This document shows, piece after piece, positions 1 to 64,000 of a stretch of DNA of 64,000 nt. Source of the DNA: Morinoia aosen (lineage: Eukaryota > Arthropoda > Malacostraca > Amphipoda > Talitridae); the NCBI GenBank assembly GCA_030386875.1, contig CM059557.1, positions 62,140,514-62,204,513 on the forward strand, read 5' to 3'. The position numbers and the translations under genes are program-made. Below the pieces are notes generated by a model, which ran no database searches, was not told the origin of the DNA, and worked only from the letters and a program-made list of their open reading frames with translations. Numbering within the stretch: position 1 is the first letter of the stretch; each line of letters opens with the position of its first letter.

Positions 1-904
1 TTTTTCAGCACTGAAAAATTGTCTAATTTCAGAGTTGTACCCTCTAGCGGCGCTAGAACTGGTGTATAGTTAATAAAGCCGCTACTTTCTTTCTAGCGTA
101 AGCACTACCCTATATACAAGGTCACATGGAAGCCACTTGGTTACGACATGGATTGTCCATGTTTGCCATATGGGTTCTACTTGCCCATGCTATGTGGAAA
201 CCGCATGGACTTTTGGAAAGTGGCCCCATGTGGTGCCCGCCTGGTTAGGACACATGTAGAGGATGTGGGTCCTACATGGAAACCATATGCCTCGTGGCCA
301 ACCCTCGCTTCTGCCAGCTAGGATCCATGTGGTAATAACGCATGGGTTCCATCTATAAATCAAGCAGACTTACCATGAATTCTGCCGACGTGTATTATAC
401 ATTGTTTCCATGTGGTTATCAAAGTTGGTTGGTCGCTCCGGTGCCGTTGTAATGCCACGTCTTGTAGCAGATGACCTGTTGAGAACACGTCCCCCCAAAA
501 TGCCATTCTCATCACGCACTGAACCTTGATACCATACATGGTTATGTTATGTAAACTGATCGCAAATGTTTCGCGATTTTCTTTGAAGTTATTTATCCGC
601 CGGTACAGTAATTAGTGGCGAAACGAATGGCATCTCAGTATTCATAGGGTTTCATGGCAGCCTCCACCACTCGTTGTCGCGTGTTTTAGTGACATATATA
701 AGTATTATACTCATATTTATGTCACAAGGCTGTTAATTCATAAAGGCGTACATGCATGGTGATTGAAACTTCAACCGACGATCTCGGACTTATTGACTTG
801 TAATATGAGAAATTCAAAAATTGAATTTTTCTAAAATTAAGGCTTTCAAAGAAGACAGAAAACTATGAACCCTCCATGGTATAACTTATACCAAGCTATA
901 TAGG

Positions 905-1882
905 GTCTCCCGACAAAAATGTCCCCGACGTTTTAATTGCTTATATCTCCGCTTCAAATAAACATATTTGAAATATATTTTTTCACAATCTAATACATTT
1001 GGTTTTCTTTTCGAATGTTTTAAATTTCAAGTTTTTGACAACCGTTTAATAACGACTTTACAGTGATCGATTTACTGAAAGAGGTAAAACTAATTGTCCA
1101 AAGGAAATGTTTTAAAAACAACACTGGTGTTATACTTCATTTCTCAATACCTACTGTTAAAAATAATTTCCCAATTATGTATCCTACATACCACCAAGTA
1201 TTCTTTATTTTGGGTTATTCTGAGAGGTTACTCTGAGAGGTTATTCACTTCCTTATTTCATCATTTGAAGACGCCTAAAATGCAGCCCAATAACTACCGA
1301 AAAATTTTCAGCGTGTTGGAATATGAAGCAACGAAAAACTGCAAAATTTAGAAGAGCATTTAATATTCTTCTAATTTTTTGACTGTGTAATACACAGTCT
1401 TCTTTTCTTATCAGGAGAGTTCCTTTCTGGGAATTTTTTATTAAATGTTTTTCTAACTTTTTCACAGTTTTTCAATGCTTCATATTCCAATACGCTGAAA
1501 ATTATTTGATAGTTAGTGAGCTGCATTTTAGGGGTCTTCAAATGATGAAATAAGGAAGTGAATAACCTCTCAGAGGGTTTAGATACTTGGTGGTATGTAG
1601 GACACATCATTGTGAAATTATTTTTAACAGTAGGTATTGAGAAATGAAGAAGAACACCAGTGTTGTTTTTAAAACATTTCCTTTGAACAATTAGTTTTAC
1701 CTCTTTCAGTAAATCGATCACTGTAAAGTGGTTATTAAAAGATTTTCAGAAACTCAAATTATTCAAAAAGGAAACAAAATCACCTACATTGTGAAAAATA
1801 GTAGTGGAAATATGCTAATTTAAAGCGGTGATATAATCAATTAAAAATTCGGGGACATTTTTATGGGACACTCGGTATAGGT
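905..1882. repeat. Large imperfect palindrome, arms about 470 bp
   Basis: The left arm (about 905-1370) reappears as its reverse complement on the right (about 1395-1880). Shared landmarks are ATGTCCCCGA near the outer ends, GATCGATTTACTGAAA, ACAACACTGGTGT, and CTACTGTTAAAAATAATTTC. Open frames inside (for example 1371-1721 on the - strand) follow from the repeat and match no protein I recognise. A related copy lies at 11384-11930. The class of element is unknown to me. Confidence 0.8.
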
Positions 1883-2583
1883 ATTCGTGGTAAAATAACG
1901 GTCATCAATTTTTTCCGTAACAGATATCCGCCAAATTAATATGGAATGGAAAAATTGGCCGTCAAGAAGTAATTTTATGTTTAATTTTGCAACGATTTTC
2001 AGAAAAAATCAAAGTCTACTAATACTATGGCAGCGAACTTCAATATTCAAACTCAAAAAATCATGACACTAGATGAATTGTTCAGTTATGAATTGTTATT
2101 TTCATGAATGCAAATCAAATACCTATAATAAAATGGCAGTGCAAACTTCATCATTCAAAATCAAGGAATCGTACAAGCTGAATTGTACATTCTTATTAAC
2201 ATTTTTTAAAAGTAAATTAAATTCCTTTAACATAATGACAGCGCAAACTTCAATGCTCAAATTTAAAACATCATGATTCTATTTAAATGAACTATGATGA
2301 ATGAATTTAACTTTAAATGCATTAACATTTCTAACAATTCATTTTCAATATATTCAGATTCATATTTAACAGTTGTTAATGCATGGATATGTATTTGAAG
2401 GTCTAAATTTGTTCTTCATACATTTCTATTTTATCAAGGCCAAACATTGACAAAATGAATTCCACTAACAAACCTCAACCATATTGTGAAGACTGATAAA
2501 CCCTAAAAATAAAGGTCAACAGAGTAAATTACGAAATGAGAAATAAGAAACAAAATTTTACAAAGGTAATAATTGGGTCTATG

Positions 2584-3385
2584 TCCAGCGTGATGCAATC
2601 AAAGGAAATGAAAATTTTATTCCCAAGAATCACTAAAGGAACCCATTTAATAACGTTTTACATGAATGACATTCTGCTCTCCGATGCGTTATTTTTGAAT
2701 TATTAAGCTTTGAAGCTATACGTAAAATCGCTTTCCCGCGCAAAATGTGGAACACAGATTACGAACAGGTTGGGTCAGGTAAGGCAAAGTTCGGATCACG
2801 AGGTGTTAAGGTTTTTGCCAGAACTTCGTAGAAATAAAAGAATGATAGAAATTGTTATAAAATAATAAGAAATATTGTTATCAGTTAATAACACCAAAAA
2901 GTTAACGCACAATTTCTCGTATTTGGTGCTTTTGACGTTTTTTTTTAGTCGTCATTATTACGTCGTCACCTTTACAGTCAGCTCATAGATGGCGCCACCT
3001 AATACCGTCACCTTTACAGTCAGCTCATAGATGGCGCCACTTGGTACGGCAGCCGTCATCATGGAGCAGATGTAAACACAATTGTTTGTCACCTTTATGG
3101 GTTGCTTTCAACCTTTATTTATAATTTTCACTAAAAGAACTGTGGCTACCCCTCACGACCCAACTTATTTACGTTTGTAATAGGGGGTTAACTACCGTTA
3201 CTAATGAAATTCTGGTTGGCGCACTCGCTTCCTTTGGCGTGTGGAAGTCAATTTCTAAGTCGAATAATTCTAAAATAACGCATCAGAGAGCAGAATGTTA
3301 TTCATGTAAAACGTTCTTAAATGGGTTCCTTTAGTGATTCTTGGAAATGAAATTTTCATTTCCTTTGATTGCATCACGCTGAACA
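2584..3385. mobile_element. MITE-like element with about 125-bp inverted ends
   Basis: Positions 2584-2705 and the complement of 3258-3385 are nearly identical by eye. Shared landmarks include CAGCGTGATGCAATCAAAGG, AAGAATCACTAAAGGAACCC, and TTTTACATGAAT. Weaker symmetry continues inward (GTTGGGTC near 2769 and again on the complement near 3160). The roughly 550-bp interior has no coding potential I can see. It fits a non-autonomous DNA transposon nested in the larger element at 48-4925. Confidence 0.75.
2964..3040 (+). repeat. Direct repeat of 35 bp at 42-bp spacing, core AGATGGCGCCAC
   Basis: CGTCACCTTTACAGTCAGCT followed by CATAGATGGCGCCAC occurs at 2964-2998 and again, without change, at 3006-3040. 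It lies in the interior of the MITE-like element. Confidence 0.85.
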
Positions 3386-4925
3386 TTTACCAATAATTGT
3401 ACTGATGGATTTCTCATTGAGTATTTCAAATTAAAATACTTACGTATATATATATGTATATATATATTTTCTTACTAGTTCAAATACCACAGTAAACTTT
3501 AGAGAAAAAACGTTCAAAAATACTATTTCAATCATGACTAGTTTAGTACAACAATATGAAATACAAGCTAGGCCTACAATATTCTTTCAGCAAAGGGGGA
3601 GAAATGGCTTACAGTCATCGAAAGGCTTGCACATGTATACGAATTAAAACTCTGCATATTTATCTTCCACTTCTAGTAACTTATCACTTCCCATCACAAC
3701 GGAGCGCTTATGAGAGAAAATATTGTAATAAAATCAGATGTTGTTAATGACCTGTTAATGACAGAAATTGGCTACAGTTCAACAGAAAGTTATTTACCTG
3801 CTATATCGTCTTAACCAGCAGCGCATAAGAACTAAGCTCAGATTTAATGATTTCAACATAGATTATGAAAAGCTTGTCACATTAATTATCCCTTTCATTC
3901 ACTAACACTATGAATTGAAATATATTCCTTGAAATGTAGAGGAGCACACTTGACACTGATCACGTCACGAGATGAAGTAAGTAACGGTCACGAGTGACGC
4001 AATACGGAAGTTGAACCATGGCGCAAGAGCGTCGGAGGAGAGGGGCAGGGGAGGGGGATCCGTGAAATCAAGTCTGCAGAGCTGCCAGATGCGCATGCTT
4101 TCGAAACCGAAATTTCAAAACTTATCCAAATAGATATATGTGTGTGTATCAATTCATTTATTGGTGTGTTCTGTCCTCTAGTATTATTAAACGAAAGCTT
4201 TTGAAATGGTACCTCACGCATATAAAGGATTCATTTATCACAATTATTTGTTCAATGAGATTAAGAGCATATATTTCACGGGCCATGATAACCTTATTAG
4301 TTATACAAATGTTTAAAATGAGCATTACAACTGATTAAGACACAATTAAGTCTTACAAAGGCGAATGTTAGATTTTATAATACACGGAATATATTTTATC
4401 TCAGCTTGATCCTGAATACTACAAAAAATAAAGTATATATTTTTGACCCAGAAGCAAATAGCAGTCAAATTTGAGACTAATCAGACGTGCAAACGGGTAA
4501 TGCCCGTTTGTTATAAATTTGTTATAAATTTGTTATAAATGCAGTATTTAATATGTGCTCTGAAAGGTATCTCTGCGATTTTATCAAAACACGAGTAACA
4601 GCAATTTTATTATAGATATAAATACAATATTTTTATAGCCGTTCAAAATCCAGTACGTTGCAAACACACGGGCCTTCCATGTGGATAAATTTATTTAAGC
4701 CAATGTGGTAGCTAATAGGAAACCCCACGTGGACCCCACGTAACAAATCCAGCATGCAATGTACTAACATGGCTATGATGAGTATATTCAGTGGCAAATC
4801 CATTTTGCCAGCTGAAATCCACAAGACCAGCAACTAACCATGTGGTTTCCATGTGACATTGTATGTAGGGTAGAACCCCTAGGTTCGAGAATTACTAGTT
4901 GCGCTACTAGCGCCGCTAGGTTTCT

Positions 4926-7900
4926 AGCTAATTTCAAGCGCTACCCAATCAGGAATGGCTTCACCGATCTTTAAAGATTATTGCGGTTTATGGAAAACCT
5001 TTTTTGCAGATCATTGAAGATCTTCGCCGAAGTTTATGCCTTTAGTGCAGATTTAATACAGGATTAGTGCAGTAAATGTCTGGTTTTGAAGAGCAGATCG
5101 GCATCGATTTTCTGCTAAGATCTTCACAGACCAAGAGCGAAAAATTTCAGTAATCTGCAGTAAACTACAATGATCAATGAAAATCTTTTAGAGGAAATCT
5201 TTTCGATCTTTACCAAATGGATGAAAAAACACATGGATATAATAATGCACGTTATACCCAGCAACAAAACCGTTTATCCATTTAAAACCACAGTAGAGCT
5301 CTTCGGTAAAAAATTAAAACATTAGCATCCGTAACTAGAAATAAAACTAAACTACCAATACAATCATTCGGTACTGCAACCCCATTTCTAACATCAATCT
5401 TTAGCAAATAAAAAAGATAGGAATGTAATCCTAGTTATTTATGACTTTGAACCTGTGTCAAGAGGGCAGCATGTCGCACAAATCCCTCCCTCCCTTACAT
5501 TTCTTAAACTCGTAGATCATTGTGGGACACAACGCTGAGATGAGCTATGGCCTTAACAAACCATCTTTTTACATCCTTGCCGTGAGACTGACTGGACTAG
5601 AGTAAAACGTGGCGACTCAAGAGCCGCAGCAATGTTTTTAAACAGAGTGATGTAAAAATTGATTGTGTATAAGAAAGTTTTAGCCTCCCATTACCACGTC
5701 AAATATGTTCAAAGAGAGGAAGGATGAAAGCACCATTTGGTATGGAGTTAAGGGGGCCCTCCGAGGCCCCTTTTCTCTCCGATTGTCATTTTTCATGTTT
5801 TTGTTAAAAAACAGTAGGCTAAGAAAGAAGTTGATGAAACAAGAAAAAAATTTAAGAAGAAAGTAGTAGGCGCTGAAAAATAGGACAGCAGTTGTTGTAA
5901 TATAGGTGATATGATACATATATATAGGCAAAACCGACACTACAGAGCCGACAACCGGCAGATAGATGCTGCGCGGGCCGAGGGGGCTTAGAAAGAAAGG
6001 GACATCAGGAGAAGGGAGGAGCACGTAAGGGGTGGCGACGGTATTGAAAGCTAGCTCGAAAACTACACACCTTATGACACGAGAGCAACTTGAATGTGTA
6101 GCATAGAAAAATAGCGGATCAAAAGTAATAACCGACGAGTAAGGGAACTAGGGAATATATGCATCTGAGAAGAATATGTTAGAGGGAAATGCGCGTAGCA
6201 ATACCAAATGTTGTGAAGTGGAGAACACGTCATAGGTGACGCGTGAGAACCATCCAATAGGGAGAAGCCACGCAGTTTCAAAGGCCTCCACTCTGCCGGT
6301 ACGTAGCTATAATGCGGCGGGGGTATAAAAAGGGTGAAAGGCGTAGAACCGGTCTATTTTTGCCTGGAGCGGTGTCAAGGATGTAGGCTGTCTGAGAGCT
6401 GGAGAGTTGAGAACACTTGGCTAATTTGTGAAAAGAGGATGTTCGTATTGAAACGCAATTCTTAAATTTGGCTTAATAATTCATTGTGGAGTCATCGAAG
6501 CGTAGTATGTCTAACTTTTGGGACGCAGTGATTTCATTTTATGGCAGAAATGCCAATTAGTTGTTTTCATTTTATTACATTGATGCTCTCAAACAGGATG
6601 CTTTGCATTGGGCTTTTGGTATGAGGGTAAAGTGATCATTTCTTAAAGGGGGATTTAAGTACGTTCACATCTCAGGGAATAGATTATGCAACCCTGTTTA
6701 TTTATTCCAGGCGGGTAGGGTTGTAGCGCCGCAACCGGTGTGCTCTCCACAACCGAGGGCAGTAGCTGCAGCCGGGCATTCTCAGTCTTGAAGGGGGCAG
6801 CCAGCCTCATATGAGGGTCCTGCCACTACCGGCCGACGACAGGAAATCAACAGAGAAGATAATTCAGTGAATTAAAGCATTATCAAGAGAGCGAATTCTT
6901 CATAGTAGGGAGAGCTCTCAAGTGGTAATTTTGGAGAAGAAAAAGACGAAGTGGCACGCTGAACAATGCAAATCCATACTGGCGCGCTATATCCATGATG
7001 AAATAGGTAGCGTGTGCAAATTTTTCAAGGATGTCGAGTCTATGTTGGGTGCAATGTGAAGTGTTCTCCTCATTATGAAGACCGTGTGGTAAGCAGGATT
7101 TTTATGTCATGTATTATGTTTTTCCCCGTTTGTCGATGCAGCCAAGGTGTAGCCATCTCATTGTGCCAGATAAAAGTGTCATGTCGCAGATCATGAGCAA
7201 CTTGCCTGAGGGCACTGGTGCGCATTTCATTGTTGCGATCATATATTCCCTGTGCCAGTATCCACGTGTTCATTAGTAAAAGAAAACTCATTTTAATCTT
7301 TCAATTCTTTTATTCTCCATGTCTGTTATACAGGTGTACGCAAACATAAAAGTGCAATACTATTAAATTGCGGGGGTTGAGATTCCCTCAAGCGTCTGGG
7401 AAGGGGGTCATAACGGTCATAAACCACCCTTTTCTCATTTCGCGACACAGTGAACCGAAAAAAGATGGTCCGGAACAGTGGTCCAGGAGCTGCCAGTTGT
7501 GCACATCTGCTTTAAATTTAAAAAATAAATATCAATCATATAATTTTATAACACACATTATTACACGTATATTGGTTTGACAGAAACGAGTATTTTAAAT
7601 ATTTTAGGTAAGCGCCTCCGATGAATTTTGTCATCTATTCCATTGAGACACTTCATTTTTTAGTAAAAATGTATATCGACTATTGTCCACTTGTCCCTCA
7701 ATAATTTCACGAGATTAGTGAATTAGAATCAGTGTATGTTTACTTTAAGAGGAATGATTTGCATCTATTGCAAAACCTAAAATTTAAAATACAGGTCGTG
7801 AGAGGCTGCTGCTGTCAGGTGAAAGAGTACCATTACCACATAAAGTTCCACATTTACAACATTGCAAATACCTTGTTGCACGAACATTTAATTATGATAA

Positions 7901-8394
7901 AGAGCTTATGGCTTTTTAGCGTAGTTACGATACACAATGTTGCGCAGCTAGCAAAACCATTTTTAAAGTTTTTCGCTAATGCATACAGTTGCAAACAATG
8001 CTATTGGAAAAAGAATAAATTGATACCTTTAAAACGTGAATATTTAAACGGCCAGTGTTCAGCAAAAACGAGTATGCACAGCCTCCCTCTTTGACGACAG
8101 ATGCACGACTAATTTCTTCACACAAACTAGCCCAGCTAAGCCCACATGAGCAGCCTGAGATGAAGTTCTACAGGGTTCCATTCCTCGTCCTCGCTTCCGA
8201 TGTTTGATGCCGAGACTTTCAACTGAGATGCATTTTCATCCAAGCCTGAAGTAACTCCAGCAAAGATGATCCTCGTTTACCGTGGCAGTCTCGGGCTTTT
8301 CTTGCCTCCAATCCCAATTCTCAGTGCAATCTAAAATTAAAAAGTAGCTGTAGAATAATCCTGTACAATGAGGTAAAAACTATGTACCAATCAA
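4926..8394. other. No recognisable gene
   Basis: Reading both strands, I see only short open frames without recognisable domains. Two GC-richer patches stand out: about 6250-6850, with a TATA-like box, and about 8100-8335, discussed as a possible 3' exon of the cadherin gene. They may be remnants of unrecognised mobile elements. Confidence 0.5.
6324..6332 (+). promoter_or_regulatory. TATA-box-like site
   Basis: TATAAAAAG sits in a GC-rich setting (GCGGCGGGGGTATAAAAAGG). A start site would be expected about 30 bases downstream, but no gene is recognised after it. It could be the promoter of a decayed retroelement. Confidence 0.25.
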
Positions 8395-8648
8395 CATAGT
8401 ATGCTGCAGGTGGTGTGCTGTAGTGGTATGCTGCAGATGGTGTGCTGCAGGTGGTGTGCTACAGGTGGTATGCTGCATGTGGTGTGTTGCAGGTGGTGTG
8501 CTGCACGTGGTATGCCACAAGTGGTCTGCTGCAGGTGGTATACTGCAAGTGGTATGCTGCAGGTGACATGCTGCTGGTGGAGTGCTGCAGGTAGTTTGAT
8601 GCAGGTGGTATGCTGCAGGCGGTGTGCTGCAGGTAGTGTGCTGCAGCG
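8395..8648. repeat. Minisatellite, about 15-bp unit (GTGCTGCAGGTGGTA type)
   Basis: About 17 imperfect units of TGCTGCAGGTGGTRTG run without interruption. Because the unit is a multiple of three it gives open frames on both strands, which should not be taken as genes. Confidence 0.9.
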
Positions 8649-11383
8649 AATTATCGCCGTTCGATGGACGTCACCCATCAAACGTGTGTTTTGAAATTGT
8701 TGCGTACACTGTATTATGCTTCAAACAATATGTCGAATATTTAATTTCATTTTCAGACTTTTCCCAAAATGTACACAACATATTAATGGACACTTTAAAA
8801 TGCTGTACAATAAGAACATTGGAGCGTTCACTTGCGTTCATTTCTGTGCTTACGATATATTTGGGTGTGTTTATATTTCATTCTTCAACGAAATATCACC
8901 CATCAGCTGAAATAGTTTGATAAATCACGCAGGAGTTAAAGCTGCAAATGTACTTTATTTCACGATCAGTTTTATTACTCAGTCTTTCCAAGTTTTAATG
9001 AAAGGATGTTAGTTTAGTTTTTTTTTCAAATATTTGAACTTGAAGAATTATTATATTTTAACAATGTCATGAAATTTTAAACTCTAACGTGAAAGAGGAA
9101 TTTAGTCGTTACATGTGTTTTAAACATGTCGCAAACCCAAGTCCTTATAAAATATTATGGATCAAATTATTGTTATTATAAGTTAGCCTTCCCAGTTTGA
9201 ATCAGAATTAAATAACAAAAAGGCATAATCTATTACGCCCTTAAAGCGTTGCATACACACGTGAAATATTCGCAATGTTTTTTCGTCTAGTATTATGTAC
9301 TACTTCAAAAATTTATTTCGAACATTCAAACGTTACTGTCCGTAAGCCAATTTTTATGGTAACTTAAAATTTGATCAAGGAGCTCGTTCAATGCACTCGT
9401 GATTCAATCTCTCAGTTCATGACAACGAGTGAGTCATCGAGCATCGCGTAGGTAGTTAGTGATTTTGTTAGGTCGCGATTGGTGTTGTGACTGTGTTCTT
9501 CGCAATTATTGAATTAGATAAATTGTGACGTAGTATTGCATAAGATGCCCAAAACATGTTTTATTATATATTATATTTATATATTTATTTATTATTTATT
9601 ATTATCTATTAGATTGTTTACCTGATTGACCGTTGTGCACATCCTTAGATCTTTCTTCATAAATAAATTGTTTAAATTGTTTAAATTGTTTCTAGTCGGT
9701 AGGCGAGCTCAAGCTGAGTTCATTTTTCTATACTTAGTTATGTGAAGTGTTTTCCGACCAACCATTTTGAAATTAAATCAGTGGTATTCATACCAAAGTA
9801 CTCTGGATAGATTACAGAGCATGTTTACGAAACAGATCACATTCACTTGTTTCATTTACAAGTTATGTTCATGAACATTGGACGCATGAAGAAAGTTGAA
9901 TTGTTTATGTAAACTCAGTTGAAGCAGCTCTACTGGAGAGCTCGATAAATAAATAAATAGGTAATCCGCTATGTTTCACGCTACGATAATAAAGAATTAT
10001 GTTGGTAGATGTGGAATGTCTCTTTCCCCATGATTTGTTACATTTCTTCATGAACGATTTTTCTGAATTATTTTTTGCTTGTAAACAGAATTGATTGAGC
10101 TCCATTGTTTTTTCATATCGTTTTTGAGTCGTGATAATTAGAGTATAAAACTATTTAAATGATGCGCTTGGTATCCTGTGCGGGGGCACATGTTGCCATG
10201 AAAGGATGTCCTCAAAATAGTCCCTTCAATATCCCATCTCCTGGAAATACCTTTGTTGTATTAAGGGAGGCTTAAATTACATTTGGTAAATGATAACAAT
10301 GAAAAATTATAATTGTTCTGCAAGATTCTTTGAAGAAATATAAATTTAATACTATAACTCATGTGTAACAGAGTGCCCTCAAAGACTGGTTTCTTTTTTC
10401 AAATATGTATTGATGTCACCATATGTTACTCATCTTCCCCATATTAATAAGTTTAATTGTATGTTGACCTCGAACGAAAAATAAGACCAACATGCTTTTT
10501 ACAGTGCTTTGCTTCAGTGCCAACAAGAACAGAGAAGAACGCTGGTGATAATCAAAACTTAGAGTTTATAATGAAAAATTGAGTGCTGTAAATACATAAC
10601 ATGGCTAAAAAATGGCACTGCGTGGTATGACTCCTGCACTTTTGGGACTTTATATTGGGACTTTTTACATTGTAATTAGTTATTGTTTTGTCTTTTCTTA
10701 ATGATAATTTTTATTCATTTTTTTTTATCCATGTTAGCTCGTCTTTCTGTCTTCAACTATTCTCTTGTTTAATTTGTTTTTCAAGATTTGTAATTCTGTG
10801 CATTGAGTCCTGCGCAACAGTGCACCCAATATATCATTTGAGGGTATGGTTTGTTGGAAATATTTTTTTTCGTATATAATTGCACTAATCATGCTTTACT
10901 TTTTTCTAAAACCTTATTCGTAAGGCCAATAAATTTATTTGTAGTTCACTGCTTTTATTTTTCATTTGGTTCTCTATTGAAATATTTTCCTGTGTTTGAA
11001 CTTATAAAAAATGCTATTCAGCATCCAGCCAATTCTACAAAGAATAATACATGTATAAAAGGTGTTGAATAATTCGATGCATATATTTTTACCATATACA
11101 GAAAAACTCGAAATAAAACGATTTTCATAAGTGACAAAACTCTTTGCTACCGAGAAATAATGATGTAACCGACGAGTAAAATCTAACTTCTTTGGCAGGC
11201 TGTTGGCGCGCGCTTCAGGCTATTCCTACGATAATCTGTAATTATTTCAGGTCATCATTTCTCGAAAACGAAGGAGTTCAGAGGTTTGTGTCACTCATGA
11301 AAATCGTTCTATTTTGTTTTTTTCGGTATATAGTTAAAATATGTACATCGCATAACACAACACCATGTATTCACCGCGTGTTC
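8649..11383. other. No recognisable gene
   Basis: AT-rich sequence with low-complexity patches: TATTTATTATTTATTATTAT near 9570-9610 and four AAATTGTTT-like units near 9665-9692. No domain, splice-consistent exon or structural RNA was recognised. Confidence 0.5.
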
Positions 11384-11930
11384 CACAAAAATGTCCCCGA
11401 CTTTTTAATTGATTATATCTCCGCTTTAAATTGACATGTCTTTTTTCACAATGTAGTAAATTTTGTTTACATTTCGAATAATATAAGTTATGTAAAATCG
11501 TTTAATAACCACTTTACAATGATCGATTTACTGAAATAGGTAGAAAAACTAATTGTTCAAAGGAAAAGTATCATAAACAACACTGGTGTACTTCTTCATT
11601 TCTCAATACCTACTGTTAAAAATAATTTCACAATGATGTATCCTACGTACCACCTAGTAATTAAACCCTATGAGAGGTTATTTACTTTTTTCATCATTTG
11701 AAGATACCAAAAATACAGCTCACTAACGATGAAAGAATTTTCATCGAATTGGAATTGAAGCTACGAAAAACTGTGAAAAAGTTGCAAGAGCATTTAATTT
11801 TCTTTCTAATATTCTAGCTATGCGATACACTGTCTTCTTATCAGGGGAGTTCCTTTCCGGAAATTTTTCAGTCAGTGCTTTTCTAACTTTTCAATGTGTT
11901 TGATATTGAATGTGTATGACATTGATATTC
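11384..11930 (+). repeat. Second copy of the 905-1882 repeat family, one arm plus centre
   Basis: This stretch follows the left arm of the palindrome (ATGTCCCCGA, TATATCTCCGCTT, GATCGATTTACTGAAA, AACAACACTGGTGT). It then continues into what is the central part of the other copy (ACTGTCTTCTTATCAGG, AGTTCCTTTC, TTTTCTAACTTTT). It contains one arm only, so the palindrome at 905-1882 may come from two head-to-head insertions rather than from a foldback design. Confidence 0.75.
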
Positions 11931-14900
11931 AATGATATTGCGTGTATGTCATTGAAAGATGAGCAGATATTGTAAGCCCTGCTTACCAGCGTTTTGATTC
12001 CGTTGATTTTAAAAGTATTAAAACAAAAACTAAAAAAAATAGTTCCCAGTCTCGTGAAGCGGAAAACTCTCGAGATACGAAATAAAATTCACTTCGATCG
12101 AATCGGAATAATTATTATAAATGCAGATTTTTTCTTCCGTAATACTTGATTTCATTGTTCCACAGTGGATATAATTTGCTGCACAGCATACGCGAACGTA
12201 GCAATTCTTACCACCACCAAATAAATCCTTCAAGGTCTTGCAATAAACAATCATGTCTTAATATAAGTTGACTCTTGCTAAACGTGCACTGATGAATTCG
12301 GAGCATCTGTTTCATATTAAATGTCCAGTGCAAAGAGCCTTCCTAGTTTTTCGCTTTAATTGACCAGACAGTAAAACATTGGTGGTCTACCTTACGCATT
12401 TTGAAAATTCTGGCTTGTATTTTCCAATAAGTTAGGGGCGTTGTTATTGTAGAAATAGATCGATATTTCCGGTTTTGTCAGGAGTGCCCAGAGCATTTTA
12501 GTTTTATCCACTTGTTTGATGGCTTAATGCTCCTGAAGAGAGAGATTCTTTTCACCTACCACTTTCTTCATCACTATTGAAATGTGATAAACAAAAACAC
12601 GGAAAGTCAGGGAAATCAGCAAAACGAGTTCAAAACATTGATTTGAATGTACAACTTTGACAAATCTGAATGATGGACGAATGATTTCGAAATTGCTTTC
12701 GGAAGTCAACGTCAGTTGCTCAAACATATCTATAATACTGTTTGCTCAAGCCATGTTATGATTTAGCATCGGTCTGAATTATTTAACTCGAATGAAATTT
12801 GCCAAGCTAAAAGCGGATGGGATTATCCTCCAAACTCAAGGTTTTGATGAGCGTGTTTCTGACCATGTAAAAGATGGAGGTTCAAACAGTAACAGGAGCA
12901 ATAATTATTATTTGAAAGAAATTTCGAACGTTTGACTGTATTTCCGATTGACTGTATTTCCGATTGACTGTATTATCTATAAGTAAACTTGAAAATTCAA
13001 CATCTGCCTTACCATAAACTAATCATCAATGTAGGAGACATTTCATAAAAAATTGACGAATGCAATACTTCACTAAACGCACTAATTTAGCAGTAACATT
13101 TTTACCAAAAATAACTGACTCGTTATCAAATTTCGTTCTGAATATGTGAAAATGTATTTAAACAGATCGTCGCTTAGGGAAGTATGAGAGTGGGTTGTGA
13201 GAAAGATGAATTTGATAAATGTCAGTGATCGATTTCATGTCTTGAGGAGCCAAACAAATATTCCAAGTTTTTTCCATCCGGTGAATACTTCACAACACAG
13301 CCTTGTAAATAATGAAATACAAAATTTCATTTCTCTCAAGAATTAAGAGTAGAGAATAAAGCGATAGAAATGCTCTAACATGGGGACTCGGAAACGGTGA
13401 GCTCTGTTCTTGGTCAGAAAATGACCACTACTCAATAATGTATGAGACGGACCTTTGCGGTAGCTTCTCAGAAACTTCTTGTGACAATGTACGCGTACTT
13501 TGTGTTACGGATTAGGTTACGGCTTTCAGCTTTAAGGGTATCCATACTCGACCACACAACGCACGCAATTATTGAAGCATTACGCGTCGACCAATAGGCC
13601 ATTTTATTATTTTCTGAAATGAAATATTCCACACCACTGCTGAGTTCACGAGAGAAGTGAGGTCAAGAAAGATTTTGAGTTGTTTGGAAAATTATGTTTA
13701 TGAACAATTTGGTCCAGGTGACTCTTCAAATCCGATAAAAATTTCCTTCGAAATACATATGTTAACTCTAGGATGTGAGACAGAGTGCGCTTCGCGTTAA
13801 CTGCATGCGACAAAAATTACTTAAAAATGTAAACGTTCCAATTTATCGTTGATGCAGCTATAAATACCACAGTAATTCCCATGTATTGCGTAAACTACTC
13901 GACAGTATGTGCGGGTAGTTGTGGAACAATGTTTAGAAAACTGTACTGAGAGAACGAATAGAGAAACAAGCGAAAGACGATTTCAAATTTACGAACGTTA
14001 TTACGCCCCTAAAGTTCCCGAACTAAACTTATAAATTCAAAAAGTTTGTACTCTCATTTGAAGGTTTGTACTTCATACATGAAGCTAGAAACCGGATCTA
14101 TTCAAACTAAAATAAGTGCGCTCTAGAAGATTCCAGTCGTCGCATTCAGAAAACATTGCTTCACTTCACAAGTGAGCCGCACAGGCCTCCACTCAGCTGA
14201 GTTTACATACATGGCTCAGGTTCGCCTCTATTGACCCCAAGCTCAAACAAGAATGCCGAATGGCAGATCTCAGACGGATACGTGGTGCAGTGACTAAGAA
14301 TTGTTGAACAAAAGATAATATTTTCATGCTTGCAATATCTTCTTGGAGAAACATGAATTATGATTCAAGTGCTCAGATAAGACGCTTTTTACTTTGTTTT
14401 CTGTGTTCCTTGCATCATATTTTTCGAGCTACACGTAGACTGTTTTCTTATCGTTATTACATTTTAATCTTGTTAATATCAGCACCCTGTATATTATTTC
14501 TGATCAACTTGAATAATTATATTTGCCTCTGCAGTCGTTGTGCATCCACGTGTTAGTAAAATGTTTCGTGCCTACTACTTTAATAGAGAATCATGCTGCT
14601 AATGGTTTAATTTTGGATTGCTTTCATACATTGGAAAGAGTAAGTGATGCTGTTGGTGTAGAAATGCGCTGAGATTTATTCATGACAGGATCTCAAGCCC
14701 TCAATTCTTTACAATTAATTTCGAAATATCTTCGATGTTCCCATTCTTCCTGTTCGATCCATTTAGGAACAATTTTCTGTTCACTCTTTTTTTACAATGC
14801 ACTACAGACCTGCGATGCTGATAACATTCGATGAGTCTTCAGGGTCATCCGAGTCGTTCGATGACATCACATCAGCTGTGCCGTCACTCGCATCATGGCG

Positions 14901-17900
14901 AATTTTTCTCACGCATATTGTACTTTCTATTCGAGATAAGTTTGAACCCTTTCTTTTGCGATGTGATGTAAATCCTTTTTGAATTTGACAATCCTTTCAT
15001 ATTTGGAAATTGTTTACCTTTTCTTGGAAGTCCATTGTAGGTGCATTCTGAAATACATTCCGCAATTAATATTTTTTGTATGTTTTTACTGTTAAATGTT
15101 TTACTTGACCCCAACGTTCCATTTGAGAATGTGCAATTTTTCGGCAATTACAGTAAACTCCTCGTAACTCCAGTTCTTTCTGTAGGCATGTGCGGGTTGG
15201 CATAATCACATTCGTTATCTTACGTAGCAAAAATGAATAGGATCGATGGCTGTCCGTGATCTAGCGAGTTGCTCCCAGTATTTGCTGACAGGAGGTTGCC
15301 CAGTCTCTTGGGGCATCTGAACAATTGCACCTTAATTAAATGAAAATGGACCCTCAACTCGCAAGTTGATTTTTTCGATTGAAACAATGCTTTTCAAGAT
15401 GATCTCAAGAACACCATCCCTTTCACACAACATGAAGGACGCAGCATCACGGTGCGGGGCTGTTTTACTGTCCATGTTGTAGTCTTAGTGTAGAGGAACT
15501 CCAGATCGTTGACTACAATATGGAGTACAATATGCAGATACTGGAGTTTAAAATCTGATTCCGAGTCCATGAAAATTCTACAGATACGGCCGCGGAACAG
15601 ATAGAGCTTTCAGCGGGAAAATGACTCTAAGCCTACGGCAAATCTAACACTAGAATGGTTTGTAATTTGGGAAATAAGTGCTTTTCCGCGGCTTAGCCAA
15701 TCGCCTGGCCCCAGATTCATTGCGAATTTGTGGCGAATATTATAAATAACTCTGCAAGAAGATGTGCTGTGAACCTTACTTATTTGAGGATTGGATGCAC
15801 GCACGAAATGTTTAACACACCACTAACAATGGTTTAAAAGTTTATTTTTAATTGTAATAACCATCTTCATGCTGTTATTGCAAATGTAGCTCATACTTTG
15901 AAATAACAAAGGATTATTTCAATTTTGACGAAATCCTTTTGTTCAGTACATTTCTTCAGTTAGTTGATTTTCTACTTTCCATTGAATTTTGTTTGGTTCT
16001 ATTTAAATATTTTGGTATAAAAATATTTGGTGAACTGCCTGCGCTCATTATTCTAAACCAGAGCTCGAAATTTGCAAATTACTTGAAAAAATATGTCAAG
16101 GTTATTCAGGTTTAAATTTTGTGCTATTCAAATTTATTTATGTACCAAAAGTATTATTTCCTAAAAGGTACATAATGATACGAAAGGATACCATATTAAT
16201 ATTTACTGCTCTTTCTATGTATTCCGTATAGTTACACTGCTTCTCCGATAGCTTCAGCGGCTTTCATATGATTTTGCTTCTTAGCTTTTCTACTGTCTGA
16301 ATGTGTTCGGACATTTTCGATTCATATTTTTCACTGTATGATAAAATTAGATAAAATTAGATTCCAAAATCATGATATGATTGGGCTTCTTTTTCGCTGA
16401 ATATTTCAGCATAATGAAGCTAATCTGTGTAACTCTTTTCACGATGACCAACTTCTTTAACGATGAGGTTTTCTATTTCTGATTGAATGATTGAACTCTA
16501 CGCTAATTTCCAAACCACAACCCTTAAAAATTGTACCTACTATAGTAATAAGTAATTGTTTATTAGCGAGATTCTCAATTAACTTAGTTGATGTCTCATC
16601 GCCTAGCTCAAACTTTTTACCTGAGAGGCTGCGGACGACCTATCGATCTGAAATCCTTTCTCGCATTTAATTAAGGCCAGAATTTTAAGCTCGAATACTC
16701 TATAAAAGTTCGAATATTCAAACGAGATTTGTCTGACCAGGGCTACTAAATGTTTTCCTGTATGCGATCCTTTCGTACTGAACGCTTCTTTCCATTCAAA
16801 CAATTCTAATGATTTTTGTTCCAGACCATTTTATTGTTATCATCATGAGCCAAGAGCTTTGCTTGAAAACTAGGTGAGACAAACATCCAATTTAATTTCA
16901 GGAAAACTACCCTCTCTCTCTGAATTTTCACCGTTTCTCAAAGGCAAAGCATTACATTTTAGACAGAAAAGGCAAATAGAAAATGTTCGTATATTTAGCT
17001 CACTGACTCCCCATTGGTTGAGAAGATGATAAAAATTTAAGACGATGGAGCGATCAGTAAAAAAATTCGACCGCTAGTGAAATAACCCTCACTCTGCCTC
17101 GTCATTCTCGCTGCACCCATTTGTAACATCAGTTCGAGTATCTACGAGTACAGTGCGTATTTCTTACTTGAATTTTTTCACTCATTATCTTTTCTAGAGC
17201 GGAATTTCCAATGCCTTTGACAGATCGCACGAACTCTACCTCATATTCTCCAAGTTTCGTTCTTCATGAGTTTGACACAAGAAGTGGAAGCATGTACGGT
17301 AATGTGCGTTACTTGGTTGTCAGCGTTGATGTTAAAGCAAAATCTTTTATATCAACAAGAGAATATTCAGTTGATTGAAATTTCCCGTGATTTATGTACT
17401 TCATGAAAATTAAACAATTCTTAGTGGAATTCCATAATGCCATTTGCCATCTGTTTCAGACGAGATTTCCAACTGGTACCTTCATGTTTTATTTCATTAA
17501 ATCTGTCTGAAAATACCTCTGTGACAGATTTTACTTCTCTAATTTTGGTTCGTCCCGAGCACCGAACTATATTAAAAAATATTGCTTATATCATCCCCTC
17601 TCCTAGCTCTTTCATGTTTTAAAAATATATTACCATATATGTGCTAATCATTACTTCTACATTTCCCGAGATTGCTGCAAAACCTCTACCCTTTAATTAC
17701 TTCAATAACTTGCGCTAATGAAGCTAGCCGCCAGTCTGTGTACCTCTATGAAGTAATCTGCATCTTCAATATTTCTTTATGAAAAACTTCAAGAATGCTT
17801 TCATTTCCAGCTAAAGAAGAAAATTATTTACGCGCTCGGATTCCTGCTTTGCTGCTACGATCAAAATTCCTTTTATCAGAGCTATAAAATGAGAAAAGTA

Positions 17901-18870
17901 ATTGCATTTTCCGGCGTGGTGCTCTTGAATGCTTTAGTTGTAATCATTTACAAAGTTACGAAGGCTCGTGAACATTTTTTCCATATTTTTATCAATTCAT
18001 TCATAACAGAACAACATTTCAACACAGGGGCACATTTCAGCGCTGTCTAATTTCAATCAATGAAGTTAGCTCAGCTTTAGGGCAGCTCACGCATTTCTTT
18101 TGATGATCTCGCCTTTTCGACTATTTCTGCGATACGAATACGAGCTCTTTCTGTTTACGTAGCTAAATACTAATGTTAATTTAGTTCGTAATTTGTTAGA
18201 GTTGACCGTTTTGTTAAATATTAGTCTAAAACGATACCTTTTTTTCCATCCGGCAGTTGTCGATATCTCTTTTATAAACATTTTTCTCTGCTATTTGACT
18301 TTAAAATATCTTTGGTCGTCTGCCTAAACAAGAAGTTTTTCCTAAGATAATAAGTCATGTTGCGCAAAATCAGAGTAGATAAAGTTGTTAAATTCGAAGA
18401 GAAAGCTGGTGAGATATCACTTTCAGAGCAGACCCGAGACCCGGACTTTGCTTGCGCCCCATGTGAACGCACACTGTTTTCCTGAGAGATTGCCTGTTTC
18501 AGATCGACTGAAGCTGGAGGTTCTATTGTTCCAGTTTCGTTGCAGTTACCATGAATAAAATTCAACGGCAATCGTTCCGTTGTTTCTGCGAACCTCGTGA
18601 TGGACAATTAGATAGATGTCATAAATAAGAAGCACGAATCGGAGTGTAGATAGTGCTTAAGCATCTAGGAGAAAAGTCCACCAACAGTTTCAGCACTGGT
18701 GCTTGCCCGAGTACTGTTTACGAGAACGTCTGTTATCATTTATAATATCGCGAACTGAGTCGGTGAGAATCATATATTTCAGTTCTTGTATCACTCACCA
18801 ATGAACTTTAGACACTTTTAGTTATTACGCCTCCTTCTTTGCGCTACAAGCGTTAATTCCTCCTTTGCAC
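11931..18870. other. No recognisable gene
   Basis: About 7 kb of AT-rich sequence with short open frames only. A triple CCGATTGACTGTATT-like direct repeat lies near 12940-12975. No recognisable protein domain, RNA gene or long repeat was found. Confidence 0.5.
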
Positions 18871-18895
18871 TGTAAAGGCGAGGCTACACTATGCG
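18871..18895 (+). repeat. Left candidate terminal inverted repeat of the P-like element
   Basis: It reads TGTAAAGGCGAGGCTACACT followed by ATGCG. The complement of 32009-32033 differs at two positions. Similar words recur just inside, at 18946-18965 (GCGGCTACACTACGCTACGC), as expected for subterminal binding repeats. Confidence 0.55.
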
Positions 18896-19148
18896 ATTTT
18901 TACTGCGCAATCCTCAGGCATTTTTTAACCTCTGCATGCTAGAGCGGCTACACTACGCTACGCCACAGACCAAATACAAGAAGATACGGGATTCATCAGT
19001 ATTTTGCTCCGAGCTGGAGACGTAAAAAACGTCATCACCAATGACCACTCAGGGCGCAGAGGTTTCATGGCATCATTTGTTTTGAAATTGGTGCGCATTG
19101 ATTGGTTGACATTATTAGAAGAAAGTTCTGCATCATGGCACAGTGATC

Positions 19149-19443
19149 ATGGCGCCTTGTATTCGTGTGAAGCGTTGTTGTATGACTAATTGCGAAAATA
19201 ATAGCGTCAATCGCCCTGATTTAGTTTATTTCAATTTTAGAAAGAAAACTTGTTCTGCGTGGCTTGAAGCGTGCGGTAATGAGGCTCTTCACTTGTTGAA
19301 ACTGCGAAATTTAATTAGGAATTACTATGTGTGTGCCCAACACTTCTGCAAATGGGATTATTCATATGTGTTATCTCCATTCAAAAATAAGTTCTTGTTA
19401 AAACCTGATGCTATTCCACAACAAACTGTGGTGGACAAACCAG
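19149..19443 (+). CDS. P-like transposase exon 1: THAP zinc finger
   Basis: The first ATG (19149) opens a 98-residue exon starting MAPCIRVKRCCMTNCENN. THAP features are present: a Cys pair (C11 and C15, or C10 and C15), a central Trp (CSAWLEACG), the distal C-x2-H (YYVCAQHF), and a closing LKPDAIP that stands for the AVPTIF box. THAP domains bind DNA, in P transposases the element's own ends. The exon ends at a donor CCAG|GTAATG in phase 1, and reading on gives a stop within four codons. Upstream, an in-frame GTG at 19143 is not a likely start. Phase 1 fits the proposed start of exon 2. The THAP call is firm; joining to the downstream exons rests on phase and on the known THAP-plus-core layout of P transposases. 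Confidence 0.85.
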
Positions 19444-21810
19444 GTAATGTGTAATTGTTAAAAATATCTAGTTGCAAATTGCAATTGTCTTTGTTTTCAG
19501 TATTTCGTAATGCAGTCTCATTCATGAGAGTGACACCTTTGAATTGTTTTCAATTTTGTTATGAGATCTAATGATGACAATGTAATGCTTTATTATTGGA
19601 TGCTTTATTATTGCAAGGCTTTATTGGAGTTGAATGGTAATGGTTAGATATTAAATTATTGTGTTATTTCTGATTGAAATGCATTACTGTAGCCTATGCT
19701 TTAAAACTTATTTGCATTATTCTTTTGCAACATCATGAATAATGCAAATATTTTGATTAATTTGATTGTTTGAGAATGACCAAAACTCTGATGCAAATGC
19801 ACTGCGTGTAAAAATATATGGGCATCATTCTGCTGAAGCGCTCCTAAATTAGTAAGTCAATTGATCAAAGAAGTTACTAGAAATTAGTACACGTAACTCA
19901 GAGGAATTCTATTTTAAATCATATTGTTCTAAAACTAGTGACAGAAACCTTCAATTGTAGGTTACTATGTGAACTTCAATAAACCTAGAAACATAAATAT
20001 TGTTACTTATTGAGATTGCTTCTAAAATGCAAACTTTTTGTGCTTAAAAGTGATTTTTACTAATTATTATTTGGAGCATATGTAAATAAAAAAAGTCATG
20101 ACACACAACTTCCCCATGAGTGACCACTCTTGCCTGCTTCAAGTTGTGTAGGAGTGAACATTTGTTTAAATGTAGCAATGAAAGGTCCATTCATTATTGT
20201 GATGACTGGCAAGTGACTGAATACTACCTAATTTTTCCATGTTTGATAATTATTTTCATTTCACAATTTACCCTATGGTATGTCTATAGTGTCAACTTGA
20301 GACCACTCTAGAGCCTTTTAACTTTAATTTAAAAATGCTCAAGTTCAATTTAATGAAGCTCAAGTTGAATTTAAAAATTCTAAAGTAGGCTATATTTTAA
20401 ATTAGGTATTAGGCTATATTAGAATTATTAGTTAAGAGATTGGCCTCTAATTTGGTATTACATTGTATGTATAATACTATTTTATATAACATGATATAAT
20501 AAACCACTAATGTAGCAGCCTGATTGTTTAAATATAAGTTTGAAGCTATGTAATGCTGAACTTTTCAGTCAGTGCAGTTTGCTAATTGTCACAGTTACTT
20601 ATTACATAAAGTTTATTTGGACCATTTTTTGTAAATAGCTATAAATACCTATGATCTGTTTAGCAAATGATTCATAGGTAAAACTTGAAGAATGTCAAAT
20701 TAAGTACAAAATCACAGCACTTTTGTTTGTCTGATATTATATTTACTCTATTTTCAGTGCCAGTCATTTTAAGCAATTATGCATTGTCACAAATAAGCTT
20801 CAATTATATTATTATTGCATAGGTGTGCAATTTTAGAAACATAACCTTTTCAACATTGAACTTGATGTTTTTTAAATTGAACTTGAGCTTTTTTAAATTA
20901 AACTTGACCTTTTTAAAATTAAACTTGACCTTTTTTAAATTAAAATTGATATATTTTTTAAATTAAACTTGGCTTTTTTGTAAATTAAAGTTGAAATTTT
21001 TTGAATTAAACTTTTTTTTTTTTAAATTAAACTTGATCTTTGTTAACTTGAATTTTACCTTTGTTAAATTGAACTTCAGCTTTCTTATACTAAAGGTAAA
21101 AAGCTGTAGTAGCATTACAACCGTTATCTTTTCACAAGCGGTGCATTTGTGTCTGAATGTTTACTCCAAACATATTACATACCATAACATTCAAATTTAC
21201 TTTTCTCTTACTTTTCGGAAAGATTGAACATGTTTTCTATGGGTATGTACAGAACATGCTTATGTTGTTCTTAAACAATCAAAAATGACAAAGTAATTGC
21301 ATGATAGTTGATGTTAGGAAAGAACAATGCAGGTAATTTTATACCATAATCTACAGTGCTGCATCATAGTCATTAATAATATGAAATATCTAGTATTTGC
21401 AATATTGCTAGTGTTAGGATAAAATCTTGCAAATTAGTTGTTCAATTTAAGCTACAATACTTCATATTAATTATCAAACAATAATGACATACAATTTCTA
21501 TCCATACCCTTTAAACCCTCCAAAAAAACTTTGCATTGCAAATGGGCAAATGAGTATCAACTTTTGTGGTCCGGTTTCCAGTGACTCCTCTTGCAAAAAT
21601 CAAGCAGTTCATATTAACCGGGTGTTTCATTCAACAAATGAGAATATCTGCAATAGGCACAATAGAAGTGAACCTTGAGAAGCATTTGTAAATCATTTGT
21701 TGGTGTTGGAAAGATGACTTACAAAAATTGTAATTACCTCACAAAAGCAAAACTTAATATAGGATCTGTTTGGTGTCAACAAACTGAGGCATAAATGCAC
21801 TGCTTGTGAG
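19444..21810 (+). other. Intron 1 of the P-like gene
   Basis: AT-rich intron without genes. At about 20336-20400 and 20850-21085 it carries degenerate direct repeats of about 20 bp based on TTTAAATTAAACTTGACCTT. The acceptor is uncertain: either TGTGAG|AA (exon from 21811) or GAGAAG|GT (from 21814). Both keep the phase and neither has a good pyrimidine tract. Confidence 0.5.
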
Positions 21811-23279
21811 AAGGTAATGGTTGTAATGCTCATGGTGCTGCCCAACGCTCAATCCCAGGTGCTGGCAAGCCGTCAACCCCAGGTGCTGGCAAGCCGTCAA
21901 CCCCAGGTGCTGCCAAGACGTCAACCCCAGGTGCTGCCAAGACGTCAACCCCAGGTGCTGCCAAGACGTCAACCCCAGGTGCTGCCAAGACGTCAACCCC
22001 AGGTGCTGCCAAGACGTCAACCCCAGGTGCTGGCAAGCCGTCAACCCCAGGTGCTGCCAAGCCGTCAATCCCAGGTGCTGCCAAGCCGTCAATCCCAGGT
22101 GCTGCCAAGCCGTCAACCTCAGGTGCTGCCAAGCCGTCAACCTCAGGTGCTGCCAAGCCGTCAACCCCAGGTGCTGCCAAGACGTCAACCCCAGGTGCTG
22201 CCAAGACGTCAACCCCAGGTGCTGCCAAGACGTCAGCCCCAGGTGCTGGCAAGCCGTCAACCCCAGGTGCTGCCAAGCCGTCAATCCCAGGTGCTGCCAA
22301 GCCGTCAATCCCAGGTGCTGCCAAGCCGTCAACCTCAGGTGCTGCCAAGCCGTCAACCTCAGGTGCTGCCAAGCCGTCAACCCCAGGTGCTGCCAAGCCG
22401 TCAACCTCAGGTGCTGCCAAGCCGTCAACCTCAGGTGCTGGCAAGCCGTCAACCCCAGGTGCTGCCATGCCGTCAATCCCAGGTGCTGCCAAGTCGTCAA
22501 TCCCAGGTGCTGCCAAGCCGTCAATCCCAGGTGCTGCCAAGCCGTCAACCTCAGGTGCTGCCAAGCCGTCAACCTCAGGTGCTGCCAAGCCGTCAACCCC
22601 AGGTGCTGCCAAGACGTCAACCCCAGGTGCTGCCAAGACGTCAACCCCAGGTGCTGCCAAGACGTCAGCCCCAGGTGCTGGCAAGCCGTCAACCCCAGGT
22701 GCTGCCAAGCCGTCAATCCCAGGTGCTGCCAAGCCGTCAATCCCAGGTGCTGCCAAGCCGTCAACCTCAGGTGCTGCCAAGCCGTCAACCTCAGGTGCTG
22801 CCAAGCCGTCAACCCCAGGTGCTGCCAAGCCGTCAACCTCAGGTGCTGCCAAGCCGTCAACCTCAGGTGCTGCCAAGCCGTCAACCCCAGGTGCTGCCAA
22901 GACGTCAACCCCAGGTGCTGCCAAGACGTCAACCCCAGGTGCTGCCAAGACGTCAACCCCAGGTGCTGCCAAGACGTCAACCCCAGGTGCTTCCAAGACG
23001 TCAACCCCAGGTGCTGGCAAGCCGTCAACCCCAGGTGCTGCCAAGCCGTCAATCCCAGGTGCTGCCAAGCCGTCAATCCCAGGTGCTGCCAAGCCGTCAA
23101 CCCCAGGTGCTGCCAAGACGTCAACCCCAGGTGCTGCCAAGCCGTCAACCTCAGGTGCTGCAAAACCTTTCATTACTTGCGCTAAAAGGCTTTCAGCACA
23201 AAATGCACCCAACTTTGTCACTTCTGATGTTGCGCAACAGGACACAAAAGTGAACATTGTAATAGCTTCATCAGTACAG
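21811..23279 (+). CDS. P-like transposase exon 2: repeat-encoded linker
   Basis: In the frame set by exon 1 (phase 1) the exon reads EGNGCNAHGAAQRSIP, then a long run of 8-residue units, PGAAKPST / PGAAKTST / SGAAKPST, with variants PGAGKPST and PSIPGAAK. It closes with a unique stretch of about 39 residues ending NIVIASSVQ at the donor ACAG|GTCAGT (phase 0). The linker is rich in Pro, Ala, Ser/Thr and Lys, with no predicted fold, so it is likely an extended basic tether between the DNA-binding THAP finger and the catalytic core. At about 490 residues it is far longer than the leucine-zipper linker of Drosophila P. All three + frames and a - frame are open across the repeat, so the frame choice rests on splice phase at both ends. 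It could instead be a minisatellite inside an intron. Confidence 0.55.
21856..23163 (+). repeat. 24-bp tandem repeat, 55 in-register copies
   Basis: The word CAGGTGCTG recurs from 21856 to 23152, a span of exactly 54 periods of 24 bp, so no copy has gained or lost a base. Unit variants (CCGTCAACC, CCGTCAATC, ACGTCAACC, ACGTCAGCC) are arranged in larger blocks. The ACGTCAGCC variant recurs 432 bp (18 units) apart, at 22230 and 22662, with like neighbours. Confidence 0.97.
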
Positions 23280-23623
23280 GTCAGTCATGTTGAAAGTACA
23301 GCTTACTGCATTTTCAGTTACAGATTGGGAAATCCATTAGGGGGCATAGGGTAAGCAATTTTAGTTTAGTTACCTTTGTCAATCCTATGCTATGGGCATT
23401 GTTGACCCCAGGGGATTTTGTTTCGTGACCTAAGCTATAAAAAGGCCTTCGGCAATCCTAATTTTGTGTGCTCACTTTGAGTCGTCCAATTTTCGTACCT
23501 TTTTTGCTATCATTTCTTTTCCTGTTTTTCCTCTTCTTTCTTAACTCGCTGTTTCTGTCTGTAGGATTTTATTGATTGCAAGTAAATTAACGAGTGTAAT
23601 TGATGTTTTGTACATTATTCCAG

Positions 23624-23773
23624 AGCTCTTCCAAGAGTGCCAATCCTCCAATCCATTGTAAACGGCGCTTGTTTGCAACGTCTGAGGAATGTAGGGTTGC
23701 CCAAGAAGGTCCAGCTATTGCGTCTGGCACTCCTGATCCTGTAGAACCTGCCATCAGTGCTAACTCCAAGGAG
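23624..23773 (+). CDS. P-like transposase exon 3: short basic exon similar to start of exon 4
   Basis: Acceptor TTATTCCAG|AGCTCT and donor AAGGAG|GTGTGT enclose 50 codons, phase 0 on both sides, matching exon 2's end and exon 4's start. The product begins SSSKSANPPIHCKRRLFATS. Exon 4 begins SSLGKRKW and soon reads PRLPCKRRLIESP. Shared features are the AGCTCT start, the CKRRL motif and the nearby R-(V/I)-A, so this looks like a duplicated exon. CKRRL with flanking Arg/Lys could act as a nuclear localisation signal. No known domain; function unknown. The ORF runs on past the donor to 23863 without recognisable content. Confidence 0.6.
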
Positions 23774-24324
23774 GTGTGTGGAAGGGGCATTAGAGGTAGA
23801 CCAAAGTTAGGGTGGGTGAATGGGATGGGAGTGGCCATTGCGTGGTTGTGGTGTGTTATTTGAGGAAGCCAGATGACTCGGAGAAGGTAAATGTTAATGG
23901 ACGGTGCTTGTGAATGCCTGATTTTGACGCAGCCCCGAGGGGGTGTGGCGGACGTCTTGGACACGTATGGGCGCAGGTCTGGGGTGCACGTGACTTTCAT
24001 GATACAGCAAGGGTAAACCAGTGAAAAGTGCCTGCTGCCGAATTCGATAACCTAAAACCCAAAGTTTTGTGTGTGAGTGGTTAGGACTTGGCGCTTTTGG
24101 CTATACCTTTCCTTCTTGAAGCGAGGGAACAACCTTAGATCTATAGTTATGTCGAAAAATGGTGTAAACAATATGCCATGAGTATACTATTTCTGTGAAC
24201 ACCGATTGTGGGATGATTTGATTCCATTTAGGCAATGTAGAAATTTTTCTCAATATTATTATTAGGACATGTAATAAAATTAACTAACTTTATCTGTACT
24301 TCAATCATTTATAAATTGTTTCAG
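23774..24324 (+). other. Intron 3 of the P-like gene
   Basis: It begins GTGTGTGG and ends ATTGTTTCAG. No other feature was seen. The duplicated-exon idea predicts residual similarity between this intron's 3' end and intron 2's 3' end; only the ..TTNCAG|AGCTCT acceptor context is obviously shared. Confidence 0.6.
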
Positions 24325-25946
24325 AGCTCTCTAGGTAAAAGGAAATGGTCCGAGTTGCAAACCTCTCACCATCCAAGGTTGCCTTGCAAAAGACGCCTAA
24401 TAGAGTCTCCTTCCGGAACTCGGATTGCCCTTGAATGCTCCTCTACATCAACTACAAAGAGAGCTAAGAAAGAAAGAAGGCATTGTAAGAAATCACGGGT
24501 TTTGTACAGGAGATTGAACACCGATGCATTTCTGAGGAGCGTTTCTGGCAGACTTGGACCGTACCTCAGTGAATTTGTCAAACATAAGTTGAGGGGTAAA
24601 CAACGGTACAGCATGTATCATAAATGGCTGGCTCTAAATATCCTTGTCAGTTCATCTGTCAGCCATTATCAGCTAATGAGGAACATCATACCCTTGCCTT
24701 CATATACTACTGTGGTGAGTGTGCTGCGAAATTTCAAGTTATCACCAGGCATTAGTAGTAAAAGTGTTTCCATCTTGAAGATGAAAGTGAAACCCACAAA
24801 CCCGAAAGATAAACTATGCTTTATTTTCGCTGATGAAATGTCCCTCCGTAGAGGGTTATCATATAATCAAGAAAAAGATACCGTAATAGGATATGAAAAT
24901 ATAAAAACCGGAAATTGCAAAAACTGGCTACTTCTGCATTTTGTGTTATGGCTTCTGGGGTAGCCAAAAAGTGGAAACATCCAATTGGCTTCTACTTTAC
25001 ATCATCCGCTATGCCCTCTGCGTACATCAAAGACATCTTGCGGGAGTCTGTTGCTGCAATGGAAAAGCAAGGCTTCGTTGTTTTAGGCATAACGAGCGAC
25101 CAAGGCAGCAATTTCCAAAAAGCGTTCAAGGAAATGGGCTGCTCATCAACCAATCCTGTTGTAGAATTTGGAAATAAAAAGTATATTGTGTTAAAAGACC
25201 CTCCTCATTTAATTAAAAATGCTCGAAACTTTCTTCTCAAAGGTGATTTAATCATGCCCACTCTAAATTCCACAGCTTCTTGGCATCACATCAAACAACT
25301 TTTTGAATTGGAACAGAAAAGTAGCATAAAATGTGTTCCTCGTCTTTCGCATGAGCATGTGTACAATTTGAAATTTGCCCAAAGGATGAAAGTCAAACTA
25401 GCCACTCAAGTGTTGTCGAACTCAACAAGTGCGGCTTTAGACTACTACGTCTCAAAACAATCCCTCTCAGCTTCTGCGTCAGCAACCAGCTTGTACTGTA
25501 AAAAATTTAATGATCTATTCGATATTTTTAACTCTCAGTCTCCTGCAGAGAAAGTGCCTCTCAGGAAACCACTCTCACAAAGTTCTCCGTCTATTGAAAT
25601 CTTGAAGGACTACATCTCTTGGCTACAAGAATTGCGCTCATTAAACCCCCAACGAAGATGTTTCTTTATTGACGGGTGGATTCAATCCATCAATGCACTT
25701 TTATTGTTGAGAACAGAAATCAAGGAAGATGTCCTACCTTACATGTGCGTCAGGAATCTGTGTCAAGACGAGCTGGAAAAATTCTTTGGTAAAATCAGAA
25801 ACGTACAGAAGTTTCCAACGCCTCAAAATTTCATTGACGCTTACTGCAAAGTGTCGACAGCTTCTCTCATGAGGGCACCAATGAAGAGCAATGTTGAGGT
25901 GGCCGAAGAAGACCTGAATGTGGAAATGTGGAACATAGTTGAAGAG
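24325..25946 (+). CDS. P-like transposase exon 4: catalytic core, frameshifted
   Basis: This is the RNase-H-like core of a P/THAP9-type transposase. Conserved landmarks are the first Asp in FADEMSLRRG (codon 24832), VIGYEN, CVMASGVAKKWKHPIGFYF, the second Asp in GITSDQGSNF (25098), LKDPPHLIKNARN, and the Glu in QDELEKFFGKIRN (25776). The distance from second Asp to Glu is 226 residues, close to the 228 between D303 and E531 of Drosophila P; the part between corresponds to the inserted GTP-binding region. The reading frame shifts between about 24895 and 24920: upstream runs to a stop at 24961-24963, downstream opens in another frame. The exon is 1622 nt with phase 0 at both ends, so one missing base (expected 1623) explains everything. 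No other stop is present. The donor is GAAGAG|GTAATG; a stop follows four codons later if it is unspliced. Confidence 0.9.
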
Positions 25947-26283
25947 GTAATGAAGAAATAATTTTCTTGATGTTGTTCTAACGTCATAGATTCTTCATTC
26001 TGATTGAGGCTACTTGTATGAAGCGTATATACTTGACGTTTAGGCTCGTATCAGTTCTAATTACACTCTAAAATGACGGTACTGCCATTGTAAATTTACA
26101 CGAGCTGTTCTACAAATTAAGCCATTGTTGTTGGGCTCTAGTGATGTATGTTTCACTTCTATAATGTTTAGTTGTATATCATTCCATGTGTATTTATTAC
26201 AGTGATATTAAGTTAAGTCTGGACGATTCTTATTGATAATTTTGTCACGATTTCTTATGGCTGTGTTACGGTTTGATTTCCAG
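25947..26283 (+). other. Intron 4 of the P-like gene
   Basis: Runs from GTAATG to GATTTCCAG; no feature inside. The reading frame is open over the acceptor, but phase 0 joining gives the continuous NIVEE-VPEEAPEA. Confidence 0.7.
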
Positions 26284-26853
26284 GTTCCTGAAGAGGCCCC
26301 TGAGGCGGTTGTTCTCTCCTACCAAGAAATAGAGGCAGCCAAAACTTTCTCCGCATCTACGATTGTTGGAGGGATGTTCGAGTCAATGGAGGTAGATGGT
26401 GCCGTTACCTACTTCGCTGGGTATATAGCCCATAAAATCAACCAGTTTCACCTCAAGTTGAAAGGATCAACCTTACCTTCATGTGAAACTTGTTCTCGTA
26501 TTCTCACGAATCAAGATTTATCTATGCACCTCTTCACAAGCTTTAAAGAGTATGTTGAAACTTCCCCGCCTTCTCTCAATTACTGCAGCGAAGAGTTCAT
26601 TGGGGAAATAATTAATTTTGAAAGAGTATTTTTATTTTGTTTCGAGAATTATCCTCATGTTATAGGGTTTCGCAAACTAGTGAATAATCTCTTCACAATC
26701 ATCTCCGCATTTAACTTTTGCTGCGTTCGGGTCAACGCATATTTTCAGAATTACTTTGTAAAATGTAGAACACTTCAATGCATTAGGCATCTACAAAAAG
26801 GGGTATCTTCAACAAGTGTGAATGAAAAAGTGAAGAAAATTACACATCAGTAA
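26284..26853 (+). CDS. P-like transposase exon 5: C-terminal region
   Basis: Starts VPEEAPEAVVLSYQE after GATTTCCAG and ends with TAA at 26851 after KKITHQ. It contains the P-family C-terminal signature (VTYFAGYIAHKI), a Cys pair (LPSCETCSRIL) and a long helical part (IGFRKLVNNLF; VNAYFQNYFVKC). In P and THAP9-like proteins this region closes the catalytic domain. No internal stops. With exons 1-5 joined and the one-base gap in exon 4 ignored, the protein would be about 1370 residues; without the repeat linker it would be near the usual size of THAP9-type proteins. Confidence 0.88.
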   Translation, partial: VPEEAPEAVVLSYQEIEAAKTFSASTIVGGMFESMEVDGAVTYFAGYIAHKINQFHLKLKGSTLPSCETCSRILTNQDLSMHLFTSFKEYVETSPPSLNYCSEEFIGEIINFERVFLFCFENYPHVIGFRKLVNNLFTIISAFNFCCVRVNAYFQNYFVKCRTLQCIRHLQKGVSSTSVNEKVKKITHQ

Positions 26854-27284
26854 CTGCACCTAAACAGTTCAATAGAAAATTTAATTAACGCTTGTAACGT
26901 TTTAGCTAATTGGGTATGTGGTTCCCAAATGCTTTTGGGGTCACCACTCCTATTCAGGAGACTAAATGTATTCTATTGATTTTCTTTCACTTTTTCGTTC
27001 GTATTGCTGTCTGGGAATACCGTATCGTGCCAATCGCGTTGAGAGGAAATGAATTGAAACCACGGTTGTACTCAGCTTTGACTTTTAATGAGTCTGGCAG
27101 AAGCAGGACACGAGATCAGCAAAGGCCACGTCCAGGGGGGGGGGGGGTAAGCCAGACAAAGGCCAGGATAGTTTCTTCCAAGTCCAAGATCTTCGTAGGA
27201 TTTGTTCAGGCGAGAATTTTCTTGTGGCAGAGATGCTGCTGATGACGATGACGCAAGGGTGAAGGCGTGTCATTGGAATGTAAA
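26854..27284 (+). other. Downstream region of the P-like gene
   Basis: Probable 3' untranslated sequence. It contains a run of 12 G near 27136-27147, a likely slippage or assembly-sensitive spot. No other feature seen. Confidence 0.4.
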
Positions 27285-27525
27285 CCGACAGAGATGTCGA
27301 CTGTCAGAGGTGTCGACTGTCAGAAATGACGGAAATATTGACTGTCAGTGATGTTGACAGAGATGTTATTGACTGTCAGTGATGTTGACAGAGATGTTAT
27401 TGACTGTCAGTGATGTTGACAGAGATGTTATTGACTGTCAGTGATGTTGACAGAGATGTTATTGACTGTCAGTGATGTTGACAGAGATTATTGACTGTCA
27501 GAGACGATGACAGAGGTGTTGACTA
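27285..27525. repeat. Minisatellite, 31-bp unit with TGACTGTCAGTGATGTTGAC
   Basis: About five close copies of a 31-bp unit (GACTGTCAGTGATGTTGACA then GAGATGTTATT) from about 27339, flanked by more diverged units on both sides. The unit holds an internal inverted word, TGACTGTCA / TGTTGACAGA. Confidence 0.9.
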
Positions 27526-30264
27526 AGCGAGTGTAAAGAGGAGTGATATTGTGGTAAAAAGAATGCGTCGTAAAGAGGAGTGTAGTAAAGATTGTAGACT
27601 GAGAATGTTGAGAGAAGGGATGTTCCAGACGCCGATTGTATCTAAGGTCTTAACACTGGCCCTTGTAGATTTGTATGGTTCATATTTGGCTGTTGCGCCC
27701 TACTTTATATACTGAAATGGCCCGGAAGTCTACCCTTGTTTTGAAAACCGTGCGGCGGAAGGATGCTCTTTATTGTAGACTCGTAAGGTCTTTAATAAAA
27801 TAATTGTTTTTCTAATCTAAGTTTTTGGGTGAATTTATTCACTTTCGCAGTGCTAAATTATTTACGATTTTCATAGTTATTTTACGGCTGAATTTATGTT
27901 TGAGTTCAAATTATTGAAATGCAAGGTTACTGTGAATTCTCGTGAGTAAAAGCTTAGACTTATATTTAATTATTACGACTTAAACTTATATTTGGAAATT
28001 AGGAATTGAGGCTCATATCTTAATATTAAAATTTAAACCTATATCAAGAATATGTACATGGTGCTAGCGCACATTGATTTTGCTACACTCTTACCTCGGT
28101 AAAGTTCCATTGTTGATGGATTCACTAGTATTGAAAGTGTTATTGGGTCAGGCTTTCTTGTATTATTGAATGAGCTGAGTAATGGTGATTCTTTTCTATC
28201 ATTTGGGTTCCTTTTGGGTCACTAAGGGTAGTTTTTCAGTGTATTGTATTTTATTTACAAGCTTGAGAGCTGTTTTGTGAAGCATTCAAATTTGTATTGG
28301 GAAACGTATTTTAAATATTAACTTCATTGGAAATTATTGAGATTTATTTTCTGATTCTCTTGTCACAATCCTGTTCGTAACTCCCCTACTTGATATCATT
28401 GGTTTAGTGTAGTATTCATTTGCCGTAAAGTAACTACATTCTTCCTTATTGATTTGCGCGAGTTTAAATATGGACAAGTTTTCTCGGTAAACAACCATTC
28501 CTGAAATATATGCTAATCCCATTTTAATAACATGTGCCTGCCGTTCATTGTCCTTAGTTAGAACGCGTTTGTACTAAAAAATGTGCAGCAATTCGGTCCT
28601 TGTAAATCACAACTTTATAACAGCGCCATTAGGTGCTACATGACATTTTATTGGTCTCAGCTCTAGGACCCACCGAGAGTCTGCCGGTCTTGCAGCCTTA
28701 CAATAAAATATCAAAGGAATTTCTCCAATTCGTCGTCGTTCCGTCATAGAGAAAATACCATTGCGTGTAGAAGAATATCCCCTCAATTGCAGGGAAATAA
28801 CCTAAGTGCATGAAATTACCCTATATAATGATTAGACATAGTTACGAAATGCAGCAATGCTCACGTTAAAGTCGCCATTTAGTTTTTGAAATTACCCTAA
28901 TTTGGGGTAATTACCCTAAACGAGATGATACCTGAGAGCCAATGAGGTTTCGCACGGAAGAAACGTCACTCCTATTTGAGTAGCTCATTGGTTAGAGTCA
29001 CTCATTCGACTAGCCAATTGAGAGCTAGTATTCGGATTGCGAGGCAAGGATGTCCCCTTAGAAGTTGTTCCTCTTCTTATGTATTTTCTCTGTGGCTACG
29101 CGGAGCAGCGGCATCACGCCGCATCAGTTGCACAGCGCAGCCCGGAGAGGAAAGCAGTCGATGAACGTGCGCTCCGGTCAGTCGCTATCGCATGTGCGAT
29201 AGGGAAGAAAAAACAGGAAAGACAATGACTCACGCTACCTGTCTATTTCTTTCATGTATAAGTAATTTACAGTCAATCAAAGACATAACTACCCAACTAT
29301 GTTTCATACTAATTTCGGGTTAAGCTATTTAAGTAACAAGAAACAGGTTGGTTTACTCGAGATGAATGCTATACATTTAAAAAATATATACACGGTATTC
29401 ATTTTTTATTATAGTTTTATTTACTCAAGTACAAATGCTATTAGAGGAATTATTTAACTTGTACATTTTCTATATAGAAATAAATAATGAACATGACACA
29501 CCTGAGCGACTACTTGACTATGCAAATTTGATGTTGACTGCCGGCTCTCTACCCCATCATCAAGAAATGACAACATATCATAGCAAGATTGAGTCAGTCG
29601 TTGTGCCTCGTCTGTAACTGCTTCCATTTTTTTAATGCTGAACATTTTATTCGGCCTAAAAATACTGTGTCTTCAATGTGTGAATTTTATTTCTACTAAT
29701 TCAAAATGATAGAAATACACCATAACGAATGAACGTTTCCTCTGTTCAGCAAGCACAAAACTAAGCTCGAAATGTCAATTGAGCCTGAAAAAGCCTGAAA
29801 ACATTGTCAATTGAGCCTGAAAATATTTCTATCCATGGTGGCCTCTTTTACCGGAATTTTATTCTAAAATGTCGTCTATTATCTCTTCCGAGCTTTTCAA
29901 GGCAATCACAGTTTCGAAAACGATAAATCAAGTTCCAAAATCTTCGGCTCTATACTAAGTGGTAGCCAGGTTACTGGTCAAATATCAACTGTCAATGCCT
30001 TTTCAGGGTCTAGAGATATTAATATAGTTTGCAAGCAAATTCTTATAAATTTATTTCTTTATATGTTGAATTATTGACGTTTCAGAGGCATTCCTTTACT
30101 TTGAATTGGTTTCAGAGCTGGAGCGCCAGCTCGCGTGGCCAATCACTCATTGTAGAAAGCGTAAGCAATAAACAGAAGTATAATGGAACACTCCATGATA
30201 AAGTGCAACTGCAAAATGGGAGAGCTGTCAGGCGATGACCGTGAATTGATGTGTAGTTCACTCC
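27526..30264. other. No recognisable gene inside the right part of the P-like element
   Basis: AATAAA at 27794-27799 is a usable polyadenylation signal, either for the P-like gene or for an unrecognised element. A CpG-richer patch lies near 28980-29230, including the inverted word CTATCGCATGTGCGATAG. Otherwise AT-rich with short open frames only. Confidence 0.45.
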
Positions 30265-31875
30265 TAAAGCCCGTATGAGACGGTGGCAAGAAGTGGCACT
30301 CATGGGTGCGAGAGATGCGCTCTCTTCTCCGAAGTCATGGCGGCCGCCGTCACCAACACACTGCAATGTTATTACACGAGACGGTGTTGGCGTGCCACAG
30401 ACACGGCGCGCAGTAGCGCACGGAAATCAGAAGCTGGATTTGTTTTCATTATTTTATTCACCAATACATGTCTTTCAAGTCATGTTCATTTTCGACGGTT
30501 AATTCACAGAAATTCAAAATTAAAACATGGTTAATTAAATGCATTATTATTATTTTAGGGGTTCTGATACCAGCAAAATATATATACCATTTAGAAAAGA
30601 ATTATGAAATTAATATGGCTCAATATCTGAGTCATATATATATGATTAACAACTAGTGTGGAATGCGTGGCGCCCGTGAATGCAAGCAACTACGCTTGAT
30701 TGCAATTGAAGGTTTTTTTTGCACGGTGGAATGCAGATTGATTGTCGTAAATATGAAAAACATCCAATACTGGTAATACTGAGGCACTTGTACACACAAT
30801 TGCAGCATGTGCATTGGTACAGGTAACTCTAATTTTAAGAGCAGGTACCATCTTTAATAATGCTGCATCGTACATTAAAATAGCTCTGATGTAAGTGAAG
30901 AAATGACTATCACCACATTTTATATACTTAGTTCGATTATTTAATGCTTGGTTTAGTCATCAGGCTGACATACAAACTTTAACACTGTACTGACTGTATT
31001 TTGAACAATAATAAATATGAGTATTAGAGAAACGAATTGAAAATTTGTACATAGCGGTACAGTATAAATTTACACTAGAACACTTACTCTCCTGAAAAAG
31101 TACAAATAGCGTATACATGCTAGTTTCCGTCATTTTTTACTTCTGCATAATGTAACTGCGATTTCGAACTTCCGAAAAAAATCATAATAGTAATTTTTAT
31201 GCAGGAAACAAGAGAAGTAATAATACATGTGGAAGAACTAACTTGTTACCTACATTGGGCTGAGAATGAAGTATTTCATACAATGACGAAGAAGAGGCGC
31301 AATGAATGTCACCTTCGTCTAAGAATGGGAATACTATTGGAAATGGGAATCGCAATTTGGGAATACCATTTCATCAGTTCCTGTACCTGATTTCTGGGAA
31401 TCTTTTTAGTTTTGTTTTCCTGCCTGAACTGCGACTGAAGTGTATTTATTTATTTACTCTGGAGTTAATTCAATCTCTGGCTTCATTTCTTTAAAGATGT
31501 TGTTTAGTGCTATTTTTCGTAAAGATCTATCTCTATACTCGCTACTTATCTCTCTACATAAACATGGGTGTGTTCTGAGAATTTCTATAAATAATATGGT
31601 CGACCGCCTGCACCAGTCATCCAGCGGCGGAGGTGAAGGGAGAGAACAACTTATCGCAGACATCCTTCTCATACGAAGCCTGGCTAGCTACTGAGACAGC
31701 GTCGGCGTGCATGTTCGCCGTATCGTGCAGAGCGCGATCACGGATTTCCACACTCGTGTAAGTTCGAACACGACCATAGAGAGCAGAGTTGCGACAGAAA
31801 GAGAGGAAATGGGAGGAGCTAGCGATGTTACGCGCAAATGTTCACACTCGATCCCACCGTCTCATATGGGCTTAA
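30265..31875. repeat. Inverted 22-bp pair bounding about 1.6 kb
   Basis: AAGCCCGTATGAGACGGTGG (in 30265-30286) matches the complement of 31854-31875 (AAGCCCATATGAGACGGTGG) with two differences over 22 bp. The sequence inside each end is CpG-rich (30090-30440 and 31600-31880) and the middle is AT-rich. It could be a separate inserted element, or subterminal repeats of the P-like element. No coding region recognised inside. Confidence 0.45.
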
Positions 31876-32008
31876 CTACGCGCCACAGATGCTTGCTTCT
31901 AAAGAAGACGCGTCAAAAACCGCACACCGTCGAAGTTCATGCAGCACTCGTGCATCCGACATGCATGCGTCAAATTTGGGCGAGTCGCGCGTGAGTTGCA
32001 CGAAGAAA

Positions 32009-32033
32009 CGCATAGTGTAGCCGCGCCTTAACA
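32009..32033 (-). repeat. Right candidate terminal inverted repeat of the P-like element
   Basis: Reads CGCATAGTGTAGCCGCGCCT then TAACA on the + strand, the complement of the left end with two differences. The flanks (GCAGCGAG here, CCTTTGCAC before the left copy) do not form a clear 8-bp target duplication. Confidence 0.55.
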
Positions 32034-35000
32034 GCAGCGAGAGAAGTCCCGCTACCGTCTTCGAATTTTGAATACTAAATTTAAAGCAGTACGTAGAATG
32101 ACCTCTGAGCATGTATGAAAAAACAATGTGACACACCGAGAGATTGCCTCTTGTTACATGTTTTTACGAAAACAATGATAAATACATGATTCTCTGTATT
32201 ATTTGCGTGTAAGCATGAAACACATTTTTAGCTTCACAATTTTTCAAGTTATCATTTTTATTTGTTATTTATGCTGAGCACTATAACAGACCCTAAAAAA
32301 CGTATGTATGATATGAACTATCATGAGCAGTGAATCTAAAGTAAATGCAGGATAAAAATAATTTACTAAATACAAATCTAAAAGTATTAGTGACGATTCT
32401 TTTCGAAACGTTCTCTTTTGGCTTCTACAACATTCTCTGTAAATCTGTTTCTAAATTTTCCCGCTAGTTCTCCAGTTCTAAATTTTTCCTTGCCTGACGT
32501 TATCAATTCGTGTAAACTTTCACAAAGCGTTGGACACCGAAAATATGGATGGATAAGCTTGAACAAAATAATATGTCGAAAAACTGACATTCAAAAACTT
32601 TTGACTATTGGTCAAACCTGTCCTCCTCTACTCAGTTCTTTTCATTGCCACATGACGGGTAAATTCTGAATCTCAGCTTAGCGCCCATTCGAAAGGCCCT
32701 TACGTTTTTCCTATTAATTTCACTCTAACGCCTGACATTGTACATCGACATTAATCGATCACCTATAGGGATTTAAAAAAATTATCTTAATCTTTGCTAA
32801 ACAATAGAAAAACTTGCAATTTCTCTCGGGTCGCTTTACCCTGAGCGTTTCCTTGTAACGTACAGCACGCTCACTGGCACAATCGCTCGAGTCTTGCTCG
32901 GACGATTGGAGTCTTGAAAGATTTTTTAGCGTGTTTTAAATTTAAATTTTTTCATGCTGAAGGGTTGGCGTTATAAGAAAAGCGATTTTTAACACTGTGA
33001 AAAGTATTTTTTAGTTCTGAATATCTTGGGAATATTGAAAAGGAAATAAAGATATTTAGAGTTGAGAAACAGTGGTATTGAAAGCGTTTTCAGAATTGTT
33101 TCACTGAAATTCTGAGGCTATTTTTTAAAATTTACTTAGAATTTATACAACATGAATTTGTTTGAAAACTTCTGACGGGCATCCATTTCTACGAGACTTG
33201 GTAATGTTGAAGTTGGCCAAATTACGACAGAAGGCCGCGAATAAGCAGGAGGTAAACAAGGGAATACCTTTTGGTGCACAATAGCTGTTTGTCATCAAGT
33301 ATTAACGCACACTGAGAGTTTAAATCTGCACTGCGAAACTAAAATAAAGTGTCGAGGAATAAACTGTCCCACGAAAAACTGGTAAAATAATCATGGAATA
33401 TCATCAATATTTACCTAAATATGGATTTGAAGGGGGTTATATATACGTCAAACTTATCAACTCCCTTATTTTGATATAAAGTAACCCTGTTTTGATGATC
33501 CGTGTATCATTAATATTACTGCTGCACTGAATTGGATCTTTAAGTGCCTTATAAATCAACTTATGTTGCTTTGAAGAATAAATATCATTAGCAAAGGAGT
33601 TCGACGTGATCATGTAACTAATGCAGCCTGGCTTTCCTACAATGATTGTAACGTTCTAATTATTTCTGTTGTTTTGATGCGCTGTTTTGTAATGCACACG
33701 TAGCTCGCTGGCATTACAGTTACAGTTTTTGGAGCCTCTTGTGCGCGCTCACATAACTTGTTCAGCAAAAGAAGTTGAAACTCGGTATAAATGTATTGTA
33801 AGTTTTGTGCTTGTGTTCCAGCGATCCATTTATACTAGAATATTAACTAGTTTTTTTGTTAATCTCCAGAGAGTATGTCAATAAAACTAGTTTCATATAT
33901 ATTTTGAGAGAAATTAAATAAAATTGATGAGCACTTGCAGGAAAAAACAATAAAATGCATGTTTTCGAATTTCAACCATTGGAAACTTGAGTAGATAGAA
34001 GGCATTTTAATTTTAATTTTGTTACGAACAAGAAAGCTTTTTCCCTCACTTTGTCGAGCGAATTTGAAACTGTTTAAAATGTTGTCTCCGTACCCTGTGT
34101 TGAATGAAAACGTCAAAAAGGCAAATTAAACGCATCACTTCTCAAGATGGAACGCGTAGCGGTGACAACCCGTTACAAGTTTTTGAACAAATAAATTTTT
34201 TTAGTTCGTTGAAGTAGTTTGTTGGGCAAAAAATCTTCCCATATTCAAAATTAACATAAAGTGCCTCAAGAGACTAACTGGGAAACTCAAAATTACTCTC
34301 TCATCGAAAATCTCTTACAATCTCACAAAATCTTATCGAAAACCATGATATCACACCTTACGATTTTACCGTAGGGTTATTGATGAATACAGCGTATATA
34401 TCAAAGCATCAATATTAGGCTTGCAAAATCAAATTGTGCTCGAAATTAAGGTCTTTACGAAGGGAAAGTGTCAAAGTAGTCATTTGATATAATGAAATCA
34501 AAGTTACTGTGAAATTGATTCAGATGAGGAGAAATTTGTTCAGAATGGATGCTGTCATGCTGAAGAAGACGTATGTTTCTATAATTCGAATAAGCAAAGA
34601 GTTTTTTTTCAGGTATCTAATTTGTACAATCTATTTATTAAACCTGTTCGAACAGTGTAGATTTCAACACCGCGCTTTCGAAGTGCAACGCTTAGCTCGC
34701 ATTTTCATCACTTTTATTCAACATTACAAATTATTTCATAATAAACCTAACTTTAAAGTCGCTGGAAATGGTGTGAGGAAACGCTTTAATGCTCAAGTTA
34801 TTGATGGTTGACTTGGGTTTGCTATTCATTGGTGTGCGCTGTGTGATACAAATCCTATCAAGAACACCAACTCGGAATTTTATTCCATCGACTAACGTTC
34901 AATATTTTTGTGTGAACTTTTGCTATTGATTATTTTGAATAACATCGTTTAGAATGATGTCTCCCTGATTGTTTCACGACTGATTTCGAAATCTGTTCTG

Positions 35001-36922
35001 TTGGAACTCGGCACAGTGGTTCGTACCTGTTGTAAATTCACTCATTTATTCTATTTCTAATTCCTCAATCTTCACTTGAAATATACTGATAAATGTAAAT
35101 AAAATGTCATAAATACCCCATGTCTGTATAAAGAAAAGGCAGTTGTAGATTACAGTATAAATAAAAATTCACGTATGCATTGAGTTGAGTCAAATATCGG
35201 TTGTCAAAGATAAGTAAATTTATTTTATCCAATGGAGAAGTATTCCAAAGACAAGTAATGAAAACTTTCCCCTCTGAGTTATGATGTAATCATCCGATCA
35301 TATTTTGCAAAACTATCCATGTATAGTTCTCACTAAACAATTCAAGTTAAGGATTTATTATGCACTGCCGGATTTCGAAGCAGACATATAAGGTATATAC
35401 GGTATTAATGTCGATCTTACATGTGTTCATGAAGAAATTTAAAGTCTGGTTTTTCTAGTTGTCACAACTTCGAAATTTCTGGTTGAGCCTTTGCGCTTAT
35501 TATCCGGATGGAATAAGAAACAACATGTTATTAAATTCGTGTATTTCGAAAGACTTTTAAGTAATTAAAAAGCCTGTGTACTGAACGTACGAAATTCGCT
35601 TCGGCCGCACGTAATTGATAAGAGCTATGAAAATGTACGCACTTAAATCTCAGGAAAGTATGTAAAAATACATTGTATTTTCAAGTTGATACATTAATAA
35701 AACGAAATTCGATTGTTTATTAGAATAAACGTGAGCCTCTAAGACAAATTCAAGCAAGGATGCCAACATTTGTGTGTCATGCCTAGTTATGTCATGCCTG
35801 TAACGTCATTAAACCATTCAGAATATTTCCTTGATTGAATCGTGAGTAAAATGCTGATTAATACTCTTCGAGCACTTGTCAGCTGCATCGTGGAAATTCC
35901 TGTCAGAGTAACCGAGATAGCTTCACAAAAGTTTCAATCAAGATGTTCAGTTAAATAAGGTACCACCGACCTATATTCCTGAACTCTCAGAGGAAATTCT
36001 AAAGTCGGTTCTTTATTCCAAGATGACATTTATTTACCATCATCAAAATCAAAAAAATATTAGTATAAATAAGAAAAGTTTCATAACAAAAACTGCATTC
36101 GGAATTAACATTTTTAAACCTCAAGTTCATTTATTTTACGTTAAGAAACTTTCGCTCCTCAATATAGGTCTACGATTTTAAAAGCTTTGGTTCGTAAACA
36201 TTTAACAAATGACACCACAGTAAGCTAGCGTCATTAATGGCATGAAACACAGAGCTTACAAGAAACGTACTTACTCTGGGTGCTCTACACCAAGCGCTGG
36301 TTAGAAATTCAAATCTATTTGATATTCCTATTGATGTAATTGTTTTAATTTTCTCACCTTACGAAAATAAGTTTTGTTTCAAACTTTCAGATATATAATT
36401 CCAATAACAGATATCGAATCATCGAAGAAAAAGCTATTTCATCTGTTAATGAAGCACAGTCCTAAATCTATGGTGAAGGAAAATCCACTATTTCAAAAAT
36501 AAATTTGCCGGGCTATTCCAAAGGTTTATCTTACTGGAAATCAAATAAAAATCTCACTCTAAACTCTTAAAATTTTCCCAATTCAGAATCTGGATTGGTT
36601 ATTTTACGGTTTGAACACATCTCGATTTGTGTAGTTTATCCGAGGGCAAAAATCATGTTAACACTATTCTGTGCTTATTTAAAATGTACTTCTAATTTTT
36701 ATTAATTTTGACGAAGTTTAATTAAGCAACGGGACTGATTATGCTATTTGATTGCCCTTATTTACTAATTGGAAGATTATTGCAAGCCGAATATCAAACT
36801 CTCGTAACAAATCATTACAAATGTTTGACGTTGATATGGCATTTTCAATGACAGGGATGAAGGCGTAATTTTTAAACAAAAAGAATACTCCAAGATGGAA
36901 TTCTTTTTCTGATAAACATTTT
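32034..36922. other. No recognisable gene
   Basis: About 4.9 kb of AT-rich sequence with short open frames only (the longest, 34509-34811 +, has no recognisable domain). If cadherin exon 7 is terminal, its 3' untranslated region would end near the - strand AATAAA at 36703-36698. Confidence 0.5.
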
Positions 36923-37419
36923 TTAAAGACGAAAATTTTCACCAGAACAACAGGGGGACAACGAATCAGGAGTGCTGCCTTCCCCTTCGTAAGCATAATC
37001 TCGTAAATCATCACTCGTTGGTTGGTATGAGCGATCTTTCTTGGTGCGAATACAGCTGCAAGATCCACCGCATGAACCCGTGGACTCGGCTTTCTGACAA
37101 GCTTCCGAAGAACAGGAGCATCTTCTTTTCGGAAGCTGTAGTCTTTTGTCGCATCTCGTACAATCCCAGTCTATTCCAGTGGCATGCATGTCATTAAGTC
37201 GTTCCTTGCCATCTGGGTGTAGCCTGTGCAGCGCTGCTTCAGCTACAGTTGATCTGTCCAAATCTGGTACATTCACTCGATCTCTAGAAAATTGGCCATC
37301 GCTCGTGCTCGCAGCTGCATGAAATTTTGTAGCTTTGGTGTTCTCTTCACACTCAAAACTGTGAGGAGGATTCACGACAAATGAAGATTGAGGGGCTGGA
37401 ATTTTTAAAACGTCCACAT
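36923..37419 (-). CDS. Classical cadherin exon 7: catenin-binding tail
   Basis: Acceptor TTCTTTTACAG|ATGTGG; phase 1 joins exon 6 (KI-D-VDVLKIPAPQ). The key feature is SDDLRDYAYEGEGSTPDSL near the end, the beta-catenin-binding signature of classical cadherin tails (Asp, Tyr, EGxGS, SL order). Upstream the tail is unusually rich in Cys and basic residues (WDCTRCDKR, KRRCSCSSEACQK, CGGSCSCIRTKK), unlike the acidic membrane-proximal tail of most classical cadherins. The frame ends with TAA at 36925-36923 after CCSGENFRL. The last conserved tail element of classical cadherins (around DYLxxWGPRFxxLA) is missing, so either this is a short terminal exon (a - strand AATAAA lies about 220 nt on) or it splices at TCTG|GTGAAA (exon end 36943) to an exon further on. 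Confidence 0.8.
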
Positions 37420-38914
37420 CTGTAAAAGAAAATATCATAATCACTCTATATAGTAAAGTATATCTGTACGCGATCGAATAAGAAACCAATCACTGAAAAT
37501 AAAAAAGTGTTTGACCTTAGCAAATGATAATTTGGCTTCCAGGGTTTTTGACCTCTAGATGACCTCTAGTTTTCCTATCAGAGCAAAGACATACAACTAA
37601 ATTAATTTAAAACATATAAATAAAAGATCATGGAATGGAATCTAATTAATAAATTTATGTTCCCATTTTTATGATTTAATTTCACTTTACTTGTTTTAAT
37701 TCATGAGGTATACGTCGTTCAAAATCGAATATTGACTGAAATATATGAAATGAGTTGTGAAACGAGCTTCGTCGTCGATTATCAAAAACATGAAAGGGTA
37801 AATGAAGGAAAGTGTACCCAATAATATACCCTTCTTCATGATGCAGTTGATTCATACTTTAGTTTTTCGTACGACACATATTTTCAGTGTTGATATCTAT
37901 GAGAGTTAAAGTTTGTTAAGCTTGCCATAGGATTCAAGATTTGTTGTATATATTAAGCGAACATATTTAAGTGACCGTAGAGAGCGTAAAATTGAATAAC
38001 CGCACAACACGGTTATTTCAGTGATTTTTTTCAGTGTTCTGTTACAAATTGCAGAAAAAATTATCACATGTCTTGCACAGGCTTGAAAGTGTTGAAGGTT
38101 AGAAAAACATAACTGGCATGTTAAGCGCTGCATAATTTATGATTGCCCAGGCTGAAACAAAATATTTAAAGCTATTTCTCCTCTGTGATAATGCAATATT
38201 TTTATCAGTAAAATGCCAGATCACCTTCTGAAATTATTTGAATTTTCTTGACAAAAAATACCTTTTCCAACCCAATAGCTATTAAAAAATTGGGAAGTAT
38301 ATAATTCATTTTAATGCAGTATAAAGTATTAATAACCACCCGCAGGGTGCCTATTCTAAGCTGACTGATGTTACTTCGTTGGACGCTTTTATGAAAATTC
38401 GCTCGAAATATACAGCGCCGAATGCTACTTTCATATTCCACCTTCACCCGCCCACCATCCCTTCGTTTGCCTTCGAGGCAATTCGGAATCATGCTCCAAT
38501 ATCTTAGCCAAAATGTTCAAAACAAGATAAACACTGATTTTTGCAAGGTAGGGCTCGAGCCGTTCAGAATTTCCATGCCTAGACAGCGCTAGACGTTATA
38601 CTGTCTATAAGGCTTGACGATTTCATCTTTTTCTCTTAGATGACACGTGAGAAATTTTCTCATGTTAGCCCGTTAATTTGTCATCCTAGATGACACATGA
38701 AAAAATAGAAAAAATTTCTAATCAGTACAGCTGAGTTTAGTGTTCTCCAACGCATCATTGGTACTAAAACCGTGCATGCATTAAATGTTCTCGTAAGAGA
38801 TTGTAAATCGGTTTCAAAGGAAAAAATTCGGGAAAACAATCAATGACTTATACCACACTTTCATTCTCTATTGTGAGGAGTCTACTTTGTACAAACAATG
38901 CTCCACCAACGTAC
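37420..38914 (-). other. Cadherin intron 6
   Basis: Donor TTG|GTACGT to acceptor TTTTACAG. No other gene or mobile element recognised within. Confidence 0.7.
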
Positions 38915-39205
38915 CAATTTTCGAGTAGCACAAAGTAGACAACTCGAGCAGCGGGGAGCTACTGAGTTCCGGCGCTGAGGGCGGGACAGCGTGGGTCTGG
39001 TTTTGCGCCCGGATGCTCGATGTAATCCTTCGTAAATCCTGGGGAATGTCATGCTCTGCTGAGGAGAGGAAGGGGGAAGAGCAATGAGGAGAATGGTGGG
39101 TGTGAGGCGTTGAGGACGGCGTACTTGATTCCGATATTTTCTGCTTTATTCGCGCAGAGGTCTGCTTCTTGGCGCGCTTCATGATGAAGTACATGATCGG
39201 CAGAG
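38915..39205 (-). CDS. Classical cadherin exon 6: end of membrane helix and juxtamembrane tail
   Basis: The acceptor CTGTCTTTACAG|CTCTGC takes phase 1 from exon 5, giving ...GFLMF-A-LPIMYFIMKRAKKQ. The hydrophobic helix continues for about eight residues and stops at KRAKK, a normal cytosolic anchor. Then follows a Ser/Thr/Pro/His-rich stretch (ESSTPSSTPHTHHSPHCSS) and a region without known motif ending ELSTLCYSKI. The donor AAATTG|GTACGT is in phase 1, matching exon 7. The EED-rich p120-catenin-binding region of typical classical cadherins is not seen. The strand and frame are fixed by joining on both sides. Confidence 0.75.
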
Positions 39206-42200
39206 CTGTAAAGACAGTGAGAGACTTGGTCAGTTTTGTAAATTTTCTTACAGAGCTACACATAGGCGTAGACTCTCAAATAACATCTCTCTTCGTCTAT
39301 TTGAAATATGAAGTACGATGGGTCATGGAATTACGAATTATCCCATTACAGAATTCTTAAACCACTACCGCAGTACATGCCACTTAAGTATCTTAATCGC
39401 AGAGTATTGTAGCTCCGCGCTTATATGGCAACACATTGGGGAACAATAGTTGAATAATTATTTCGATTCACAGAAAGAATTAGAACGAAAAATGCGAAAA
39501 TATTCCTTTAATTCTCTAGCAGTTTCGGAAGGAATGGCACAGTGATACATATAACAAGAATAAATGAAGATATCGCTAAGCACAGAAATATAGTATTCAA
39601 GGAAATGCCAAACTTATTGAATATTAAATAAAAAAATGCTAATTGAAAACGTTACTTAAATTCACCATTTTCCCATTTTAAGAATGGATTCCAGCAAGCT
39701 TCTTACGCTCATAATATTATCAATAAATACTGGTAAGATATTCCCTTGTTATATGAGTTTGTTGAAATATTTTAATTTTGAGAGCAATTAATACTTTTTC
39801 AGACCTCGATTGACATATTCTGTAATGTTGTTAACGTCTAAACAACTTCAATATAACTTTTCAGTTAATGCTTTAACGTTACAATGCATCATTCATGTAT
39901 TGACTCACAAGCGAATTTGTAAAACTAAACAACAAATTTTTTTCGTTTTCTGTTGGTTCATTCTCGCAACGAACTTCTTGTGCACTACAGAAGTATTCGT
40001 GTTGAGAAATTAGTCCAATCAGAGAAAGTTTTCGCACAATTTGAGGACGAGTTCTCAATGCTGAGATAACCCATGCAATGATGAACGAGGGAAATTTCCT
40101 CTACATACTCATAGCGTACCAGTGAGAAGAAATGGGAACTAAAATTCTACGAATGTATTAGTGTCCGCAGTTTGTTACATAAATGGAGCCGTAAGTGATG
40201 TAATCAGAGGAAAACTTGGAACTGCTTGTTGAATCACGTAATTGCTGCTTCTTAGGGAACACTTACGGCCCGCGAACAAGGACCTAGTGTTTGGATCCAC
40301 CCAAACGTTGAGGAAAATACAATACTGATGAGTCGATACGCTAAAAAAGAACTGCTGCAAAATAACATGCTGAAGAGCTTTTGTCACAAATTAAGTCACA
40401 AAATTGTGACGATGTGAACTTACTTCAGCTAGAGGCACGAATTTCAATTTATTAGGTAAGTGTCAAATACTTTTTAGATCATTACCATATTTAAGTAGCA
40501 AAGCGCAGCTTCAAATGAAATCATTCCATGTTTATAGCATGATTAACATTGGAAACCTGAATGGAAATTATTTTTAGAATGTTAAAAACATAAATGGACT
40601 AATCTATATTTTCTTAGTGTTCTAATAAAATGAAAAATTTTAGTAAACGTCTCGCAATACTGAATAATACGTCTTCCAGAGAATTGGCTAAAAACTAATA
40701 GTTTTTTGCATCGTGAAATTGAGAAATAAATGTTACATCTTATGAACTAAACAGCTATTTAAAATGGCACCTAACCTAGTACTCAAACTTTTTACAATTC
40801 ACATAAATATGCTATTTACCTATCACAATTGTCATTTACACCATGAATATTAAAAATGTAGCATGAAAAATGCATTGGCTTTCAGCCGACCAATATTTCA
40901 GCAATAATTAATGACGCTCAATCAATCTGGTACCTGATTTATTTTCAATATACCTCGATCTGAAACGAAGAACCACACCCCGCATCATTTTTTGTTGACC
41001 ATCCATTAAATTCACCATTGTCTAGTGTTAATTTCATTTTCATACTTTGTATTACTTGTTTTATAAATAATTTCCCCTTCATGGCTTTATAGCTTTTTCA
41101 GAAATTTGAAAAGTAACTCTCTGAATACACAAAAACTTTTTTGAAAAAAAGGAAAACACGGACACGAATAAATACTGCATTCAAATTATCACAAAAATTG
41201 CGTTAAAAGTTTTTGATTTAGTGATTCAATTGCAGCAACTTCGGTAAATAAAAGTGCGTAGATTTTTCGTCTACAGTGCAGCGTATGAGTAAATAATGAG
41301 GGACAAATAGCATCGACATAAAATATTGCAAATGGTCATACTTTTAGTGCTGAAATAAATTTATCAATTTGCAGTCAACTAATTAGCGTGATACTCGAAC
41401 GAAAAAATAGCAGCCTTTCATATCAATCCAAATTAGATTCTTGTTTAGAGAGCAATACTTCATTCAGAGAAAATTAATCGTATTAAAAACATGATGAATA
41501 ATGTTAAATTGAAAATAACGAACTTTGATACGACGTAACCTAAAGCTAGCAGAGTTACATAAAACAAAATACTTAAATTGCATGAAGCGAGTTATTGAGC
41601 AACACACATTCAGTATTGAGACCACCTGAAAATTACTATTACTCTTACTATTCCTATTACTATTACTATTTTCAGAAATTTCACGTGAGTAATGAGAACT
41701 AACACATTTAAGGCTTGAATTCCTGGCGCTTGATTGAGCAATTCGAAAACAGTTTTTTTCGGACTCGACACCTAACTGTGCGAGGTTCATTAAGGACGGC
41801 TTCACGAACTATTGAAGGAGAATTGTCATCGGACATGTGAGGCCTTTTTTGGTTAGAGTACAGGCTACGTTCTGAGTTCATTACAAAATAGTGTGAATTT
41901 TTCCGTAAAGGAAAATAATGGGTCTGAAAAGTTCCATATTATTTCATAAGTATCTTTTCAATGTTTGAAAATGCTTAGTTGCATATCAAAGCCCGAATTA
42001 AAAAAAAAATGTTGACCCGATCAGCAGGAGCGGTATCAGGAGAGTACGGAGGATGATGTAAAATACAATTATGTATAAGATTTTACTAACGTAAACTTGC
42101 GACATAAAAAATTTCAGCTGACTAGACAGACATGAAATGACGTATTAACGTGTAGCCATAACCTGTTTTTTGACCATTTCCCTCGTAGTAAGATTCCCAT

Positions 42201-43090
42201 GAATTTCACAGGCTCAATATAATTGAATAAACTATCATCATAGGTGAATGAATTCAGAAGAATTTTGTCATTAATTTAAAAAATAAGTCGTTACGTTACA
42301 ACCCTTTTACCGTTGAGCAAACACTGCCAATTCTAACCGCCATTGTTATAAAATCTCAGCCAAAATATGCCCAAACGCGGGAAAAATTGCGTTCTGAGTT
42401 TGAATTTGTTATGGCTTCATTTATGTCAGTAGAACCATGTTTCTTAACTCTTGCATGAGACAGTCGCGTCCAGAGCTTTGTTACTGAGTGGCACAGATCT
42501 GATTTCACCTGGAATTTCGAAAGCTGATTCTAGAGACACTGAATGGCGCATGAAGGATGTTCATTCTCTACTAGTTCTTCTCGCCTAGTAGATTATGGTT
42601 TTCTTTCTTAGTGTCAAGAGATGTGGAGAAAATTAATTTTCATGAAATAAAATTTCATATATGTTTGTTTTCAGTATTACTTCAAGTACCCTTTTAATGA
42701 CTTGTTCATTGTGCGCCTAATGATAATATAAATAATACTGGTCTGGTTTGCATCAAGAATAATATTGTGATTAAGTTTGGGTCAAAAAGCATTTGAACGA
42801 AAACTTTCCTTCCAAGTCCAGAATAGATTTTTCGTAAGATGCTATTTTTTTAACGATGACGTGCCGTCTGTATTATACCTGAATATTACACCATTTCTAC
42901 GTTTATTCTACAAAAAGTTTGGTGAGAATGCATCATTCATAATCCATTTACGTTGAGCTCCGATGGAAGAATTCATTATCAAATATATTGTGAGCGAGAA
43001 AAGTGAGAGAGTATTGTCTTGCGTCTTGTTAGGCTCGTCAGGCAGGGACAGTGTCACCTCACAGTCCCTTTAAGAATGCACGGCGCTCAC
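39206..43090 (-). other. Cadherin intron 5
   Basis: GT donor GTTCG|GTGAGC to the acceptor before exon 6. AT-rich; a short TTACTATTCC-type microsatellite lies at about 41640-41675. No gene seen inside. Confidence 0.65.
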
Positions 43091-43256
43091 CGAACATCAG
43101 GAATCCCAGGGTGATGAGACCCAGCCCCGCGGCTCGCAGCGAGAGCTGAAAACTTGATGAAGGTGCCACCGACAGCTCACAGTGATCTCCTGGGGCGAGA
43201 ATAAAGTGCGCGTCAACAACGACTACAGCGGTAGGGTCCTGAATGCACCCATCCGG
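43091..43256 (-). CDS. Classical cadherin exon 5: membrane-proximal stalk and first part of membrane helix
   Basis: The acceptor TCACTCCTTGCAG|CCGGAT is followed by PDGCIQDPTAVVVVDAHFIL, a stalk with Cys (GDHCELSVAPSSSFQLS), then AAGLGLITLGFLMF. Joined in phase 1 to exon 6 this makes a full membrane helix, AAGLGLITLGFLMFALPIMY, followed by basic residues, so the orientation is outside to inside. Only phase 0 is open at its start (the alternative needed for direct joining to exon 4 meets a TGA after 14 codons). Something is therefore missing or altered between exons 4 and 5. Confidence 0.72.
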
Positions 43257-44275
43257 CTGCAAGGAGTGAATATATACTCAGAACGTAATTAGTACCGGGC
43301 GTCACTGGATAACTCTAGAAGCCCGACTATCCTCTCCTTCAATGATATTCAATTTGTCTTCGAGAACCTACATCACCGGCCTGTTCCTGCTCCAAATGAG
43401 CTCTGTGCGGACATCTTGATAGGCTTGCCTTGCTAAGAAATGTTTCATTCTGATAAGAAAGAAATCATTGCTTAGAGTTCTAACGTAGGCTATCAGATTA
43501 ATTTGAGACATTAATTGGCAATATGATGCTTGCACAGGAATAAACCTAAAACTACTTTGTGAGACGCATCAGCCCAGTCTAACTTTTTCGGCGAAAAATT
43601 TACGATTTTAGCCGTCCAATGTGTAGGATGTACCTGGGAAACTAAAAATATGGATATGTCGGCTGGCGAATTAAACTATGGACATCTTAATGAATAAAAC
43701 TGTATTTTCTGTACTTTATTTCAAATACTAATTTCTAGATAATAATGGAGCATAGGCACTAATTTTAAAGGAGGGCTGAGAGACAGATGAAAGTAAGAAT
43801 ATCAAACTGAAAAATTCGACTGAGAAATGTGCCTACTTTCTCATTAGGAGTTAAAAACTTTAAATGGAAGAACAAGAAAAGGTTGATTAACATGAACAAT
43901 TTGGCACATTGTTTGACGTGTATTCTGAAGCATATTTAGTCAGCGACTCATGAACAGTGCCTCTTTTGTGATAAATTTGCTTCTTGAAGAGTACGAAAAG
44001 GCTTTCAGAGAAATGTTATTCTAAGACTCTTTGGTGAAAGAATACCGTTCAAATTCGTGACCGATTCGAAAAAGGAATGAGTTATAGACTAAAATGAATA
44101 TGCTTCGATGTTATAAACCAATGTCTTGTATAGTTTTTATTGCGACATTTGGTAAAACACTCCCAGTAACGACAAGCTGCTATTTGGCAACTATGCTATT
44201 GACATCTGAGATATTCCGAGATGATGGGGCGAGACGTTCTGTTCAGGATGTGAAAACCTTGAAAATGAACCAAGG

Positions 44276-44315
<40 letters not shown>

Positions 44316-45045
44316 AACCACTAATATTTATTCGCAATGGTGAAGTGTATGTTGTGGAAGAAGAAATCCGAGAACAACGGTTCGAAAAATGTTACCAAAG
44401 TTCCAGATGCCTCTCACAACTGCTCCTCGACACTTGAAGAACAGTATAGGAGCAAAAAACACATAAGCTTGCATTACTTCAAGTTAACATTTTCAATAAA
44501 AATGGGTCTTAGATTGTGTTCCATGTTCAGTTTTAAAATGGAAGAGGAGATTTTTTGGCGCTGACTCATCGCTTGTTGAAAAAATGGGCACTTTTCGATT
44601 ATAAAGAGAAGACAGCGCAATGGTTAAACACATACTGAAACGCTGACCAAAGCTATCAGTGAAAGTTAAAAAGTAAATGGTCACTGCATGGTGGCCTGCA
44701 AAGAGAGTTTTACATTATGCGTTTTTGCAGCAAGGCTTGTTGAGATGTTGAGGAGGATGTTATAATAAAGCACTCATTATCCCAAGGGATTAAAAATCTA
44801 CTTTGTGTTGGCCGACACTATTTACAGGAAATGAACACCTAATATTTAGATTTGAAAAAATTAAACACTTATTTTCAGAGAGAAAGTATTTTGAAAGCAA
44901 ACAAATGTTTAGATTCGTAAATACACCCCGATTCACAAAACGCTAAAAAGGATATTTTCTTAGTATGTGAAACATTGTACTTGTTGAAATGGAGAACTCG
45001 ATCTTTATACCTAATTACGCTGTGGATTCAAAACAATTAGAAATA
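43257..45045 (-). other. Cadherin intron 4, 3' part
   Basis: A GA microsatellite lies at 44276-44315. A 56-nt candidate micro-exon (43377-43432, TTTCTTAG|CAAGG to GGCCG|GTGATG) would convert phase 1 to phase 0 but encodes no recognisable motif and has a weak donor. Confidence 0.4.
44276..44315. repeat. (GA)n microsatellite
   Basis: About 20 GA dinucleotides with one interruption (GAAAGA). Confidence 0.97.
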
Positions 45046-45572
45046 ACAGGTGGAACATAAGTCACTTCACCATTTTATAATGAAATATGTTTTTTTAATA
45101 AATTAATTTTTATTTTTCTTCTCAGAATTTTAGAGTTACGTCGTTGGAAATTTAAATATGAATAAATTCACAGACGAAAAGAGAATTAAGATAATTGAAT
45201 TTCATTTCGAAAATGGACGAATTATTGGAACAAAGTGTAGAGATATGCTTGTAAGTTTTGTTCGTACTTAAGAGAAAAGGTGTACGTAAATAAACCTCGA
45301 CCTATCCAAAAACTTAAAAAAAACATACAGTAGGAAATTCATGTCATACATCCTCCGATGCTAGTAACTGTCATAGAAAATGCCTTACAAAGAGCTCGTA
45401 TTGAATAAGCTGGAAATGGAGGCCATTTACGTGACATTATTTTTAATACATGAACCCAAATAAAGTTCAAACCTTTAAGCTAAGTAAAAAAAGATTCAAT
45501 GAAGTAAAATCATTTGAAGAAAATATGTATTATTTTAAAATGCTAAAGCAACTTATACGCCACCCTGTATGT
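45046..45572 (+). mobile_element. Internally deleted mariner-like relic
   Basis: The ends are inverted copies: left ACAGGTGGAACATAAGTCAC... CCATTTTATAAT, right complement ACATACAGGGTGGCGTATAA GTTGCTTTAGCATTTTAAAA. TA dinucleotides flank both sides (45044-45045 and 45573-45574), the Tc1/mariner target. The left end lacks about four bases. Inside, MNKFTDEKRIKIIEFHFENG from about 45159 is the helix-turn-helix start of a mariner-type transposase. Further on, VIENALQRARIE and GNGGHLRDIIF resemble the C-terminal end of the same family. The catalytic middle is gone. Confidence 0.65.
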
Positions 45573-46659
45573 TAAAGTGGGTGTTCCTATGGTTCTGCTC
45601 GTAAAAGTTAACGGTCAGTCGAGAATGAACAATAGTGTGCCAAGTATGATGATCAAAAACATGCCTCGAGATTGCTAACGGCTTAAAAGTGTTTTTATCT
45701 CGGAACGCAACTATAATCGGTAAAAGTTAGGACTTTAAATGAAGTAAATTTCTAATCCTAAGTTGTACTTAATTTATTAGGTTGGAATTGCATGTTACAT
45801 GTTTAGCGGATGAATACAATTAACTATATGCATGCGACCTTTCTCAGACGGTTTTCTATTTTTCCGAGGAAAAATAAATACAACGATATTGCTTGAAAGC
45901 GTTTGATTATTCACTCCCTAAAGCTTCAGCAGTTTTTTAAACTATTATCAGAGTGAGACCTTGTAGGAATCTGAACAGAAATTATGAAAGCATTTTTTTT
46001 GTTTTTAGGTGGTTTTTGGATTTAATCACGGTTTCATCAACATTGGCCTCCTATTATTATGACAGGGTTTTGATCTTTCCATGAAGACGATACACGTGTT
46101 AATTGCCACTCAGTCACTAGAGTGGTGGTGATATGTCCTTTTTTACGAATTGAAACCCAAAATTTTGTAAATGGTGGAGTGGTCGAGGATGTGAAGATGA
46201 TGGTATATTATTGCATCGTTTAATTTAGGACTCTTTGGCCACAGCAAAGGCTGTCTCAAAATAAGGAAGAGATGGGTCTTTTTAGCGTGGACTGTAAGGA
46301 ACGAGGAATCTGTGCACGAGATGTGTTTCCTCAAAGGATACCCTGCACATGGCGAAAGTAAGTTACGAAGAAAGAGGAAAAATATTACGAAGAAAAGATA
46401 ACGAAGAAGGGATAAAACTGAACGAAGCATAAGCGTACTTTTTAGTTATGAATGTATCTATGCTAAACACAATATTGTATTTTATCAAAAAAATAATAAA
46501 CAACAGTGAATCAAGTTTATTCCTATTCTAGAAAGAATTAAAATTGAAACTTTTCAAAGCGTATTTCAAAAGTATGTCAACCTCACGTAAACCTTATTCT
46601 GAGGCGAGCCCTAGCTTGTCGATTAGGGTAATTTAAATGTTAGCATTCAGGCGGTCCAC
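45573..46659 (-). other. Cadherin intron 4, 5' part
   Basis: No gene recognised. AATAAA on the - strand at 46521-46516 could serve an alternative end of exon 4. Confidence 0.5.
46516..46521 (-). terminator. Candidate polyadenylation signal after cadherin exon 4
   Basis: AATAAA on the - strand, about 120 nt beyond the stop codon that exon 4 meets when unspliced (46642-46640). Confidence 0.35.
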
Positions 46660-46796
46660 CTGCGTAAGTTGAAGGGCATTCGCAGCGATATCCTGGGTTC
46701 AAATCAACACAAGTTCCTCTAAGGCACGGGTACCAGGAGCGACACTCGTCAATATCCTCGCAGTTGCCAGACTTGTAGGTTTTGCCAGGTCCACAC
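46660..46796 (-). CDS. Classical cadherin exon 4: EGF module
   Basis: The acceptor CCCCTTTCTGTAG|GTGTGG takes two bases from exon 3 and reads G-CGPGKTYKSGNC, finishing the EGF begun in exon 3. It then starts a calcium-binding-type EGF: EDIDECRSWYPCLRGTCVDL, NPGYRCECPSTYAG. Five of six EGF cysteines are in the exon as spliced at GCAG|GTGGAC (phase 1). Reading through that donor gives GGPPEC and then TAA, which supplies the sixth cysteine. EGF modules next to the membrane after laminin G are the normal order in arthropod neural-cadherin-type proteins. Confidence 0.8.
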
Positions 46797-48825
46797 CTAC
46801 AGAAAGGGGAACAACAGAAAATGGTATAATGTTACGCGTTTAAAAAGAGAACAAAGCACATCCGAGTAGCATGAAATATTTCATTGTAAACAAACATGTA
46901 TGAAGACGCATTGTATTTTGATACACGAAGGCAGTAATTTTAATTCTGGAATATTGACATTCTACAGCTATAGTCGTCCAAGCGAGAAATACGCATTCTG
47001 CAAGACCTCTCAAGACGGAGAAAATATAAGTGCTCAGTCATCAGGAGCGTAAGTTACAAAAACGGCAATTATTTCCATTGTGTTTACCAGTGACAGTTCG
47101 TATTCAGTGTGATTTTTAAAAATGGGTCCTAATAGAGTCTTTAAGAACTCTCATAATATCGAATGAATTTAAACAAACAAAGCGTACATACAATCCTGAG
47201 AAACGCGAGTTCTATTTTGATTACTTTTCGATTACAATACTCTTCATGCGCCGCTCCTGATCGCTGCCAATAACCGCCACGATACGGCACGCTGATCATT
47301 ACGGCGTTGTGAGACCTACTTCAATTCACTAGATTTTTGTCCATAGATTAAAGCCTTAAGTTGATGTAAGCTTGTAATTTTGTCATGATGACCTATTTGA
47401 ATGAAGAGTCCACCATGAAAAGCCTACATCAGAGGTAAACATTCAAAGAATTGGACAAGATCTCACCAGCACCGTAAAGAACAGCCTGCGTAATTATGTC
47501 GATTTTTTCATGCGTTCAAGGAAGCTGTATGTGAAAAATATTCTTTCAAATATAATCAAAATGAACTTCTATTTTTCTAAATTTCTTCAATGGTGAGTTT
47601 ATTTAAAACCGTGCGAAAATAAGAGAATTATTGAAGATTCTTCAAGGACTCATTTTTAAAAATTCCCCCGTACATTGATGAATAACTTAATCAAGTATTA
47701 ACATGTATTTAGAAGAAAAAAAGGACACAAAACAGCGCTAACTGACAAGAAAATATAAATCCAATTAAATCCCTCCGTTAAACTACTAGTTATTAGAAAA
47801 CATCACATGTTATCAGTATACTCAAGGAATTATTTAATAACACTGCTGAAGCACAAGGACCTCAGGTAGAGCATTAAAATATTGCGTACACTCATGAAGG
47901 TATTATATTTTATAATTTCTCAACAGTACGCTGCTGAAGCAGTCCTGTCATAACTTTTCATTTTTCCTGAATTCAAAGAATGAAAGAACCTACATTTTCA
48001 AAAAAATGTAGGTTCTGACGAGTCAACGTTTGCCTCATTCCCTAATGACGTTATCACTGACGTATCAAAACACGTACCGAGTACCAAAATCAATAACTTC
48101 GAATGAATTCTGTGTCCTTGGCTAAGTACTAAAAAAAACTTGAGACTGATTTAAATAAGGTGATAGTCTCGTGATACGCTGCTAATTTTGTGAATGCCAT
48201 TTGCAACTTAAAACTACTGAATAAATATTTCTTACTCAAACGAGTCTTTTGTGACAAGCGCTCACATCTTGAAATAATTATGAAGTCCCGCACACAAGTA
48301 TTTTGCTCAACAGATTAAAACTTACTTTTTCGACAATCGCAGTTTTCGGCACGTTTTCAAAATTTTGAACCATGTGTGAACGCGCCATCACACTATATTT
48401 TTTATTATACATTAGGTTTAGGCAAAAAAATCTACGGTCCCGGATCGCGCAAAATTCTTCTGCTAGGCACAAAAATGTTCTCTGCAAAATAAAGTCAAAA
48501 TAAGCATTATTTAGAGCTCGGGCGCGGATTTTGAAAATTATAAAAGTTACGGAAAATCAAAAGCGCAAATCAAAATTCATTATTTCATTTGTATTTTCTT
48601 TCCATGTTAGACTATGCAGTGTAGAGGAGTGAATATTGGAAGTAAATTATTATCTAACAAAGCACTACAGCTGAAGTTGCGACGAAGTCGTGTAAGTCAA
48701 TGGTATTGAATTACAATTGAACTAAGTATATGTGTGTGTAATATATGAGTAGGGGAAGTATAATGCGTTTCGCTCCATCTTGGTAAATTTCCTTCTTTCA
48801 GGCATCTTGTGGATAAATATGACAG
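46797..48825 (-). other. Cadherin intron 3, 3' part
   Basis: Contains a 30-bp hairpin at 47986-48015; otherwise AT-rich without recognisable content. Confidence 0.55.
47986..48015. repeat. Short hairpin, 13-bp arms
   Basis: GAACCTACATTTT, four bases, AAAATGTAGGTTC: the arms are perfectly complementary. Confidence 0.8.
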
Positions 48826-51060
48826 CAAAAAGCAATACTGGAAAATGGTTGATTGTTCAGCAAATAGAAGCATTAAATCAAAGAAAGTTGCCATCAAATA
48901 TGGAAGTAGAAGCTTTATTCATGAACTACAGACGTAACAAGAAGGAAAGTGTAATATAAGCATAAAGTTCCACTGTTTATGATGTGCTAGAAGTTTGGCA
49001 AAATGCAGCAACAATAACCTAGAAACACGATATGATCAAGAAATTCAAGGAACCGCATATAGTGAGCGGCAGATATTGGAAAGAACTGAGGAAAGAAATC
49101 AAAGTCTTTATTAGGAAAATAAAATACATAAAGAGAAAAGTTCCTTGAAATTTTTTGCTTTACATTTGTCAGTGCAAACAAAAGAATAACCATTGAAGAA
49201 GATGAAAGTTTCTCCGTCTACACAGGGAAGGTCGAAAGGGAAAAATGACGGCAGTAGAAAAGGGAAACGCAAAGCTCTAAGAAGAAGCTGCAGAGAACCA
49301 AGTTTTAGAAAAATGGCGATTTTGTGAATGAAGTTTGTTTGATGAAATAGTAGTTTTAGCAGGTAGCAGCAGCAGTAGCAGCTGTGCCAGTTCATAGCGT
49401 GATGCCCCTATTGAGATGGAAGAGGTAAATCTGGCACAATCCCCATGAACAAAACAAGGACCGCCAAGAAAGAAGAAAAATTCTCAATTACAATGTAGTC
49501 TCTTTATTAGTTGTGGAGAAAATCAATGATTGATCTGCTGCTTTAATCCTAATACGTACGATAGCAACGAAGGAAAACATCCCGAGGATTACAGCATAAG
49601 CTACTCAATGATTCAAAAGCGAGACCGAAAGAAAGGGAAAACATGAGGGAAAATCTCTAAAATTTTCAAACTCTAAAACCCCTGATCGTTCAGTTGGAAT
49701 GACAAACTTCTGACAGACATAATTGGAAACAAAACAATTGGCCGTGTGCCACTTCTAAAATCTGGTATTGGAGAAAAACAACTGCTTCGAATGCCAAAAA
49801 TCGACCATGGAACCGGCAAAAATACTGCATATGCCATGCATCTGACAATATTTAATTGGAACTTGACAAATGAGGTAACAGGACTGTGTTTGGTACAACG
49901 TCGTAAAATACAGGTCGCAAAAATGGAACCTGTGTCCTATAATTGAGCAGAGAATGGAGAAAGATTTGTTGTTTCCATGTAGACATTATATTTCTGAAAC
50001 CCTCCAACAAACAGATGAGTCTCCTTTTTTACAGCCATCTTCAGGTCCAGACATACAGTTATTCAAAAGTTTCAAACGAACTGGAATAGGCTTGATTTAA
50101 TTTCCAATTACAAATTCACTCGAAACAGGAAAAGAAGAACATAATTGCCTTTGCAGCAAGACAAATGAACGAACAACCGACTTGTGACGATTATAAAAAA
50201 TTATTTGAGCTAAAAATGATCTTGTTATAAGGTGCTCCATCAACTGGAATAAAATTCAGAAAACCTGAATGGGGAAACTTTTATAGTCGATCAGAGTCAT
50301 CATGATCGAAAAACAATTTAACACAGCAGCGAAAGAAAGGAAGTGTCACACAAACATTTGCGGTGTTCTGCTGCAGTGTTCTGCTTCAATTTACATCAAA
50401 TACTGGATCTCAACTCCCACTGCAGCCAATGCTATTCCTAATGATTTCTGTTTGCTCATGATACTTTTTAGTTACAAAATTAATAATAAACCACGAATAA
50501 AAACTGTTGTGCAGAAATCCAGGAATCACGCACGTTATCTCTCGGAATAATTGATTGCTCTGGCTTTCTTTGATGATAATATCGGTCGTTATACAAAACA
50601 AAAAATGAAAGAGGGTTTCAAAATACCAGCAGATAAAGATCCAACAAAGAAGACGCAGAAAATTTTGAAAGCATAAACCATAAGCAGCATAATGATTTTG
50701 TTACTGCTAACATAATGTCATGCATGAAATTTCTAGCATTAGTTTCGTCATTTTTGAGTAAACCATGGGAATATGTGCTTTTGGAAGAAAGTTTTTGGAT
50801 TGCAAGAACTGGGTCAATCACATAACAGTGATTAATGATATTGCTGAAAGCGGCATCAAATTAATGAAAGACTACAATTCAATGTTTACTTATGATGAAT
50901 AGTAGAAATTACATTTGTCGCAGATCGTGTCAAATAATCGGATGAAACTTCGCGCCAAAACGAAGAAGACCTTCTTATCTCTGACTAAACACTTGAATTG
51001 TATCCCAATATCTGTCAGTGGTAACTTTCAATTAAAATAAAGCAACGATACAATCGCTGT
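48826..51060 (+). pseudogene. Decayed transposase-like gene of an unclassified arthropod/cnidarian family
   Basis: Reading across many stops and shifts, pieces occur in the order of a protein family I know only as repeated uncharacterised proteins in arthropods and cnidarians. N-terminal: IEALNQRKLPSNMEVEALF and TVYDVLEVWQNAATI. Middle: VPLLKSGIGEKQLLRMPKI, NEVTGLCLV, IEQRMEKDLLFPCRHYISE (the RHH-like motif). C-terminal: LIALAFFDDNIGRYTKQKM, then VINDIAERGIKLMKDYN. The order and spacing are right, so it is one old copy inserted in a cadherin intron, opposite to the gene's direction. Being a transposase is an inference from its copy-number behaviour; the catalytic class is not clear to me. No terminal repeats found. 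Confidence 0.6.
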
Positions 51061-51989
51061 ACCTCCTGGGCTGGGTGTCTTTGAAATCTGCAACATTTAT
51101 GAGGGGGGCGTGACCTCTAAAGATTTAAATTTGGCCCTTACATTTTTCTTCGATCGTTTTAACATAAAATTGATGGATTTGAGATAGTATTTAAGTATTT
51201 TCATAAGGAAAATTTTTGACCAAATATTTTGCTTCACCCTAAGGTACTTCATGCGAATACGTTACGAATGAATGGACTGACATTGACGACTTTTATGAAC
51301 CAAAGAATGAAATCAAAGATTCTGCCTTAATATGGTATTAATTACTTTGACCATAAATCTAAGCCCCACGCCTGAAGCTACGTATCAGCGCGCGTTGGAT
51401 TTGGCTCCAGCTCATTTCTTCAACAGCCTTGCAAGGACTTTTCAACTACTGATTTTGGGGAGACACGGAGTCAGCAGCAATGCTCATTATTCAAGATTGA
51501 AGAAAATGATTTGCAAAATTAAGAATCGAATATTCCACGAAAACCTCGATAGTCCGCCGATTGCTTTGGCAGAATTAAGTTCCAATTTCCGGGCATTTGC
51601 TCATATTTATATTGCAGTGCAAATTCTGACTTTCAATGTAATGCAGCCACATAAGTTGACTTTTTTCAATTAACTGCTTTTGATAATTTTTTATCATGTA
51701 CGAGTGACAAAAGGTAGCTCACCTCATTTTTATCCACTCCATACATTTTAGGTTTTTTATGTCTGCGTGCATTTGTTTCCCTAAAACTATACATGGTAAC
51801 ATTCAAAAAATGTTCAAGTTGTAAAGTCCTATTTTGTGTGATACAGAATTCCAAATTCTCCTTTAATTTGAGAAATGAAGATCCTGGAGAAAGACCTGCC
51901 AGAATTTGATTAAGAACGCACCATTGGGTTACATCAAGGCGGAAAATCAACTTAGGACATCTATACAGAAACCTGAATAAATATCAGAA
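51061..51989. other. No recognisable gene
   Basis: An open frame at 51332-51673 (+) begins with a run resembling nothing I know. It may be leftover from either neighbouring mobile element. Confidence 0.4.
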
Positions 51990-52745
51990 CGCTACAGGGA
52001 AGAGTTGCAAGCTGGAAACAAGATGGCAAGCCTGGTCCATTTCGTGGAAATTATGGAAGCTCTCTCATTCTGGATGAGAGAGACAGGCACTCATTGAAGA
52101 GATTGGAGAATGAAAATTGGCGTTCATCAACACAAATAAAAAAAAAACGAGCGTGTGAAGATTAAAAAAAAATTTCAAAAGGTAAAAAAAAGAGTTAAAC
52201 AGACGTCAAAAGCTAAAAAAGGGCCTTTAGACCATTTCAAATTCGATAGAAACCCATAAGTGTCGGCAGTGAATCGAAACAAAACGTTCGTTATTTGTTC
52301 GAGAACAATGAGATTAGAATATCGAGGATTAAAACCATGCATTGGGGTCCGATGAGTTCAGATTAGAATTGCTTGTCAAGATATAGCTACAACCCCGTGA
52401 AGCTATGGATCAAAACTGCATCATACTAACTCTTCAGACATTTGTGGGCAATGTAATGCTTTGGGCTGTATTTGCTGGGAAGGAGAGTGATCTGTCACTC
52501 TTTGCAATAACAAAATGAACTCATTGGAGTATATGCAAGTTCTGTCCGACCACGTTCATCCTTCCATGGAGTTCTATTTTCCAGAGGGCAATGGGATCTT
52601 TCATAACTACAAGCTCGTATCCACAGAGCCAGAAATGTTTAAGATTGGTTTAATGCGAATGATAGAACATTTGAGCACATGGACTGGACCCCACAATCTC
52701 CTGATTTATCCTCCAATTTAAAATTTTTCGAATGAGTTTGACAGG
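51990..52745 (+). pseudogene. Tc1-like transposase relic
   Basis: Fragments occur in Tc1 order on the + strand: LDERDRHSLKRLENENWRSS (second DNA-binding helix-turn-helix), SDEFRLEL (first catalytic Asp, usual WSDESRF), VMLWAVFAGKESDLSLFAI (usual VMVWGCF), MNSLEYMQVLSDHVHPS (usual YIxILxDxLxPS), then WTPQSPDLSS in a shifted frame (usual WPPQSPDLNPIEN). Stops and shifts separate them. The second Asp region reads NGIFHNYK and appears lost. It is dead and old. Confidence 0.8.
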
Positions 52746-55362
52746 AGCCAGCGTACCCTTTCGCCCCCCCTTCCTCCATCGTCTCCTCTGTATGACAGCT
52801 AGGTTACTGTTCATACAGCAAAATAGAACTGCTGAGGATCCAGAATCTTGTAAAATCGATGTATGGTAGTATAAAAACTATCATATAAGCTGGAGGCAGT
52901 ACTAACTTATTTTTGAACAATGAAAATTGGTTTGATCATATCGTGCAATACGGCACTTAATGTAAAGTTTGTTTAAAATATTCAATTATTGATAAACATT
53001 GGAGAACACAGTTTGATATCATTGCTAGAATGAACTCCAGACTTGAACAATATTGCGTCGCTGTGACGAGAGATGGGAAAGCAGCGGAATAGATTTTGAT
53101 TTTCCTCTGACAAAGATGTTTGGTATTTCATTTTAGGAGCTACAATCGACAGTTTCAGGTGGCTCCCCTTCACATACTTTAAGGACTAGTCTACGTAGAA
53201 TTTCAACCGCTGTGATTATTTGTTGCAGGATATACTGTTAAATCATGTAAATCTAGTCCTTTCAGATAGCAATATTGTGCTGACAATATTATAATTTTAA
53301 CTGTGTAAATCATGTGCATCAGCTGCCATGAACGTACGAAAAGCTGTTAACTAGGGGCCGTCATGTGAAGTAAAGCAATATCGGTTTATTTCATATTTTT
53401 AGACAATTGCTGATGTTGAACAACGCTAAGTCGTACTCGAGTTGGTTTTGGACGTTCAAATTGTACCTTGACACATTATATACAAGTACATGCGTTTATA
53501 GGAGATTATTTTTTTTATCGTGCAAGTGTAGCTTTTACGTAAGCATCAGAACCATCAAATCTTATCAAATACGAATACGCCATTATTCCCTACATACAGT
53601 ACGTTGCTGAGTACGAAAGCAGGAGTGAATAAATTTCTTAGCAAATAATATCACTGAGCCAGCGTTAAAAATTTAGAACAAGGACTTCAATTATTTGATC
53701 GTGTGAGAATGTGCAATAAGTAACAATATGAGAGTGAAAAAGCCAGACGGTCTCTTGCCAGTTCCTAGTCATCTTTCCGCTAATCAACAAGGGTTTGAAG
53801 TAAATTGATATTGCTCATCTAGTGCGTTTAGTTGATGTTTTTCGGTATTGTCTCTTTCATGACATCGGCTAAGAGGCGAGGATTAATAGAATAGATCACA
53901 AAGCCTCTCACTGAAGCTATAAGTAATCGATATCCGAGTATCTACAAACGCTTGCAATACCGCGAGCGTAAAATCGTCAGCCAAGTGGCATGGCCTGCAG
54001 GAAACGTAGTCCTCTTACTATTTAATTTGTGCTCAAACACAAAAATCAACGAGGCTTGTAGGTAAATATTTAGAATGCCAAGAACGGCTGGAATAATATT
54101 TCGGATGAGAATCGGTAGGAGCTATAAGAAGAGGAAGTTTTGGCCCCCGAGCGACTTTCCAGAAATAAGCGCACCCTCATCAACTGTTTTCGTAGCTAAT
54201 GGGGAACAGTTTAGCTGGTAAATTAAGGGACGCAGGACTTCAGTTGAATTTTGTGTGTAAACATTAGGAGCAAATAACTTGGTTCGAGCTTGAAGTTCTT
54301 CGTTGACTTGACGCAAACTAAAAAATTTGGATGAAACTCAGCTCGTTATGCATGACTGAACGACGGTAGTATTTATAACGATAGGAAGTATATATTCTGA
54401 ATTTAAAATTCGGGACGTAAAGTTCTTCGCCAAAGTTCTTCCACCTCTTTTGTTATGTATACCACGCATATGTAGAAGCGATATTGAATTCGAGGTAAAA
54501 TTTGCAAAAGTGTTGTGTGGATACGAATTATCGTCTTAAAAATAAAATATTGGAGTCTTTGAGGAATAGAGCCATTGATTAAAGTATGAGCCAAGAATTA
54601 AACCAATGTATGAAATGAATGCTTTATCAGTCACGTGAAATACGTTGGGAGAGATACGGAGCTCAATCTTTGAACTGCCATTTTCGAGTTTACGGGCGGA
54701 GAAATATTAGCGTGCATATGTGCATTTCGCTGAGTACCTACTTTGTGGAAGAAGTTGTACAATTCACCCTTTTAATTAATTTCATTTTATTTCAAAAATC
54801 ATTAGTTGACTTGTTAAAGATAGAAAACTCTAATCAATGAATCTCTCGCTTACACTCATCCTGCGCGTGGAATTGTGACCGAAATTTGATTATTTGAAAT
54901 TTAAAAGTGAATCGTTTATTTTATATAAGTACTGCACGCGTTACTTCTGCTAGAAATTCACTGGGGCTTCAACTGACACCTTTTCAAAATAAAAATTCTT
55001 TAACGAACGCTCCAGAATTGCTCAAGTGTCAGTATCCCTAAGAAGCGATTACATGTGTCAGTCATAAAAATATTTTTTGTTAAATGTTGCCAATTAGATC
55101 ATAGTTTTATCTACACCCACGTGATGAAAAAACTCGCTACTAAGCAATTTTAAACTAAGAAAAATGACCAGAACTCAAGTGAAACATAAAGAGATTAAAA
55201 AAAACATGTACAGAATGATTATTTGTACGCAGAGCCAATGCTGTGTCTATGGTAACGTACCGGTGTTTTAACTCTCCTGAAAAGAATTAAACTGGAAAGT
55301 AGGAGAGGCTGTAAGCATTTCGTTATGATGCCGTTGCAAATTACTATCACTTTGAATCTCAC
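52746..55362 (-). other. Cadherin intron 3, 5' part
   Basis: No gene recognised; short open frames only. Confidence 0.55.
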
Positions 55363-55552
55363 CCGCAAAACGCTGTGTTCCAGGCGTCCTCACAGAGTTG
55401 GCCGCTGGGACAGGTGACGTTCGCGCACATGTCTGCAGACGAGCACGAGCTGACCATGTTAGCGAAGGAGGAGAGCTGCGCAGCCTGAGAGTCGTTGGAA
55501 GTCGGGGGCAGAGGCAGAGGGTGGCCCCAAAGGCGGAGGTCGTCCAAGCAAC
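55363..55552 (-). CDS. Classical cadherin exon 3: end of laminin G and start of EGF
   Basis: The acceptor CCTTCTAAG|GTTGC takes one base from exon 2 and reads S-CLDDLRLWGHPLPLPPTSND, the closing strand of a laminin G domain (CxDDxRxxGxxLPLPP is typical of cadherin-type laminin G). Then an EGF starts: DMCANVTCPSGQLCEDAWN, TAFC. The donor TTGCGG|GTGAGA leaves two bases, phase-matched to exon 4. Codon composition is GC-rich relative to the intron. Confidence 0.85.
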
Positions 55553-58500
55553 CTTAGAAGGAATACGATCATTAAGCAGTTGCCTCGTTCAACTTCTTGT
55601 AAATGTAGTTAAAATGCTGGTTGAAGTGTATTTAATACCGATACGTGATGTTTTGCCCACATTTAATCGAAGCAAAAAGTGATAAAGGTTTTAAGAATAT
55701 AACAAATACAGTGGGCCCCAACAGTTACATTTGTCCTTTAGGCAATCAATATGATCGCTAAAGGAGATGCTTTCCAAAGTCTCCAAATGATCGATTGACA
55801 AAGTATTCTATGACCACCTACAAATTATCTTTTGTTACGTTCATTTTTTTATGTGATATAAATTCCTAAATACAATTCTGATGTCTAAATTCAGTTGCTA
55901 TCTTCTAATAGCTAATAAGGTCCAGAGTTATGAAAAAAGGCGAATATTCTTTCCATTTTCCTGGGACACAATGTACGGGTATTCTTGGTCGTGCCTTTAT
56001 CAATGTTAAAATGAATACGTGCTGTGTTGCCCAAATAACCAAGGTTAATTAGATCAGTCTAAATTTGATCGAATCCATGTAATGGATAACAAATTACGAA
56101 ACAATTAGTGGACATTTATTCATCAAGTTTAAACAGCAAAAACATCATTGTTAAGGCCATTAAATTGGATAGACTCATCTGTGAACAATTTTTATGTTGC
56201 TCTCTGACAAGCTTCACCTCATTTAACAGGATAGTTCCCAAAATGAGGACTTAGCAGCAACATTGCAGATACCGCTTCTAAATTTTGTTCGTCTTTTCAG
56301 AAGCATCCACCTTCACAAAAAAATGCCAAAGGGAATCGTTTCTGCGTTTCTAAGCTGCTGGATTTAAAAGTTATTTTCGTAAATGATAGCGAAACTGGGG
56401 GCGGTTGATTGTAGGCGGTAAAATAATTTAGCAGACAGCTCACATCTACAAAGAAGCATTGAAGAGAAATTGTTTTTATAGTGCCTACAGAGCGACACTT
56501 ATCTCTCTGGAAGACCTCTGGATCTTTCATGGTATTTAATCTCCCTTTACTAAGGAGAGAAATGTCAAAAGCTGAAGTTTAGGTAGTTATTAGGAGAACT
56601 TCTCAATAGTTGGTTATTTTTATGATATTTCCTGCTAGAGCGTTAGAGAGAAATCAACGAATGTCCTTCCAAACCAGCGACTTCTACGTTTGAAACGTCC
56701 TGCGTTCAGCTAACGAACTCTGCCGTTCATTTTGACTCAAACAATCTAGATTTATTTTGATGATTTGGAATGAATTTTTAAGAGAGGAATCACGGAGCAA
56801 GAAATATTTCGCTCTATTGATCGCAAAAAAATTAAAGAAAAAATTTCTCTTCGTTTACCTCTAGAAGTCGAACACAATGTATATGAAACGCAGCAAAATG
56901 TCTCTGAATGCGAAGATTTTAATTAAATGGAACTCCTTGAAGTTGAGTTGTGCATTTTAGCAGTAAAATTTTCAGTAATAGAAATAATGATACAAACAAG
57001 TTACTAAAAAATGTTATAACACAGAAAGTATACAACGAGCTCGATCCTTTCGATATATGATATACAACGAGCTCGATCAATGTTAGAATATTGAATAGTA
57101 AACAAAGATTATTTACATGTTGCATTTATCTATGAGAAAGAATCCTTGACATCACTCGTTATTCTTAAAGCACAGTTCCAGCTATTCGACATCGTTTAGT
57201 ATATTAGCGATAAAAATTTTCTTGCATGTGAATTCGAAAGAAATTCGGAGTCACTGAGGCAACGTAACGAACCACACCCCCGAGGAAATGCAAATTTTGA
57301 AAAGAGTATTTCCTGAAAAATGTATTTCTGAATTTCGCTAAGTTAGCTCCCAGCAAAATTGAAAAATGTATGATCTAAAGTTCAATTATTCATTCGCATA
57401 AAAAGAAACATCTAAGAAAAATCTGAAATATCAACAACAACATCATGATTAAAATTGCTCTTGGGCAGTAATTTCCCCGGTTTGAGAACTATTGCAGGCT
57501 TAAAAGTACTGTCGTTAACTGGAGTTTCTCGCCAACCTGCATGATCATTTATTGCTAAATATGAAGAGTATTTTCATTATGATAACTCACATCAGTAAGG
57601 CGGGCAATCCTTTAGACAAATAGTACAAAAAGCCATGCCCACATACTCAAATTTTGCACACGGCTTATAACTGTATTTATATTAAGTAGTCTTGTATCAT
57701 ACTCGGATGTTTATCTTCGGAATGGAAAAGTAAACGACTTTTAGGCAATAATTGGCAAATATGACTCTGCCATTTTATACGCGGCAACATTTCTAAAGAA
57801 AAATAAAAAATCATTTTCCAAAAGCAACTGTTCTTAGTAGGGACCGATGTACGGAAACGTTGAAGTGTGAGTGTTGGCAACCGTTTTGTCCGAAGATACA
57901 AATCTAATGAATTCTCTTTTTTTTAATTTAAAATCATTATATGTTTGTAGTACAATTACGTTTGAATGTCCTTTTAATTCTCGCAAGTCAAACGAGCTGT
58001 CGGAAGTCGAAGATATTATTTAATGCGATTCACCCAGTGGACAAAGGTGCTTCGTTACCCAATGTGTTTGTAATTAATACTTGTGGCTTATCAACAGTCA
58101 GGCAATTTGAGTGAGAAAATTTAAATTTTCTTTTTCGGCAACTCACAACTTCTCAGAAGAATAAAATTAATAAATCACAGTATTTTTTTGAATTGTAAAA
58201 TGTATGCACATTCACTCCTCAATAAGTGAAACAATGGTTTAAAATCAATATAAACAAATATATATATATATATACATCAAAAACATGTATCTAAAATCCG
58301 TTGTGCAAAAAGATTTTAATCAACGAATATATCATTATTTTCCCCGAAGGGAAAAACGGGATTAAAGCTGATATGAAAAACAAAAAACGAAAACAGATGT
58401 AGAAAAGTTTACTCGCGGATAAGATCTTGGAGGAAGCAACGCTTTTGAGCGGCTATTTTATATCGATGTATCATGTCTAACGAAATTTTCGCGTGTAACC

Positions 58501-59845
58501 TATTTCGTTTTATAGATGATTCAGAAAGCAGTCCAATGCATCCTACTTTTTAATATAAGTGAAGAATTTTTCATGATGCTTGAACCTGACGACTCACTAT
58601 AGGCAATTCTAGGATGTAGCCCTGGTTGAAGCTTTCGTGATCAAGTTTCGTAATGGAATTGGAATTATCTACGTGATCAATTCGTCTCCTAGTATCCCAT
58701 CGTTTTATTGGTTTCTGAATGAGAAATTACTGATTATGACAGTGCGCTTCAGGACAAGCTGTGTTTTCTCAAGGTCTCGCGATCTCAGTAGTGTCCAGGA
58801 ATTCACAAATGAACGGTAGGCCACCGATTCGTCTTCAGGAACGACGAAACAAGAATTTTCCTGTATTGTCGTGTTCTCTAACACCCCAGGAGGCTTGAGT
58901 CCGGCATTATTCGAAACATTTTCATGGTTAGAGAATCCCGGCGTCTCAGCTGCTGTGCTGTCTAGCAATACCGACTTCATAACGCACTAGGTAAAATAGA
59001 ACACCGTCCAGGGTTTCTTTTAATGAATGGTACCAGACAATATGCTTGCCCTCACCGAGAGGCTACAGTTACTGGAGCAGTGAAAACATAATAATAAAAC
59101 CAATGATATTTACCACGATTTTACTGTGGCAGTTGCTGCAACGTCGTCTTTTCAGGAAACGTAAGCGTCGTTAAATGATGTAGAGAAATGAAAATCTTAG
59201 TTCCACAAAATAATTGCAGGCAAATGGAAATCTGATATAAATTATAGGAAATTCAACAATATCCTTATTTTAAGTAAGATTTAAAACGGAAGTCTGAAGC
59301 TTATATAATAATTTTATGGAAACACACTGCTCGATATATGCCTGACGGGCTTGGCAAAGCGGCTGCTGAGAAAAAGTGTTAACAATTAAAATTCTTTATG
59401 TATTTTTCTTAAAACTCCTTCATACGAGTATCGTCGATATTTTATTGCCTCTTCAGCTAACATTCGACATTCATCATGGTTATTTTTTATGTTTTAATAA
59501 ATATTTTTTCATAAATTTTAACTGCGTTTAAAATCACGTCAGCATACCAATCGGTGCTATACATGCAAACATGAGATAGACTATTTTAAAATGTTTTACT
59601 TGGTTGTTCAAAAAATTCTAAAATTTAATTTGAATGAACTTTATCCGAGCGTTTCCGTTAAGCGGTAATTATTTTTATGAAAAGGTAATTATTTTCCAAC
59701 TGGTAAGACAAACTGTCGGTTTGGTTAGTTACTTGGAATAGTATTTCAATGATATTTGCTATCCCAAATCAATTTGTTTGCTGTAATCGAAATACCCCGA
59801 CTTCTACTTAGCGACAATTAGAGGCGACCTTTATCCAATACTCAC
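55553..59845 (-). other. Cadherin intron 2
   Basis: About 4.3 kb. A TATATA microsatellite lies near 58255-58275. A 91-codon - frame (58705-58980) has no fitting splice phase and no domain. No mobile element recognised. Confidence 0.6.
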
Positions 59846-60321
59846 TGTTCAGTAAATCATCTCCAACGTCGACCAACTGAGACTCCAAGAATTCAGGCAC
59901 TCCACCGATAAGGACGCCTTCTTGCTGGTCTACAATGAATTGCTGGGCATTCCATCGCGAACTTCTTTCTTCAGCGGAGCTCTTTAAACTTGAGCCTGCG
60001 GCACGGTATGACTGATTCTCGCTCCTGGCCACATTGAACGGCGGTACCTCACGCCAGCTTGTGATCTGTTCCGTTTGATTGTGTGTTTTAGTTTTGATGA
60101 TTACTCTTCCGTCGAAAGTAAATCTATTGGCCGTTTCGAAAGACTTTAACCTTGTTGCTTTACTGTGATGTCTAACTAGAGTTGGTGACATGTGAATGCG
60201 GAATCGCAGGTCGTGACTTGCCGTGGATTGACGATAGCCCGAAAAAAGTCCTTCGGTGAGAGATGAATTGTAGTTCGGATAGTCGCCATCGTCAGCCCAG
60301 AGCTCAAGAAACTGTCCGTAA
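59846..60321 (-). CDS. Classical cadherin exon 2: laminin G, second part
   Basis: The acceptor TCTGTATTGCCAG|TTACGG adds one base to exon 1's AG, giving NAW-S-YGQFLELWADDGD, a standard laminin G passage (hydrophobic strands then DDG). Near the end FIVDQQEGVLIGGVPEF is another laminin G hallmark (the GGVP turn). Between them is an insert of about 100 residues rich in Ser, Arg and Asn that is not part of a normal domain. The donor CTGAACA|GTGAGT (phase 1) joins exon 3 without disturbing the fold. The ORF ends 12 codons past the donor. Confidence 0.85.
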
Positions 60322-60517
60322 CTGGCAATACAGAAAAAATTATTTAGTAACTTCAAACATCAAATCAACACTATACTTATTAATGACGCGTTAAATCGTC
60401 CTAGCCCAAGAAACAAATTAATAAGAAAATGTCAAAGAAAATTATTTCATTTCATTGATCACACCAACCTCTATTGAATATCTATTGAACCTGAATAGAT
60501 TTTAAAATCTTCGTTAC

Positions 60518-61105
60518 CTCCATGCGTTTAGTGTGTGCCAATTTCCATCGTGGAGAACAGCGTCGGATAAACAAACTTGTGACACAATGGATCTCGACGA
60601 CGGCTGAGGACTCCTTTTGTGTGGCTCATCGTTTCGTTTTGTTCGCATTCTGGGGATCGATGCATTACCACTAGACGATAACGGTTTGTTGATCATACTA
60701 TGCAGCTCCTGCGTCTTCCAGTCATCAGATGGCATTTGTCGGTCGCCTCTATGTACTAAACCATCAGATGAATTTTCTTCGATGTCTCCGCCGTTTTCAT
60801 GATCAATTCTGAATGGGTATGGGTACCAGCCATCGAAAGTGTGAGATTTATTTCCGATTGAATGGAAAGGAGACTTATTGTTTCTGTGTTTTTCGTATTT
60901 CTGTCTTGATCGCCTCGAACGATTATTCGATAAAGGGGACTTGACTTCAACATTATCTTTTAAAGATTCAAATGAATCTTCATTCATCAATCTGGAAAGT
61001 AGCGTAAGGCACACTCTGCCATCTGCAAGATGCAGTCTCAGCTGATCTCTGTTTCGTTGGGATGACAGTTGAAGAATTAGTCCGGTGGAAGAACGGGTCC
61101 TCATG
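60518..61105 (-). CDS. Classical cadherin exon 1 (of window): laminin G, first part
   Basis: Acceptor TGTTTTACTGCAG|CATGAG in phase 2; donor CATGGAG|GTAACG in phase 2; 588 nt. It starts MRTRSSTGLILQLSS and RDQLRLHLADGRVCLTL (laminin G strands) and ends VCLSDAVLHDGNWHTLNAW, where DGNWH is the conserved turn. About 120 residues between them are a hydrophilic insert (RSRRSRQKYEKHRNN, SSSGNASIPRMRTKRN) not expected in laminin G. The ATG near its start is internal; the gene continues upstream beyond the window. A 196-bp intron separates it from exon 2. The classical cadherin identity comes from the whole exon set. Neural-cadherin type (Cadherin-N/N2) is the best guess from the laminin G-EGF-membrane order. 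Confidence 0.85.
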
Positions 61106-61649
61106 CTGCAGTAAAACATGTAGAACGAAAATTTGTAAGCACATCATTATTACTACTGCTACAAGTGTAAGACAAAAATGAGAACCAACATAAAATAAAC
61201 ATTTTTATTTTTTTTTCACAAACGTTTTGGAATGTTATAATTCCATCTTAAAATCGCGATGGAAAAACACACAAAAAGGTCAACAAACTTGAAAAATAAA
61301 AAAGTTCATAGAAGCTCAAAAAATAAGTAAACAAACGTGTATAAAACTCAAATCCTACTTCTCATTCAACAGCAGTAAAAACGATCATTCTCATTGACTC
61401 ACTTACCCACCTTTTCTTAAGTACATACATTCATACATTTGCACACGGGAACCCAACATAAACAGACGCGCGTAAACACATTCCACATTCATACACATAG
61501 AAATATGTCGGTAGGTAGAGGCAATGTTCAGTTAACTTATCAATGTTATCACTGATAATTCCGTCCGAAAGTTACTAGAAAAAACTACTGTCCCGCTCCC
61601 TCACCTTGAGCGTAGCAAAACAGTAATTGTACGTGTAATTATCTTTTTT

Positions 61650-62110
61650 GGGTTATTTGAACTCGGAACTGCAAAGAGAAGTCGTAGCTCTGGTTAGTAG
61701 GTGTATCACTTCAGTTGACGTGAGAGTATTTTATAGAAACAGTTTCAAAATCAGTTCTTATTTTAGGAAGAAAGAACGTATGGAAGAGTGTCTGTTGAGT
61801 GGATGTGTTTATTTCTATGAGTGTGACTGCTGCATGCAGACTTATGATAGTACAAAACTTCAATAATATATTAGACACAGCCAATATTCAGAAATTTTCC
61901 ATAGAACAGGTCACTCACTACTTTACTGTCCACATTCAGCAATCGGAGATCATTGTCAGCAACTTAATCATCCCTTCAGAACAAATAATTATTTACTCTG
62001 TGTACTACAAACAACGAACAAAATCTTCGCATTTTAGAATTTCCATTCATACCCATAAGCCTGACTTACTTGAATAAAACTTGAGTGCGGTCAAACTTAA
62101 CATTGCGTCA
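61650..62110 (+). pseudogene. GIY-YIG endonuclease end of a Penelope-like protein
   Basis: One frame with stops gives VRVFYRNSFKISSYFRKKER, SGCVYFYECDCCMQTYDSTK, FHRTGHSLLYCPHSAIGDHC and later HKPDLLE with LSAVKLNI. This is the order of the C-terminal GIY-YIG region in Penelope-type proteins (KISSxFxxKDR, VYxxxCxxC, RTGxPL, SAIxxH, ExIxIHKxKPxLN). Stops at 61866 and about 62035 and a final frame change show decay. Confidence 0.75.
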
Positions 62111-62364
62111 ACCTACTGGCATAGTTCTGTGTGTACAGTATGTATGTGAAGTGCGTTTGCGCGTGTCTGTTTATGTTAGGTTCCCATGTGTAAGTGTATG
62201 TACTTGTGAAAGGATGGGTGAGTGAGCCAATAAGATTGATCGTTTTTACTGCAATTGAATGAGAAGTAGGATTTAAGTTTTATAGATGTTTGTTTACTTA
62301 TTGTTTAAACTTTGGTAAAATTTTCTTTATTTTAAATTTTGACCTTTTTTGAATGCTCTCAGCA

Positions 62365-62400
62365 CTGAAGATGAAATTATTACACTCCGAAACGTTTGCC
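62365..62400 (+). ncRNA. Possible hammerhead ribozyme core (degenerate)
   Basis: CTGAAGA (62365-62371) and GAAAC (62389-62393) match the two invariant boxes (CUGANGA, GAAA). The inverted arm copy (complement of about 61216-61251) has lost the boxes (TTAAGA, AAAAC) but keeps GGAAT...ATTCC, which would pair as stem II; in the right copy that stem is worn. Together they suggest an ancestral core. Stem III and the cleavage site are not clear. Confidence 0.35.
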
Positions 62401-62461
62401 TATAGGAAAGAAATAATTAAAAATGTATATTTCTACGTTGGTTCTCCTTTTTATCTTACGC

Positions 62462-64000
62462 GTGAGATTCCCTAAGAATCGAGCTGTTCGAAATATTATT
62501 GTTACAAGAGCATCATGCTCACCAAATACCGTAAAAAGTCCAACCTGTCTGTTATGAAATCGTGTTTCACCGAAACGATTTGTTCTATGCCTGAACCCGT
62601 ACTACTTCTGCAACGTACTTGTACATAAGTTATCTGAAAATCAGCACCAGAAAAAATTTGAGGCGATACCTGCATCGGTGTTTCGAGGGGAACAAAAACT
62701 TTAATAAACTCTGAATGTTTACTCTAATCAACAGGAAGAATTGGGAGCATACCTTTAAAACTCAAGTAATCCGTGCTCCAGAACCTAAGGTTAGGACCAC
62801 CTGATAATCATGAAACATCCTTTTTCTGTATGGATAGACAATAAAAGATTTCTGGTTAAAGTTTATTCGTTGGCAAAGGTCAATGACGGAAAAAGGAATG
62901 ATCTTCTGTTTAATCGCTTTAATTAGAAAATCATACTTCAAGTGTCTGAGCTGTTTGCTAGCTGAGAAACGTTCAACACCAATGAATCAAAAAGTGGAAA
63001 ACTATTTATAAAGTAATTCAGTTTAATTTAATGAGGGCTTACAAAATTGTTTTGCAGCATTCTTGAAATAATGGTTTTCGATAAGATTAAGGAGATCGTC
63101 CCAGGCCCCTGTCGCTTAGGTGGTCATTTTTCTAGTTTTTGTTGGAAAAGAACCCTTAGGCGGTGGACTATTCGGTCCTAAAATTTTATGGCACTACGGA
63201 CAATAGATCCCCCCCCTCCCAAAGGGGGGTAAGGGGACCAAAATCTTTAACTTTGAGCCCATTTCAACCCCATATAAAAAGAGAACAAATAAGAAATGGA
63301 AAAAAGCTCATTTGAGGTCGTTAGGAATGTTTCAAGGATTCTAAAACTGTCTTTGTTTTTGTTCTAGCATCAAAACTCGATGACGAGTAACATTTTGAAA
63401 TATCAATATCAGTAACATATCAATACCTAAAAACCAAATGTCAATTTTTTTTTCAAAAACTAAGCCCTAAAACAAAAAAATGAATTGAATAAATTGTGTT
63501 TCGTTTCAGAAGTTACATATCATAGTCAAATTTCATGAGAATCAGACTGAAAATATAAAATTATTTATTTATTTATTATTCAACTATTTTTCCCACTTCA
63601 AGTTGGTTAATTACTACAGAAAAGATTCATGCTGTGCTGTGTGAAAAACGGAAATTTTCAGTCTCTCAAACAAATAAAAAAGTAGCGATTTTTAATGAAA
63701 ATGTTTTTACACAACCTCACAAGAGGCATTGGGAGTGTCCACTGCTTTGGAATTAATAATAAATGCGTGCACCAAGAAAATACGTCAAAGACTTTAGTTT
63801 TTCTATCATTATGCGAGTACATCAATAGTCATTTCCATATTTTATATGTTCTGAAATGGAAGCTTTAAGAGCAGATTCACAATAAATGAAAGAAAGAAAA
63901 CCCATCAACCCAGCATCGTCAGGAAAAAAAACAGATCTGGAGGAAAAACCCAGCTGGGAACATGTAGACATGTGCGACCTAGCTTTAAGTTTTGATTAGC
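62462..64000. other. No recognisable gene
   Basis: AT-rich. Contains a C/G homopolymer hairpin near 63209-63237 (CCCCCCCCTCCCAAAGGGGG). No cadherin exon found here, so the next exon upstream lies beyond the window. Confidence 0.5.

What the first reader, a model, noticed from the sequence alone, without database searches (positions are those of the whole stretch)
19149..26853. P-element-like transposase with intact catalytic triad and a very long repeat-encoded linker
Seen: THAP finger exon, core with D (24832), D (25098) and E (25776), and C-terminal exon, all joined in compatible splice phases. Known: Drosophila P uses D230, D303, E531; the second interval here is 226 residues against 228. 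Unusual: about 440 residues of PGAAKPST-type repeat lie between the DNA-binding finger and the core. Such a flexible basic tether could change how the enzyme reaches its two ends, or may mark a host-adopted gene.
Basis: partly seen in the sequence, partly recalled or inferred. Interest (0 to 1): 0.7.

Follow-up and report, generated by a model that had tools for sequence, protein, structure and literature searches.

The report
Jumping gene with stretchy protein tether
This is a recently mobile relative of the fruit-fly P element whose enzyme seems to join its DNA-gripping finger to its cutting core by a repeated spacer that differs in length from copy to copy; the copy in this window has a broken reading frame.

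Summary
The window holds a whole P-superfamily DNA transposon, about 10.1 kb (18964-29094), between exact 7-bp target duplications. It is not a host-adopted gene: the same genome holds at least 64 other copies of the core at 97% or more identity, and 6 of 8 siblings checked have exact 7-bp duplications.

"Intact catalytic triad" is wrong for this copy: the first Asp lies in a different frame from the second Asp and the Glu. The one-base break (24918-24923) is private; 29 of 29 sibling loci are open there.

The linker is most likely coding. The window alone allowed an intronic minisatellite, but relatives (61% identical in early exon 4) carry a different 24-bp array with the same octapeptide pattern (GTSRPATP against GAAKPSTP), same exon position and splice phases, open in 14 of 17.

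Among 36 near-identical copies the linker has 9-62 units and 25 lengths, its frame never broken. No transcript or activity data were available.

The parts
18957..18963 (.). left target duplication GCTACGC
   Evidence: exact match to 29095-29101
18964..29094 (+). whole P-superfamily element, about 10.1 kb
   Evidence: left end: 38 of 39 other scored copies begin at 18960-18964; right end and duplications from 8 siblings
18964..18978 (+). left terminal inverted repeat
   Evidence: 13 of 15 bases match the right end, then decays, 18 of 31
19149..19443 (+). exon 1, THAP zinc finger, ends in phase 1
   Evidence: PF05485 3.5e-11; 295 nt, same length, phase and GTAATG donor in 3 of 3 relatives read
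19542..21535 (.). degenerate foldback structure inside intron 1
   Evidence: inverted matches of 66-82%
21859..23279 (+). exon 2, octapeptide linker and tail; its acceptor is inferred and weak
   Evidence: phase 1 in, phase 0 out; homologous exon in relatives
21858..23153 (+). 54 units of 24 bp, GAAKPSTP type
   Evidence: 9-62 units in 36 copies
23624..23773 (+). exon 3, partial duplicate of the start of exon 4
   Evidence: 0 of 2000 shuffles reach the peptide score; acceptor region also alike, 3 of 500; open in 29 of 29 siblings
24325..25946 (+). exon 4, P-type RNase H core with GTP-binding insertion
   Evidence: PF21787, PF21788; 6p5a
24832..24834 (+). first catalytic Asp (D230 position)
24918..24923 (+). 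private one-base frame break of this copy
25098..25100 (+). second catalytic Asp (D303 position)
25776..25778 (+). catalytic Glu (E531 position)
26284..26853 (+). exon 5, C-terminal part and stop
   Evidence: phase 0 join; open in 28 of 29 siblings; no Pfam or PDB match
27336..27520 (.). 31-bp tandem array downstream of the gene, inside the element
29080..29094 (-). right terminal inverted repeat
29095..29101 (.). right target duplication GCTACGC

Best explanation
A copy of a recently active cut-and-paste transposon of the P superfamily. Its gene encodes an N-terminal THAP finger, then a probably disordered, lysine-bearing linker of octapeptide repeats, then a P-type RNase H core with GTP-binding insertion and a C-terminal part. 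Shown: the homologies of finger and core, the element ends, 7-bp target duplications, dozens of near-identical copies, copy-to-copy change of repeat number in whole 24-bp steps, a homologous octapeptide exon in a diverged subfamily, and a private frame break in the window copy. Inferred: that the array is translated as a tether; that the finger holds sites inside the ends while the tether lets the core reach the termini; and that the array changes length by slippage or repair copying, faster than point mutation.
For: Domains. Mobility: 65 full-length rows at 97% or more identity among 115 scored of 856 candidates; ends and 7-bp duplications. Linker: 36 arrays, 1040 units, no frame break or stop, 9-62 units; relatives with an octapeptide exon, 14 of 17 open, 15 of 15 measured stretches multiples of 3 with 6-nt steps, same exon 1 length and phase in 3 of 3, codon-position pattern 12 of 16 against 1 of 8.
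Against: No transcript. Acceptors for exon 2 are weak in the window and an array-free in-phase acceptor exists at 23196. Within the young family the array shows no amino-acid constraint: 8 synonymous, 21 non-synonymous, 0 stop, near expectation without selection; exon 4 is also near neutral, 14 and 24. Five of six frames of the array are open. The window copy cannot encode the whole core as assembled.
Confidence: 0.85

Rival explanations
1. The array is an intronic or exon-edge minisatellite that is spliced out; exon 2 begins at the last unit or at 23196, and the protein has no long linker. Each unit also carries an in-phase AG, so variable use is possible.
For: Weak acceptors and the array-free in-phase alternative; open frames from all three acceptors tried; neutral substitutions; tandem repeats at exon edges are kept or spliced out in human paralogues (PMC2812944, abstract and passages).
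Against: Relatives code the same octapeptide pattern with different DNA units, in frame, behind a pyrimidine-rich tract that ends in CAG.
Confidence: 0.12
2. The frame break is an assembly or base-calling error in a short A-run, and the real window copy is open like its siblings. This is compatible with the main reading.
For: A single one-base change in a homopolymer; otherwise 4 private coding substitutions in exons 4 and 5.
Against: None of the 29 sibling assemblies shows it; reads were not available.
Confidence: 0.35
3. A domesticated, single host gene derived from a P element (THAP9-like).
For: It has its own introns, and the window is otherwise host-gene-like, with weak cadherin and laminin-G matches downstream.
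Against: Ends, duplications and copy number.
Confidence: 0.02
4. Programmed -1 frameshifting joins the two core frames.
For: A run of A and a predicted 10-bp stem just after it.
Against: The fold is no better than shuffles (z -0.26); 29 of 29 siblings read straight through without any shift.
Confidence: 0.01

Closest known systems
Drosophila P element and its transposase (PDB 6p5a)
   Same: THAP finger, split RNase H core with GTP-binding insertion, the three catalytic positions, short inverted ends
   Different: 7-bp instead of 8-bp duplication, an element of about 10.1 kb instead of 2.9 kb, ends alike over only about 15 bp, octapeptide linker, extra exon 3
Galileo (P superfamily, Drosophila)
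   Same: mostly 7-bp target duplications (PMC4168063, passages), THAP finger and P-type core
   Different: Galileo has inverted repeats of 0.5-1.2 kb (PMC3688188, passages); here about 15 bp
Zebrafish Pdre2 / THAP9
   Same: short 13-bp ends; about 100 disordered residues between finger and dimerisation segment, proposed as a linker (PMC10983969, section read); first catalytic interval of 87 residues there against about 89 here
   Different: 8-bp duplication; that insert is not described as a tandem repeat in the section read, nor as varying between copies
Other P-like THAP genes in the same genome (L004, L007)
   Same: P-like core at about 30% identity; in L004 the THAP finger is on the same open frame
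   Different: in L004 the stretch between finger and core has no octapeptide array and looks like a coiled coil by eye

Membership tests
P superfamily of DNA transposons | N-terminal THAP finger | tested here: met
   PF05485 3.5e-11, over the cut-off
P superfamily of DNA transposons | RNase H core split by a GTP-binding insertion | tested here: met
   PF21787 and PF21788 over cut-off; PF21789 under it, 16.2 against 24 bits; 6p5a
P superfamily of DNA transposons | D, D, E catalytic residues in one protein | tested here: inconclusive
   positions align; the window copy breaks frame between the two Asp; 29 of 29 siblings are open
P superfamily of DNA transposons | terminal inverted repeats and target duplications of 7 or 8 bp | tested here: met
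   13 of 15 bases; exact 7 bp in the window and in 6 of 8 siblings
P superfamily of DNA transposons | coiled-coil dimerisation segment after the THAP finger | not tested
   no coiled-coil predictor was run
P superfamily of DNA transposons | GTP-dependent excision and integration | not testable with these tools
   needs a bench assay
P element in the strict sense | 8-bp target duplication and 31-bp perfect inverted repeats | tested here: not met
   7 bp; 18 of 31 bases
Galileo | inverted repeats of 0.5-1.2 kb | tested here: not met
   similarity of the ends decays after about 15 bp
Host-adopted THAP9-type gene | no inverted repeats and no multiple copies | tested here: not met
   ends, duplications, at least 64 other near-identical core matches

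The most novel reading that the evidence does not exclude
The tether between DNA-binding and catalytic domains is a hypervariable coding minisatellite, so that new insertions found enzyme variants of different reach. Tether length would then tune which ends (own, shortened or foreign) the transposase can pair, and the array would be reset by repair copying at transposition.
Probability: 0.25. Interest if true: 0.82.

Novelty: new variant of a known kind. Interest (0 to 1): 0.62.

Why it matters
[quoted passage not shown] Here one genome supplies a graded series of nearly identical elements whose predicted enzymes differ mainly in tether length (72 to 496 residues of repeat), so tether effects on end pairing become directly testable. 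It would also be a coding minisatellite that turns over much faster than point mutation inside a mobile gene family.

Tried and rejected
Inverted-repeat scans of the window alone did not single out the true ends: the right pair (18962 and 29096) was listed but no better than shuffles, and only comparison with other copies settled it. My first view, that the array was an intronic minisatellite, rested on weak acceptors, five open frames and no synonymous change among 8 in the window; the diverged relatives overturned it. Distance-based estimates of very long arrays were wrong for three copies, which hold 15, 17 and 23 units; their extra length lies elsewhere between the two anchors. Absence of indels in the arrays is not evidence of coding: introns 2-4 show 2 indel events, one at the alignment edge, beside 39 substitutions. 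A Cornifin match of the array (1.2e-11) I take as composition. Programmed frameshifting was rejected. Single-sequence structure prediction failed (mean pLDDT 35.9). Searches of viral contigs, prokaryote genomes, phages and plasmids gave no relative; the repeat pattern had no exact match in viral contigs. The script found no exon 2 because of wrong orientation and patterns; one search replaced it. One search was malformed.

Full report
What was checked. The THAP finger is real (PF05485, 3.5e-11). The core matches PF21787 and PF21788 and the solved Drosophila P transposase (6p5a: 6.5e-25 for the later part; 0.2 for the earlier part). D24832, D25098 and E25776 fall on D230, D303 and E531, numbers given in PMC7776569 (passage); I counted the positions on the printed alignments. 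The second interval is 226 residues; the first is 266 nt, not a whole number of codons. PF21787 is matched at profile positions 2-61 in one frame and 63-137 in another. So this copy, as assembled, does not encode an intact core. Exon 5 has no Pfam or PDB match.

The element. The host genome (1.99 Gb, 29 contigs, unnamed) answered three searches. The later core piece (354 aa) matches 115 scored places of 856 candidates, a lower bound. Sixty-five rows, the window included, cover nearly all of the query at 97% or more identity; four more near-identical rows (94-99%) are partial; 46 rows lie at 63-73%. Of the 64 full-length rows other than the window, 59 show an open frame of 572-573 aa with no stop. 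Twenty-nine sibling loci (L010-L038, the best matches and so biased to intact ones) are 98.8-99.7% identical in DNA to the window from 23407 to about 27450. All 29 have an open 1623-nt exon 4 and an open 150-nt exon 3; 28 of 29 have an open exon 5; the splice dinucleotides tested are kept except one exon 3 acceptor (L026). None of the 29 has the window's break. The one other full-length row with a short 354-aa frame (L107) does not share it and has its own, different frame change.

Ends. Of 40 scored copies of the left flank (395 candidates), 39 are not the window; 38 of these begin at 18960-18964 and one begins earlier. The right end is at 29094. The ends match at 13 of 15 bases and then decay (18 of 31). 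The window has an exact 7-bp duplication, GCTACGC. Six of 8 siblings have their own exact 7-bp duplication; in L065/L073 the flanks differ and the terminus is altered; in L061/L069 the right terminus was not found. P and zebrafish Pdre2 give 8 bp (PMC7776569 and PMC10983969, sections and passages); Galileo mostly 7 bp (PMC4168063, passages). Hence a mobile element, not an adopted gene.

The linker in the window. It has 54 clean 24-bp units without indel, and 8 distinct substitutions, all non-synonymous. Five of six frames are open, and 14221 of 20000 shuffled units are open in five or more frames, so an open frame there means little. Acceptors for exon 2 are poor: the first, at 21858, is in the top 15% of AGs; three later units scored are near the top third; an array-free in-phase acceptor at 23196 is in the top 30%; exons 3 and 4 have acceptors in the top 3% (the scoring matrix was recalled and approximate). 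On the window alone the case was open.

Copies of the linker. From the rows I paired 35 with an exon 1 hit; four exon 1 hits other than the window's were left unpaired because their core row was partial or missing. All 35 array regions were fetched. With the window that makes 36 arrays and 1040 units: 9 to 62 units, median 25.5, 25 different lengths, 34 distinct arrays, every length a multiple of 24, no stop. Distinct substitutions are 8 synonymous, 21 non-synonymous, 0 stop, near the 31, 66 and 3% expected without selection. So the young arrays show no amino-acid constraint, and lack of indels is expected at this age. Exon 4 among the 29 siblings is near neutral too: 14 synonymous, 24 non-synonymous, 0 stop.

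Relatives decide. Seventeen of the 46 rows at 63-73% were read: L075-L077 from the THAP exon into the core (THAP 41-43% and early exon 4 about 61% identical) and L078-L091 around the expected array. Fourteen of 17 have an octapeptide array, GTSRPATP type, in one open stretch; L091 has one stop; L075 has lost the start and its frame (and has a stop in its THAP exon); L084 shows no array in the stretch fetched. All 15 measured stretches are multiples of 3, and several differ by 6 nt, not 24. The exon follows a pyrimidine-rich tract ending in CAG, in the phase that exon 1 needs, and runs to a phase-0 CAG before GTTAGT; L087 has a changed donor. Exon 1 in 3 of 3 relatives read is 295 nt, phase 1, with the same GTAATG donor. 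The window tail VTSDVAQQ resembles VTSDSSKQ by eye. Between the two unit types, DNA identity is 12 of 16 at codon positions 1 and 2 and 1 of 8 at position 3 (p 0.006), and the peptide score is reached by 158 of 20000 shuffles; the relative unit was chosen by me as the commonest form. In 102 relative octamers picked by a pattern that fixes G at 1, R or K at 4 and T at 7, position 3 is S in 90 and position 5 is P in 56. I take this as good evidence that the repeat exon is coding and older than the split of the two subfamilies, the DNA units having been replaced since.

Mechanism. Established for P: the THAP finger first holds internal sites, then the core pairs and cuts the ends with GTP (PMC7776569, section read). 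Inferred here: the octapeptide stretch (53 Lys in 432 residues) is a flexible tether between these acts. A published precedent is a disordered insert of about 100 residues in zebrafish THAP9 (PMC10983969, section read). Fast turnover fits slippage or repair copying after excision. Three searches of the open-access library (listings only) showed no paper on a variable tandem-repeat linker in a transposase; that is a narrow search. Tandem repeats in long exons that code for disordered protein are common (PMC12457776, passages).

Other features. Exon 3 is a partial duplicate of the start of exon 4 with its acceptor; in the three relatives compared, its best match is exon 4. Retention of intron 4 would end the protein soon after the catalytic Glu (ORF end 25961), which recalls the P third-intron repressor (PMC7776569, section read); an analogy only.

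Verdict. A young P-superfamily element with a copy-variable octapeptide tether; the window copy is frame-broken, or misassembled at one short run. New variant of a known kind.

Noticed in passing
L076 3464-3604; L077 (reverse complement) 3532-3672: Relatives carry a second upstream stretch that reads as Gly/Ala/Pro/Ser/Thr-rich peptide, with a 15-bp repeat; perhaps a further linker exon.
   Followed up: no
window 19542-21535: Intron 1 holds a degenerate foldback structure with 21-bp subrepeats.
   Followed up: partly
window 27134 and 27336-27520: A G-run and a 31-bp tandem array downstream of the gene; the G-run region differs in length among siblings.
   Followed up: no
window 36923-37489 and 60514-61143, minus strand: Weak matches to a cadherin tail motif and a laminin-G domain, just under Pfam cut-offs; likely pieces of a cadherin-type host gene.
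   Followed up: no
genome G000: At least 150 THAP-domain matches (150 scored of 515 candidates), some in other P-like families about 30% identical in the core (L003, L004, L007).
   Followed up: partly
window 896-1880 and 11373-11891: A large inverted-repeat element with a second copy.
   Followed up: no
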